Assembly (NCBI RefSeq): GCF_964020005.1
Contig: NZ_OZ026474.1
Coordinates: 124,001 to 188,000, forward strand
DNA length: 64,000 bases
Reading direction: 5' to 3'
DNA from: Spiroplasma endosymbiont of Atherix ibis
Lineage (GTDB): Bacteria; Bacillota_I; Bacilli_A; Mycoplasmatales; Mycoplasmataceae
Shown: positions 1 through 64,000 of the stretch, piece by piece
How the letters are laid out: every line of letters starts with the position of its first letter
Position numbering within the stretch: the stretch's first letter is position 1
Notes under the pieces: generated by a model
The model's database searches: none
What the model was told of the DNA's origin: nothing
The model's input: only the letters and a program-made list of their open reading frames with translations
Made by a program: the position numbers and the translations under genes

Positions 1-93
1 GGAGTATTTTTATATACAAAAGGAAATATGACGTTTTCATGATTTATTCATATGTTAAATAATTTAATAGTTTTTGTATTAATCTTACTTTAA
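1..93 (+). CDS. C-terminal end of an unidentified membrane protein (5' cut by window)
   Basis: The frame beginning at base 1 is open under code 4 for 30 codons and ends at TAA 91-93. The residues visible are hydrophobic (ending NNLIVFVLILL), which suggests a last transmembrane helix. The rRNA pseudouridine synthase gene follows after 27 bases. In many Mollicutes lspA (signal peptidase II) sits in this position, but I see no LspA motif in the short tail, so I do not assign it. Confidence 0.35.
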
Positions 94-120
94 AAAAATA
101 GAAATTATAAGAGGTTACTT

Positions 121-1014
121 ATGACAATAATTAAAGCAAATCAAAATGATGTAGATCAAACTATTTTTAATTTTATTAAAAAAAATTTTAAATCAACAAA
201 TTTATCTATTATTTACAAGTGATTTCGAAAAGGAAAAATAAAAATAAATGATGTAAAAGTTAAAGATAGTAAAATTAAAATTAAATTAGATGATGAAGTT
301 AAAATATATGATAGCAGTCAAACAAAAAAAAGAGATCAATTTATTGAAGTAGATTTTTCTAATTTAGAAATCATATATGAAGATGAGAATATACTAATTG
401 TTGACAAACAGCCAAATTTAGAAGTTCATTCACCAATTAATATTAATTTAGATCAAATGGTTAAAAGTTATTTGAAAAGTAAAGGAGACTATAATCCAGA
501 ACAAGAAAATAGTTTTGTTATAAGTCATGTTCATAGAATTGATAAATTAACAAAAGGTTTAGTAATATATTCTAAAAATAAAATTACTTTAGATACTCTT
601 TTAAAAGAATTAAACAATAAAAACAATATTACTAAATTATATTTAGCAAAAACAGAAAATAATAACTTACAAGTAGGTAGCATTAAAGGTTATATAAAAT
701 ATGATAATGATAATCAAAAAGCAAAATTTAGAGTAGAAAAGTTTAATAATGCTAAAAAAGTAGAACAAATAAATACTTTAATTGATGAACAAAAAAATAT
801 TTATGAAATTCAAATATTAACAGGAAGAAAACACCAAATCAGAGCTGTATGCAATTTTTATAAATCACCAATATGTAAGGATTTTAGATATGGTGCTAAA
901 AGAAGTGAATTAAAAGAAATTGACTTGATTGCATATAAAATAATATTTAAAAATTTTGATGGTCATTTAGCATATTTAAATGATAATGAATATAAATCAA
1001 AATATAATTTTTAA
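121..1014 (+). CDS. RluC/RluD-family 23S rRNA pseudouridine synthase
   Basis: Predicted to isomerise specific uridines in 23S rRNA to pseudouridine. The 297-residue product has an N-terminal S4-like RNA-binding stretch (about residues 28-65, WFRKGKIKINDVKVKD) and a catalytic domain. The family motif HRIDKLTKGL carries the presumed catalytic Asp141; the usual form is HRLDxxTSGL. A later GRKHQIRA motif matches the family's conserved RxHQIR element. The start is ATG 121 behind GAGGTT at 111. One TGA is read as Trp at 222-224. RluC and RluD cannot be told apart here, so no symbol is given. Confidence 0.88.
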
Positions 1015-1053
1015 TGTTAAAATTAATGTAATGTTTTTTCTAGGAGGTTGTCA

Positions 1054-2958
1054 ATGTTATCTACAAAACAAGGTATATTCAGTGTAATTGTTGGTACAAC
1101 AATTTCTATTCTTAATGCTATAATTCAGTTTTTGACTATGTACTGAGTTTTAGAAAAATTTGGTACAGAGTTTAACGGGTTTGTACGTTTGGTTACATCT
1201 TTTTCTGCTATAATTTCAACTGCAGAAGGAGCTCTTGGTATTGCAGCTTCTATTTTACTAGTTAAACCTTTAGTTAACAACGATTGAATAAGTGCAAATG
1301 AAATTTATTCAACAACAAAGAAAAGTTTTAAAAAATCTGCAATTATAGGATTAATTTTAGTTTCACTAACTGCTGTTGCTTATCCACTTTATGCTGGAGT
1401 TAAATCAGGAGGAGGAAATATATTGAATCCTTCCTCTTGAGAAAACGCAGGCATTGGTTTAGTTGATAAAGAAGGTATTACTTATGCTAATGCAAAATAC
1501 TGAATGCTAATATTAGTTGCATTAATTTTTGGAACAAAAAATTTTATTTCAGCTTATTGATTTAGTGTTTATGAAACCATAATTATTGCCAATAATAAAA
1601 ATGTTATTAGAAGAATAATAATTTTATTTACAGATGTTTTAGTAAGTGGTTTAACTTTCTTTTTACTTGCAAAAACTAAAAATCCTATAATTCCTTTTAT
1701 TCCAACATTTTTCTATTCACCTATTAAAGGTTTATTAATTTATATGTATGTTAAGAGAAAATACTTATGATTGAAATACTATAAAGATTTTAATAGTTTT
1801 AAACTTAATACTACACAAAGCAAAATATCATGATCAACATTAGGTTCATCACTATTATTAAATTCAGATATCGCAATAGTTTCTGTTATTTTAGGATTGA
1901 ATGTCTCGTCAACTTTATCACTTTATTTAGTTGTTGCTTTAAATGTTAGACTGATTATGACAAATTTTGTTGTTTCTTTTAGAGAGTTTTTTGTAACTTT
2001 AGTGGCAAAAAGAGGAAGAATAAATTGAGAAAGTTATACAAAATATGAATTGTATACTTATTTAATAGCTGCTTTTACATTTATAAATATGTCTATTTTA
2101 TCTCCATATTTTGTTAGTGCTTTATATGCTCAAAATAATAACATTAAAAATGATTTAGCAAGTCAAAAAGCATTCGAATATATGTTTTATACTCCTAATT
2201 TTTCAATATTATATGCTACTGTAACAGCATTCACTATTTTATGTGATGGACAAATGACTTTAATACAAGCAAAAGGGAGATATGGAGAAGTATCTAAATT
2301 TCAAAATATTGTTGGTATTGTTTATGTCATTTCAGCTCCTTTAATTACATTTATGTTAGTTGCTAGTGGTGTTGGAGGAATAAATAAATTAATTGTGGGA
2401 GTAGTTGTAATGTATTCAATAAAATTATTATGTTTAATTATTAGATATTCCTATTTATGAGTTTATGTTTGAAAATATGTTACATATAATTCAAATAAAA
2501 AATATGTTTTAAATAACTTTTTAATTTTAGTAGTTCCTACATTTATAGTAATTTTACTAAATATTTTATATATTAGTAAAAAATTGGATATTAAAACAGC
2601 TACATCAACAAATGCTCATATTGCTCCATTAATTGGAATGTTTTTTGGATTAATTTTCACATCTATTTTTATATTAATTTTATTTTCTTATTTATTAAAT
2701 GCAAAATCATTTAATGGAATTATGAAAAATCTACCTATAGTTCAAAGAATTTTATTAAAAAAATCAACAGAGGCTAGAAAAAAACGTTTTGAAGAATATG
2801 GCATAGATATTGATGAAATAGTTGATAACAGTGATAAAATATCTCAAGCTATGTATGGAATTGAAGATACAACAATTAATAGTGAGATTATAGATGATCT
2901 TGCAGAAATAAAAATAAATCCTAAAAATGAAAGTATTTATAAATTAAAGGGTAAATAA
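1054..2958 (+). CDS. Multi-pass membrane protein resembling MOP-superfamily (polysaccharide flippase-like) transporters
   Basis: A 634-residue integral membrane protein starting at ATG 1054 behind a strong TAGGAGG. I see about 12-14 hydrophobic segments, and a charged ~70-residue C-terminal tail rich in Asp, Glu and Ile. Overall helix layout and early motifs (NAIIQFLTMYWVLEKFG, TAEGALGIAASILL) resemble oligosaccharide flippase/MATE-like proteins that move lipid-linked sugars. No glycan synthesis gene lies nearby, so the substrate is unknown. Several TGA codons are Trp, and no TAA or TAG interrupts the frame. A good terminator follows at once. The family placement is inference from pattern only. 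Confidence 0.6.
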
Positions 2959-2981
2959 AATCGATTTTAGTCGATTTTTTT
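2957..2981 (+). terminator. Rho-independent terminator
   Basis: AAAATCGA (2957-2964) pairs perfectly with TCGATTTT (2971-2978) around a 6-base loop and runs into a T tract. It begins at the stop codon of the flippase-like gene. Confidence 0.85.
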
Positions 2982-3041
2982 ATTTAATTTTTAAGAATAT
3001 TTAAGCTGCTTTGAGATGCTATAATTTATAAAGGTGATAAT

Positions 3042-4652
3042 ATGTCAGGTTCATTGTTTATTGCTATTGGAATTTCTATTTTGTATTTATTTATGTTTTA
3101 TACATCAGGTCTAATTGCAATTGAACTTTTTAAATTTAAAATAAAAAATTATTTTGTAGCTATTGCTACAGGTTTTTTCAGTTATTTTACATTTCTCTCT
3201 GTATTTACATTTCCACTACAACTTATTTCAGTTTTACCTTACATATTCTTTATTTACTATATTTTTGCCATATCTATAATATATTTATTATTTTGTTTTG
3301 TCTTTATGAGATTTTGATTAAATACTAATTTTTTTAAATTAGATTCTTTATTTTTTATAATTGTAGTTTGCATTTTCATAGTTATAAATTATTTTTCTAT
3401 GATGTATATCTCAAAAGAAAATTTTAGTAGGCATAAAAATACATTAGCAATTTTATATTGATTAAAAGGTAATTCAGTTTCTTTTTTCAATGATTCTACA
3501 TTATATAACTTTTTAGGATTTAAACCATTTCAAGGATGGTATAGTTTTCAATTATCAACTATTATGATTGCAAATGTTAAACCTTATCAATATAAAGATT
3601 TATTAATTCCTTTATCAATAATTTTAGATGCATTTTTAATATCTTCAATCTTCTTTACATTTTATGAATCATTTTCTTTAAAAACTAAAAATAATAATAA
3701 GATTATTTTATTTTTATCAAGTTTAGTACTTTTTATGATAACTAGATTAGTATTTTGAAAACTAGAATATTCAATATTTAGTGGATATATGATTTTACTT
3801 TATTTAATTTTTTATGCAATAATTATGCTACTTAGATATACAACATTTAATAATAGAGAAAGATATAATCCAATTTTAATTGGTTTAGTTCTTGGAGGTT
3901 ATATTTCATTTTCTTGAGAAAGTTCATATCAAATTCTTTTCTTGTTATATGCATTTATTTTTATAATTCAAAGAAAGTTTAATCAAAATTTTACAAAAGA
4001 TATTTTAAAAATTGTACTATTTCCAATGGTTTGTTTTATTTTCTATAATATTATTTTAAGTCTTTATATACAAGTAATTGTATTTGGAGCAGTTCTTTTT
4101 CTTATGATTATTACTTCCATATTAATGAATAGAAAGTATAGTTTTGTTATTAAGTTTGAGAATTTTTTAGAGAACAGAAGTATATTTATAGTTCTTTTTG
4201 TACCAATATTTTTTATGACAATATCAACAGCTTTTATTTTAGCTTTTAATGAGAATATAATTTTAGATAAATTTAACTCTCTAAATATTTTATATATTTG
4301 ACTTTCTGTAATTAAAAATAATATTGCAAAACAATCTTTGGTATTTATAATTTCAATGTCTTTATTAGTAGTATCTTTTGTTTGAGTTTTCTTTAGAAAA
4401 AAAATAAAATGTGATTTGTTAACAAATATAGTTGATTTATTTTTAATAAGTTATTTAACATTCTATAACCCTATATCAGTTAGATTTATAAGTGTCTTTT
4501 ATCCAAAAATGTTTGAAACAAATGGAAAAGTTTTATTTGTTTTATTATTTTCACTTATTAATGCTATTCCATATTCAATTAAACAGAAAAAAGTAAAGAA
4601 AAAAAATGCAGAAATTATTGTTATTAAAAAATACTCAAGATTAAGTTTTTAA
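3042..4652 (+). CDS. Hypothetical multi-pass membrane protein
   Basis: A 536-residue protein beginning at ATG 3042 behind AAAGGTGAT. Nearly the whole length is hydrophobic, with roughly 12-14 predicted membrane segments and short basic loops, and it ends in a Lys-rich cytoplasmic tail (KQKKVKKKNAEII). I do not recognise a family. TGA is Trp at several sites (for example 3315-3317 and 4300-4302), and a TGG Trp at 3537-3539 is one of the few TGG codons in the window. It stops 10 bases before ligA, so the two may share a transcript although their functions look unrelated. Confidence 0.75.
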
Positions 4653-4662
4653 AGGAGCATAT

Positions 4663-6657
<1,995 letters not shown>

Positions 6658-6661
6658 AAAA

Positions 6662-6952
6662 ATGAAAATAAATTTAGAATTATTAGAAGAACTTCAAGAA
6701 GATGCAATGTTAACTTTAAGTAAAGATGAACTTGAAAATATTCTTAAATATGAAAATGATTTATTAAAGAAATTTGAAAAGGTTTTATCAATTGATACTA
6801 CAAATGTAGAAGAATTGCATTATCCATTTGATATTTCACAAACATACTTAAGAGAAGATAATAAAGTTAATGTTTTATCTCAAAGTGAAATTCTAAAGAA
6901 TGCACCAAGTACAGAAGGTGATTTTTTAACAATTACAAAGGTGGTTAAATAA
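6662..6952 (+). CDS. gatC: Asp-tRNA(Asn)/Glu-tRNA(Gln) amidotransferase subunit C
   Basis: The small clamp subunit that stabilises the GatA-GatB complex. The product is 96 residues, the usual size. It has the typical amphipathic N-terminal helix and the DISQTYLREDNKV stretch seen before the C-terminal segment of GatC. ATG 6662 is chosen. An in-frame GTG at 6650 would overlap the ligA stop, and its extra four residues are not needed. The gene starts 4 bases after ligA and ends 1 base before gatA, so it is translationally linked to both. Confidence 0.9.
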   Translation: MKINLELLEELQEDAMLTLSKDELENILKYENDLLKKFEKVLSIDTTNVEELHYPFDISQTYLREDNKVNVLSQSEILKNAPSTEGDFLTITKVVK

Positions 6953-6953
6953 T

Positions 6954-8423
6954 ATGAATTTTAAGAAAGTTACATTAAAAAATATTCACAATAAATTAAT
7001 AAACAAGGAAATTACTATTATTGACTTAGTAAATGATGTTTTAAAAGCATCAGAAAAAGAGATGAAAAGTAATTTTTTAATTACTTTATGTAAAGAAGAA
7101 GCGTTAGAAAAAGCAAAAGAACTTCAAAAAAATATTGATAAGGAAAATATTTTATATGGTATACCTTTTATTCATAAAGATAATATTTCTACAAAAGGAG
7201 TTTTAACAACAGCTGGTTCTAAAATTTTATCAAATTATATTCCATCTTTTAATGCAACTATTGCAGAAAAATTTCAAGAGTCAAATTCAATTATGATTGG
7301 TAAAGCAGCTCTTGATGAACTTTCAATGGGTGGAACAGGTTTATTTTCATTTAATGGAGAAGTAAGAAACCCATATGATAATAATAGAATTGTTGGGGGA
7401 AGTTCAAGTGGTAGTGCATATGCTGTTGCAAAAGGTATTGTTCCTTTTGCAACTGGAGGAGATACAGGAGATTCGATTAGAAAACCTGCAAGCTTAAATG
7501 GTGTAGTTGGTTTTAAACCCACATATGGATCAATCTCAAGATATGGAGCAATTCCTTATGCTCCAAGTTTAGATCATTTAGGTTTTTTTACAAATAATGT
7601 TGAAGATTTAAGTTATTTATGTGAAGCAACATATGAAAAAGATGAAAAAGATTTTACATCAATTGATAATAAAAATGAATTTGTAAAAAATATTAATAAT
7701 TTAGATGAAAAAGTTAAATTTGGATATATTAAACATGTTGATAAATATTTAGAGGGTCAATTAAAAAAAGATTATCAAAAACTATATGAAATTTTAAAGC
7801 AAAATGGTCATGAAGTTATAGAATTGGATTTTGATAAGAAACTATTAGAAGCTATTCCAGCAACGTATATGATGATATCTTTTGCAGAAGGAGTTTCAAC
7901 ACATTCTAATTTAGATGGAATTAAATTTGGTCTAAGAGCTAAGGGGAAAGATTATAAAGAAATAATAAAAAATTCTAGAACTCAAGGTTTTGGAGATACT
8001 GTAAAAAGAAGATTCATTATAGGAAGTTATCAACTTAAATCAGAAAATCAAGAAATTCTTTTATCAAAATCAAAAAAAGTCAGAAGATTAATTGTAGAAG
8101 CTTTAGAAAAATTATATAGTCAAGTAGACATTTTAATTGTTCCCCCAACATTAAAACCAGCACCAATTGTTAATAATGTTTATGGAGTAGATGTAGAACA
8201 AAAAGAAGATAATGAAGGTTCATTTGTAGAATATATTTTAATTTTAGCTAATTTTAATGGTATGCCTTCAATTACAATTCCTTTTGTAACTCAAGATAAT
8301 ATGCCAATAGGAATTAATTTAAATGCAAAACCAAAAAATGATTTAAAAGTTTTACAAGCAGCAAAATTTTTAGAGGATATAATCTTAAAAAATTTTAGAC
8401 AAGTAGTTGATTTAATTGAATAA
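6954..8423 (+). CDS. gatA: Asp-tRNA(Asn)/Glu-tRNA(Gln) amidotransferase subunit A
   Basis: The amidase subunit, which hydrolyses glutamine to supply ammonia for converting mischarged Glu-tRNA(Gln) to Gln-tRNA(Gln). The product is 489 residues. The Ser-cisSer-Lys triad is visible: Lys75 (PFIHKDNIS), Ser150 (VGGSSSGSA) and Ser174 (TGDSIRKPAS). The spacings of 75 and 24 match those known for the family. The nucleophile motif has Asp where many bacteria have Gly (TGGSIR). No TGA Trp codon occurs in the gene. The stop overlaps the TTG start of gatB by 8 bases. Confidence 0.96.
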   Translation: MNFKKVTLKNIHNKLINKEITIIDLVNDVLKASEKEMKSNFLITLCKEEALEKAKELQKNIDKENILYGIPFIHKDNISTKGVLTTAGSKILSNYIPSFNATIAEKFQESNSIMIGKAALDELSMGGTGLFSFNGEVRNPYDNNRIVGGSSSGSAYAVAKGIVPFATGGDTGDSIRKPASLNGVVGFKPTYGSISRYGAIPYAPSLDHLGFFTNNVEDLSYLCEATYEKDEKDFTSIDNKNEFVKNINNLDEKVKFGYIKHVDKYLEGQLKKDYQKLYEILKQNGHEVIELDFDKKLLEAIPATYMMISFAEGVSTHSNLDGIKFGLRAKGKDYKEIIKNSRTQGFGDTVKRRFIIGSYQLKSENQEILLSKSKKVRRLIVEALEKLYSQVDILIVPPTLKPAPIVNNVYGVDVEQKEDNEGSFVEYILILANFNGMPSITIPFVTQDNMPIGINLNAKPKNDLKVLQAAKFLEDIILKNFRQVVDLIE

Positions 8424-9873
8424 CTTTGAAGTAATTATAGGAATTGAAAACCATGTAGAATTAAAAACTAATTCTAAAATGTTTGGTTTAGGTCCAGTTA
8501 CATATGGACAGATTCCAAATTCACAAGTTTCTGAAGTTGATATGGGTTATCCTGGTGCATTACCTTCTGTAAATAAAGAAGGAGTTAGATTAGCTTTACT
8601 TGCATGTAATGCATTAAAAATGAAAATTGATCCTCTTTTAAGATTTGATAGAAAAAATTATTTTTACCCAGATTTAGTAAAAGGTTTTCAAATTACACAA
8701 CAATTTTTTCCAATTGGAAAAGAAGGCAAAATTGAGATTACTTTAGAAAATGGAAGTAATAAAGTTATTGAAATTGAAAGATTACATATAGAAGAAGACA
8801 CTGCAAAACAAACACATAAAGGTGAATTAACTTATATAGATTTTAATAGAAGTGGTGTTGGCTTGATTGAAATAGTTTCAAAACCTTTCATAAGAAGTGT
8901 CAATGAGGCAGTTGAATATGTAAATAAACTTAGAGAGATTTTATTATATCTTGGTGTAAGCGATGTTAAAATGAATGAAGGTTCATTAAGATGTGATATA
9001 AATATTTCTTTAAGACCTTATGGATATTCAAAATTTGGTCCAAAAGTAGAAATTAAAAATTTAAACTCTTTAAATAATGTTAAAAAAGCAATTGAATTTG
9101 AAATTAGTAGACAATCAAAAATTTTGTTATCAGGTGAAAGTATTCAACAAGAGACAAGAAGATTTGATGAAAATACTCAAGAAACAGTTTTAATGAGAAA
9201 AAAAGATAATGCTATTGATTATAAATATTTTAGAGAACCAAATATATTTCCAATTAAATTAGATGAAAAATGAACTAAAGAAGTTTTAAAAAACTCCCCA
9301 GAGTTAGCTTCACAAAAAAGAGAAAAGTATATTAAAAAATATCAACTTTCTAATGAAGATACTAATTATATTCTTTCAAATTTATCTTTAGTTAATTTTT
9401 TTGAAGAATGTATAGTATTAGGATCTGATCCAAAAAAGGTTGCAAATTATTTAATAACTGATATTAAGGCTTTATTAAATAAAGATGCAATAGATTTGAG
9501 TCAGTCTAAACTTAAACCAAAAGATATTAGTGAAATAATTAAAATGTTAGAAAAAAAATTAATTTCTTCAAAACATGTAAAATTAATTTTACCAATTTCT
9601 TTTGAAACTGAAAAAACTGTAAAAGAAATTGTAGAGGAAAATAATCTAAAATTAATTTCTGATATAAAAGAAATAGAGAAATTATTAAACAATATTATTG
9701 AACAAAATAGTTCTTTAATAAAAGAGCAATATGAACAAAGAAAAGAAAGAATAGAAAAAACTTTAATGGGTCAACTTATGAAAGAAACTGAAGGTAATGT
9801 TAACCCAACAATAGCATCAGAAATTATTATTAGAATGATTCAAGATTATTTAAAAAATGCTAATTTAGGTTAG
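8416..9873 (+). CDS. gatB: Asp-tRNA(Asn)/Glu-tRNA(Gln) amidotransferase subunit B
   Basis: The transamidase subunit, which activates the tRNA-bound Glu/Asp with ATP and amidates it using ammonia from GatA. The product is 485 residues. The start is TTG at 8416, inside the gatA stop region. The sequence from there (NNFEVIIGIENHVELKT) matches the GatB N terminus, and no ATG lies near it. The core contains YPGALPSVN, FDRKNYFYPDLVKGFQI and the GSLRCDINISLR element, followed by the C-terminal tRNA-binding helical and YqeY-like tail. It ends in a bidirectional terminator shared with ktrA. Confidence 0.96.
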
Positions 9874-9882
9874 CATTTTTTT
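9854..9882. terminator. Bidirectional terminator between gatB and ktrA
   Basis: AAAATGCTAA (9854-9863) pairs perfectly with TTAGCATTTT (9870-9879). An A run precedes the stem and a T run follows it, so it can work for both convergent genes. It overlaps both stop codons. Confidence 0.85.
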
Positions 9883-10576
9883 ATTCTTCAATTTCTTGTT
9901 CACCTCTAATTTTTAAAACTAGATCATTTACTATATTATTTTTTGCATATACTCCAAGAATATCTCCTTCTTTTAGAATTGTATATTCATCTGGAAGTAA
10001 TGTTTTACCATTTCTTTTTATTTGAATAATATTGAAATCTTTATTAGAACTTAAACCTGTATCAAAAATTGATTTATCAATAACTTTTTCTTCTTTTACT
10101 GTGATACTTGTAAATACGTATTCATTATCAATTGACTGTACTTCACTTTCAATATCAAATAGTGATTTTGTAGCAACCATTTTACCTGTTATAACATCAG
10201 GAATAATAACTTTATCCTCTTCTAAACCAAGAGCAAGCAAAATTCTTTTATGTCTTTCATCTCTTGCTTTAACTATAATATTTTCAACACCTAAATCTAA
10301 AAGATTTAAAACTGTTAAAATACTTGATTCCATATTTCCTCCAAAACAAACAATAACTCCATCATATTGAGAAATACCATTTTTTTCTAAAGCATTTTTG
10401 TTTGTAGCATCTAATACTATACCTTCAACAGATTCAAATTCATTGATATGTAAGTTTAATTTTTCTTCATCATAATCAAATATTTTAATCAGCTGCTTTT
10501 TTTCATCAAGTGTTTGAGCAACTGATAAACCAAAGTAATTTGCACCGAATATAGCAAAACTTTTTTTTCTAGCCAT
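9881..10576 (-). CDS. ktrA: Potassium uptake regulatory subunit KtrA/TrkA (RCK protein)
   Basis: Cytoplasmic nucleotide-binding subunit that gates the KtrB potassium channel. The product is 231 residues. An RCK_N Rossmann domain opens with FAIFGANYFGLSVAQTL and continues with an acidic strand end (IKIFDYD) and DATNKNALEKNGI. A C-terminal RCK_C domain (about residues 145-225) ends in DEYTILKEGDILGVYAK, typical of the family. It is transcribed away from ktrB across an 89-base gap. The pairing with ktrB supports a two-component K+ uptake system. Confidence 0.92.
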   Translation of the reverse strand: MARKKSFAIFGANYFGLSVAQTLDEKKQLIKIFDYDEEKLNLHINEFESVEGIVLDATNKNALEKNGISQYDGVIVCFGGNMESSILTVLNLLDLGVENIIVKARDERHKRILLALGLEEDKVIIPDVITGKMVATKSLFDIESEVQSIDNEYVFTSITVKEEKVIDKSIFDTGLSSNKDFNIIQIKRNGKTLLPDEYTILKEGDILGVYAKNNIVNDLVLKIRGEQEIEE

Positions 10577-10665
10577 ATAAGCACCAACTTTCTAACTCTT
10601 TAAATTATACAACTCTTTTAGGGTTTAATGTATAATTTAATGTAGATTTGAAAGAGGTATTTTTG
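10577..10665. promoter_or_regulatory. Divergent promoter region of ktrA and ktrB
   Basis: A TATAAT lies on the plus strand at 10631-10636, about 30 bases before the ktrB start. A TATAAT on the minus strand is read from ATTATA at 10604-10609, about 28 bases before the ktrA start. I see no convincing -35 box for either. The two cores are only 21 bases apart, so the two genes could interfere with each other or be co-controlled. Confidence 0.5.
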
Positions 10666-12312
10666 GTGAAAAATTCTTTAAATATAGAACAAGAAAATAA
10701 TAAAAAAATTAAAAAAACTAAAGAACCAAAAAAACAAAATGAGAAATTCTTTTATAAATTAAAAAACTGATGACCTTTTTCTCGTGTTAGTGGAAAAATT
10801 ATTATAGCATATGTATTAGCTATTATTATTGGAGGTTTTTTACTTTCAATTCCTGGAGTTGTAAAAGATTCAAATAATTATTGAAACTTTATTACTGGAA
10901 TATTTACTGCATCAAGTGCTATATCAGATACGGGTATTACAATTGTACAAACAAATACAGGTTATTCATTTATAGGTCAATTATTAATTATTATTATGTG
11001 TCAAATTGGAGGTATTGGTATACTAACAATTAAAATTTCACTTTTAGTTATGATTGGAAAAAAAATCTCACTAGATGATCAAAATGTAGCTTCATCAGAA
11101 AGAGGAAATAATAGTTTATCAAATACAGTAGAAATGATTAAAGATGCATTTATTTTTTTAATTGCTTTAGAAATAGTTGGTTCAATTATTTTATTTTTTG
11201 GATTTTATTTTACTCCTATTGATATTAACAATTTAAATGTTGAAAAAGATTCTGTTACAAATGCTTATAATGACTTTGGAAGGTCTCTTTGAGCAGCTAT
11301 TTTTCATTCTATAAGTGCTACAAATAACGCTGGTTTTGATATTATAAGTGGTAGCTCACTTGTTCCCTATAATCAACCAGGATCAGCTGGATATTTAATA
11401 CAAGTTACTTTTCTATTTCAATGAGTTATAGGAGGATTAGGTTATCCAACTTATCATGATATTAAGAAAAAAATTAAAGCAAAAAAACAAGGGAAAATTG
11501 TTAAATTTTCTTTGTTTACTAAATTAAATTTTATAACTTATATAACATTGTTTATATTAGGTCCAATATTAGTTTTTTTAACTGAATGATTAACTGTGGA
11601 GAATAGCAAAATTCTTTTAGATGGTGTTGAGCAGAAATATACTAAAATGGTTCATGGTGGAGGATCAGTTGAAGTAAAACAATGAGTACCAACTGGTTGA
11701 AAGCCTGCAAATGTTTGAATAATGGACTTAATTTTTAATGTTTCTTCTACAAGAAATGCTGGTTTTGCAACAGTTGATGTTAATAATTTTAATGCTGGAA
11801 GTAAATTTATATTATCAATTTGAATGTTTATAGGAGCTGCTCCTTCTTCAACAGCAGGAGGAATTAGAACAACTACTTTTGCAATATGTATTTTAGCTAT
11901 TTTCTCAATTATAAGAAATAAAAAATCTGTAGAAGCTTTTAAAAGAAAAATACCAGATGAAACTGTAAAAAGATCATTTGCTGTAGTATTTATTTCATTA
12001 TTTATTGTTATTACAAGTATCTTTGTAGTTTATTTAGATAGTAACAAGATGTTATATGGAACTGACAATACAAAGCATACTGAAGCAACAATTATTAAGT
12101 TAATAATGTATGTATGTAGTGCTTTTGGAACAGTTGGTTTTCAACCATTTCCAAATGAACAAATAATTCAACTTGGAGTTATAAGTAAAATTATGCTTGT
12201 TATAACTATGTTTATAGGTCAATTAGGTATTTCAAATACATTGATTGCTTTTGTAAAACCTAAAAATAAACAGAATTATGGATATTTAGAAGAAGAGGTT
12301 ACAATTGGATAA
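10666..12312 (+). CDS. ktrB: Potassium uptake channel subunit KtrB/TrkH
   Basis: Integral membrane K+ translocating subunit. The product is 548 residues from GTG 10666, which sits 7 bases after AAAGAGGT. An alternative ATG would cut off the first membrane helix. Four pore-loop signatures typical of TrkH/KtrB are present in order: SAISDTGIT, SATNNAGFD, STRNAGFATVD and SAFGTVGFQ, each carrying the selectivity-filter glycine. A basic 40-residue N-terminal tail is longer than in many homologues. KtrA is encoded divergently next door. Several TGA codons are Trp, and the frame is intact. Confidence 0.94.
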
Positions 12313-12454
12313 AATATTTTTAATTTTAATAAAAAAAATTAAATTAATCATATTTTAAAACTTATAAGTATAGGTTTGTAAAAAAAATTTGACTTATATA
12401 TTTAAAGTAGTAAAATAATATGGTTAAGATTTTTAAATCTTTTGAGATGTTAAA

Positions 12455-15052
12455 ATGAATATAACTGAAAATAAAAATGAGTCATCAGACTCCAAGTTTG
12501 AAACTTTATCTTTAAATGAAGAGTGATATAAACTTTCTAATAAAAAAATATGCAATATTTTAGAAGTTAATCCTGAAACTGGATTAAGTAATAAAGAAGC
12601 TAAAAATAGATTAGAAAAATATGGTCGAAATATTCTTCCAAAAACTAAAAAAACCAATTGATTTAAAAATTTTTTATTGAGCTTTTTAGACCCATTAAGT
12701 TTAATTATGATTTTATCTGGTTTAGTTTCTGGATTGGTTTCTATTATTTCACAAAAAATTGGAGTAGTTGATATAACTGGTTTAGTTATTATTATAATTA
12801 TAGTTTTAACTAATTCTATTATTGCAACTATTCAATAAGTTAAATCATTGAATCAAGTAGCAAATTTAAATGAAAATAAACAAATAGCCATTATTTTAAG
12901 AAATTCAAAAAAAATTGAAGTAGATATTGAAGAATTAGTTCCAGGTGACATAATATTTGTAAACTCTGGAGGTTTTGTTCCTGCAGATACAAGAATTTTA
13001 GATAATCAATTATTAAAAATTGATGAATCTGCTTTAACTGGAGAAAATGAACCTGTTAAAAAAATTTCTAACTCTATTAAACAAAAGAATTTAATGTTGG
13101 GAGATCAAAAAAATATTGCATTTATGTCTACATTAGTTATTGAAGGAAAAATGATGGGTGTTATTTTTGGAACAGGTAAAGATTCTGAAATTGGTAAAAT
13201 TGCTACAAAAATTACAGGTCACAAAGCTGAAAAAACTCCACTTGAAAGAAAAGTTACTCGTTTAACAACAATAATAGGTTTAACATCAATAGTTTTAGGA
13301 GTTATATTATTCTTAACTTCTTATTTTTTATCAAATAAAATTAATGAAGTAGAACCAGGTAAAGTTGATATCAAAAATCTTCTTCTTATTGCAGTTTCTT
13401 CTGCTATTTCTTTAATTTCTGAATCACTAACTATTATTGTTAAAATTTGTTTAATGGTAGCTACAAAAAAATGGCAAGAAAAAATGTTATTATTAAAAAT
13501 CCAAAATCAATTGAAACACTTGGGAATGTTAATGTTATTTGTTCAGATAAAACAGGAACATTAACACAAAATAAAATGACAGTAGATAGAATCTTTTTGG
13601 ATTTTATAGAAGAAGATTATAATAAATTTGATAAAACAAAGTATAATGATTTAATTAATTGCATTACTTTATGTAGTGATGCAATTGTTGAAAAAGAAAA
13701 AATTGGTAGTGCTACTGAAATTGCAACTATTGATTTTGTTAAAAAATTTGATATTAATTATAAATTAATTAGGAAAAGTAACTCCTTTAAAATAAGAGGA
13801 TAAAGCAAAAGTCAATGAACAATTGTATAGTTTTGCTAAAAGAGGTTTAAGAGTTTTAGGTTTTTCTCAAAAAGATATAACTGAAGAAAAACAACGTTAT
13901 GAAAATAATTTAACTTTATTAGGGTGTGTGGCAATTATAGATACACCAAGAAAAGAAGTTAAAACATCAATTGAAGAGGCAAAATCTGGAGGAATTCGTG
14001 TAATTATGATTACAGGAGATCATAAAATTACTGCTTTTGAAATTGCTTCTAGATTAGGAATAGTAGATGAGAATTTTGATGGTGTTTTAACAGGTCAAGA
14101 TATTAATGAATTATCTAATGAACAATTAAAAGAAAGACTTAAAAGAACAAATGTTTTTGCAAGAGTTAATCCAGAACATAAAGCTCTTATTGTTGATTTA
14201 CTTCAAGAAGATAATAATATTGTTGCTATGACTGGGGATGGATTAAATGATTCACCAAGCTTGGTAAAAGCAGATGTTGGTATTTCTATGGGAATAACAG
14301 GTACTGAAGTTGCAAAAGGGGTAAGTGATGTTATACTTGCAGATGATAATTTTAAAAGTATTGTTTCTGGTGTTAATTCAGGGAGAAATTTCTATGAGAA
14401 AATTAAGTATTCCATTTCCTTTTTAATTGCCGCAAATATAAGTCAAGTTTTAACTTTATTATTAATATTGGCAATTAATCAAGATATAGCTCTAAATTCA
14501 GTAAATATATTATTCCACATATTTATTATTGAAACAATTGTTGCTGTTCCAATTGGAATGCAAAAAGAAAGAAGAGGTGTTATGAAAAATCCACCTCCAA
14601 CACATAAAAAAGAAAGTTTATTAAAAGGAATAAGAAGTCAAATTATTATAACTACTTTATTTGCTGTATTAAATTATGAAATAGCAGTTTGATGATTTAA
14701 AGAAGATATTCAAGCTGCAGCAAAATTTGGTAAAACTGGAGTTTATATGGCAATTATGTTTTCTCCAATATTCTATTCAATTCTTTATAATAACTTATTC
14801 TTGCCTATTAAATCAACAAGACAAAATAAAGAAGTGAACAAGTATAGGCCAAACAAATGATTGCTAATATTGATGATTGTAGCATTTATTTTTACTACAT
14901 TAACTTTAATTCCAGTTGATAAAGTTAATATGTTTTTTGACTTTACAACTGTAGGATTAAATCCCTGATTAGCATTAATATTCTTTATTAACTAATTGTT
15001 ACCAACAGTATTTATTTATGGTACTTATAAATTATTACTTAAATTAATTTAA
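12455..15052 (+). pseudogene. Decayed P-type cation-transporting ATPase (P2, Ca2+-ATPase-like)
   Basis: The remains of a P-type ATPase of about 900 residues. It keeps the N-terminal cation-ATPase region, the TGEN actuator loop, the phosphorylation motif [13 protein letters not shown] and the hinge TGDGLNDSPSL. There are four lesions. An in-frame TAA falls at 12836-12838, where relatives would read on into VKSLNQ. One base is lost in the A7 run at 13465-13471, because the DKTGT part is in another frame. A deletion near 13795-13810 removes most of the nucleotide-binding domain and returns to the first frame. A second TAA falls at 14993-14995, 19 codons before the natural end at 15052. It cannot make an active pump. 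Confidence 0.9.
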
Positions 15053-15059
15053 TAATTAG

Positions 15060-15085
15060 AAAGGTAGCCTTTTAATACCTTTTTA
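15060..15085 (+). terminator. Rho-independent terminator
   Basis: AAAGGTA (15060-15066) pairs with TACCTTT (15076-15082), then continues in T. It lies 7 bases after the last stop of the decayed P-type ATPase. Confidence 0.8.
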
Positions 15086-15134
15086 TTTATAAAAAATATA
15101 TAATTTTTAATGGAGTCAAATATAAAGGAGAAAT

Positions 15135-16954
15135 ATGGAAAATATAGAATTTGAAGTTGGCAAGGGAAAGTTTTTTAAAACTTTATCTTACTATTTTGCA
15201 AAAGAATGAAAATTATCATTATCAATGTTATTTTTATGTTTAATGTTTGTTGTACTGCATTTGTCATTACCAATATTAACTTATCAAATGACTCTTGCAA
15301 TAACAAGTGAAAAAAATGATTCAAAAGAATCAGTAAAAAATATAATAACAGATCTTTGAACTAATGATTGAGAATTATTAATTTATATATCTGTTGGTAT
15401 TGTTATATTATATACTTTCTTTTGTTTATGACTATTTAGCATACATTATGGGTCGTAAAATTGAGATAAGTTTAAGAAATAGAGCTCTTGAGAGTTTAGT
15501 AAGACAAGATATTTCTTACTATTCAGATAAAAAAATTGGAGAAATTTTAACTAAAATAGTTTATGATACACAAATAGTAGGTGATCAAGCAGTTCAAGTA
15601 CCTTTACAATTTGGTTTATCATTTTTTTAAGTTATTGGTGCAGCTATCTTAATGTATATTTTAAGTTGACAGTTAGCAACAGTGACTGTTATTACTTTTG
15701 GAATAATAATGTTTTTAATGATGTTTTGTTTTTATGCAACAAGAAATAAAGTTATAAAAGTAAGAGAAAGTATCACATAAATTAATGGAAATGTAACAGA
15801 TAGAATTGCTACAGTGAGACTTATTAAATCTTAAGGTACAGAAAATTATGAAACAGAAAGATTTAATGAAGTGCACAAAGATTTTTATAAAAAATCTAAA
15901 AAAGTAGGTACAAGATTAGCTCTTATGTTAACAACAATGTGAGGGGGAATATTTGTTTTGCAATTTGCAACTGTAATTGCAGCAATGTTAATTTATGGAA
16001 ATCAAGGAACAGAATCTGATTTTCTAAAAAATAGATTTGCAGCTTATAATTTAGCACAAGGGCTTATGATAGGTCCATTATTTAATTTTATGGCTGCTTT
16101 ATTTGGTTTAGCTCAAGCTTCAGTTGCAGCACAAAGATTCGATGATACGATTAAGGCTAAATCAATTTTAAATTCTCATTACTGAGATGGAGAAACTGTT
16201 GAATCAATAAAAGGAGATATTTTATTTAAAGGTGTGGAGTTTGAATATCCTGAAAAACCAGGAAAAATTATTCTTCCAAAATTTGATTTTAAATTTGAAG
16301 AGGGAAAATCATATGCTTTTGTTGGTGAAATAGGAAGTGGTAAATCAACAATTGCTAAATTATTATTAAGATTTTATGATCCTTCAAAAGGAGATATTAT
16401 TATTAATGGTAATACAAATTTAAAAGATGTTAAATTATCTAGTTATTTAAGACATGTTGGATATGTTGAACAAGATCCTCAAATTCTTTATGGAGATGTT
16501 TTTGAAAATGTTAAGTATGGTTCTTTTAATTCAACAAATGAAGAAGTTATTGAAGCTTGTAAAAAAGCAGAATTACATGAACTTGTTATGACTTGACCCG
16601 ATCAATATGAAACAATTTTAGGGGAAAGAGGTTTCTTATTGAGCGGTGGACAAAAACAAAGACTGATTATAGCAAGAATGTTTTTAAAAAATCCTGAGGT
16701 TTTAATACTAGATGAAGCAACAAGGGCTTTAGATAATATAGTAGAAAAAGAAATTCAATCTAAGTTAGATTTATTAATGAAAGGTAGAACTACTGTAACT
16801 ATTGCTCATAGATTAAGTACTATTAAAAATGCTGATGAAATTATAGTTTTAGGTGCAAATGGCAAAGGAATAGTTCAAAGAGGTAAATTTAATGAACTAA
16901 AATCTCAAGATGGTCATTTCAAAAAAACTTTATCAGGCAGGTTTAATCGATTAA
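15135..16954 (+). pseudogene. Decayed ABC exporter (fused membrane and ATPase domains)
   Basis: ATG 15135 follows AAAGGAG and opens an ABC exporter half-transporter of about 600 residues. The ATPase domain is well preserved: Walker A GEIGSGKST, signature LSGGQKQR, Walker B VLILDEA and the switch His in TIAHRLS. The membrane half is broken. One T too many in the run near 15420-15423 shifts the frame, and TAA codons stand at 15628, 15778 and 15832. An extra A in the A7 run at 16921-16927 then hides the natural end: one base fewer gives [10 protein letters not shown] and TAA at 16952-16954. The in-frame reading instead runs on to 17052. The original substrate cannot be read from sequence. Confidence 0.9.
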
Positions 16955-17067
16955 TTATTTTAAAATATAGAACATTTAAATTATCTTTTGTAAAGAAGTT
17001 TAGACTTATAAAATATATTAAAAATGTTTTTTATTTTATAAAAATTTTTTAAGTATTAAGTAAAATG

Positions 17068-17095
17068 TTTTTTTTTTTTTTTTAAAAGATATAAT
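17068..17095 (+). promoter_or_regulatory. Promoter with a 16-base T tract in the spacer position
   Basis: Sixteen consecutive T (17068-17083) end 6 bases before a TATAAT (17090-17095). The TATAAT lies 20 bases before the ATG of the small membrane protein gene. No strong hairpin precedes the tract, so it is not an obvious terminator tail. Such a tract is prone to slippage during replication. Confidence 0.55.
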
Positions 17096-17114
17096 AAAAA
17101 AAAGTGGGATAAAT

Positions 17115-17852
17115 ATGAAAAATAGCAAATTAAATATAAATTGAATAGTGCTTTTTTTATTATTTTTTTTAACTTTAACTATACAAAAAGTTTTATATAA
17201 TAAAAAAGCTATATTAACAGTCTCACTTATAGTTAATATTTCATTAATTATTGTTACTATATATTTTTTAACAAGTTTTATTATTAAAATATTTAAATAT
17301 GCAGAAGAATATAAATTTGAAATATCGAAAAAAAATATATTAAATATGAGTAATATGAATAATAATTTTAAATTTTTTATTACTTTATTTATTATTTTTC
17401 TTCTTTTCTTCTTCTGTATGATTTCAACATATAATTCAATTCTAAAAACTAATATTGCTTTTGAAGAAATGAATTGATGAAAAAATTATAGATTTTATAA
17501 ATATATTAATTTTTCTTATATAAACAAAATTTTTATAATGTTTATTGTAATTTTAAATACTTTTTTAGTTTTTTTAATTATATATATTTTTATGTTTTTT
17601 TTAGTATATACAATTATTAAAACTGCAATTATTTCAAATAAAAATTTTATAAATATAATTTACAAAAACTCAGCAAAAGTTAATTCTATTTTAAAAAGTA
17701 TTTTTGAGAAAATTAAAAATAAAAAAATAAAAAAAGTATTAAATATAAATTATTGAGATAAAGTTTTAGTTTCAATAATAATTTTAGAAACAGATAAAAT
17801 AAGAGTTCATAAAATGGAAACTGATCCACCAGATCTATTATTAAATGTTTAA
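17115..17852 (+). CDS. Hypothetical membrane protein, about 4 transmembrane segments
   Basis: A 245-residue protein from ATG 17115, behind a weak GTGGGAT. Hydrophobic segments lie near residues 9-24, 33-56, 90-112 and 138-165, followed by a Lys/Asn-rich cytoplasmic stretch (KIKNKKIKKVLNINY). The tail ends in METDPPDLLLNV. I do not recognise a family. It follows the wrecked exporter and precedes a lipoprotein-permease pair, and is expressed from a promoter with a long T tract. Frame and codon use look normal for this genome. Confidence 0.65.
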
Positions 17853-17920
17853 GAATAAATAATTAAATTAAATATTTTATTGTTTTTTTAGGTACTTAAA
17901 AATTAAGGAGAAAAAATAAA

Positions 17921-20164
17921 ATGAAGAAATTATTAAATGTATTTGCTGTAATGGTTTTAGTAGGTTCATCAGCTACAGTTGCTGCTTGTGGAACAAAAAA
18001 AATTAATGATAAAAAAATTAATGATAATGAATTGCAAAAGGAAATGCTTCAAGGAGCAGAATTTATTTCAAGATTAATTGTTGGAGGCAGACATGAAAAT
18101 TTAAATTATAATATAAATGAAATACTTTCAATTTTTTTAACACCTTCACCAGTTGCTATGAATATGCCTGTTTCATATAAAATTGGAGATCAAAATATAA
18201 ATTTAGCAACAAATATAAATAGATTTAAAAATTACTTGGTACCATCTTTAATTTATTATAATGGTGATAAATATGCAGGAATGTTTGCAAGTTATATTAT
18301 GGGTATGTATGATAATGAATTTTATGAAACTATGATTAATAGTGGAGATGAAAATGCATATTATTTCAATGACACTTTTTCTAAATCTGGTAATCAAGGT
18401 TATAGTAAAAGTAAGAATAATGCAATGGGTTTTGCAGCTGGATTAGGAAAGGATATTAACTTATCTGATAATGAAGAAAGAAGAAATCTTGCTTGAGGAA
18501 TTCAAGATACAGGAGCATTATCAAATTATTTATTAAATTTAGGATTTGATGGAGCAAATCCAACAGACACAAATGGTTCTTCTGGACCTAAAACAGCAGC
18601 TAATGAAAATGTTGGTACAAATGGTTCAGGATATGCTTGATATAATTCTATATTAATGAAAGGTTCAGCAGCAAAAAGTAAAGAATATAGTGATGTAAAA
18701 ATTGCTGATAGTAAATTAAAAGGTCAAGATTTTCAATCAGCAAATTCAGAAAATAAATCAAAAATAAATGGTAAGGAATTTAATTCAACAGGAGCATTAA
18801 TAACAAAAGTTGCAGGAGAGCAAAATATTAATGGATATATAAGTTTATTTGGATCAATGTTAGATAATATTTCAGATACAAAAAATGGAGCTTTAGTACT
18901 TTCAGAATTTATGAACACTTTATTTCCAATGATAACTAATAAAAAATTCACTTTTGGTGATGCAAACAATATTTCTCAATCTGTAGGTATGATAATGTCA
19001 AGTGGTGTTTGAAAAGGTATTAAAAATTTAGATAGTAGTTCTTTAATTTTAAATAAAAATTTAAATAATAAAATTAAAGCTTTAGATAAAGCTCCTAAAT
19101 ATAGTATTATGGGATTTAGAGCTCCCAAACTAAGTAGTATCTATAAAGATGCAGATAGAGATAAAATAAAACAAGCAACTAATGCAAAAGATATTATTGA
19201 AATATTAGATGAGATAATAAAACTTTATGATCAAAGTAATAATAAAAAAGAATTTAATGAACAATTCTTTTGATCAGATAATTCACCTTTTAAAAAAGCT
19301 TATTCAAATATTATAAATTTTATAGGTGATAATAATTGAAAAGAAACAATGATTGGTGATGATGATGATGGAGCAATTAATCTTCTTAAAATCGCTCAAG
19401 CATTTTATAAAATGTTAACAGAAGAAAAAACTATGAATCAATTTGAGTTAATAATTGATACTTTTAAGGATTCAAGTAATTTTAGAGATTTATCACTAGC
19501 TGATAAAAACAAATTTCTAAAATTAATAGGATGAAGTGAAAAAGGCTATGAAGAAAACTCTTTAGCTGCTAGAATATATAATGCTTTTTCAAATGAAAAA
19601 TTTATTGGTCAAAAGGATTTTAAAAGATTTTTTAGTAGTTTTAAAGATTATGTAGCTAATGCTATGAAAGAAATACATGAACCTGTTTTACAATATCTTG
19701 TAGATGATAAATATTGAAAAGTTAATGACTTTAAAGTAAATACAACAAGTAATACACAACTTGGAGGAAAAATGGAGTTCACACTTGATTACAAAGGTAA
19801 GGGAGATGTAACTTCAAATGCTAGTGCACAAACCAAAAAAGTTATAGTAGACAAAAAATTTAATCCTTATCAAACAATAGCTAAACATCAAAAGGATAAA
19901 TGAACACCAGAATTAATAGAAAAATTAGACCAAGAAAAACTTTCTAACTCAGGAAAAATTCTTGGATTGGAACAAGGAGTTCTTAAAGAAAAAGATTTAG
20001 AAGCTTATGATGGTAAAGGTAATTATCAAGATTATAATGAGGTTCAAAATTCATATAAAATAATTTGAGAAAATATTTCAAAAAATTTTGAATCACCTTA
20101 TTGAGTTATTACTTCAATTAAATGCTTTAATAAAAACGGGGAAGAATTCTATAATATTTATTAA
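17921..20164 (+). CDS. Large surface lipoprotein
   Basis: A 747-residue secreted lipoprotein from ATG 17921 behind AAGGAG. The signal peptide (MKKLLNVFAVMVLVGSSA) ends in the lipobox VAAC with the acylated Cys23, in the form typical of spiroplasma lipoproteins. The rest is hydrophilic with no further membrane segment. Repeated NGS/GTNGSG-type loops and many Trp encoded by TGA are seen. Only 6 bases separate it from the FtsX-type permease gene, so it probably works with that protein at the cell surface. I find no recognised domain. Confidence 0.88.
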
Positions 20165-20170
20165 TAATTA

Positions 20171-23100
20171 ATGCTTTTATTTAAAAATGGTTTAAGAAAA
20201 TTACTAAAAGACTACGTCCAGTTTGGAATTTATTTAATTCTTATAACAATTTCAGTTGTTTTTACATCAACTTTTGGTATTGTTTCTTCAAATCTTGTTA
20301 AAAAAAATAATGAAATAAATAGAAATTATGAAAAGTTTGACTATTCATTTAGATACACATCAAGTGCATATAAATCAAATGATACTCAAACTTTTACTCC
20401 GTGATTTTCATTTAATATAGAATTAATAGAAAACCAAAAAGGTAATTATTTTCCAACCCTAACTTTTGGAGATAAGGGAGTATTGAAAAATTATACTTTT
20501 ACTAAAAGTTGTAAAAATAATAAAACTCAATGTTATGAAAGTTCATATATAAAAGATGGTAATAAAGAATTTATAAACTTTCACTTTGGTGATGTAGAAT
20601 CAAAATTAAGCAGTGATAAACCTAAATCATTTATGCCAACTCCTGAGAAAGCTATTTTAAATTATACTCAGGAGCAAAAAATAAATACTGTAAAAAAAGC
20701 TGAGTTTGGAGATTTGTTTAGATTTAATTTAAACTCAGATAATTTTAAAAAATCTTTAATTGGTAAGTTATATGAAAAATATAATAATTTTGATAATCAA
20801 AAATTATCAAAAGAGGCTCAAAAAGCTGCTTTAAACATATTTAATTACATGTTTTATTTAAATAATTCAGTAATAACTGATTCAATAAAATTAGATTTAT
20901 TAGATTTTATGAAAAATAATGATAATAATCCAGAAGATTATTTCAAAAATAAAACTTTGGGAGAGATTGATCAAAAAACAGGAAATTATAAATTTACTAA
21001 TAATCCAATTAAAGTTGATAGTAAAAAAACTTGAAATAATGAAGAAATTAATCTTTTTTCAAGTAATGCAAGTTTCTATATAAATAAATTCGATAATAAA
21101 AATATTTTTTATACAAAATTAAATAATAATGGTTATATTATTTTAGATAATCATTTAATATATGGAAATTGATTTTCAACGTATTTTAATTTATTAGGAG
21201 ATTTAACAAACTTTAAAATTAGATCTTCAAATGAAGCAGTTAAATGAGACTCTGCAGGAAAAAAATATCGTTATATTTCTTCCTTTTACAATACAAATGT
21301 AATAGGTTCTAATAAAAAAGAAACCCATTTTTATAATGAAGACATATTTAAAATTTATACAAGAACATATAATGAAGATAGTTTAACTGAAAATTCCTTT
21401 TTAACTTCGAGTGGATATGCAAAATATAATGAAATGCAGTTAGGAAAAACTTATAATATTTTTCCTGGTTCTGATAAAAAATATGTAATGGATGGAATAG
21501 CTGTTGATTCACTAAATATATATCCAACAATATATGAAGAGGACTTATTAACAAATCAAGAAAATGAAGCTATTTATTATATAAGTAGTATAATTTTTAG
21601 TAAACAATTTAATCAAGAGGGAGAAGAAAAAAGTTATCAAGATGTTAGTAGAACTTATTTAACTTATAATAAAAAACCTAAAAAACACAAAAAACATATA
21701 AATGAAATGAAAGAAGATATAAATTTATTTCAAACATATTTAGCAGATAATATTTCTAACTTAAATAAAATAAAAGAAAGTATTAATTCAGGAAATAAAG
21801 CAGAAAAATTATCTAGAGCAAAATTTCAAGGTTATGTAGATACAAAAGTATTAAATATGAGAAATAGTTTATTTACTGGGGTTGTTAAAACTTTTGTATA
21901 TTTGGCAATAATATTTTGTATTATATTTGCATTATCACTTTGTTTTGTAGTTTATAATATTTTTAAAAAAATTCTTATTTCACAAAGAAGTCAAATAGGA
22001 AATTTAAAATCATTAGGTGTATCAAATTCTAAAATTATATTTAATTATATTTTATATATGGTTTTTCCAATAATTTTTTTAGTACCTATTGGTTGAACTA
22101 TAAGTTTATTTTTACAAATTTCTCTTATGAATATTTTTGAAAGATATTTTAATATTCCTTCAAGTTTTTCAATTAATTGACAATTATTATTACTAGAGTG
22201 ATTATTTTTTATAGTTATTATTTCTGCATTAGTTTTTATTACAAGTTATTTTACTGTAAAACAAAATCCTTTAGTATTGTTGCAACCAAGTAAAAGTCAT
22301 AAACCTAATTTATTTATTTCTAAATTCTTTTCAAAAATAAAAATTAATAATTTTACTTCTAAATTAAGATTAATAATTATTTCATCTGCTGTAAAAGATT
22401 TAACGATATTCTTTTTAATACTTTTCTTTTCAAGTTCTGTAATAACAACAGCTTCTTTAGCTCCAAATACATTGAAAAAAATGAGAAATGAATATTATAG
22501 AAATATTAAATATAATAATGACTTTAGTTATTCAGGAATTATTGCCAACAATCCTTTAACAAGATATTCTTTTTATCAAATGGATGAAAATGACAAAGCA
22601 CAAAGCAATTTGCATGCTTCAGTATTTAATCCTTTAATAGGAGTAGAAAAAGAATATAAAGATTTATATGATTATAAGTACTGAAGTTCAGAAAAAATCA
22701 AAAAAACAGAGTTTAGAAAAAACTTTGAAAATATAGTTTATAACAATATTTTAACTTTTAAAGGGGGAACTCTTTCAGCTGGTATTATGGATCAAATGGT
22801 TGGAATATCAAATAAAGTTGATAGCTCATCAAAATTAGTTAAAACAACATTTGATAATTTTTCTTGTAAAGTAATTCCACAATTGTTTGGTCAATCAGCA
22901 ATAACAGAAGAGTCAGATTACAATAGTTGTATTAAAACTACATCAAATAATATTTTACCTTCAACTATAAAAGAACTTTGAGATAAAGATGATAATGAAT
23001 TTAAGAATTTTACATTTAATTTTTCAAATATCTCTGTTGATAAAGATAAAGATGAAATGTATACAAGGTTCAATTCTAAAGTTGATAATTTAAAAAATAC

Positions 23101-24466
23101 TCCAGTTACTATTTATGGTTTAAATTTAGATTCGAATTTAAATAATCTAATTATTAAAAATAATGAAAAAATTAAATATAATGATTCTTTAGACTATATT
23201 CCTGTATTAATTAATAAAAAAGCTGTTTTAGAGGGTTTAAAATTAGGCGATGAGTTTAATTTAAATACTGCTTCTCAATTTTTATCAACTGTTGATCAAA
23301 ATAATCAATTAAATGTTTTAAGTTCAGATTCATGAAAATATCAAAATGATAATTTATATTCAATGGATTTAAGCAGATTTACATACTTAAATAATAAGAA
23401 TAATAATTTATATTTTAAAAAATCAAATAATGAATATTCAAAATATTATAATATGGCAAATATAGAACTTCACATTAAAAAAAGTCTAATTGATAAAAAT
23501 CTATTTGAAAAAGTAAATAAAGAATATAAAGAATACTCAAATATTCAAAACGTTTATACAGAAAGTAGTGATTGACAATATTATATTGTTAAACCTTTTA
23601 ATATCTATACTTATGAAGATGATGGAACTGAAAAAGAAATAGGTTTAGAAACATTAATAATGGGGAGAACTAATAATTGATTTAATATTGCTTTAAAGAA
23701 TAAACTTTTAACAAATAAACTAGTTGATTTAAAAAACTATAAGAAAATAAAAGTTGTTGGTATTGAAAAATTATATGATGGCAATAAAATATATATGGAT
23801 CAATTGTATGCTAATAAATTAATGGGTATTAGTGAAGGATTTAATATAAGAAAAACATTTGATGATGGCTCTTCAATTAATATATGAAGTAATGCAAAAA
23901 TGAGTTCCAATGTTCAAAATGCAGATCAAATGCAAAGAATAATATTGAACTCTTTTAATGGAAATAATTCTACATTAGGTTTTGATAAATATATGGATCA
24001 GGCGATAGGTTTTACAGATTATATTGATACTAAAAAAATAGCCATGAATAATTTAATAACATCAATTGTATCTCTTTCTATTATATTTATTTCACTTTCT
24101 TTAATAACAGCTATTATAATTATTTACTTAATTACAGATATGTTTGTTGGAAGATATAAAAGATTTATGAGTTATATGCGAATTCAAGGATACTCAATGA
24201 AAGAAATTAATTCGATTATGTTATGAATTTTTTTACCTATAACTATTATTGCTGTTATAGTAGGAATACTTTCTATTTTAAGTCAAATATTCTTAATAAT
24301 ACCTAAAGTATTGTTATCAATAAATATAGCTGTTCCAATGATTATTGGGTGAGAAGTTATTCCAATTATATTTGCATCGGGAATTATAATTTTTCTATTA
24401 GGATATATTGTAGTTATGTTATCTATTAAGCGTACTAAACTCTCATTATTAATTGGAAATGAATAA
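20171..24466 (+). CDS. Very large FtsX-like ABC transporter permease
   Basis: A 1431-residue membrane protein, the largest gene in the window. One helix lies at residues 14-35, followed by an extracytoplasmic domain of about 530 residues. Next come a block of three helices around residues 575-700 (FtsX-like, with QIGNLKSLGVSNSKI), another helix near 740, a second large outer domain to about residue 1295, and a final block of three helices (with RIQGYSMKEINSIML). This duplicated layout matches MacB/FtsX-type permeases. No ATPase is encoded beside it. The start at ATG 20171 lacks a clear RBS and probably depends on coupling to the lipoprotein gene 6 bases upstream. The frame is intact throughout. 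Confidence 0.82.
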
Positions 24467-24487
24467 TTTTAACGTTTATATTTAAAA

Positions 24488-24515
24488 AAATCACACTTAA
24501 TAATGTGGTTTTTTT
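24488..24515 (+). terminator. Rho-independent terminator
   Basis: AAATCACA (24488-24495) pairs with TGTGGTTT (24504-24511), including one G-T pair, and is followed by T. It ends the lipoprotein-permease transcript. Confidence 0.8.
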
Positions 24516-24543
24516 GCTTTTTTTTCAAAAAAACAAAAAAATA

Positions 24544-24573
24544 TTGCTTTTAATAATATTAATATGCTATTAT
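24544..24573 (+). promoter_or_regulatory. Promoter of the first tRNA block
   Basis: A -35-like TTGCTT (24544-24549) and an extended -10 TGCTATTAT (24565-24573), with an 18-base spacer, lie 22 bases before tRNA-Asn. Confidence 0.6.
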
Positions 24574-24595
24574 GAATAGGTAGAAATCTATCTAT

Positions 24596-24671
24596 GGCTC
24601 TTTAGCTCAGTTGGTAGAGCAACCGGCTGTTAACCGGTTTGTCGCAGGTTCGAGTCCTGCAAGAGCCGCCA
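24596..24671 (+). tRNA. tRNA-Asn (GTT)
   Basis: A complete cloverleaf: acceptor GGCTCTT/AAGAGCC, anticodon loop CTGTTAA, TTCGAGT T-loop and encoded CCA. First gene of the Asn-Glu-Val-Thr block. Confidence 0.97.
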
Positions 24672-24677
24672 TTTTAT

Positions 24678-24753
24678 GGCCTGTTGGTGAAGCGGTCAAC
24701 ACACACGGTTTTCATCCGTGCACACACGGGTTCGAACCCCGTACAGGCTACCA
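24678..24753 (+). tRNA. tRNA-Glu (TTC)
   Basis: Anticodon stem CACGG/CCGTG closes the loop TTTTCAT, giving anticodon TTC. Acceptor GGCCTGT/ACAGGCT has a G-T first pair. CCA is encoded. The charged tRNA type is also the basis of the GatCAB route for Gln encoded in this window. Confidence 0.96.
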
Positions 24754-24775
24754 TTATTATTTTTATATTTTTTTT

Positions 24776-24851
24776 GGAGTGTTAGCTCAGTTGGGAGAGC
24801 TCCTGCCTTACAAGCAGGCGGTCGGCGGTTCGAGCCCGTCACACTCCACCA
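24776..24851 (+). tRNA. tRNA-Val (TAC)
   Basis: Acceptor GGAGTGT/ACACTCC, anticodon loop CTTACAA, standard T-loop and encoded CCA. Confidence 0.97.
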
Positions 24852-24858
24852 TTTTTTT

Positions 24859-24934
24859 GCTGATGTGGCTCAATTGGCAGAGCAACTGACTTGTAATCAG
24901 TAGGTTGTAGGTTCAAGTCCTATCATCAGCACCA
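24859..24934 (+). tRNA. tRNA-Thr (TGT)
   Basis: Acceptor GCTGATG/CATCAGC, anticodon loop CTTGTAA, standard T-loop and encoded CCA. Last gene of this transcript before a terminator. Confidence 0.97.
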
Positions 24935-24946
24935 TTTAAGAAATCA

Positions 24947-24970
24947 TCAACCATAAATGGTTGTTTTTTT
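24947..24970 (+). terminator. Rho-independent terminator after tRNA-Thr
   Basis: CAACCAT (24948-24954) pairs with ATGGTTG (24957-24963), then a run of T follows. Confidence 0.8.
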
Positions 24971-25072
24971 ATTAATTAATTTATTTAAAAAATAAGAGAA
25001 TACTTATAAAATTTAAATTAAGTATTTTAATAAAAAGAAAAAAATGTTATTATAAATTTGTTAATTTTTAAC

Positions 25073-25148
<76 letters not shown>

Positions 25149-25153
25149 TTCAT

Positions 25154-25238
25154 CCGGAATTGGCGGAATTGGCAGACGCACCAGACTTAGGATCTGGCGT
25201 GGTAACACGTGGGGGTTCAAGTCCCTTATTCCGGACCA
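25154..25238 (+). tRNA. tRNA-Leu (TAG)
   Basis: A class II tRNA with a long variable arm (GTGGTAACACGTG region). Acceptor CCGGAAT/ATTCCGG, anticodon loop CTTAGGA, discriminator A and encoded CCA. Confidence 0.96.
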
Positions 25239-25249
25239 TAAAGAAACTT

Positions 25250-25272
25250 AATCACGAAAGTGATTTTTTTTA
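25250..25272 (+). terminator. Rho-independent terminator after tRNA-Leu
   Basis: AATCAC (25250-25255) pairs with GTGATT (25260-25265) around a GAAA loop, followed by T. Confidence 0.85.
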
Positions 25273-25386
25273 TATTTTGGAAATATTTTTAATTTTTAAT
25301 ATTTTTTATTTTTTTCAATATATATATGTAAATATTCTTATAGTGTGTTATTTAATAAAGTTTTAAAAATAAGGGGACTAATTATT

Positions 25387-26415
25387 GTGTTTAAATATAA
25401 AAAGTATAAATATAATTTTATAAAAATTATTATAACAATATTGTTATTACCAATAATAATTATAAAATAAAATAAAGTATTTAGTAAGTATAAGAAATTT
25501 TGTTATACTTACCCACGTTTTGGAAAAAATCAATCTAAAAATGGAGAATATAAACATTTAGAAACAGAAACAAATTGCTTGGAATATTATTATTGAGATT
25601 TAAAAAAAATGAATATAAAGCAAAACTCTTTTTTTAAGAAAAACTTACTAGAATTTTCAATTGATACTTCTAAAGGACCAATTAGTTGTTTGCAAGCAAA
25701 AAATAAAAATAGCAAGAAATGAGTTATTGGTTTGCATGGATGAACAGAAGATAAATATTTAGCTTTAAGACTTACAAGTCATTTTTATGATAATGGTTAT
25801 AATATATTAACTTTTGATTCTTTTGCTCATGTAAAAACTTATGGTGAAAATACTGATATAGGTTTTTCAAGTATAGAAATAATAAATTCAATAATTAATT
25901 TTTTAAAAACAGAAAATGATATATCTGTTATTGGATTAATTGGAAATAGTATGGGAGCATCAACTTCTATTCTTTATTCACAAGTTGGGAAATACAATGT
26001 TAATTGAGTTGTAGCTGTTTGTGGTTTTAGTGATATTAAAACACAATATAGATATTATGTTCAAAATAACTTTTAAAAAAAATCTTGATTATTTAATACA
26101 TTTAGATTTACTTCTAAATTTAGTAAATTGACAAAAACAAAGCAAAGTAAATATAATTTACTTAAAAAAATGAAGGAGAATAAAAATATACCTATATTTT
26201 TTATTCATGCAAAAGGAGATACTTTTATTCCTTTTGAAATGAGTTTAACTATGTTTAATAAAAAAATAAAGTTTGAAAATAATGCATTAAGTCAATTTTG
26301 AAATCCTACAGGATCAGAACATGTATATGTTTTAAGTGATTATAATGATCAATATATTTCAAAGACTTTATTTTTTGCAAAAGAAAGTGAGAAAAATAAA
26401 AATGAAACAAAATAA
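25387..26415 (+). pseudogene. Decayed alpha/beta hydrolase
   Basis: GTG 25387 follows AAGGGGA and opens a membrane-anchored alpha/beta hydrolase frame of 342 codons. The oxyanion region LHGWTEDKY, the FDSFAH motif and the nucleophile elbow GNSMGAS are all still readable. HAKGDTFIPF and the C-terminal SEHVYV probably supply the acid and His. Two in-frame TAA codons break it: 25468-25470, directly after the N-terminal anchor, and 26074-26076, after the nucleophile. The missing product was probably a lipase/esterase-like enzyme. The 3' end overlaps the next broken gene by 14 bases. Confidence 0.88.
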
Positions 26416-27787
26416 AAAAATGGGTTTTTGAACTGTACTTGCTTTAACTCTTACAGCAACTATTGGCTCAAGTGTAATAATATCGTTTTCAAGTGTTTTT
26501 GATTCTGTAGTTAATAATCCTCTTCTTATGATTATTGCCTGAGTAGTAGGGGGATTAATTATTTTACCTGAAACTTTTTTAATGGTTGAACCTGCAATTT
26601 CTTTTAAAGAAAATGGAACTAATTATTATTGATTAAAAAGATCAAATTAAAAAATAATGGCTTTTTGATTTGGATGAGTATTAACTCTTTTTGTATCTGC
26701 AACTGATATAGCAACAAGTTCTTTAGCATTATCTACTATAACAGCAATTCTTTTAAAAATTGATAATATATATTTTATAAAGTTTTTTGCTATAGCAATA
26801 TTAGCTGTTATTGGTTTAACACAAATATTTATAAGAAATAGTTCACAAGTTACGCAATTTATTTTTTTAGTTATTAAAAGTTTGCCAATTGTTTTAATTA
26901 TTATCTTAGCAGTTATTTTTGGAACAAGTGATAATTTATTAAATGGAAAAACTATGACTGAAAATTTAACAAAAATTTACATTTCATCTTTAATGTTAAT
27001 TCCAGCTATAACTTTAACTTTATTTGCTTATTCTGGAACTGAGGTTCCCACATATGTTGCATGAGAAATTGATAAACCAGAAAAAATAATTCCTAAATCA
27101 ATTTTGATAGGAGTTGTTATTGTTATTGTAATTTACTTAATTTATATTATTGCAATTCTTTCAATTGCTAAAAATTCTAGTGATTTAAAGCAAAATGGAA
27201 TTGCTGGATTTAGTTTAATTCCTAATTGGGTTAAAATTATGTTTAATGTACTTGCTATACTACTTTTTGCAGGTTCTATAAATTCATTTTTACTATATCA
27301 GTCAAGATTAGTATATAAAATGGCAGAAGAAAAAGATTTATATAATGTTTTTCTAAAAACTAACAAATTTTCAGGTCAACCGTATTTATCAATGTTATTA
27401 CTTATGTTGATTGCAGTATTTTATATTTTATTTAATCAAATAATAGAATTACTAAATTATTTTGCTCTTACTGTTAGTTTACTAAAAGTTTTAATGATTA
27501 CAAATATAATTAACTTAAGAAAAAAAGATGAAAGTTATGTAAAAATTTATAAACCTTGAGTTTTTTGAACTCTTGTAGTTTTTGGCTATTTAACATGTTT
27601 TATAGCATTAGCAGGTTCTATAATTAATCTTGTATATATTGTAAATGCTACAGGCATTATTGAAATTTGAAAACCATTAGTTATAATTCTTTTAATATTT
27701 CCAATAGGTTATTTGAAATTTTATTTGGAAAAAAGAATCACAGATAAATCAAATGAAAAAATAAAAATTAAAGAGCAAAATTTATAA
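26402..27787 (+). pseudogene. Amino acid permease (APC superfamily) with one premature stop
   Basis: An APC-type transporter frame of 461 codons starting at ATG 26402, inside the end of the hydrolase gene. The first helix has TATIGSSVIISFSSVF, and later helices include LTLFAYSGTEVPTYVAWEIDKPEKIIPKSIL, quoted here as TLFAYSGTE and DKPEKIIPKS, a family hallmark. A single TAA at 26648-26650 (after LKRSN) interrupts it. Everything downstream stays in frame with about ten further helices, so the loss looks recent. The substrate is not readable. It may be counted as functional only if that codon is a sequencing error. Confidence 0.85.
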
Positions 27788-27963
27788 AAAATTAATTTTA
27801 TGTTGCTTTTTTCTTTTTAATTATATATATATTAATTTTTAAGAAAAGTTTGGAGAAATTATTAAAAATATTATGTTTGTAATACAAGTTAATAAAATAT
27901 ATTTGAAAAATTCATTAATTTCTTACTCTTTTCAATTTTCTAAATTATTTATATTTAATTAGT

Positions 27964-27989
27964 CAACCATTTTAATGGTTGTTTTTTTT
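27964..27989 (+). terminator. Rho-independent terminator in the 27788-28020 gap
   Basis: CAACCAT (27964-27970) pairs with ATGGTTG (27975-27981), followed by eight T. It lies 32 bases before uraA and 177 bases after the permease pseudogene, so it might also act as an attenuator of uraA. I see nothing else in this gap. Confidence 0.7.
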
Positions 27990-28020
27990 GTAAATTTTTT
28001 AGTAATAGAATGAGAATAAT

Positions 28021-29439
28021 ATGGAAGAAGAGAAAAAAATAGATTTAGTTCTTGAACCACATCAAAAACCTAAAAATTTTGGTCAATGAGTAACTTTATC
28101 TATTCAACATGTATTTGCTATGTTTGGTGCTACAGTTTTAGTACCAATAGTTATTAGTCAAATAGCAGGTGAAGAGGTTATTAATATTTCTATGGCTTTA
28201 TTTTGTTCTGGAGTTGGAACATTAATTTATATAGCTTTAACATTGGCAAAGGTTCCAATCTATTTAGGAAGTAGTTTCACTTATATGACAGTGCTTGGAG
28301 TAGGTTGAAAACAATGACACAATTCAATTTTTATTGCAGTTTTTGCAGTTGGTGTTGTTTATATAATTATTGGATTTATAATTCATTGAACAGGTATTAA
28401 ATGAATTAAAAAAGCTTTTTCACCAATAGTAGTTGGTCCCATAATAATAACTATTGGTCTTAGTGCAGTTCCAAGTGCTCTTGGAAATATTGGATTTGCA
28501 GCTGGAACATCTGTAAATGATGATGGCAGTGTTTCAAATGCATGAGGTAATTATCCTCAATGATTGGCGATTATAATTGGTCTTATAACATTTTTAGTTG
28601 CTACAATTTGTATGTTAAAAGCTAAAAGTTTTTTGAAAGTAATTCCAATTCTTATAGCTTTAGTAATTGGATATATATTGTGTATAATATTGCATTTTAG
28701 TTTAATAAAAACTGATTATAATATTATTAAAATCGATTATATTACAGATACAAAGAAATGAGAATGATATCCTAGTTTTAAAAAAATATGAGATGTTGAT
28801 CCAAAAACAATTGGTCCAGCTCTTGTAGCAATTGTTCCAATATCAATGGTTATAATGGTAGAACATTTATGAGATCATATTAATATTGGAGCTATGACAG
28901 GAAGAGATTTTGTAAAAAATCCTGGAATAAGCAAAACATTAATAGCTGATGGAGTTGCAATGAGTTTTGCAGGATTAATTGGAGGACCATCAAATGCAAC
29001 TTATGCAGAAAATACTAGTGTGGTAGGTTTAACAAAAGTTGCAAATGTTTGAGTTACTGGTCTTGCTGCTATATTTGCTATTATTATGAGTTTTATTGCT
29101 CCTGTTAATCAACTAATTAGAATGATTCCAGCTCCAGTAATGGGAGGCATAAGTTTAATGTTATTTGGAATGATAGCTTCAAATGGAATTAAAATAATGA
29201 TAGATGCAAAAGTTGATTTAAAAAATGCAAAGAATCTTGTTATTATATCTGTAATTTTGGCTATTGGTGTAGGTATGTCAATAATGCAAAAAGATATTGA
29301 ATTAGGTTCATTCCATATTACAGGATTATTCTTAGCGACATTTTTAGGAGTAATTTTAAATTTATTACTTCCTAATCATGATAATAAAGGTCTTTTAAGT
29401 ATTTTTAAAAAATCCAAAAATAATGTAAAAAATAAATAA
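28021..29439 (+). CDS. uraA: Uracil permease (NCS2 family)
   Basis: Imports uracil, probably by proton symport, for pyrimidine salvage. The product is 472 residues with about 14 membrane segments. Family marks are SIQHVFAMFGATVLVP near residue 37, the central MVEHLWDHINIG segment with the substrate-binding Glu, and GGPSNATYAENTSVVGLTK. The start is ATG 28021. I see only a weak RBS (AATGAGAATA). The gene stands alone between two terminators. Confidence 0.9.
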
Positions 29440-29458
29440 AGAAATTAAAAAAATAATT

Positions 29459-29492
29459 AAAAGTGATTCTTAATAAAATAGAATCGTTTTTT
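29459..29492 (+). terminator. Rho-independent terminator after uraA
   Basis: AAGTGATTCT (29461-29470) pairs with AGAATCGTTT (29480-29489), with two G-T pairs, and is followed by T. Confidence 0.7.
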
Positions 29493-29528
29493 AATCTATA
29501 ATTTATATTAGTAAAATGAGGTGAAAAG

Positions 29529-30362
29529 ATGAAATTAAAAGAGAATGTTCTTATTTTTTCAGATTTAGATGGGACTGCTTTAGCTAGTAACCATAATTTT
29601 AGTAAGGAAACTAAAGAAATTGTAAAGAAAATATATAATAAAAATTATTATTTTATACCAGTAACAGCAAGGTGTACAATGGATACATTTGAACAACAAT
29701 CAATTTATCTAGAATTAGATAAATTAAAAGGTATTGCAGCTGCCAATAATGGAACTCATATATATGATTTCAAGGAAAATAAATGAATTAAACAAGAATA
29801 CATTAATAAAGAAACTTTAAGAAAAGTTTTTGATATTACTTATGGAAAAGTAGGAAAATATAAAGTTCATTTTATTGGAGATGATACTTATTATGTTTAT
29901 GGAGAAGGACAAAATTCGAGGTATTGAAGTGATATTATGAGAACTGAATATAAAGTTGTTCAAAACTTTAAAGATATAGATAAAAAAATTAACCATATTA
30001 CTATAATTCTTGAAAAAAATCCAAGTATTCAAAGTATTGAAGAATTTTATAAAGATTTTTCAAGTATTTTAGATGCACTTGATATAATTAAATATACAGA
30101 TAGAGTTTATGAATTAGCAATTAAAGGAGTTCATAAAGGGTCTGTAGTTAAAGAAGTCTTAAATCATTTAGGATTAAATGAATCAAATACATCAACATTT
30201 GGATTTGGAGACAATTTTAATGATTTTGAATTAGCTACAAAAGTTGATGTTTTTGTAGCAATGGAAAATGGTTTACAAGAACTAAAAAATATAGCAGCAT
30301 TTACAACCAAAACAAATGATGAAAATGGTGTTGTTGATTTTATTGAAAAATATATATTATAA
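29529..30362 (+). CDS. Cof-type HAD hydrolase
   Basis: A 277-residue HAD-superfamily phosphatase of the Cof (C2B cap) type, expected to act on sugar phosphates or cofactors such as FMN. Motif I is FSDLDGTAL with the nucleophile Asp. Motif II is the Thr of FIPVTAR, and motif IV is FGDNFNDFELA. The start is ATG 29529 behind GAGGTGA. It forms a short operon with trxA (13 bases downstream) and a second Cof-type gene. The two HAD proteins are only distantly alike, so they are probably not a recent duplication. Confidence 0.9.
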
Positions 30363-30375
30363 AGGAGAAAGAAAA

Positions 30376-30681
30376 ATGGCAGTAAAAGTTATTAATACAG
30401 TAGAAGAATTTGATGAAGAAATAGCAAAAGATGCAACAGTTGTTGATTTTTATGCTGAATGATGTGGTCCATGTAAAATGATGGCACCAATATTTGATTT
30501 AACTTCAGATGAAGAACAATCAATTAATTTTATTAAAGTTGATACAGATAAATTACCAGAAATAGCACAAAGATATAATATTATGTCTATTCCAACTTTA
30601 ATTTTGTTTAAAAAAGGGAAAGTTTCTAAACAAAATAGTGGATTTATGTCAAAAGATATTTTAAAGCAGTTTATAAAATAA
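30376..30681 (+). CDS. trxA: Thioredoxin
   Basis: A 101-residue thioredoxin, the dithiol reductant for cytosolic proteins. The active site WCGPC occupies residues 29-33, with Trp29 encoded by TGA. The cis-Pro loop IPTLILFKKG is present. The start is ATG 30376 behind AAAGGAG. It lies between two HAD phosphatase genes, with gaps of 13 and 21 bases. Confidence 0.96.
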
Positions 30682-30702
30682 AAAATAGGAGAGTTAAACA
30701 AA

Positions 30703-31518
30703 TTGATTAAATTAATAGCACTTGATGTTGATGGAACATTAGTTAAGAAAAAAAATAGAGTTTCAAAATCAAATATAGAAACAATTAATGAAGCAAGAAA
30801 AAAAGGAATAAAAATTTGTATTGCAACAGGAAGAAATATAACTAGAACACAAAGAGTTGCTAAATTAATTGGTATTGATTTAGCACAAGAATATTTAATA
30901 ACCCTTAATGGTGGAGCAGTTTATAAGTATGATAAAAATGCTAATTTAACTTTAATAGAAGAACATTTATTTACTTTAGAGGATTTTAAGTTTATTTATA
31001 ATAAAGCTAAAGAAAATAAGTTAAGTACTTTTAGTTATGCAAAAGATCCAAAAATTTCTTATGTCGTTAAAAAAAATCTATTTACCTATATTTTAAAAAA
31101 AGTTTCACATAGAAAACTTATAAAATATGATAGAGATACAATAAAAGATACTTCATATAAGATAATAGTTTATGGAAATTCAAAGGGTATTGCTAAATTA
31201 AAAGAAGAAATTAAAGATAAGGAATATGAAATGTTCTCTTGGAGCTATGTGCCACATTCTTCAAATATAGAAATAAACCCAAAAGGTGTTGATAAGTTGT
31301 ATTCATTGCAAAAAGTTGCAAAAGCTTATGGAATAAAACCAGAAGAAATTATGTATTTTGGAGATGGAGATAATGATAAAAGATCTTTAAATTGAGTCGG
31401 TCAAGGTGTTGCAATGCGAAACTCAAAAAAGGATTTAAAAAATGTTGTTAAGAATATAACCAAATCAAATAAAAAACATGGAGTTGCTTATTGAATAAAA
31501 AAAGACATTTTAAATTAA
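30703..31518 (+). CDS. Cof-type HAD hydrolase
   Basis: A 271-residue Cof-family phosphatase beginning at TTG 30703 behind AGGAGAG. Motif I is LDVDGTL, motif II is IATGRN, the conserved Lys is in NPKGVDK, and motif IV is FGDGDNDKRSLNW, where the Trp is a TGA. C-terminal VAMRNSKKDLKNVV and HGVAYWIKK are typical of the family. No ATG near the N terminus would keep motif I, which supports the TTG start. It is the last gene of the HAD-trxA-HAD set. I see no clear terminator after it. Confidence 0.9.
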
Positions 31519-32080
31519 AAACATTAGAATAAGTATAATAAATCAATCTATTAATGAATATATAATGTTATTTAAATTATGGTTATTAATAATAAATTTT
31601 ATTTTTACGATAATAATTTATATGCTTATTATGGTATATAAGAGCTATAAACAGTTATATTTTGTTTTGATATCAAAGCTTTATTAAAATATTACTATAA
31701 AATAAAATAGTTTTAAAAAATATTTTGGAAGTAAAAAACTATATAATATTTTTTAATCTATTTAAGAAAATATCTAATATAATTAAAAGTAAGTTTAAAT
31801 AAAAAAACAAGTTTTCTTTTATTTAAAAACTAAGCTATTTATTTTCAAAATATATGATTATAGATTATGAATTGCAGAAATTTTTAAATTTATTATCAAT
31901 TTTAATACTAAACCTTATTTTTACTGCCAATGAATGAATTAAACTCAATGTTTTTAATTTGTTAGATTTGTTGTTATTTGATTTGTTGATAAAATAACGA
32001 ATAAAGTTTTTTGGAAGAAATATTATTTTCTTTTATACTTTTATAATCTATTTTTATATATAATAATGTTATGCAAAAAT
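31519..32080 (+). other. 562-base AT-rich region without recognisable genes
   Basis: I read both strands and found no frame with normal codon use, no tRNA and no transposase remnant. Near its end is an AT-rich, -10-like stretch (TATATATAATAATG around 32056-32069), a likely promoter for the leader ORF and the pot operon. The rest may be the residue of a deleted gene or a long 5' untranslated region. Confidence 0.5.
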
Positions 32081-32094
32081 AAGGGAGAGTTACT

Positions 32095-32220
32095 ATGAAT
32101 TTAAGAAAAGTAATAAATATTAATCAATATTTAATTTCAGAATGATTTAATGTAGTAATTACTCGTGTTGAATGGTTTGAAAAAGTTTTAGAGACTGAAA
32201 TGCTCCTCCTGATTGCGTAA
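32095..32220 (+). CDS. 41-codon leader ORF upstream of potA
   Basis: ATG 32095 follows a strong AAGGGAGAG (32081-32089) with ideal spacing. The frame is open under code 4 for 41 codons to TAA 32218-32220, and the peptide starts MNLRKVININ. It uses TGA for Trp17 but TGG for Trp28, which is rare in this genome. The stop codon lies in the 5' arm of a hairpin, and the CT-rich codons just before it can pair with the potA RBS. These points fit a regulatory leader peptide. A chance ORF cannot be excluded. Confidence 0.5.
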
Positions 32221-32269
32221 TGAATTTTAATAAAATTACGCGTTAAAAATTTAATATTTTTTAAAGGAG
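32203..32269 (+). promoter_or_regulatory. Candidate RBS-sequestering leader structure of the pot operon
   Basis: CTCCTCCT (32203-32210), inside the end of the leader ORF, is complementary to AGGAG (32265-32269) in the potA RBS. It can also pair partly with the leader's own GGGAG. Between them GCGTAAT (32215-32221) and ATTACGC (32235-32241) form a perfect 7-bp stem that contains the leader stop codon. No T tract follows, so control would be at translation rather than by termination. The function is inferred. Confidence 0.45.
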
Positions 32270-32277
32270 AACATATT

Positions 32278-33336
32278 ATGAACAACAATAATAATATTTT
32301 AGAGATTAGAAATCTTACTAAAAGTTATGATGGAAAAGTTGTTTTAAAAGGTGTTAGTTTTAATATTAAAGAAGGAGAATTTATAACTCTTTTAGGACCC
32401 TCAGGGTGTGGAAAAACAACTACTTTAAATATAATTGGAGGAAGAGAAAAACAAGACTCTGGTGAATTATTATTTGAAGGAAAAGATTTAGCACCCATTC
32501 CAAGTAATAAAAGACAAATTAACACAATCTTTCAAAACTATGCTCTTTTCCCTCATTATGATGTTTACGATAATATTGCTTATGGATTAAGAATCAAAAA
32601 AATGAAAGAAGATTTAATTACAAAAGAAGTAATGCAATATATTAAAAAATTTTCATTAGAAGGTATGGAAAATAAAAGAGTTCATGAGTTAAGTGGTGGA
32701 CAAAAACAACGTGTAGCTATTGCAAGAGCTCTTATTTTGAAACCAAAAATATTACTTTTAGATGAACCAATGTCAGCTCTTGATGTTCAATTAAGAAAAA
32801 GAATGCAAGATGAATTAAAAAAATTACAAGAAGAAATTGGAATTACTTTTATTTTAGTTACTCATGATCAAGAAGAAGCTTTGAAATTAAGTGATAGAAT
32901 TGTAGTTATGAATAATGGACAAATTCAACAAATTGGTTCACCAGAAGAAATTTATAATGAACCAGAAAACAGATGAGTTGCTAATTTTATTGGTGTTTCA
33001 AATGTAATTGCTGATGGAGAATTTGTAAAAGATTTAAAAGTGAAATTTGATGGAAAAGAATTTGATTCTACTGATAAAGGTTTTGGAGAAAATGAAACTA
33101 ATATTGATATAGTTTTAAGACCAGAAGATTTGCAAATACTACCACCAAATAAAGGCTATTTTAATGGTATTGTAGAAAATATAATTTTTAAAGGTGTGCA
33201 TTATGAAATTACTATTAAAACAGAAAATAGATTTTATACAGCACATACAACAGAGTTTCATAATTTTGATAAAAAAGTTTCTATTAAATGAAATCCAGAA
33301 GATTTACATGTAATGTGAAAAGAAATTGATGAATAA
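32278..33336 (+). CDS. potA: Spermidine/putrescine ABC transporter ATP-binding protein
   Basis: ATPase that powers polyamine import. The product is 352 residues from ATG 32278 behind AAAGGAG. It has Walker [10 protein letters not shown], a Q-loop ([12 protein letters not shown]), the signature [15 protein letters not shown], Walker B ILLLDEP and the switch His in [11 protein letters not shown]-terminal regulatory beta domain (TOBE-like, with VLRPEDLQI) follows from about residue 240. The stop overlaps the potB start by 8 bases. First gene of potA-potB-potCD. Confidence 0.96.
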
Positions 33337-34339
33337 TTTAAATAACGAAAAAAACATTATTGATCAACAAAATAATGTTGAAGTTGAAAAAGAATTAGAC
33401 GACATTGAAAACATTGAATCAGAAGGAACAGAAATAGAAATAGAAGTACCAAAAATTAAATTTAAAGATAAAATAGCTGAATTTAAAATAGTAAAAGGAC
33501 TTAAAGGAAAAGCTTGACCTATATTATTACCTTTTATAGTAGTTATGGGATTTTTAGTTGTGCTTCCTCTATTAGGAATTATAATATTCTCAATTGTTGA
33601 AGCAACAGGAAATAGTATAAAGTTTAAAATAGATTTTTCAAATCTTGTAAATTTTTTAACATCAGGATCTATACTTTATGTACTATTTATATCTTTACTT
33701 TATGCTTTTATTGCAAGCATAATTTGTGTAGCTTGTGCTTATCCAATAGCTTTGATTATGGCACAATTAAAAAATAAAATGCTTGCAAAAAATGTATGAG
33801 TATTAGTAACATTGCCAATTTGAATAAGTATGATTTTAAAGATACTTGGACTTAGAAGTTTATTCTTGTTAATTTCTCCAGGTTCTTTGGGAACTCCAAT
33901 TGCAGTTATTATAGGAATGGTTTATATGTTTTTACCTTTTGCTATATCTCCAATTTATAATGCAATTGAAAATCAAGATAGAAATTATTATTTAGCAGCA
34001 CTTGACTTAAAGGCAAGTAAGTCAAAGGCTTTTTGACATACAACTTTTAGACAATCATTGCCTGGAGTTTTAGCTGGATTTACTTTAGTCTTAATCCAAG
34101 CAGCAACTTCTTTATTAATTGTTAGATATATGGGTGATGGTAAGATTAAATTAATAACTTCAATTATTGAGAATTACTTTTTTAGAGGTACAGACTTTAC
34201 ATTTGGAGCAACAATAGCAATTGTTCTTGCTTTGCTTTTATTTGCTATTATGGGAATTATGAAATTAATCTCAAATAAATTTGAAGTGAAAGGAGCATCA
34301 AAAAAATGAAAAAATTCATCAAATCAAGTTACTTCTTAA
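33329..34339 (+). CDS. potB: Spermidine/putrescine ABC transporter permease PotB
   Basis: A membrane subunit of the polyamine importer, 336 residues under code 4. An unusual acidic N-terminal extension of about 50 residues (rich in Glu, Asp and Ile) precedes the six-helix permease domain. The coupling-helix region is LAALDLKASKSKAFWHTTF, equivalent to the EAA loop. ATG 33329 is preferred to TTG 33326. TGA at 34307-34309 is Trp, so the frame runs on ten more codons to TAA 34337-34339 and overlaps potCD by 34 bases. A code-11 annotation would truncate it. Confidence 0.93.
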
Positions 34340-37300
34340 TAATAATGACATTTATTTATGTGCCAATAGCTGTTATGATTGTTTTTTCATTCAATTCTGG
34401 AAATAGTACCAGTAGTTGAAGCGGATTTAGTTTATCTTGATATTCAAAGTTAGTTGCAAATTCACCATTTATGAAATCAATATTAGTTTCATTATTTGTT
34501 GCTATGATATCAACTTTAATATCATTGGTAATTGGAATGATGGCTGTTGTGGGACTTACAAAAATTAGAAAGAGATCTGCAGATAATTGAGTGAGAATTG
34601 CAAATATTCCTTTAGTTAATGCAGATGTAATTACAGCTGTAGGCTTAATGTTACTATTTGTTCTTGCAGGAGTAAAATTTGGAATAGTAACTTTAATTGC
34701 AGCTCATGTTTCATTTAATGTGCCTTATGTAATTATTACAGTTCTTCCCTTTATGAATAGAATAGATAAAAATATTCTTGAAGCATCAAAAGATCTTGGG
34801 GGAAATCAAAGACAAACTTTTTATAAAGTAGTTCTTCCAATTTTAACTCCTTGTATAATTACTGCAGCTGCAATTTGTTTTGCAATGAGTTTTGATGATT
34901 TTATTATTTCTTATTTTACAGGAGGAGGACAAACAAACGTTTCTACTTTTATTTATACTGCTAAAAGAATGCAACCGTATATTAATGCTTTTGGAACATT
35001 ATTAGTAGCTGCAATTGTATTTATTATTTTAATTTGAAATATAATTCAATTTTCTTTACAAAAATCTAAAGATATTAAATTGCAAATTAAAAAAGGTGAG
35101 TATAAAATTAAAACAATTAGTAAGATAGAAAATGAAATTAAATATTTACAAAAATGTCTTTTAACAGGAACAAAAATACAAAAATCTAAAAATCTAAAAC
35201 TTTTAGTGCAATATAAATTATTAAAATTTCAATTAAAAATATTAAATAATAAAAATAATAATAAGAAAATTAGTAAATTAGAATGAAAAAAAGCAATAAT
35301 TACTGATGAAATTAAAAGTGAAAAAAGATATTTTACAGTATTTAAAAAATTAAATATTAAAAAATCTCAAATAGAATTAAAGATCTCAAAAATGAATAAT
35401 GAGAAAAAAATTAAAAAATTTAATCAAGTTTTAGCAAAGCTTGATCAAAAAATTAATAAATATGAAAAAGAAATAGAGTGAATTAATAATAGAAATGAAC
35501 ATGATAAAGAAAGAGTTTTAGAAATTGGTCAAGAAATTATTGATTTAAAAGAAGAACTACAAGCATTAGAAAATCCAACTTCTAAATTAACTTCTTGATA
35601 TAATAAAAAAATTAAAATTCTTTCAATTAAAAGAGATAGATTGTTAGAAGGAAGAAATCAATATAAATTAAGAATGACTATTGAAAAACTTGCTTTAATG
35701 CAAAAAGAAAATGTTGAAAAAAGTGATGCTAAATATGCACAATATAAAGAAATTAAAGCAAGAGTATTTAGAAAAATTTCTTTAGTTGAATTAATAGATA
35801 AACAAATAGAACTTTTAAATAAAGAAGATATTAATTACAAAACAAAATTAAAAGAATTAGAAAGCTTAAAAGAAACAAAATTAAAAGAGACATTAGAAAA
35901 ATTAAGCTCTAAATTAACTTTAAAAGAAGAAAAACTTGATAAAGTTAATAATTATGTAAAAGCTAAAAAAGATAAATATTTTCCAGATGTTTTAGAAGAA
36001 AATTATGTTCCAAAATCAAATAAATGAATTAAAAGAAATTGAAAACAACTTATAATGGGAACAACTATATTAACATCATTTTCTTTATTAACAACAGCAT
36101 ATATTATGAATAATGTTTATGATTTAGTTATTGGAAATTGAGGAAGCTATATTGATATAAACTTAATTACAAAATTTGAAAAAAAATATGGTTATAAAGT
36201 TAATTATCAACAATATGATTCTAATGAGTCATTATATAACAAAACTTATACATTTAATTATGATATTATGGTCCCAAGTGATTATATGGTTCAAAAGTTA
36301 GCTACTGAAGGTGGTTTACAAAAAATTGATTGATGTAAAGTAGAAAATGTTGTAACATCACAAAAAAATAAAGTAAGTAATTGTGAAAATTCACAAATTC
36401 CTTCAGTAGAAAATAGGTTAACTTACTATAAAACTATTGAACAAGCTCATCAAAATTATATTTTTAAAGATACAAATGGAGAGGATACTAATTTAATAGA
36501 TTATTCAATTCCATGATTTTGAGGAGATGTAAGAATTGTATTTAATTTAGCTGATTATAAAAATGGTAAATTTATATATAATGATAAATTAAAAAAATTT
36601 CTTTTAGATAATAATTTAATTGAAAAGGGTGAAACAGAAAATGAACCATTTTCTGTTGTAGAAAGTAAATTATCATGAAACATTCTTTGACAAGCTGCAT
36701 CACAAGGATTTAATCTAGCTTTAAATGAAGATCCAAAAAATGTCTTTATGTATGGATTTCAAAAATTATATGGAACAGTTGAATCTAAATCAAGTTTAGA
36801 AGTAGGGAATAAAAAACTTACTAAGCAACAACAAATAGATGAAGTTTCAAAAGAAATTGAAAAACTTGTAAGTTATAAAAATGTAGGATTATTTGGAGAT
36901 GAATTAATTGATAAAGTTCATGATAAAGATTTTGATATAGCAGTTGTCTATAATGGAGATTTAATTTATGCAAATCAAGATGATTATGAAACTAGTACAG
37001 AAGTTGAAGAAAATAATTTATTTGTTTATAATAATGAAGAAGAAAAAAATGATTTTAAATTTACAATGATTTCTGGAGTTCCAGCATCACCATTAACTCA
37101 AAAAGTAATTGTAAATGATAAAGAAAGAAAAGAAGAATCTACAAATTTATGAAGTGATAATTTAGTAATTTCAAGTACAAATAATCGTTTAAAAGCTACA
37201 TATGATTTTATTAACTTTATGTACAATGTTGAATCACAAAAAGCACTAATTGATGAAACAGGAATGCCTACTGGTTTTGAAGAAATGATAAAATATGGAG

Positions 37301-37425
37301 AAGCAAAAGGTGATGAATGAGCAAAATGATTTTCACCTAAATTAGGAGAATCATTTAATTTTGATGAAAAAATGGATAATTATTTAGTAGACAAATATAA
37401 TAAAATTATTTCAACTAAACATTAG
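34306..37425 (+). CDS. potCD: Fused PotC permease and PotD substrate-binding protein with long coiled-coil linker
   Basis: A single 1039-residue product from ATG 34306 behind AGGAG. Residues 1-255 are a PotC permease with six helices and an EAA-type loop (EASKDLGGNQRQTFYKVV). Residues about 258-570 are Lys/Glu-rich heptad-like sequence predicted to form a cytoplasmic coiled coil. A membrane helix lies near 582-602. Residues 605-1039 are a PotD-like binding domain (MVPSDYMVQKL, SIPWFWGD, TGMPTGFEEM) placed outside the cell and tethered by that helix. The fusion is known in Mollicutes. It replaces a free lipoprotein receptor. It ends in TAG, and the frame is intact. Confidence 0.93.
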
Positions 37426-37607
37426 ATTAAAATTACTTTCTAATATTTAGAAAGAACTTATTAATTTAAAAGAAAATAAAGTGTGAAATTTAAATTACTA
37501 AATGTACAAATGATTAAAGGTAAAACTGTTACAAGCGAAATATCTTTTAAAAAATTGAAAAAGTCTTAAAAAGTTAAAATTTAGTTTGATAAGATATAAT
37601 GTATTAG

Positions 37608-37668
37608 AATCTATAAAAATAAAACTTTTGTAAAGGAATTTTATTTTTATAGATTTTTTTTTTTTTTT
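37608..37668 (+). terminator. Strong 17-bp hairpin terminator after potCD
   Basis: The arm at 37608-37624 (AATCTATAAAAATAAAA) pairs perfectly with the arm at 37639-37655. The 14-base loop contains a small CTTT/AAAG stem, and a run of 14 T follows. It is the longest perfect terminator stem I see in the window. It lies 183 bases after the potCD stop and may end either that operon or a short transcript of its own. Confidence 0.8.
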
Positions 37669-37697
37669 AATATAATACTTTCTTTATTATTATATTT

Positions 37698-37724
37698 TTG
37701 TTTTTACTTTTTTTTTAGTATAAT
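37698..37724 (+). promoter_or_regulatory. Promoter of the second tRNA block
   Basis: TTGTTT (37698-37703) and TATAAT (37719-37724) are separated by 15 bases and lie 13 bases before tRNA-Cys. Confidence 0.5.
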
Positions 37725-37736
37725 AATTTAGGTAAT

Positions 37737-37811
37737 GGTACCATAGCCAAGAGGCTAAGGCATGGGACTGCAACTCCCTGATCGTCGGTTCGACTCCGAC
37801 TGGTACCTCCA
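37737..37811 (+). tRNA. tRNA-Cys (GCA)
   Basis: Acceptor GGTACCA/TGGTACC, anticodon loop CTGCAAC, discriminator T and encoded CCA. Confidence 0.96.
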
Positions 37812-37974
37812 AATAGAAAACAAATGAGTTTAAATACTCTTTTTTTATTTATTTTAAAAAAAGATACATATTGCTTTTTAATTTGCTATAATAAATATTG
37901 TCAATTTTCTATAAAATTGATAAAAAAAAGAACAAAATGTAATATAATATTTTTGGTTGTTTTCAGAAAAAAAT

Positions 37975-38051
37975 GCGCCCTTAGATCAATTGGATAGATC
38001 GTTTGACTACGGATCAAAAGGTTAGGGGTTCGAGTCCCTTAGGGCGCGCCA
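37975..38051 (+). tRNA. tRNA-Arg (ACG)
   Basis: Acceptor GCGCCCT/AGGGCGC, anticodon loop CTACGGA and encoded CCA. The wobble A is expected to become inosine and read CGN codons. Confidence 0.96.
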
Positions 38052-38094
38052 TTATTGAGAGCAATTATGAATATTATTAAATATTCATATACTT

Positions 38095-38171
38095 CGGGAA
38101 GTGGCTCAGCTTGGTAGAGCATTCGGTTTGGGACCGAAGGATCGCAGGTTCGAATCCTGTCTTCCCGACCA
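38095..38171 (+). tRNA. tRNA-Pro (TGG)
   Basis: Acceptor CGGGAAG/CTTCCCG, anticodon loop TTTGGGA and encoded CCA. Confidence 0.97.
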
Positions 38172-38195
38172 TTTAATTTAATATTTTTTATATAT

Positions 38196-38271
38196 GGGCC
38201 CGTAGCTCAGCTGGGAGAGCACCTGCCTTGCACGCAGGGGGTCGACGGTTCGATCCCGTTCGGGTCCACCA
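38196..38271 (+). tRNA. tRNA-Ala (TGC)
   Basis: Acceptor GGGCCCG/CGGGTCC, anticodon loop CTTGCAC and encoded CCA. A G3-T70 wobble pair, the alanine identity mark, is present. Confidence 0.97.
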
Positions 38272-38276
38272 TATAT

Positions 38277-38353
38277 GGCGGGGTAGCTCAGTTGGTTAGA
38301 GCGCTCGGCTCATACCCGGGAGGTCAAGAGTTCAAGTCTCTTCCCCGCTACCA
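38277..38353 (+). tRNA. tRNA-Met (CAT), elongator
   Basis: Acceptor GGCGGGG/CCCCGCT, anticodon loop CTCATAC, discriminator A and encoded CCA. Position 1 pairs with 72 (G-T), so this is not the initiator. The acceptor resembles elongator Met in Firmicutes. Confidence 0.88.
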
Positions 38354-38379
38354 TATATTTTATTGTTTTTTATTATTTT

Positions 38380-38456
38380 GGACCTTTAGCTCAGTTGGTT
38401 AGAGCATCCGGCTCATAACCGGATGGTCATTGGTTCGAGTCCAATAAGGTCCACCA
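38380..38456 (+). tRNA. tRNA-Ile2 (CAT, lysidine type)
   Basis: Acceptor GGACCTT/AAGGTCC and anticodon loop CTCATAA. The body resembles the Firmicutes Ile2 tRNA, whose wobble C is converted to lysidine by TilS so that it reads ATA. ATA codons are abundant in this genome. The choice of Ile2 over Met is from memory of that body sequence. Confidence 0.75.
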
Positions 38457-38499
38457 TCATGATGACTCTATTAGATCATTAAGGGGCATAACAAAATAC

Positions 38500-38592
38500 G
38501 GAAGATTACCCAAGCCTGGCTGAAGGGGTCGGTCTTGAAAACCGAGAGTCGGGGAAACCCGAGCGGGGGTTCGAATCCCTCATCTTCCGCCA
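38500..38592 (+). tRNA. tRNA-Ser (TGA)
   Basis: A class II tRNA of 93 bases with a long variable arm (GTCGGGGAAACCCGAGC). Acceptor GGAAGAT/ATCTTCC, anticodon loop CTTGAAA and encoded CCA. Confidence 0.96.
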
Positions 38593-38599
38593 TTTTTAT

Positions 38600-38675
<76 letters not shown>

Positions 38676-38678
38676 TTT

Positions 38679-38755
38679 GGCCCCATAGCGAAGTTGGTTA
38701 TCGCGCCTCCCTGTCACGGAGGAGATCACGGGTTCGAGTCCCGTTGGGGTCGCCA
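38679..38755 (+). tRNA. tRNA-Asp (GTC)
   Basis: Acceptor GGCCCCA/TGGGGTC, anticodon loop CTGTCAC, discriminator G and encoded CCA. Confidence 0.97.
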
Positions 38756-38760
38756 TTATT

Positions 38761-38836
38761 GGTTTTGTAGCTCAGTTGGTAGAGCAATTGATTGAAGCTC
38801 AATGTGTCGGCGGTTCAATTCCGTCCAAAACCACCA
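38761..38836 (+). tRNA. tRNA-Phe (GAA)
   Basis: Acceptor GGTTTTG/CAAAACC, anticodon stem ATTGA/TCAAT with loop TTGAAGC, and encoded CCA. Confidence 0.96.
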
Positions 38837-38847
38837 TTTATGAAATT

Positions 38848-38873
38848 AAAACGTCAATAAATGACGTTTTTTT
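38848..38873 (+). terminator. Rho-independent terminator after tRNA-Phe
   Basis: AAAACGTCA (38848-38856) pairs perfectly with TGACGTTTT (38862-38870), then more T. Confidence 0.85.
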
Positions 38874-38946
38874 ATTAAAAAAGATAGAAAAAAATTAATT
38901 TATGTTGAATTTTAAATATTAATATTTTATAATTAATGTTGTTTTA

Positions 38947-39023
<77 letters not shown>

Positions 39024-39039
39024 TTTAAAAAATTAATTT

Positions 39040-39063
39040 CACCCTTAATAGGGGTGTTTTTTT
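39040..39063 (+). terminator. Rho-independent terminator after tRNA-Ile
   Basis: CACCC (39040-39044) pairs with GGGTG (39052-39056), followed by seven T. Confidence 0.8.
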
Positions 39064-39076
39064 ATTTTTATATATA

Positions 39077-39248
39077 TATAATAAAATAGTTTAGAAATGA
39101 GGTGGTAAATATGAGTATTCCTTCCGTCGAAAATTTAAATATTTTAATAAAAGAAAATACGGTAAGAAGTATTGCTAATTTACCACCTATTTTTGTGTTG
39201 TCTAAATAGGTTTTTAAATTAGCTTTCATAAATAAGGAGAACGATGTT
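39077..39248 (+). promoter_or_regulatory. mgtA leader: promoter, leader RBS and long hairpin
   Basis: TATAAT (39077-39082) is followed by a leader of about 160 bases. AGGTGGTAAAT (39100-39110), which is the RBS of a 32-codon ORF, is perfectly complementary over 11 bases to ATTTACCACCT (39178-39188) near the end of that ORF. A smaller CCGT/ACGG pairing can form inside. The mgtA RBS AAGGAGA (39234-39240) lies 40-50 bases further on. The whole looks like a translational switch. That Mg2+ is the signal is inferred from the gene it precedes. Confidence 0.6.
39111..39209 (+). CDS. 32-codon leader ORF upstream of mgtA
   Basis: ATG 39111 with GAGGTGG upstream gives an uninterrupted 32-codon frame ending in TAG 39207-39209. 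The peptide contains Pro4 and a Pro-Pro pair at residues 25-26 (NLPPIF). Those two Pro codons, CCA CCT, form the 3' arm of the hairpin that covers the ORF's own RBS. The known MgtL leader peptide of Salmonella, also upstream of an MgtA, senses via proline codons. There is no sequence likeness between the two that I can see. The ORF is real on sequence grounds; its role is inferred. Confidence 0.6.
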   Translation: MSIPSVENLNILIKENTVRSIANLPPIFVLSK

Positions 39249-41966
39249 ATGAAAACTAATAAAAAAAAGTTAAACAATAATTATAATAATCAAATAGCAG
39301 AGTTTGTAAATTTAGATCAAGCTCAAACATTAAAAAAATTAGAAGTTTCAAGTTTTGGGCTATCAGATACAGAAGTTGAAATTCAAAAAAATAAATTTGG
39401 AAATAATAGTTTAAAAGAAAAAAAATTTAATTACTTAATATCATTTGTTAAATCATTTTTTAGTCCTTTTAATTTAATATTGATAGTGATTGATATTTTT
39501 AGTTTTTATCGATATGCATTAGCAAAAGATGAGTCTGGTAATCGTTCATTAGAACCATCAGATTTAGTTGGAGCATTACTTGTTTTAATTATGATTATAA
39601 TTAGTGGAACAATTTATTTTGTTCAAGAAATTAGATCATTTCATGTTATTAAAAAAATGACATATGAAAATAAGCATACATCAAAAGTAATTAGAAATAT
39701 TGATTTTGAAGTTAAAGATATTGATAATGCAAATTCAATTAAATTAATTAAAGAACATGAAAAAATTGAAAATTCTGAACTTGTTCCAGGAGATTTAATT
39801 TATGTTTCAAATGGGGATTTGATTCCAGCAGATGTAAAAGTTATTTGATCCAATAACTTATATTTAAATCAATCTTCTTTAACAGGAGAATCATTTCCTG
39901 TTCAAAAGAAAATAACAAATGAAAAAGAAAGTTATTTAGAATATCAAAATATTTGTTATATGGGAACAGAAGTAGTTTCTGGTTCTGCATTATGTTTAGT
40001 AACTCAAACAGGACAAAAAACTTATTTTTCTGCAATTAATGATAAAGTTACAGAGAAAAGAGCAAAAAACTCTTTTGAAAAAGGAGTTACAAGAATTACA
40101 TTATTATTAATTTCATTTATGTTAGCAGTAACACCAATTGTTTTTTTAGTTTTTGGTCTAAGACCAGGAGAAATTGATAATAGATGATTTGCAGCTGCAA
40201 TGTTTGCAATTTCAATTGCTGTTGGATTAACTCCAGAAATGTTACCAGTAATAGTTACTGCAAATCTTTCTAGAGGTTATTCAAAAATTAAAAAAGAAAA
40301 TGTTATTGTAAAAAATTTAAATGCTGTTCAAAATATGGGAGCAATTGATATTTTATGTACAGATAAAACAGGAACAATAACAAGTGGAGAAATTAATTTA
40401 GATCATGTATTTGATATTAAAAGTCAAAAAAATGAAATGATAGAACATATTTTATATTTAAATAGTTATTTCCAATCAGGATTTCAAAATCCAATTGACC
40501 AAGCTGTATTGCTTAGCAAAAAAATAAGTGCACCAAATATTGATGAATATTCAAAAGAGTGAGAAATTCCTTTTGATTTTCAAAGAAAAATATTATCAGT
40601 AATTTTAACTAAAAATGACGAAAAAGAAATTTTTACAAAAGGTGCAATTGAAGAAGTATTAAAAGTGTGTAACCGTATTTATATTAATGGTGATATTGTA
40701 AAAATTACTCAAGAGAATATTAATAAAATAATTAAAAAAGTTGATGAGTATAATAATGATGGATTTAGAGTTATAGGAATAGCTCACAATCATTTAGAAG
40801 ATGAAGATGTCGAAGAAGATTTGGTATTTTATGGGTTTGGTACATTTTTTGATCAACCAAAAAAAACATCAAAAAAAATTATTAAAGAATTAGCTCAAAA
40901 AGGAATAGCAACAAAAGTTCTTACAGGAGATAATGAAGTTATTACAAGAGCTATTTGTGGAAAAGTAGATTTTAAAATTGAAAAACTTTATACTGGAAAA
41001 GAAATTGAGGAAATGAATGAAGATCAATTAAACAAAGCAGTTCATAGAGGAAATGTATTTGTTAAATTAAGTCCAATTCATAAGTCAACAATAATTAGAG
41101 TTTTAAAACAACAAGGACATGTTGTTGGATTTATGGGTGATGGAATTAATGATGCACCAGTTTTAAGAGAATCTGATGTTGCAATATCTTTTGATGAAGC
41201 ATCAAATATTGCAAAAGAAGCAGCAGATATTATTTTAATGGAAGAATCACTATTACCAATTAGTCATGCAGTTCATGAAGGAAGAGTATCATTAGCAAAT
41301 ATTTTAAAATATATTAAAGTTACAATTGCTTCAAATTTTGGAAATGTTTTAAGTGTTCTTGTTGCGTTATTTTTAACAATGGCAGAACCAATGCAGCCAT
41401 TACATTTACTTACACAAAATTTATTATATGATATAGTAATGTTTGCATTTATCTTTGATAAAGTTGATAAAAACTTTACAGATAAACCAAGACCATTAAG
41501 AACAAAAAATATTATATGATTTACAGTTATAAATGGTCCAGTTAGTTCAATATTTGATATTTCAACTTTCTTAGTATTATTATATGGATATCATATTGTT
41601 CAACCAGGAATTGGTTCAGGAGTTGGTAAACCTGATGCTGCTTCATTAGCTGTATTTAATGGTAGTTGATTTGTTGTAGCATTGATTACTCAAACTGCAG
41701 TAATGCAAATGTATAGAACTGAAAAAATCCCATTTATTCAATCAAATGGTTCATGACAAGTATCTGTGTCAACGGTATTTGTTTGTGCAATGGCTGTAAT
41801 AGTTCCTTACGGATTTATGAGCATACCTACTGTTAGAGAAGGTATGGGAATGGGTATTCCACCATTAACATTTTTACCAATTGCATTATCATTTGTAGTT
41901 GCATATATGTGTTTAGCACAAGCAGTTAAAATGTTATATATAAGAATTTTCAAAGAGTGATTATAA
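39249..41966 (+). CDS. mgtA: Magnesium-translocating P-type ATPase MgtA (P3B)
   Basis: Imports Mg2+ using ATP. The product is 905 residues from ATG 39249 behind AAGGAGA; an out-of-frame ATG at 39244 is too near the RBS. It shows the cation-ATPase N domain, the actuator loop TGESFPV, the membrane segment AVGLTPEMLPVIVTANLSRG typical of MgtA/MgtB, the phosphorylated Asp372 in CTDKTGTITSGE, and the hinge MGDGINDAPVLRESDVAIS. In contrast to the dead P-type ATPase near 13 kb, it has no lesion. It is preceded by a structured leader with a short ORF. Confidence 0.95.
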
Positions 41967-41997
41967 AAAAGTTTAAACTAAGGTTTAAACTTTTTTT
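41966..41997 (+). terminator. Rho-independent terminator after mgtA
   Basis: AAAAAGTTTAAAC pairs with GTTTAAACTTTTT around a TAAG loop, with T following. It starts at the mgtA stop. Confidence 0.88.
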
Positions 41998-42170
41998 ATT
42001 TTAATTTTGTTTAAGATTTTTAAAAGTATATAAATAAAATATTAAAAAACAAAAATAAATAAAGATAACAATTGAAATGTAAATTCTTATTTATATAACT
42101 TATTAAATGAATTATTTAAAAGAATATATATTTAATGTAAAATAATAAAGTTAATAAAAGAGGTAATAAC

Positions 42171-44588
42171 ATGGAATTTTCACATAAAGCAATTGAAAAA
42201 AAGTGACAAAAATTTTGAGAAGAAAATAATACATATAAAACAACAAACAATAGCGAAAAAAAAGCATATATTTTAGATATGTTTCCTTATCCAAGTGGAG
42301 CAGGACTTCATGTTGGTCATCCTAAGGGTTATACTGCAACTGACGTTTTTGCAAGAATTAGAAGAATGCAACAATATGATGTTTTACATCCAATTGGATG
42401 AGATGCTTTTGGGCTTCCAGCAGAGCAATATGCTTTAAAAACAGGAAATGATCCAAGAGAATTTACAAACAAAAATATTATTACATTTAAAAAACAAGTA
42501 AAAAAAATTGGATTAAGTTATGATTACAATAAAGAAGTAAATACAAGTCATCCAAACTACTACAAAATTACACAATGAATATTTCAACAACTTTACAAAA
42601 AAGGATTAGCAGAAATAAGAGAAGCCAATGTTAATTGATGTGAAGGTTTAGGAACTGTTCTTGCAAATGAGGAAGTTAGTTTAGAGAATGGTAAAATGAT
42701 TTCAGAAGTTGGTGGTTTTGAAGTAATTAAAAAACCTATGAAACAATGAGTTTTAAAAATTACAGAATATGCAGATAGATTACTTGAAGGTTTAGAAGAT
42801 TTAGATTGACCAAGTTCAGTTAAAGAAATTCAAAAAAACTGAATTGGAAGATCAGAAGGAGCAATAATTAATTTTCATGTAAAAAATAGTAATGAAAAAA
42901 TTGATGTATTTACAACAAGAGCAGATACTATTTTTGGAGTATCTTACATTGTATTAGCACCAGAAAATGATTTGGTTTTAAAATTAACTACTAAAGAAAA
43001 TAGAGCAAAAATTGAAGAATATATTGAGATTACTAAAACTAAAATAGATATTGAAAGACAAGATGTTTCAAAAGAAAAAACAGGAGTTTTTACAGGAAGC
43101 TATGTAATTAATCCAATTTCTAAAGAAGAAATACCTGTCTGAGTTGCAGATTATGTATTAAATGATTATGCAACTGGTTCTGTAATGGCAGTTCCTGCTC
43201 ATGATGAACGTGATTGAAAATTTGCAACAAAATACAATTTACCAATTAAATATGTTTTAGAAACAAAGGATAAAACAAAAGCATTTGTAGGAGAATCTCC
43301 ATTAGTAAATTCAGATTTTTTAAATGGTTTAAATAGAGTACAAGCAATTAATTTAGTCCTTGAAAAGCTTGAAAAAGAAAATAATGCAAAAAGAAAAGTT
43401 AATTATAAATTACGAGATTGATTATTTTCAAGACAAAGATTTTATGGAGAACCTTTTCCTGTAGTTTTTTTAGAAGATGGTCAGATTGCTTTAATAGATG
43501 AAAAAGATCTTCCTTTAGAATTGCCAAAAGATGATTATATTAAACCATCAGGAACTGGTGAATCACCATTGGCTAATTTAACTGATTGAGTTAATATTCG
43601 TTTTAAAAATCAAAATGCAAAAAGAGAAACAAATACAATGCCTCAATGAGCTGGAAGTTGTTGATACTATTTGGCCTATATTTTAGCTACAGGTCCAAAT
43701 GAATTTATTGATATTAAATCAAAAGAAGCTATGCAATTATTTAAAAAATGATTACCTGTTGATTTATATATAGGAGGTCAAGAACACGCTGTTCTTCACT
43801 TATTATATGCAAGATTTTGACATCAAGTATTATTTGATTTAGAAGTTGTTCCCACAAAAGAACCATTTCAAAAATTAGTAAATCAAGGAATGATTTTAGC
43901 TGATAATGGGGAAAAAATGAGTAAATCAAAAGGAAATATAATTAATCCTGATGATATTATAGAATCACATGGAGCAGATACTTTGAGATTATATGAAGTA
44001 TTTATGGGTCCTATTGAAGCATCGCTTCCTTGAAGTTATAAAGGACTTGATGGAGCAAGAAAATGATTAGATAGAGTTTATAGAATGGTTAATAATTTTG
44101 AATTAACAAATGAAAATAATCATAATTTAGATTATATTTACAATGATGTTGTAAAAAAAGTTACTCAAATGATTGAAAGTTGTAAGTTTAATACAGCAAT
44201 TTCTCAATTAATGGTATTTGTAAATGCAGTTTATAAAGAAAAAACTCCTATATATAAGGAATATATTTTGAATTTTATTAAAATGCTTTCAGTTTATGTT
44301 CCTCATTTGGCAGAAGAGTTATGAGCTAAAACAGGAAACTCTGGAAGTGTTTGTTTAGAAGTTTGACCAATTTATGATGAGTCTAAGCTATTACTTTCAA
44401 AAGTTACAATTGCAGTTCAAATTAATGGTAAATTAAGAGCTACATTTGATATTAATAAAGGAACTGAAAGAGATGAATTAGTTGCTTTGGCAAAACAATT
44501 AGATAATATAAAAGAACAAATTAAAGGAAAAGAAATAGTTAAAGAAATAGTTGTTATAGATAAAATTGTAAATATCGTTATAAAATAA
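42171..44588 (+). CDS. leuS: Leucyl-tRNA synthetase
   Basis: Charges tRNA-Leu. The product is 805 residues from ATG 42171 behind AAGAGGTAA. The class I signature HVGH (in [13 protein letters not shown]) and KMSKSKGN are present. The CP1 editing domain includes [17 protein letters not shown] and [12 protein letters not shown]. An intact Trp-rich segment NTMPQWAGSCWYYLAYI uses TGA codons. The C-terminal domain ends in [12 protein letters not shown]. It stands alone, with a terminator directly after it. I see no T-box in the 170-base upstream region. Confidence 0.97.
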
Positions 44589-44613
44589 CACCTTTAATAG
44601 GTGTCATTTTTTT
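44588..44613 (+). terminator. Rho-independent terminator after leuS
   Basis: ACACCT (44588-44593) pairs with AGGTGT (44599-44604), followed by CA and seven or more T. Confidence 0.8.
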
Positions 44614-44659
44614 ACTTTGAGCATATAATAAAAATGTTAAAAATAGGAGGAATATTATA

Positions 44660-45017
44660 ATGGATAAATTAATTTTAATTAATCTGCAAGATTATATTAA
44701 TGAACATATTAAAATGCAATTAAATTGTTTTAATTTAAGTAAAAAAAGTGATGAATTAGGATATCCTGGCTTTACACATTTTTTTCAAGTACAAGCTCAG
44801 GATGAATTTTTACATCAAAGAAGAATAATGAATTATCTTTTAGATAGAGGACAAAATTACAAAATTAACTCAATAGAAGTAAATACTCCAGAATTAAAAA
44901 ATATAGAAGATATATTAAATGTAGAAATCATTTTGCAAATATTACAAATGAATTTACAAATAATGCAAAAGATAAAATGGACTTTACAACAGTTAAATTT
45001 TATGAATTATTATAACT
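44660..45017 (+). pseudogene. Truncated and frameshifted ferritin-like gene
   Basis: ATG 44660 follows AGGAGGAA. The first 90 codons read as the N-terminal half of a bacterial ferritin: helix A with EHIKMQLNCFNLS, and helix B with FFQVQAQDEFLHQRR carrying the iron-ligand Glu and His. A one-base loss near 44925-44930 shifts the frame. The other frame continues the family pattern (HFANITNEFTNNAKDKMDF) as far as KFYE. The rest of helices C-D and the end are gone: the sequence passes directly into a piece of a TDT transporter. Iron storage by this gene is lost. Confidence 0.8.
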
Positions 45018-45977
45018 AGTGGTGGCTTTTTATTATTAACTTTGTTCTTGACTTTAATAATTATTAAGTATTTATCTAAACCAAAAATTTTTATTACAGA
45101 ATTTAAGTCACCAATTATTGGTTCTTTAATACCAACCTTATTTATGGCATCTTTTTCTTGAACTGCTTTTTTAAACTCAATTAAAGTTCCATGATTAGGA
45201 GAAATTATTTGATTATTGGTACTTATTTTTTTTGTACTATATATAATTTGTTTTTCAATTTATTATATAAAAAACTTTTCTTGAAAATCTGTTTATCCTT
45301 CTTGATTTGTAGTTTGAGTAGGAATAATAGTATTTTGTGTTACTGGTTCAACAATGGGAAGTTCATATACAACAATTGGTTTAACTGTTAGTCAACAAAA
45401 AAACTTCAAAGAGTTTTTGGAATGTTTATCTAAAACAATTTGATATTTAGGTTTTAGTGCCTATCTTATATTATTGCCAATAGTTTTAATTAAAGTTTTG
45501 TTTATTGAATTAAAACTTAAAAGTAATTAATTTCCTACTTATGGAATTTTTGGTGCCCCTGCAAGCTTATGTTTAGCAGGTTATCTAGTTGCATTTTTTA
45601 ACACAACAAGTAAACTGGGAGAGCTTCAAAAACCTATAGTTATATTTTTATTTATCTTGGGTATTATATTTATAATATTTGATTATTTAATTATACTTCC
45701 AATAATGACTAAGAAGTTTATCCCACTTTTTGCTTGTTTTACTTTCCCATTAGCAATAACTTCTTTTGCCTCAGAAAAGCTATCTCAATTTTTAATTACT
45801 GAGGATAATAAAACTTTTTCTAATATTGTTCATTGAATTAGTTTTATTGAGATTATAATAGCTAGTTTCTCAATTTTATATGTTACTTTTGGTTTAATAG
45901 TTTTTTCGGTAAATAAATTAAAATATGAACCTAATAATAAAGAAATAAGTAAAAAATTTTTTAAATGATTTATTTAA
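45018..45977 (+). pseudogene. 5'-truncated TDT-family (tellurite-resistance/dicarboxylate) transporter remnant
   Basis: The open frame starts abruptly inside a membrane segment (SGGFLLLTLFLTLIIIKYL), with no start codon or RBS. It runs to TAA 45975-45977 with one premature TAA at 45528-45530. Later segments, including FGAPASLCLAGYLVAFF, match the family's APASLCLxGY signature. Roughly the first two or three helices are missing, lost in the same deletion that removed the end of the ferritin gene. The protein is not expected to be made. Confidence 0.75.
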
Positions 45978-45985
45978 AAATTACT

Positions 45986-46690
45986 GAAGTGAATAGGCAA
46001 TAGTTGTATTTACGCCTATTTTTTTACTATTCGATAAAAGATATTTTTATTTTTTTATTCTATATTTAAAAAACTATTTTAAGCTTTTCTTAATTTATAT
46101 TTTTTTCTCATTCAATAATATCAGTTACATAATGTTAGATTATTATGTATTGTTTCTTTTTAAGTAAAAAATGATAGCTTTAAATAACAATGTTATCTGC
46201 ACATGTTTTTTTGTTACTATTGATATAATTAAATTGCTCGAATCACAAACATTTTTTAGGATTTGTTTGTGTATTAAACTCCGTAATCTTAGTAAATAAT
46301 TACTTTGCTTGGATCTTTTATTTTTTTAATAATATTAATTGTTCTTTTTAAAGTAGCAATTATAAATTTTGCAAACAATTTATAAGTAATATCTGTATAT
46401 AAGTTTTGTATTTTTCTTTGAATAAAATCTGGATATTTCACATTTAAATTTTGTAATTTTATTCTATTTATCTTTTTTAATTAATTTTTACTAAATCTAG
46501 CTATAGTTTTGTTTTTTAGCATTACTTTACAAATATTATATAAATCAAATATTTTTGAGATAGTTCTTTTGAAATTTATCTGTATTTAAATTTTTTCTAT
46601 TATTATTAAATATTTTTAAAATTTTATATTTAGCTCAGATATCTATTTATCAAATTTAGAAATAGATTTTTTATTAGAAAAAATAATTGA
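45986..46690 (-). mobile_element. Heavily decayed IS3-type transposase relic
   Basis: Read on the minus strand, this resembles the copy at 61.2-62.1 kb nearly line by line. It starts from the shared end GAAGTGANTAGGCA and includes the blocks for KDPS...YTDITY and CADNIV-like sequence. It carries many substitutions, several stops, and a deletion of about 80 bases relative to that copy (junction near 46384, before ATATCTGTATATAAG). Homology is clear to about 46540, and the right limit is uncertain. The catalytic Asp of HSDHG is no longer encoded in frame. It is dead. Confidence 0.75.
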
Positions 46691-46897
46691 GATGTTTAAT
46701 TCTGAAAAAAGACTTTAAAAACATATAAATATATTAACTTTACTTTAAAAGTTAAACTAGCTCTTATTGAACATTTAATATGCTATTACATATTTATAAA
46801 TAATAAAATAGTACTAAAATCTTAACTTGCTAGTTAATTTTTTAGTTTTTAAAAATGTTATAATAATAAAAGTTTAAGATAATGGAGGCCAATTTTT
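46691..46897 (+). promoter_or_regulatory. Upstream region of the helicase gene
   Basis: A TATAAT at 46859-46864 lies 33 bases before the ATG, and ATGGAGG serves as the RBS. I see no other structure in the 200 bases. Confidence 0.45.
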
Positions 46898-49800
46898 ATG
46901 TCAAACATAATTCAAAATAATGGTGTTAAAGAAATAATTTTGGATTTCTCTTTTTTACAAAATGTTCAATTTAAAGATAATCCAGTAACTTTAGATCAAA
47001 TAGCAGAGGAGTTAGGAATTAAAGGTATTACAACATGTTTAGATTTTCAAAATTTTTTAAGAAACTCTCTTGCTAAAAAATCTTTTATATGTCTTTTAGA
47101 TGATAAAACTAAACAACTCTCTAGAAAAGATAAAAGTAGAACCTCTTATAATGGAATTCTAAGAATGGAACTAGATTTTAAAAATCAGTCTCTGTTAGAT
47201 AATGGAACATATTTAGGCTTTTATGTGAATATAGACACTAGAAATTTATCTTTAATAATTAGTTCAATCTTTGTTACAAAACTAAAACCAATTTCTCAAG
47301 AGTTTGAAACAATGATTCAAGAATCACAAATATTTATAATAAGAAATCAAGGGCAAATTAAAGATGAAGAATTAATAAGAAGAAATGTTTTGAATTCTTC
47401 AAATATTTTAGAAATTGGAAAATTATTGTCAACTTTTGAAGAAGAAAAAGAAAGGTGATTAAACTATCTAGATTTTTGCGATGATTTGCTTAAACTTGAA
47501 AGAAAAAAATCACTTCCTTATTTGGGAGTTAAATACTTAAAAATAATTAAAATTGATAAAATTCATTTTAAAAAAGAATTATTTAAATATAAGTGCAGAA
47601 CATTTATTAAAAAGTAAAGATATACCTTTTAATTTTACAAATATTGTAGTACTTGATTTACTTGTAGATGATATAAATAAAATTAATAAAATAAAAAAAA
47701 TAAAAGAACTTTCCTTAGTTTCTATTAGTAAAAATAAAAATATAAAAACTACTCATGAACTTGTAAAAAATATTCATAATATTTTTAATTTTGACTTTGA
47801 AAAAACTAATGATTTGCAAAATATTTTAAGTGTTTCTACAATGTTAGGTGTTTCAGAAGAATCAATAAGTTTTGCAGATTATTGATTTAAAAACTCTAAA
47901 ACTATTTTTTTAGTAGGAAATAAAGAATTAGAAATTCTATTAAAACAAAATCCAAAAGAAATGAAAGAATGGCAAATAATAAAAATAAATTTTGAAATAG
48001 AACAAGAGTTTGATCAAAAAATATTTTAAGTAAAAAATAATTTAGATTATTTAAGTTCAGGTTATATTGCATATACAGGAATTGGTGAGGATATACTAAT
48101 TGAACGTTCTAAGCAAGTTATTAAAAAAATATCAGAAGGAAATACTAAAAACCCATATCTTGTAAATTATTTATTTAATACAAAATTAGTTGAATTATCT
48201 GAATTGTCAAATGATATTCAAATTAAAGATAATGAATTTGAGTTTAATTTAAACTTTGAACAAAAAGAAGCTGTAAAAAAAGCTGTTAATACAAAAGATA
48301 TTTTTATTTTGCAAGGTCCACCTGGAACTGGTAAAACTCAAGTTATATGTGAAATAATAACTCAATTATCAAAATTGAATAGAAAAGTATTAATATCAAG
48401 TCAAAATCATGAAGCAATAAAAAATGTAGTTAATAGATTATCAATTAATCCAAATTTAAATAAAATCAGATTAACAAATCAATTAAATATAAAAACACAA
48501 GATACTAATAATTATTCACCTGACAGAGTTTTATATAATTATTATAAATCAATTGGAAAAAAAGTTTTTGATGATATGAACAATGATGAAAAATCTATTA
48601 AAGAATTTTATATTTATAAAAGAGATCTAGAGAATTTAATTAATTTAAATAAAAACTTTAATCAAAATAATAATAAAATAAAAAATTTACAAAAAGAAAT
48701 TAATTCTTTAAAAGAAGAATTAATTAATATTGAAAATTTAATTGAAGCTTTAGTAACAAAAGATTTTTATTCAATAATTAAAGTAAGTTAAAAAATGGAA
48801 GAGTGTTTTAAAAACACAATTCAATATGAACTTAATAATTTCATTTATAAAAATCTAAATTTTAATCCTAAAGACTTTATAAATATTTACTTTTTAATAA
48901 AAGAAGTTGTAGCTGAAATCTATTATAAAAATGAAATATTTATAGAAATTAGAAATGCTAAAAATAATGTAAATAAATTTAAAAGAAATGCAGATTTTGA
49001 TTTAGCAAATAAAGAAGAAAGTAAAATTTTGGGATTTCAACAAATTATAAATTCAGATAAAAAAATTATAGAGTTAGAAAATATGTTTTTGACATTCATT
49101 TCATCTTTAAAAAATCTAAAAATTGAAATAGAATTGAATTTACAAGATAATACAAATATAAATTTATTTGAAATTGATTTAAATCAACTTGAAGTTAAAA
49201 AAAATGAGTTAATTATTTCAAGAAATAATTTAATTGAAAATTCAGGAGCAAATACAAAAGATTTAAGAGATTTAATTAAAACAATTAATTATAAGTTCAA
49301 TATAAATTTGGGTTTAGAAGATATTGAATTAGAAACACAAGTTAAAAAGGAATTAAAAAAACTTGAAATTAAATTACAAAATAGTAGAGAAAGAAAAGAA
49401 AATTTTTTTCAAATTTATACAAAAATAATTAAATATTTAAAAGATAATTATAAAATTGTAAATAATTTTAAAGAAGAGATTGCTTCATCAGATTTTACAA
49501 ATCAAATGTTTAAAGATAGTCAAAAATATATAAAATCAGTTTTAGATAATTTAATTAATGTTTATTCAATGACTTTAACTTCAACAAATTTATTTAAATT
49601 TAATAAAGACAATTTTGCTAATAAACTTGGATTAGAAGAGTTAAGTTTAAAAAATATGAATGTTGATGTTGTTATTATTGATGAAGCTTCAAAAGCAACA
49701 TTGTTAGAAATTTTAATGCCTTTAATTTATGGTAAGTCCTTAATTTTAGTTGGAGATTATAGACAACTTCCTCCAATTCTTAAGTTACAACAAAGTGATG

Positions 49801-50651
49801 TTGAAGAGGTAAATAAATTTTTTAATAAAGATTATAGCTATAGTTTAATGTATGAGTTACTTGATGAATCGGCTTTTAAAAAACTAATTAGTGCGGGTAA
49901 TAAAACAATAACTACTTTTTTAAAAACTCAATATAGAAGTCATGAACAAATTATGGATGTAGTTAATAAATTTTATGAGGGAAGTTTGAGAGTAGATTAT
50001 CAGGTTAGTAATCAAAAAAAACATGATTTAAAAATTACTAACAATTTAGGAAAAGACATTATTGATTCACGTAGTTCTGTTTATTGAGTTGATTCAACTA
50101 GAAACTTACAAAATGAAATAAGTTTTGAACAGGGAGAAGAATATTCAACAAGTTTATTTAATGAATTTGAATTACATATAACTAAAAAACTTTTAAGCAA
50201 ATTAGATACTGCTGTTGGTGAAAAAAATTCAAAAATAAAACCATTAGTTGCCATAATTAGTTTTTATGGTTTACATATTGAAAAATTAAAAAGAGAGATA
50301 AATGTAAATAAATTTAAAAATATTAATATTATTATTAATACAGTTGATGATTTTCAAGGTAAAGAAGCTGATTACGTTTTGGTTAATATGGTAAGAAATC
50401 CAGAAAAATTATCAAATAAATTAGAAAGAGAGTTTTTAAAAAAATATGAAAGAATAAACGTAGCTTTTTCAAGAGCAAGAGAATTATTAATAATTATTGG
50501 TGCTCAAAGAGCTGTTAGTGACATTACTGTTAAAATTCCTACTATAGAGAATCCTAATGTCTCAAATAGTTATGAGGTTTATGCAGATATAATTGCAAAA
50601 CTAGATTTTGAGGGTTTTTTATTAAAACCTAGTGAAATTTTGGAGGAATAA
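46898..50651 (+). pseudogene. Decayed Upf1/Dna2-like SF1 helicase
   Basis: First gene of a five-gene set. It would have encoded about 1250 residues. An N-terminal region of about 400 residues of unknown type (SRKDKSRTSYNGILRMEL) precedes the SF1 core: Walker A LQGPPGTGKTQ, a long helical insertion, motif II VVIIDEASKA, motif III LVGDYRQLPPIL, motif IV TQYRSHEQ, motif V TVDDFQGKEADYV and motif VI RINVAFSRARELL. Lesions are an extra base near 47571-47576, TAA 48027-48029 and TAA 48789-48791. All helicase motifs survive, so inactivation is recent. It could originally have unwound or remodelled DNA or RNA. Confidence 0.85.
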
Positions 50652-50654
50652 AAA

Positions 50655-52922
50655 ATGATAATTAATGAAATTGAAATTCTATATAATAAGTTATATTTAG
50701 ATTTAAAAATTAAATATTCAGAAATTAGAAAACCAACATTTATGGAATTTTTAATTTTATTAATTATTATAGAATATACAAATAAAAATAAAAGTTTATC
50801 AGAAATTTTAAAAAATGATTTTAATATTTTAAATCAGTCACTGTTTTAAAAAGCTCTAAGGGATTTAATTAATTTCAAAGTTATTGAAGTAAATCAGATT
50901 AAATTAACTATTAATTTATTAAATATGAATGTTGCAATTAATAGTTTTAAAATTAATGATGAAGTTAAACAAAAATTCAAATCTGAAGATTACACAGTTT
51001 CTCAAGATAATAAAACTCAAAACATTAAATATTTTTTTGATCCAATTACAAAAAGTTTAGAAGTTTTAAAAGAAATTAATTGAGATAAAAGAATAACAAA
51101 TTTGAAATTTAGTCATAAAATTAATATTCCTATTGAATTTTTTCAAATTGAAAATAAAAATTTAGTTTTATCCAAAGTAAATGATTTTATTAAAAAACAG
51201 CAAAATATATTTGGAGAAAATTGTGTTTTAAAAAATATTTTAATTGAAGAAGAATCTATAAATAATATTGTGACATTTAAAGAATATATAAAAACAGAAA
51301 GTATTGCAATAAAGGCTTCAATAGAAATTTTTAATAATGAAACTTATAAAATTAGAACAGAAAATAGTTATTTTAATAATTATTTAAGATACAATTCAGA
51401 TATTTCAATTCAAATATTAAAAAATATTTTAAATCAGTATGATGAAAAATTAAAAAAAATATTTATACCTGAAATATCTTTTAGACATGAACATAAATTT
51501 GTTTTAACACCAGAATTATTATCAAATTTAAATGTAAAAACAAATTACGATTTACTTTTAGTAAACGATCAATTTATTAAATCGGATACTGAAATTATAA
51601 AGAATAAAGATTTTACTAAAAATATTTAAATAATTATTTTTTATAATTCAAAAAGAAATAATAAAATTATTGATATAGTTGATAATAAATTAATTTTTTA
51701 TGTTGATTATATTGAAAATGAAATTTTGCAATTAAATTCATTCATTTATTTAGACTCTGAAAATTTTATGAATGGTTTTTTAGTAGTAAATAAATTAGTA
51801 GAATCCATAAATTTAAATATTCCTGTTTTCTTTTTATTTAAAAATTCAAAGGAACCTTTAAATTTAACTCTTTTGTTTAAAACAAGTATTAAAAGAGTTT
51901 TAGAAAAGTTTGAACAGTCTTTATTAAATTCAAATTATAATTTTTCAATGAATATATATTTAATTTTAGAAAGACTTGGTTTAGAAAAAGAGGTTATTTC
52001 AATTTTAGAAAAGTTTTTATTAAATACTATAGATAGTGGGTCAAATTATAGAGAAATGAGAAAATACTTATTAGAATCAGAAAATAGAAAGTTATTTTTA
52101 ACTCTTGAAAAAATAGCAAAAGATTTAATTATTCAGATTTCAAAAAATAAAACTGATGATGAATTATTTGATATTATTAGGAATTATAAGTTTAAACATA
52201 CAAAAAATATATTAGATATTTTTAATAAAATTGATATAGAAAATAGTATTCAAAATATTTATAAAATTAATGATTATTTGCAACAAAACTCAATTGATGG
52301 CTGAAAATTTAATGTAAAAGATTCTTTAATTGTCTTAACTAGTTATTTTAAAAATAATAATAGAGCTGAAATCTTTAATGAAACTAAATATAATTCTGAT
52401 ATTTGAATTCAGCATGCAAGTACTTTAAATTTAATTGGGAAAATAACTAAAGAGTTATATTTATCAAATTATCAATTTGTTGAAGATAATTATAATTTTT
52501 TATTAACTTCTTTAATAGGACTAATTAAAAACTCATTAGAAATAAAAAAATTTAACACTTATTTAATTAACTTATCTGAATCATTGGTTGATTTTTATAA
52601 ATTCTATTATAAACATAAAAGTGTTGAGTTTTCAACAATATCAAATACTAGTATAAATTATAAAGTTCAACTTATTGCTGGTAAATATATTAATAATATT
52701 GAACTTGCTTTAAACGAATTTTTAGATAAAAGTATCTACAATATGCCAATTGAGTTAAAATTAAAATGATTAAAAAATGTTGAGAATAAATCACAAGAAG
52801 TTGAAAGAATTTTAAAAAATGACGAGCAATCCTATAAAATAGCTCTTAATATAATATTTGGTAAAAAAAGAGAATATACAGAAGATGATTTATTAAAATA
52901 TACTACTTTATTTGGAGGATAA
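50655..52922 (+). pseudogene. Decayed gene of unknown function in the helicase/AAA+ set
   Basis: ATG 50655 lies 3 bases after the helicase stop, with TTTTGGAGGA upstream. One frame runs to TAA 52920-52922, equal to 755 residues, but TAA codons stand at 50847-50849 and 51627-51629. The content is Lys/Asn/Ile-rich with no membrane segment and no motif I recognise. The C-terminal third looks helical. Because the frame holds for 2.2 kb apart from two stops, it was functional until recently. It overlaps nothing and is followed by the next gene after 5 bases. Confidence 0.75.
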
Positions 52923-52927
52923 GAGCT

Positions 52928-54022
52928 ATGAGTATGACAGCTAAAGAAATTTTAGTTAATTGTGAAAAACAATTTAGTTTTATTAAAAAAGATATTAATT
53001 CTTTAATAAAATATATTAAAGAATTAATTGAGCAATGTAAACAAATTGACAGTTCAGGTTTTTTTAAAAAACAAATAGAACAGATTTTAGAAGAGTTAAC
53101 TAAAGAACAAATAGATTTAACTAAAAATACTTATGAAAGAGAAATCTCTTCAGATAATCATGTTGCTATTGAAACATATAATGAAATTCAAAGATATGCA
53201 GAAAGAAAAAGAGAAGTTATTGCAGATTTTAAAACAAAAGTATTTTGTTTTAAAAAAGATATTCTTGAAAAAGAACAAGAAAATATTTTAAAGTCTTTAG
53301 ATAAAAATATATTTGAAGATATAACAAATTTTAAAAACTCCTTAATTAGTAATTATTCTAGTTCTGAAGATAAATTATATATAAAAAATTTATTTGAAAA
53401 AAATGAACATATTTTAATTAATAAAAAAGGTAATGAATTATATGATTTTATTTTACAAAGTTTAAAAGAACATAAATCTTCAAATAACTCTATTGTAAAA
53501 GAAGTAGTTTCCTCTTCAATTGATCTTTATAAAGAAGATGAAGATATAGTAAATTCTATAAAACAAGACGCAAAAGATTTCATAAGTAAAATTAATTTAA
53601 TTAATTTACAAAATAGCATTAAAGATTATTTTGTAAAATCATCAAAAATAGCAGAACAAGAAGCTGTAAGAAAAGATAATGTAATTAAAATAGTTAAAGC
53701 AATTAGAGAAGTTGGATATATTGTCAAGGAAGATAATATTAGAAAAATAGCAGAAAAAAATCTGATTTTAATTCATGGAGAAAAACTGACTGGGGAAGCT
53801 GCAGATTTTGCTGTAAAATTAGATGGAACTTTTGTTTACAATTGAGAAGGTTTTGAATATCATAAACACGATATAGATGCTCAAAGTTTTCTTAATAAAC
53901 TTAAAGAATTTAATTTGCATTCAAGTGATGAATTTAATAAACAATATAGAGAACCAAAATATATTGCTCAAAATAAGAAAATAATAAAAAACAAAAATAC
54001 TAATTCAAACTCAAGTAAGTAG
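52928..54022 (+). CDS. Hypothetical helical protein in the helicase/AAA+ set
   Basis: A 364-residue protein from ATG 52928, with GGAGG nine bases upstream inside the previous gene's end. Residues 1-130 are strongly helical, with coiled-coil-like Glu/Lys/Leu spacing (QIEQILEELTKEQIDL). Residues about 245-330 form a more compact region (VKAIREVGYIVKEDN, LIHGEKLTGEAADFAVKLDG) that might be a small alpha-beta domain. The tail is Asn/Lys-rich. There are no membrane segments. I do not recognise a family. It is intact, ends in TAG, and stops 8 bases before the AAA+ gene. Confidence 0.7.
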
Positions 54023-54030
54023 GTGTAAAA

Positions 54031-55836
54031 ATGAGTGTAAAAAGAGAATTAAATCAGTTAAAAAATTTAATAGGTATTAAAAAAGCTATTATTATTGAAG
54101 GAAATATAGATGATATTTATGAATTTGAAGGCAATTATATTAATATTCATGAAATTATAATGAATATTTTTGATCATAAAAAATATTTTGATAAATTTGT
54201 TTTTGATCAAAACTCAGGTTTAAAAGGTAAAAAAATATCTAATTTAATTTTAGATTTCTCTTCAGAAAAACAGGAAGAATTTGCTTCAAATGATTTTGAA
54301 GAATTATTTCATAATGAAAATAATTTGGAGAGTTTTGATTCTTTAACACTAAAAAAACCTATTGATTTTTTTAAAATTTTAAATATGAATATTAATAGAG
54401 AAGATGAAAAAAAAATTGGTTTTATAGCTGATTATACAAATTATGTATTTAGTGATCAAGGTTTGGATGTTGATGATAGAAGGGTTCTTACAGAGTTCTC
54501 AAAAACATTAAAGGAGTCTAATTTTCTGATTTCAAAAATTGATGATTTAACTAATTGTATAATTTTTTTAACTAAAAAAATTAATCAGCTACCACCAAGT
54601 TTATATTTAGATAATCCAGAAATTATAATTTTAACTTTACCTAAACCAAGTAGAGAAGAAAGAAAAGAATTTTTAGGAACAATTAAACCAAGAATTCAAG
54701 TAACAGATATAGAAAGTGAATTTAATAACATTATTGATGCAACAGAAAGTTGAACTTTAAAAGAAATATCACATTTTGCAAAATTTAGTTGTAATTTTGA
54801 AAGCCCTTTAAAGTTTAATAAAATGTTTAATATTTATAATTATGGAGAGAAAGTTTCACCATGAGAAGAATTAAGTTATGAAAAAATGTTAAAAGTTAAA
54901 GAGCAACTATCATCAAAAGTCATTGGACAAGAAGAAGCTATTGAAAAAGTAGCAAAAGTAATTTATAAAGCTTATACAGGTTTAACCGGCATTACTTATT
55001 CTTCAAAAAGAAGTAAACCAAAAGGAACTTTGTTTTTTGTTGGTCCAACAGGAACAGGTAAAACAGAATTAGCAAAAGCTATTACAACTTTTCTTTTTAA
55101 TGACGAGACAAATCTAATTAGATTTGATATGTCAGAATATGGCCAAGAAAACTCAGATCAAAAATTAATAGGAGCTCCTCCAGGTTATGTTGGTTTTGAA
55201 GGTGGAGGACAACTTACAAATTCTGTAAAATCAAGACCATTTTCAGTAATTTTATTTGATGAAATAGAAAAGGCAAGTCCCAAAATATTTGATAAATTTT
55301 TACAAATATTAGAGGATGGAAGATTAACAGATAATACGGGACAAACAGTTAGTTTTAGTGAAACATTTATTATTTTTACTTCAAATATAGGTGCAGCTGA
55401 TGTAAATCCAAATCAAAGTAAAGAGAACGTTTACAATGAATTTATTAAAAGAGTTCAAGATCATTTTACAAAGGAATTAAATAGACCAGAGCTTTTAGGA
55501 AGATTTGGAAATAATATTGTCCCATTTAATTTTATTAGTGACTTAAGTTTAAAATCTAAAATTATTTATCAAAAAGTAAAACCAATACAAATTGCAATAT
55601 ATGAAAAATATAAAGCAGAATTACATATTGATTTAAATGATCAAAATTTAATTTCTATTATTTTAAAAAATGCAGATGAAAGACGTGGAGTATGAGATGT
55701 TTTAAACTCTTTGGAAACAAATTTAGTAGATCCATTATCAGAATTTATTTTTCATAACTTACAGAACATTAGACAAGGAACTAAAATTTTAACTTCTTAT
55801 AAAGATGGAAAAATTAATTTTACAATAAATGGCTAA
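54031..55836 (+). CDS. ClpA/ClpB-like AAA+ ATPase with degenerate first ATPase half
   Basis: A 601-residue protein from ATG 54031. The C-terminal half is a ClpB D2-type AAA+ module: Walker A GPTGTGKT (338-345), pore loop GYVGF (Tyr386), Walker B VILFDE (406-411), sensor 1 Asn452, an arginine finger in LLGRFG (Arg491) and sensor 2 in ERRGV (about 551-552). The N-terminal 250 residues keep an AAA-like outline (IIIEGNIDDIYEFEG, FIADYTNYVF, TLPKPSREERKEF) but have no Walker A, so they probably do not hydrolyse ATP. No ClpP-binding loop is evident. It is probably an unfoldase or remodeller for its neighbours' products. Its end overlaps the radical SAM gene by 8 bases. Confidence 0.85.
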
Positions 55837-56423
55837 TTTAAATATTGGAAAATTTTTAATGAATAGTGAAATTGAAGGTCCTGGAATAAGATTTGTAATA
55901 TGATTTCAAGGATGTAATATAGGGTGTAGAGGTTGTTCAAATCAGGAATTACTTCCATTAGAAAAAAATGTTTATGCCAAATGAATTTATTTATGAGAAA
56001 ATATTAGAAGCAAAGAAAAAATTTAATATAGAAGGTATAACTTTAATAGGGGGAGAACCATTTTTGCAACCTGATGGTTTAAAAGAACTTGTTCAATGAA
56101 GTCAAAAAAATAATTTAACAGTTATTTGTTTTACAGGATATATATATGAAAATTTAATGCAAGAACATAAAGAAATATTAGAGTACATTGATATATTAAT
56201 TGATGGACCTTTTATTATGAGATTACTAGATAAAAATAGAAGATTAATTGGAAGTAAAAATCAAAGAGTTATAAAAATAACTAGTGTATATAAAGATTGT
56301 GATTATTTTGAACAACCACATTCAGAAGTTGAAATTCAACTTTATAATAATCGTATTTCAATGAATGGTGATGGTGTTGTGTTTGATAATGATAATGGAG
56401 AATTTAATTTTAATATAAAGTAG
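55829..56423 (+). pseudogene. Frameshifted radical SAM protein (NrdG/activase-like)
   Basis: ATG 55829 lies inside the stop of the AAA+ gene. The start reads as a short radical SAM protein: the CNIGCRGC cluster motif (CxxxCxxC) with GPGIRFVIWFQG before it, as in activating enzymes such as NrdG. An extra A in the run 55962-55968 shifts the frame. The other frame continues MPNEFIYEKIL, the SAM-binding LIGGEPFLQ and an inhibited-chain end. Without the extra base it would be about 197 residues, ending at TAG 56421-56423. The radical enzyme or substrate it would serve is unknown, and no NrdD is nearby. Confidence 0.82.
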
Positions 56424-56510
56424 GGAAATAAAGTGAAATTTTTAGTTAGAAGTATGAATGATTTTTATTCCTAATCCTTTTTATTTATAAAAAAAGGAAG
56501 GAAAATATAA

Positions 56511-58331
56511 ATGAAAAATAAAAAAAATATAATTTTTGATATGACAATAAGTGCAATGCTATTGTCAATAGGTATCTGTTTAAAATTAATTTTTTTAGGA
56601 TTGCCAGGTTTTGATTTGACTTTAATTATAATTCTTATTACAGGACTATTTTTTAAGTCTAGTATATCTATAATTTCAACTGCTGGAATATCAGCTTTGA
56701 GTTTTTTAATAATAACAGATATTATTCTTTGAACTTCTACAATTTATGTATATTTATTATTAAATGTTTTTCTTATTATTATAAGAAAAGTAATTTTAAA
56801 AAATAAGAGTATTGCTTATGTTACTTTACCAATTTTTGGTTTAATGATAACAACACTTTATTTATTAATTTCAGTATTAGTTTATGGAAAAATAAATGGG
56901 TATTCAATGTACTTAGTTCATTTGCATGAAGCTTACATAATATTTTTTATGTATTGTTTTTTAACTCCAGTTATTTTTAAAAAAATATTTCAGGTTATGA
57001 TTAAATTTAACTATAATTATTCGACTATTTTTAATAAGGATTTTAAAAAATATATAGAAACTATGGAAACTGATACAAAAAAAGTAAGTGATGAAAAAAT
57101 TAATTATAACGTTCAATTAGTTTCAATGATTTTTTCAATGATGTTATTGATTTGCTATTTTAGTTTTGTACCATATAAAATGGTAACTACATTAAATAAT
57201 ATAAATTATTTGGCAGCTATTATAATTGTTCCGCTATTAATGTTATTTGTAACTCCTATTTGAATGAAAAGTGCAAAAAAAATAGTTAATTTAAATATGC
57301 TTAAAATTAACTCTGTGGGATTATTATTAGCAGTTATTTTTACCTTTAGTTCTTTTACATCAACAAAATATAGTATTACATTATCTTTTTTAATAATTGG
57401 TTTAATTCTTTTTGGCGTTTTTATTGCTGGTTTTTTACCTATAAATATTGAAGCTATTAAAAGTTATGAGTATAGAAATAAATTAAAAAATAAAACTTCA
57501 AAATATAACTCTATTTTTGGTTTTTTATTATTACCTTTACCATTTTTGATTAACTATCATTTTGGAAGTATTTATGTTTTAATATTTTTTATGCTACTTT
57601 CAATTTTAATTTTATTTTTAATAATGTTTAATAAAAATATTATGTTAGAAGGTAAGGTTTTAAATATAGATAAAAATTCTTTTGTTACTCTTAAAAAAAA
57701 TAAAAAGTTTTTTATAGAAGTATTTATTCAGAATTATTTTATAGGATTCTTTAAATTTTTAGATTTATCTTTAGTTTTATTTTACTTTATAATATTTTAT
57801 AATAATAAAATTTTTATTGAGTGAAATAATAATATTGGCATTGTTCTTATATTTTTAGTTTCAGGTTTTTTAAGCAAATATATAGCTCAAGCCATATTTG
57901 CTAATATAAAATATAATAGTAAAAATATTAATAGAGTAGCAATGTTAGTAACTATAGTTTCTGTTTTATCATTTATTGTGTTTTTAGTATTAAATTACTT
58001 TTTTGTTAGTAAAAATGTAAATTATTATTATTACTCATTATTAACAGTTTTAATGTTTATTTTTGGAGCAAGTTATTCTATTATTGAAAAAACAAAAGCC
58101 AAAACATTTAGATCAATTGTTTCTAAAAATGAGTTTTCTTTAGCTATGATAATTGATCATGTAGCAGGAAATGCATTTTTTTCTTTAAGCATTACAGCTA
58201 TATTTTTTATAACTATGCTTTTAATAAAAAATTCATTAATTGGTTTAATAACTTTACTCACAATATTTATGTTAATTTCTTTAATTTTAATTTTTATAAA
58301 AGTATTTTTAAATAAAAAGCTTAAAATATAA
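56511..58331 (+). CDS. Hypothetical multi-pass membrane protein, ECF-S-like N-terminal part
   Basis: A 606-residue protein from ATG 56511 behind AAGGAAGG. The first ~165 residues (MTISAMLLSIGICLKL, GLPGFDLTL, then four more hydrophobic runs) have the length and layout of an ECF transporter S component. The remaining 440 residues have about 11-12 further helices with an MFS-like alternation. This suggests a fusion or a single long transporter. I do not recognise a known family with certainty. Six or more TGA codons are Trp, and the frame is intact. A terminator starts at its stop. Confidence 0.65.
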
Positions 58332-58352
58332 AAATACTTTTATATTTTTATT
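58323..58352 (+). terminator. Rho-independent terminator after the 606-residue membrane protein
   Basis: AAAATATAAAA (58323-58333) pairs with TTTTATATTTT (58338-58348), followed by T. It overlaps the stop codon. Confidence 0.7.
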
Positions 58353-58635
58353 TTAATTAACTGCTTAGTTATATATGAATTCATATTTTTTTGAAAACTT
58401 TAAAAAAATAAAAAGTATATTAGGATATCTTTATATATAAATTTAATTAAATATTATTTGTATAATATATGTTTGGTAAAAAATAATACATAGTGTATTT
58501 AACTATACAACTTTATAAAAAGTATTATAAAAATAAAAATAAATAAAGTAAAGAAAAATTATTCAAAATAAAAAAACTTATTATTAATTAATAAGTTTTT
58601 TTATTTAACTTCATTTTTTAAATCAATTATATTTA
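58353..58635. other. Gap before folD, no gene seen
   Basis: AT-rich sequence without a credible ORF. Its only clear element is the bidirectional terminator at 58571-58602. Confidence 0.55.
58571..58602. terminator. Bidirectional terminator downstream of folD
   Basis: AAAAACTTATTA (58572-58583) pairs perfectly with TAATAAGTTTTT (58589-58600). A and T runs flank it on the two sides, so it fits the leftward folD gene as well as rightward transcripts. Confidence 0.8.
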
Positions 58636-59487
58636 TTACTTTAAATTAGTTTCTTTTATTTTATATAAAGTAAAAGTGTTTTGTAATAAACAAGCAATTG
58701 TCATTGGACCAACTCCCCCTGGAACTGGTGTAATATATTTTACAATTTTTGATACTTCATTGAATTTAACATCTCCACAGTACTTACCATTCACAAAATT
58801 TGCTCCAACATCAATTACTGTCATATTTTTATTAACAAATTTTTTTGTTACTAGATTAGCTCTACCTGCAGCACTTATTAAAATATCTGCTTTTTTACAA
58901 ATATCCTTTAAATTCTTTGTTTTTGTATTACAAGTAGTTACTGTTGCAGATTTATTTATTAACATATTAGTTAGAGGTTTACCAACAATATTGCTTCGCC
59001 CAATAATAACAACATTTTTTCCACTTAAATCTATGTCTTTTCATTCTAAAAGTTTTAATATTCCAAGAGGAGTTGCTGGATATATTTTTGAATTATTAAG
59101 CATAATATTTCCTAAAGTTAAAGCATTGAATCCATCAACGTCTTTTGATGGAGAAATAAAATTTGTAATTTCTTTTTCATCAATATGAGAAGGTAAAGGT
59201 AATTGAACAATTAATCCGTCTATTGATAAGTTTTTATTAATTTTTTCAATTTCCAATTTTAAACTATTTTTATCTATATTTTCATCAAATTTTTTGAGTT
59301 CTCCAATTATACCAACTTCATCACAAGCTTTTAGTTTATTTTTTATATATTTATTACTTGCCAAATTATTTCCAATTTGTATAATAATAAGTTTTGGTTT
59401 TCTTTTTACCTTTAATTGCTTTATACTATTTTTAAGGTTGGTATTTAGAATTTGAGCACATTCTTTCCCATTAATAATTTTGCTCAT
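58636..59487 (-). CDS. folD: Methylenetetrahydrofolate dehydrogenase/cyclohydrolase FolD
   Basis: Interconverts 5,10-methylene- and 10-formyl-tetrahydrofolate. The product is 283 residues, the usual length. It has KYIKNKLKACDEVGI with the catalytic Tyr and Lys, VQLPLPSHIDEKEI, KDVDGF, the Rossmann segment IIGRSNIVGKP and the C-terminal PGGVGPMTIACLL. One Trp is a TGA, seen as TCA at 59041-59043 on the plus strand. The start is ATG at 59485-59487, preceded by AGAAAGGA on the minus strand. It is divergent from fhs with only 43 bases between. Confidence 0.96.
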
Positions 59488-59530
59488 GTTTTAAATCCTT
59501 TCTAAAAAAGATATTCTAAAGGTGATTATA
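59488..59530. promoter_or_regulatory. Divergent folD/fhs intergenic region
   Basis: Only 43 bases carry both RBSs (AGAAAGGA for folD on the minus strand, AAAGGTGA for fhs). Promoters, if they lie here, must overlap or sit inside the opposite gene. Confidence 0.45.
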
Positions 59531-61093
59531 ATGGAAAAAATATTAAAAGCATTAAGTATGTTAAAAATTAATCAAAAAGATTATGAATTTTATGGAAAAA
59601 AAATAGTAAAAATAGATTATGAAAAGTATATAAAAAATGATAAGGGAAAGCTAATATTGATGACTTCAATAAATCCAACTCCAGCAGGGGAAGGAAAGAC
59701 TACAACTGCAATTGGATTAGCTGATGGTTTACAATATATAGGAAAAAATGTAATTTTAGCTCTTAGAGAACCAAGTTTAGGTCCTGTTTTCGGAAGAAAA
59801 GGAACAGCAACTGGTGGAGGAGAAAGCGAAGTTATACCTATGGATGAGATAAATTTACATTTTACTGGAGATTTTCATGCTATTACAACAGCAAATAATC
59901 TAATTTCAGCTCAAATTGATTCAGAAATTTATTGAAATTCAGATATAAAAATTGATCCAAATAAAGTAGTTTGAAAAAGATGTATAGATATTAATGATAG
60001 AGCTTTAAGAAAAGTTGAATTAAAAATAGGAAGTAAAATCTTAAGAAATGAAGAATTTACAATAACAGCTGCAAGTAATATGATGACTATATTAAGTCTT
60101 TCAAAAGATATTAGTGATTTAAGAGAAAGATTGGATAATTCATTAATAGCTTATAATTTTGATGGAGAAGAAGTTTATTTAAAGCAATTAAATATAACAG
60201 GATCATTAATGGCTCTTTTAAAAAAAGCTATTCAACCAAACTTGGTTTTAACTAAATATGATACACCCACTTTAGTACATTGTGGCCCTTTTGCAAATAT
60301 TGCAACAGGAACAAACTCAATAATATCAACAAAATTAGGATTAAGTTTAGCAGATTATTGCATAGTAGAATCTGGTTTTGGAAGTGATTTGGGATTTGAA
60401 AAATACATGAATGTTATAAATAATGATAATGATTTAATACCTGATTGTACTGTTATGGTAGTTACTTTAAGAGCACTAAATTTACACAATGATTTTGAAA
60501 ATAACTTTGATCATTTAGAAAAACATTTAAAACATATAACTCAATATAATTTAAATTTAATAGTGGCAATTAACTTTATTGAAGGAGATAGTGAAGAGCA
60601 ATTAAATATTTTAAAAAATTGATTAGATAAAAATAAATATATTTGAGAAATGAATAAAGCCTATACTGATGGAGCTAAAGGTGCAGATAATTTAGCAAAA
60701 AAGGTTGCTGAACTTTGTGATTTAAAACAAAACTTTAATAGACTAATAAATTCAAATGAAACAATTGAAAATAAAATTGAAAAAGTAATTAAAAATTTTT
60801 ATTATTTAAAAAATTTTAAAATTTGTAAAAAAGCTCAAGATAAAATAAATATAATTAAAAAAACTAAATATGCAGAGTTGCCAATTTGTATGGTTAAATC
60901 TTCAAATTCAGTTGATGGAAATGATTTAAAAGAAGTAGATTATGAAATGATAATAAAAGATGTTAACGTAAATACAGGAGCTAAATTTATTCTTGTTTAT
61001 ACAAATAATGTAATGAGTATGCCTGGATTAAATCAAAATCCAAATTCTAAAGATATAGACTTAGAAAATGGAATAATTGTAGGATTGAAATAA
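59531..61093 (+). CDS. fhs: Formate-tetrahydrofolate ligase
   Basis: Makes 10-formyl-THF from formate, THF and ATP, the step next to FolD. The product is 520 residues, a little shorter than the usual ~555. It has the P-loop [19 protein letters not shown] near residue 47, [34 protein letters not shown] and the C-terminal [14 protein letters not shown] 59531 is chosen because an in-frame GTG 59522 lies inside the RBS. All Trp codons are TGA, and no lesion is seen. With folD it supplies formyl groups, for example to initiator Met-tRNA. Confidence 0.96.
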
Positions 61094-61149
61094 AATACAT
61101 ATTATTTTATTAAAAGTAATTAAAATTAGTATTTATTATAAAGTGAGTT

Positions 61150-62100
61150 GAAGTGAGTAGGCATATTTATGCTTATTTTTTTTATTTATATAGTTATTGT
61201 GCCATAAAAGACATCTTTATTTTTTCATTCTATATTTAAAAAACTATTTTGAGATTTTTTTGAGTTATATCATTTATCTCATTCAATAACATCAGTTATA
61301 TAATGTTCAAGTGATTCATATTTGTTATTATGAATTGTTCCTTTTTTAAGTAAAGAGTGATAACTTTCAATAACAATGTTATCTGCACATGTTTTTTTCG
61401 CTCCCATTGATATAATTAAATTGTTCGAATCACAAACAGTTTTTCACGTTTTGCTTGTGTATTGAACTCCGTGATCTGAGTGAATAATTATTCCACTCGG
61501 ATCTTTTATTTTTTTAATAACATTAATTGCTCTTTTTAAAGTAGCAATTACAAATTTTGCAGACATTTTATAAGAAATATCTGATGAAATAACTTCTTTT
61601 GTGAATCCATCGATTATTGTTGATTTATAAGCTTTCTTTCCTTTTCAAATTAAATAAGTAATATCTGTATATAAAATTTTGTATTTTTCTTTGACAGCAC
61701 TATATTTTCTTTGAACAAGATCTGGATATTCTACATTTGAATTTTGTAGTTTTCTTTTATTTGCTTTTTTTAATTGATTTTTAGCAAATCTAGCTATAAT
61801 TTTATTTTCTCGCATTACTTTTCGAATTTTTTTAAGGATTCATATTTTTCCTTCAAATTTTCTAATTCTGATTTATCTTCTTTAGATTTTGTATTAATGC
61901 ATAAATTATTATCTGTTCTATAGATTGATTGTCAGGTTCCAATTGTTCCCATTGGCACTTTATATTTTTTATAAGCTTTTGTTACACCGTTTTCATTTGC
62001 ATAAAGTATTACATCTACTTTAAATTCTTCACTATATTTACTAAATTTTTGACCAAGTTTTGCCATATTTTTTCCTTTCTATTATTATATAAAAGTGTCT
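61150..62100 (-). mobile_element. IS3-family insertion sequence, internally deleted copy
   Basis: A transposase locus on the minus strand flanked on the left by a short hairpin end (GAAGTGAGTAGGCATATTT). The same left end is shared with the relic at 45.99 kb. On the right, AGTGTCTCCTAAAATGGGGG may be near the other end, but I could not match terminal inverted repeats. Limits are approximate. Confidence 0.7.
61186..62066 (-). pseudogene. IS3-type transposase, OrfA joined to OrfB with an internal deletion
   Basis: On the minus strand, ATG at 62064-62066 behind GAAAGGA opens OrfA (83 codons, HTH region GVTKAYKKYKVPMGTIGTWQ). It ends just after an A7 run, where a -1 slip joins the OrfB frame, as IS3 elements do. 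OrfB keeps the whole DDE core: YTDITY, HSDHGVQYTS and DNIVIESYHS, to TAA 61186-61188. However, OrfB starts at IRKVMRENKI directly after the OrfA coiled coil. About 70-100 residues of the coiled-coil end and OrfB N-terminal domain are missing, so it is probably inactive. TGA is Trp here also, so the element is adapted to code 4. Confidence 0.78.
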
Positions 62101-62466
62101 CCTAAAATGGGGGAACCTTCTTAAAATTTTTAAAAAAAAAGCATTGATTTTTTTTTTTTTTTACAATCAATAATATCAATTAGAATTGTTTATTTGTTTT
62201 ATAAAGTTCTTTAAAAGAAGAAGAATGAAAAAAATAAGTATATTAGAAACATTATAATCATAAATAAACTAATTGAGTTCCTAAATCTAAGTTTTTTATT
62301 AATTATTTTGTATTAAAGCAATTTAAATATTTATAGGCTATTTCTTTTTCTATAAAAAAACCAGTGATTTATATCACTGGTAAACTTAAGTTATCTTTTT
62401 ATGTTTTATCTAGTATGGAAACTAAGTTTAGAGATTTCAAGTAATCAATCACAGAAAGATAAAGTT
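62101..62466. other. Gap between IS copy and nox, no gene seen
   Basis: This stretch has a run of 15 T (62148-62162) inside a weak ATTGAT/ATCAAT pair and the nox terminator (62353-62383). I see no ORF with normal codon use on either strand. Confidence 0.55.
62353..62383 (-). terminator. Rho-independent terminator of nox (minus strand)
   Basis: A perfect palindrome ACCAGTGAT...ATCACTGGT (62360-62381) is preceded on the plus strand by seven A, which read as T downstream of the stem on the minus strand. It lies about 85 bases after the nox stop. Confidence 0.85.
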
Positions 62467-63864
62467 TTATTTAATTAAGCTGAAGTTATTATTAATAGAT
62501 CAAAACAAACTTTTAAAGTAGTTTAATCCTAATACTTCTAAACCAGCTAATGTAATAAAATTATATGGTTTGTTAAAATGCGGTAAGAAGAAAATATCTA
62601 CTAATGGTAATTCATCTATTGTTAATCCTTTTTGAATACCTAATGCAAACATATACATTACTTCAGTATGATTATTAACACTAGCAACTTGTGCTCCAAT
62701 AATTTTTCTTGATTTTTTTTCTCAAATAATTTTTAAATGAACATCTTTGAAAGTGGACATAAATTCTGGTCTATCTGAATCTTTGAACATAATTTCTTCA
62801 GCATCAATTCCAAAACGTTTACAAGATTCCATTGATATACCAACTGAAGCCATTTTTCAACCAAATACTTCAATACCGTTTGCTCCAGTAAATCCAGGAC
62901 TTTCTAATGTATTACCTTTAACTATGTTAACTGCTGCTAAAATACCTGTTCTAACAGCTGTTGTTGCTAAAGCAATTTGTGTATCTTTTTTCAATGAACA
63001 ATTATAAACTTGTGCACAGTCTCCAATTGCATAGATATCTTTGTTTGAAGTCTGCATAAACTCATTTGTTTTAACTGCTCCTCTTTCATCAAGATCAATT
63101 ATACCTTTAAGTAATTTTGTTTGAGGAGCAACTCCAACTGAAAACACAACATAATCAACTTCAATTTCTCCCTTATCAGTGATTACTTTTGATACTTTTC
63201 CATTTTTTCCTTCAAATTTAATAACTTTTTGTTCTAGTGCTAAATTAACTCCTTTTTCTTTCATAGTTTTTTCAACTAATTGTGTAAATTCATTATCATA
63301 ATATACTGGCATAATTCTATCAGCAATATCAATAAGTGAAACTTCTTTTCCACTTTTAACAAATGCATCTACTATTTCTACTCCAATATATCCTGCACCA
63401 ACTACTGCTACTTTTTTAATATCTTTATTTTCATTTGCTGCTTTAATAACTTTAGCATGATGATAATTTTTACAAATTTGTACACCCTCTAATTGTATTC
63501 CTGTAATTGGAGGAAAAATTGGTCAAGTACCTGAAGCAACAATTAATTTATCATAGTTATCATCAAATTCTTCTCCAGTTTTCATATTTTTAATTCTTAC
63601 AGTTTTTTTCTTTGCATCTATTCCTATTCATTTATGTTCCATTTTTACATTTATATTTTCTTCAGCTAAAATTTCTGGAGAAGCATAAAATAATCCATTT
63701 GGATCATTAACTTCTCCCCCAACTCATAACGCTATTCCACACCCAAGAAATGAAATATTATCATTTTGATCGTATGTTGTTATATCCATTTTAGAATCTA
63801 ATCTTCTTAAAGTTCTAACAGCTGTTGTACCAGCATGGTTTGTTCCTATAACTATAGTTTTCAT
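62467..63864 (-). CDS. nox: Water-forming NADH oxidase
   Basis: Reoxidises NADH with O2 and sustains glycolysis in organisms without respiration. The product is 465 residues from ATG at 63862-63864, behind AAAGGAGC on the minus strand. It has an N-terminal FAD site (VIGTNHAGTTAV), the redox-active Cys42 in FLGCGIALW, a second nucleotide site VAVVGAGYIGVE for NADH, the FAD-binding AIGDCAQVYN and the C-terminal dimer domain (FLPHFNKPYNF). The single catalytic Cys and about 450-residue length fit H2O-forming NoxE or CoA-disulfide reductase relatives. The frame is intact. Confidence 0.93.
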
Positions 63865-63989
63865 TTACTTTGCTCCTTTATCTTTTTATACTATAATAAT
63901 ATATGAAATCTATAATTATAATTAGATTAATAAAAAATTTTCAAAAAATATTATAAATTAAGAAAAAAATTATTGAGGTGATATTACAA
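63865..63989. promoter_or_regulatory. Divergent region between nox and the next rightward gene
   Basis: It holds the nox RBS, AT-rich -10-like sequences (TATTAT read leftward near 63893) and, at the right end, GAGGTGAT (63975-63982) as RBS for the gene leaving the window. Confidence 0.45.
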
Positions 63990-64000
63990 GTGTTTTTAAG
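63990..64000 (+). CDS. Probable start of a gene cut by the window end
   Basis: GTG 63990 lies 8 bases after GAGGTGAT. Only three codons are visible, so the product cannot be named. Confidence 0.35.

Follow-up and report, generated by a model that had tools for sequence, protein, structure and literature searches.

The magnesium transporter gene mgtA of a Spiroplasma-like genome of 1.07 Mb that uses genetic code 4 is probably controlled by a leader-peptide translational attenuator that shares its design with those of erm resistance genes and most likely responds to Mg2+. In the window analyzed here (the whole stretch of 64,000 nt), mgtA begins 39 nt past the stop codon of a 32-codon leader ORF (Table 1), and its product scores 844 bits against TIGR01524, the Mg2+ P-type ATPase model (cutoff 611). 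The leader ORF, whose translation is MSIPSVENLNILIKENTVRSIANLPPIFVLSK, is present at 39111-39209, where the original prediction had placed it, and an intrinsic terminator sets the mgtA transcript apart from the tRNA cluster and tRNA-Ile unit upstream. A second P-type ATPase gene at 12548-14677 (+ strand; G000:C1:136548-138677) looks broken, with its matches split by an in-frame TAA; the corresponding frame is open in relatives such as G014 and G008.

Conservation of the leader ORF and its early codons

The mgtA gene was found in all 20 genomes of the genus and in 58 of the 60 genomes of the family (E <= 1e-150). By our own count from the listed upstream sequences, 48 of these 58 genomes have an ORF with a strong Shine-Dalgarno (SD) sequence ahead of their best mgtA copy, which bears out the conservation in relatives that had been proposed as a check. 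A recognizable leader is missing at the remaining 10 best copies, nine of which belong to genus g8. Most g8 genomes (L071-L073, L075, L076, L078-L080, L087) are without the leader and share a block, GATTTAGGAATTTTATTACTTTAA, upstream of mgtA that can be read as (M)DLGILLL-stop and is complementary to a downstream TCCTAAA; this block may be a very short leader of another kind. Further mgtA copies of g8 (L086, L103, L104) are preceded by a leader of 43-44 codons containing UCC codons (MLGQQEQSG.., MESRLECPISG..).

Among the leaders, 26 begin with MSIPS or a one-residue variant (MSLPS, MAIPS), and other genera have different Pro/Ser-rich starts, such as MSPLSSFNDEVP, MASSPLPASDSPES and MTNAITPEPEPGE. 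A DNA pattern for the leader start matched 16 genomes, once in each and always immediately before mgtA; the reversed control pattern gave 0 matches. Insertions and deletions within the ORF among relatives are multiples of three, and we infer from this conservation that the leader is translated. In 42 of 50 leaders the ATG follows an exact TATAAT at a distance of 30-40 nt, which makes transcription of the entire device probable. With this hexamer at 39077-39082 in the window, the transcript is predicted to start near 39089-39090, ahead of the leader SD, and a start downstream of 39110, the circumstance named as adverse to the original prediction, is unlikely.

Table 1. Features of the mgtA leader region in the window (positions are those of the window; features of the switch are predicted)
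Feature	Position	Strand	Basis or remark
Intrinsic terminator of the upstream tRNA-Ile unit	39040..39063	+	Stem 39040-39056, then T run
TATAAT, probable -10 box	39077..39082	+	Exact match
Leader SD, GAGGTGG	39099..39105	+	GAGGTGG/GAGGTGA kept in most leaders
Arm 1, over leader SD; partner 39178-39188	39100..39110	+	Pairing, shuffles, clade alignment
Leader ORF, 32 codons + TAG, N-terminus MSIPS	39111..39209	+	ORF list; conservation in relatives
Leader codon 5, UCC, proposed pause site	39123..39125	+	Rare codon for Ser; the same in 26/26 MSIPS-type leaders
2:3 (ON) helix, 5' side, GCTAATTTACCACCT	39174..39188	+	Folding, arm swaps, clade alignment
Arm 2, partner of arm 1	39178..39188	+	Pairing, shuffles, clade alignment
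2:3 (ON) helix, 3' side, AGGTTTTTAAATTAGC	39208..39223	+	Folding, arm swaps, clade alignment
Arm 3 as used in 3:4 (OFF); 39218-39223 common to the 2:3 helix	39218..39231	+	Folding, clade alignment
mgtA SD, AAGGAGA	39234..39240	+	Sequence
Arm 4, mgtA AUG region; partner 39218-39231; SD left in loop	39247..39260	+	Folding, clade alignment
mgtA, magnesium-translocating P-type ATPase, 905 aa (code 4)	39249..41966	+	TIGR01524

Leader residues 2-13 are enriched in Pro (9.9% versus 2.5%) and Ser (18.5% versus 6.9%), and show no enrichment of acidic residues (D+E, 12% versus 10.8%). Within the MSIPS-type starts the codon for Pro4 varies, whereas Ser5 is encoded by UCC in every case, a codon that makes up 2% of Ser codons in the window, as judged from its long ORFs. 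With related sequences counted together, UCC accounts for 48 of 60 TCN codons at leader codons 2-17 and for 1 of 42 further on (p 2e-16, uncorrected for kinship), and a UCC or CCC codon is a near-constant feature of the Mollicute leaders. The 29 tRNA genes found include only one tRNA for the UCN box (anticodon UGA) and only one for Pro (UGG), and U34 tRNAs of this type read all four codons of a box. One tRNA elsewhere (L223:1498-1573), called as SeC with anticodon TCA and adjoining tRNA-Trp(CCA), most likely represents the tRNA-Trp that reads UGA in code 4. Pairing between UCC and the mgtA SD was considered as a cause of the codon's conservation and dropped, since no consistent pairing partner for UCC was found there or elsewhere; nucleotide conservation of MSIPS could, in part, stem from pairing inside the hairpin described below.

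Competing helices in the leader RNA

The perfect 11-bp hairpin described in the original prediction is present: AGGTGGTAAAT (39100-39110), over the leader SD, is exactly complementary to ATTTACCACCT (39178-39188), late in the ORF. This helix (1:2) is only one of three that compete. The region of arm 2 also pairs with a segment past the leader stop codon (arm 3), which in turn pairs with the mgtA start site (arm 4); neither pairing figured in that prediction, and the decisive element is the second, through which arm 3 would close the start site of mgtA. The same plan is common to the divergent leaders that were folded: the region around the leader SD forms arm 1, arm 2 lies toward the end of the ORF, arm 3 comes just past the leader stop codon and the SD/AUG region of mgtA provides arm 4. 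In folding, the free RNA adopts 1:2 together with 3:4, and arms 2 and 3 on their own pair with each other; in these modelled folds, 1:2 plus 3:4 shuts both start sites and 2:3 frees that of mgtA.

In the window, when the downstream segment was dinucleotide-shuffled 200 times, no shuffle matched the real sequence in strength of pairing with the leader SD region (z -4.6), and across 42 leaders the mean z against such shuffles was -2.64 for 1:2, -2.55 for the fold of the 2-3 segment and -1.41 for 3:4. Among the nine genomes of the window's clade, all 11 pairs of 1:2 are kept in every genome (99 of 99 cells) despite changes at five positions of the 3' arm, with all variation one-sided (G-C/G-U or U-A/U-G); 2:3 has two pairs with two-sided changes, and 3:4 is nearly invariant. 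Distant leaders, with arms unrelated in sequence, supply most of the evidence for co-variation. In 27 divergent leaders, cognate arms paired more strongly than arms swapped between leaders for each helix (1:2, -13.6 versus -10.2 kcal/mol; 2:3, -14.5 versus -8.2; 3:4, -9.3 versus -7.4), with permutation p <= 0.0001 for each, and <= 0.001 in a subset of 18 leaders. For example, the spacer between the leader SD and ATG, which may be TAAAT, TATT or TTAT, has its counterpart in arm 2.

To follow the modelled switch, we used as read-out the energy needed to open the whole mgtA start region. The mean unpaired probability of the mgtA SD was discarded as too blunt, having hardly moved in the window's clade because the SD there sits in the loop of 3:4. 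In 35 of 42 leaders the modelled opening cost dropped by over 1 kcal/mol once a ribosome covered codons up to about 5-8, and in 27 family leaders covering early codons reduced the mean from 8.8 to 4.4 kcal/mol. With shuffled spacers the cost instead rose from 5.6 to 6.4 kcal/mol, a drop of -0.75 compared with 4.4 in the real leaders, and a positive mean drop occurred in 0 of 20 shuffle sets.

For the window itself the model gives opening costs of 10.1 kcal/mol for the free RNA, 6.3 when a ribosome is stalled and 7.2 when one has reached the stop codon; the last two differ by only 0.9 kcal/mol, which counts against the switch. In addition, 2:3 and 3:4 overlap in the window only at 39218-39223, such that 2:3 would displace no more than five pairs of 3:4, the outer ones, and this partial overlap in the predicted folds is a weakness of the model. 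Leaders of the distant families f3 and f7 were examined and left out of the support for the switch, with the opening test opposite in sign in four of five cases. Those of f7 (L109, L110, L112, L119) encode MKKPDGERSY.., MDIPSYERSY.. or MELPSCERYS.. and have GAGCG..GCTCTCC..GGAG complementarity; with the modelled opening mixed or opposite in sign, their logic may differ.

Proposed mechanism and its signal

Our model is as follows. The mRNA probably starts just upstream of a strong SD and bears the short ORF. With no ribosome on the leader, or with one running through to the stop codon, the start of mgtA would be shut by 3:4. If a ribosome is held or lost at the first codons, it would cover arm 1 and never reach arm 2, allowing 2:3 to form and expose the mgtA start. 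At low Mg2+, ribosomes are proposed to stall or drop off at the Pro/Ser-rich N-terminus with its UCC or CCC codon, readable only by a U34 tRNA, and more of the pump would be made; at high Mg2+ they would pass through and mgtA would be off. That Mg2+ is the signal we infer from the nature of the mgtA gene, from the absence of the M-box Mg2+ riboswitch in the family and from its presence in a sister family. How Mg2+ might be sensed is more tentative: decoding of UCC or CCC by the single U34 tRNA may be especially dependent on Mg2+, a hypothesis that would make the ribosome the sensor and the device a family-wide replacement of the M-box, and to which we give less than even weight.

The pause on which the original prediction relied lay elsewhere, at the Pro-Pro pair of codons 25-26, where a slowed ribosome would keep arm 2 open and thereby gate the leader's own SD. 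Pro-Pro does occur within arm 2 in the window and in several close relatives. Other relatives, however, have Pro-Ser, Pro-Leu or Ser-Leu at these codons and retain the pairing, the conserved part of the peptide is the N-terminus, and a pause at this site leaves 2:3 and 3:4 out of account, which together render this version highly improbable. The Pro codons at this site look like a by-product of complementarity to the SD. That the RNA binds an ion or other ligand directly, with the ORF incidental, is also very unlikely. Its alternative structures are indeed strong and conserved, but primary-sequence conservation centers on the SD, start codon and first codons while the arms vary freely, the ORF changes length in multiples of three, and the SD and ORF are retained in every leader type. 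Moreover, the leader is below the threshold of every Rfam family, and its matches at a relaxed E-value all lie far below the gathering scores.

The architecture resembles that of attenuators generally, and MgtL acts through transcription termination with Rho (PMC11282234), so the alternative folds might be thought to govern termination ahead of mgtA. There is almost no likelihood of this, however, given that 3:4 lacks a U-tract and encloses the mgtA start, that no intrinsic terminator occurs on the + strand in 39100-39249, and that no Rho was found in the genus (best match 53 bits, cutoff 509). With neither Rho nor a terminator, the sequence favors the translational, Rho-independent route suggested originally for a translated leader gating mgtA. 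A closer competitor keeps the same four-arm attenuator and changes its signal to charging of tRNA-Ser or tRNA-Pro, or to slow translation generally, with UCC/CCC as the hungry codon. An invariant rare UCC and a single decoding tRNA are what this reading would expect. Against it, the leader-start pattern is found only before mgtA, the device sits where the sister family has an Mg2+ riboswitch, and most species have one such codon per leader, whereas classic attenuators have runs of them. We regard a tRNA-charging signal as unlikely and favor the attenuator tuned to Mg2+.

Relation to known leaders and riboswitches

ErmCL/ermC is a translational attenuator of the erm type. As in this type, also represented by ErmBL/ermB (PMC11264731), the mgtA leader has its own SD and precedes the regulated gene, mutually exclusive hairpins (1:2 and 3:4 versus 2:3, with only partial overlap in the window) share an arm, and the main start is closed in the OFF state. 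A stalled leader ribosome is likewise the trigger in the model, with UCC/CCC as the candidate stall codon. The devices differ in that the regulated gene encodes a housekeeping Mg2+ pump and does not confer resistance, no drug is involved, and arm 1 also shuts the leader's own SD. Like MgtL of Salmonella and E. coli, the leader is a short ORF directly upstream of mgtA, its translation suggested by conservation, with Pro in the early N-terminal segment. In MgtL, ribosomes drop off at an EPDP motif at low Mg2+, preventing Rho-dependent termination, and in both cases early ribosome loss or pausing in the leader would raise mgtA expression (PMC11282234). Unlike in MgtL, the output here is likely mgtA translation initiation and not Rho-dependent transcription termination, and the Mollicute peptides lack the acidic enrichment, have a near-constant UCC/CCC codon and bear no recognizable sequence relation to MgtL, as had been noted at the outset. 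As modelled, the device thus works like both systems and fails one defining feature of MgtL, the Rho output. Neither the run of codons for one amino acid nor the intrinsic terminator of trp- and his-type attenuators was found. Acidic or Pro-rich leader ORFs like MgtL also precede mgtA in Xenorhabdus (MDDIPPPTLNEMLPME) and Yersinia (MDPVPSICTRWVPPVR) (L172, L131).

The covariance model of the M-box (ykoK, RF00380) had no match in the window's leader, and none was found in the 60 genomes of the family (Infernal, stricter filters). In the sister family f5, four genomes have an M-box of 109-134 bits before mgtA. This element occupies the same position in Spiroplasma platyhelix and its relatives; unlike the leader described here, it is a direct Mg2+ aptamer without a peptide. 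M-boxes upstream of mgtA in this group were seen at L098, L099, L101, L102, L164 and L176, the last two by eye only.

The original prediction envisaged a switch of one code-4 bacterium; the leader itself stood up to analysis, whereas the restriction to a single organism did not, since the leader extends across the family and has analogues in other Bacillota. A search of contigs by MgtA alignment mainly retrieved distant bacteria; the few Mollicutes included Spiroplasma platyhelix and Mesoplasma seiffertii. Leader ORFs with a start rich in D/E/S/G/P precede mgtA in several Clostridia and in a Lactobacillales MAG. Those of Niameybacter, Thermoanaerobacter, Clostridium and Romboutsia likewise have a strong SD and 19-60 codons, and several pair the SD with the end of the ORF (in Niameybacter with z -6.5); their peptides are unrelated, and the likeness covers the SD, the ORF and this pairing.

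We found no prior report of an mgtA leader device in Mollicutes in the open-access literature, subscription papers being outside the search. The findings provide a concrete, conserved model for control of the Mg2+ importer in bacteria with very few transcription factors, and the compact four-arm RNAs offer material for cell-free tests of leader-peptide sensing. They also suggest that mgtA leader ORFs, known from enterobacteria, are common in Bacillota. Finally, the device appears to stand in for the Mg2+ riboswitch of the neighboring Spiroplasma family, suggesting that a ribosome-based sensor replaced a classic ion riboswitch within one order.
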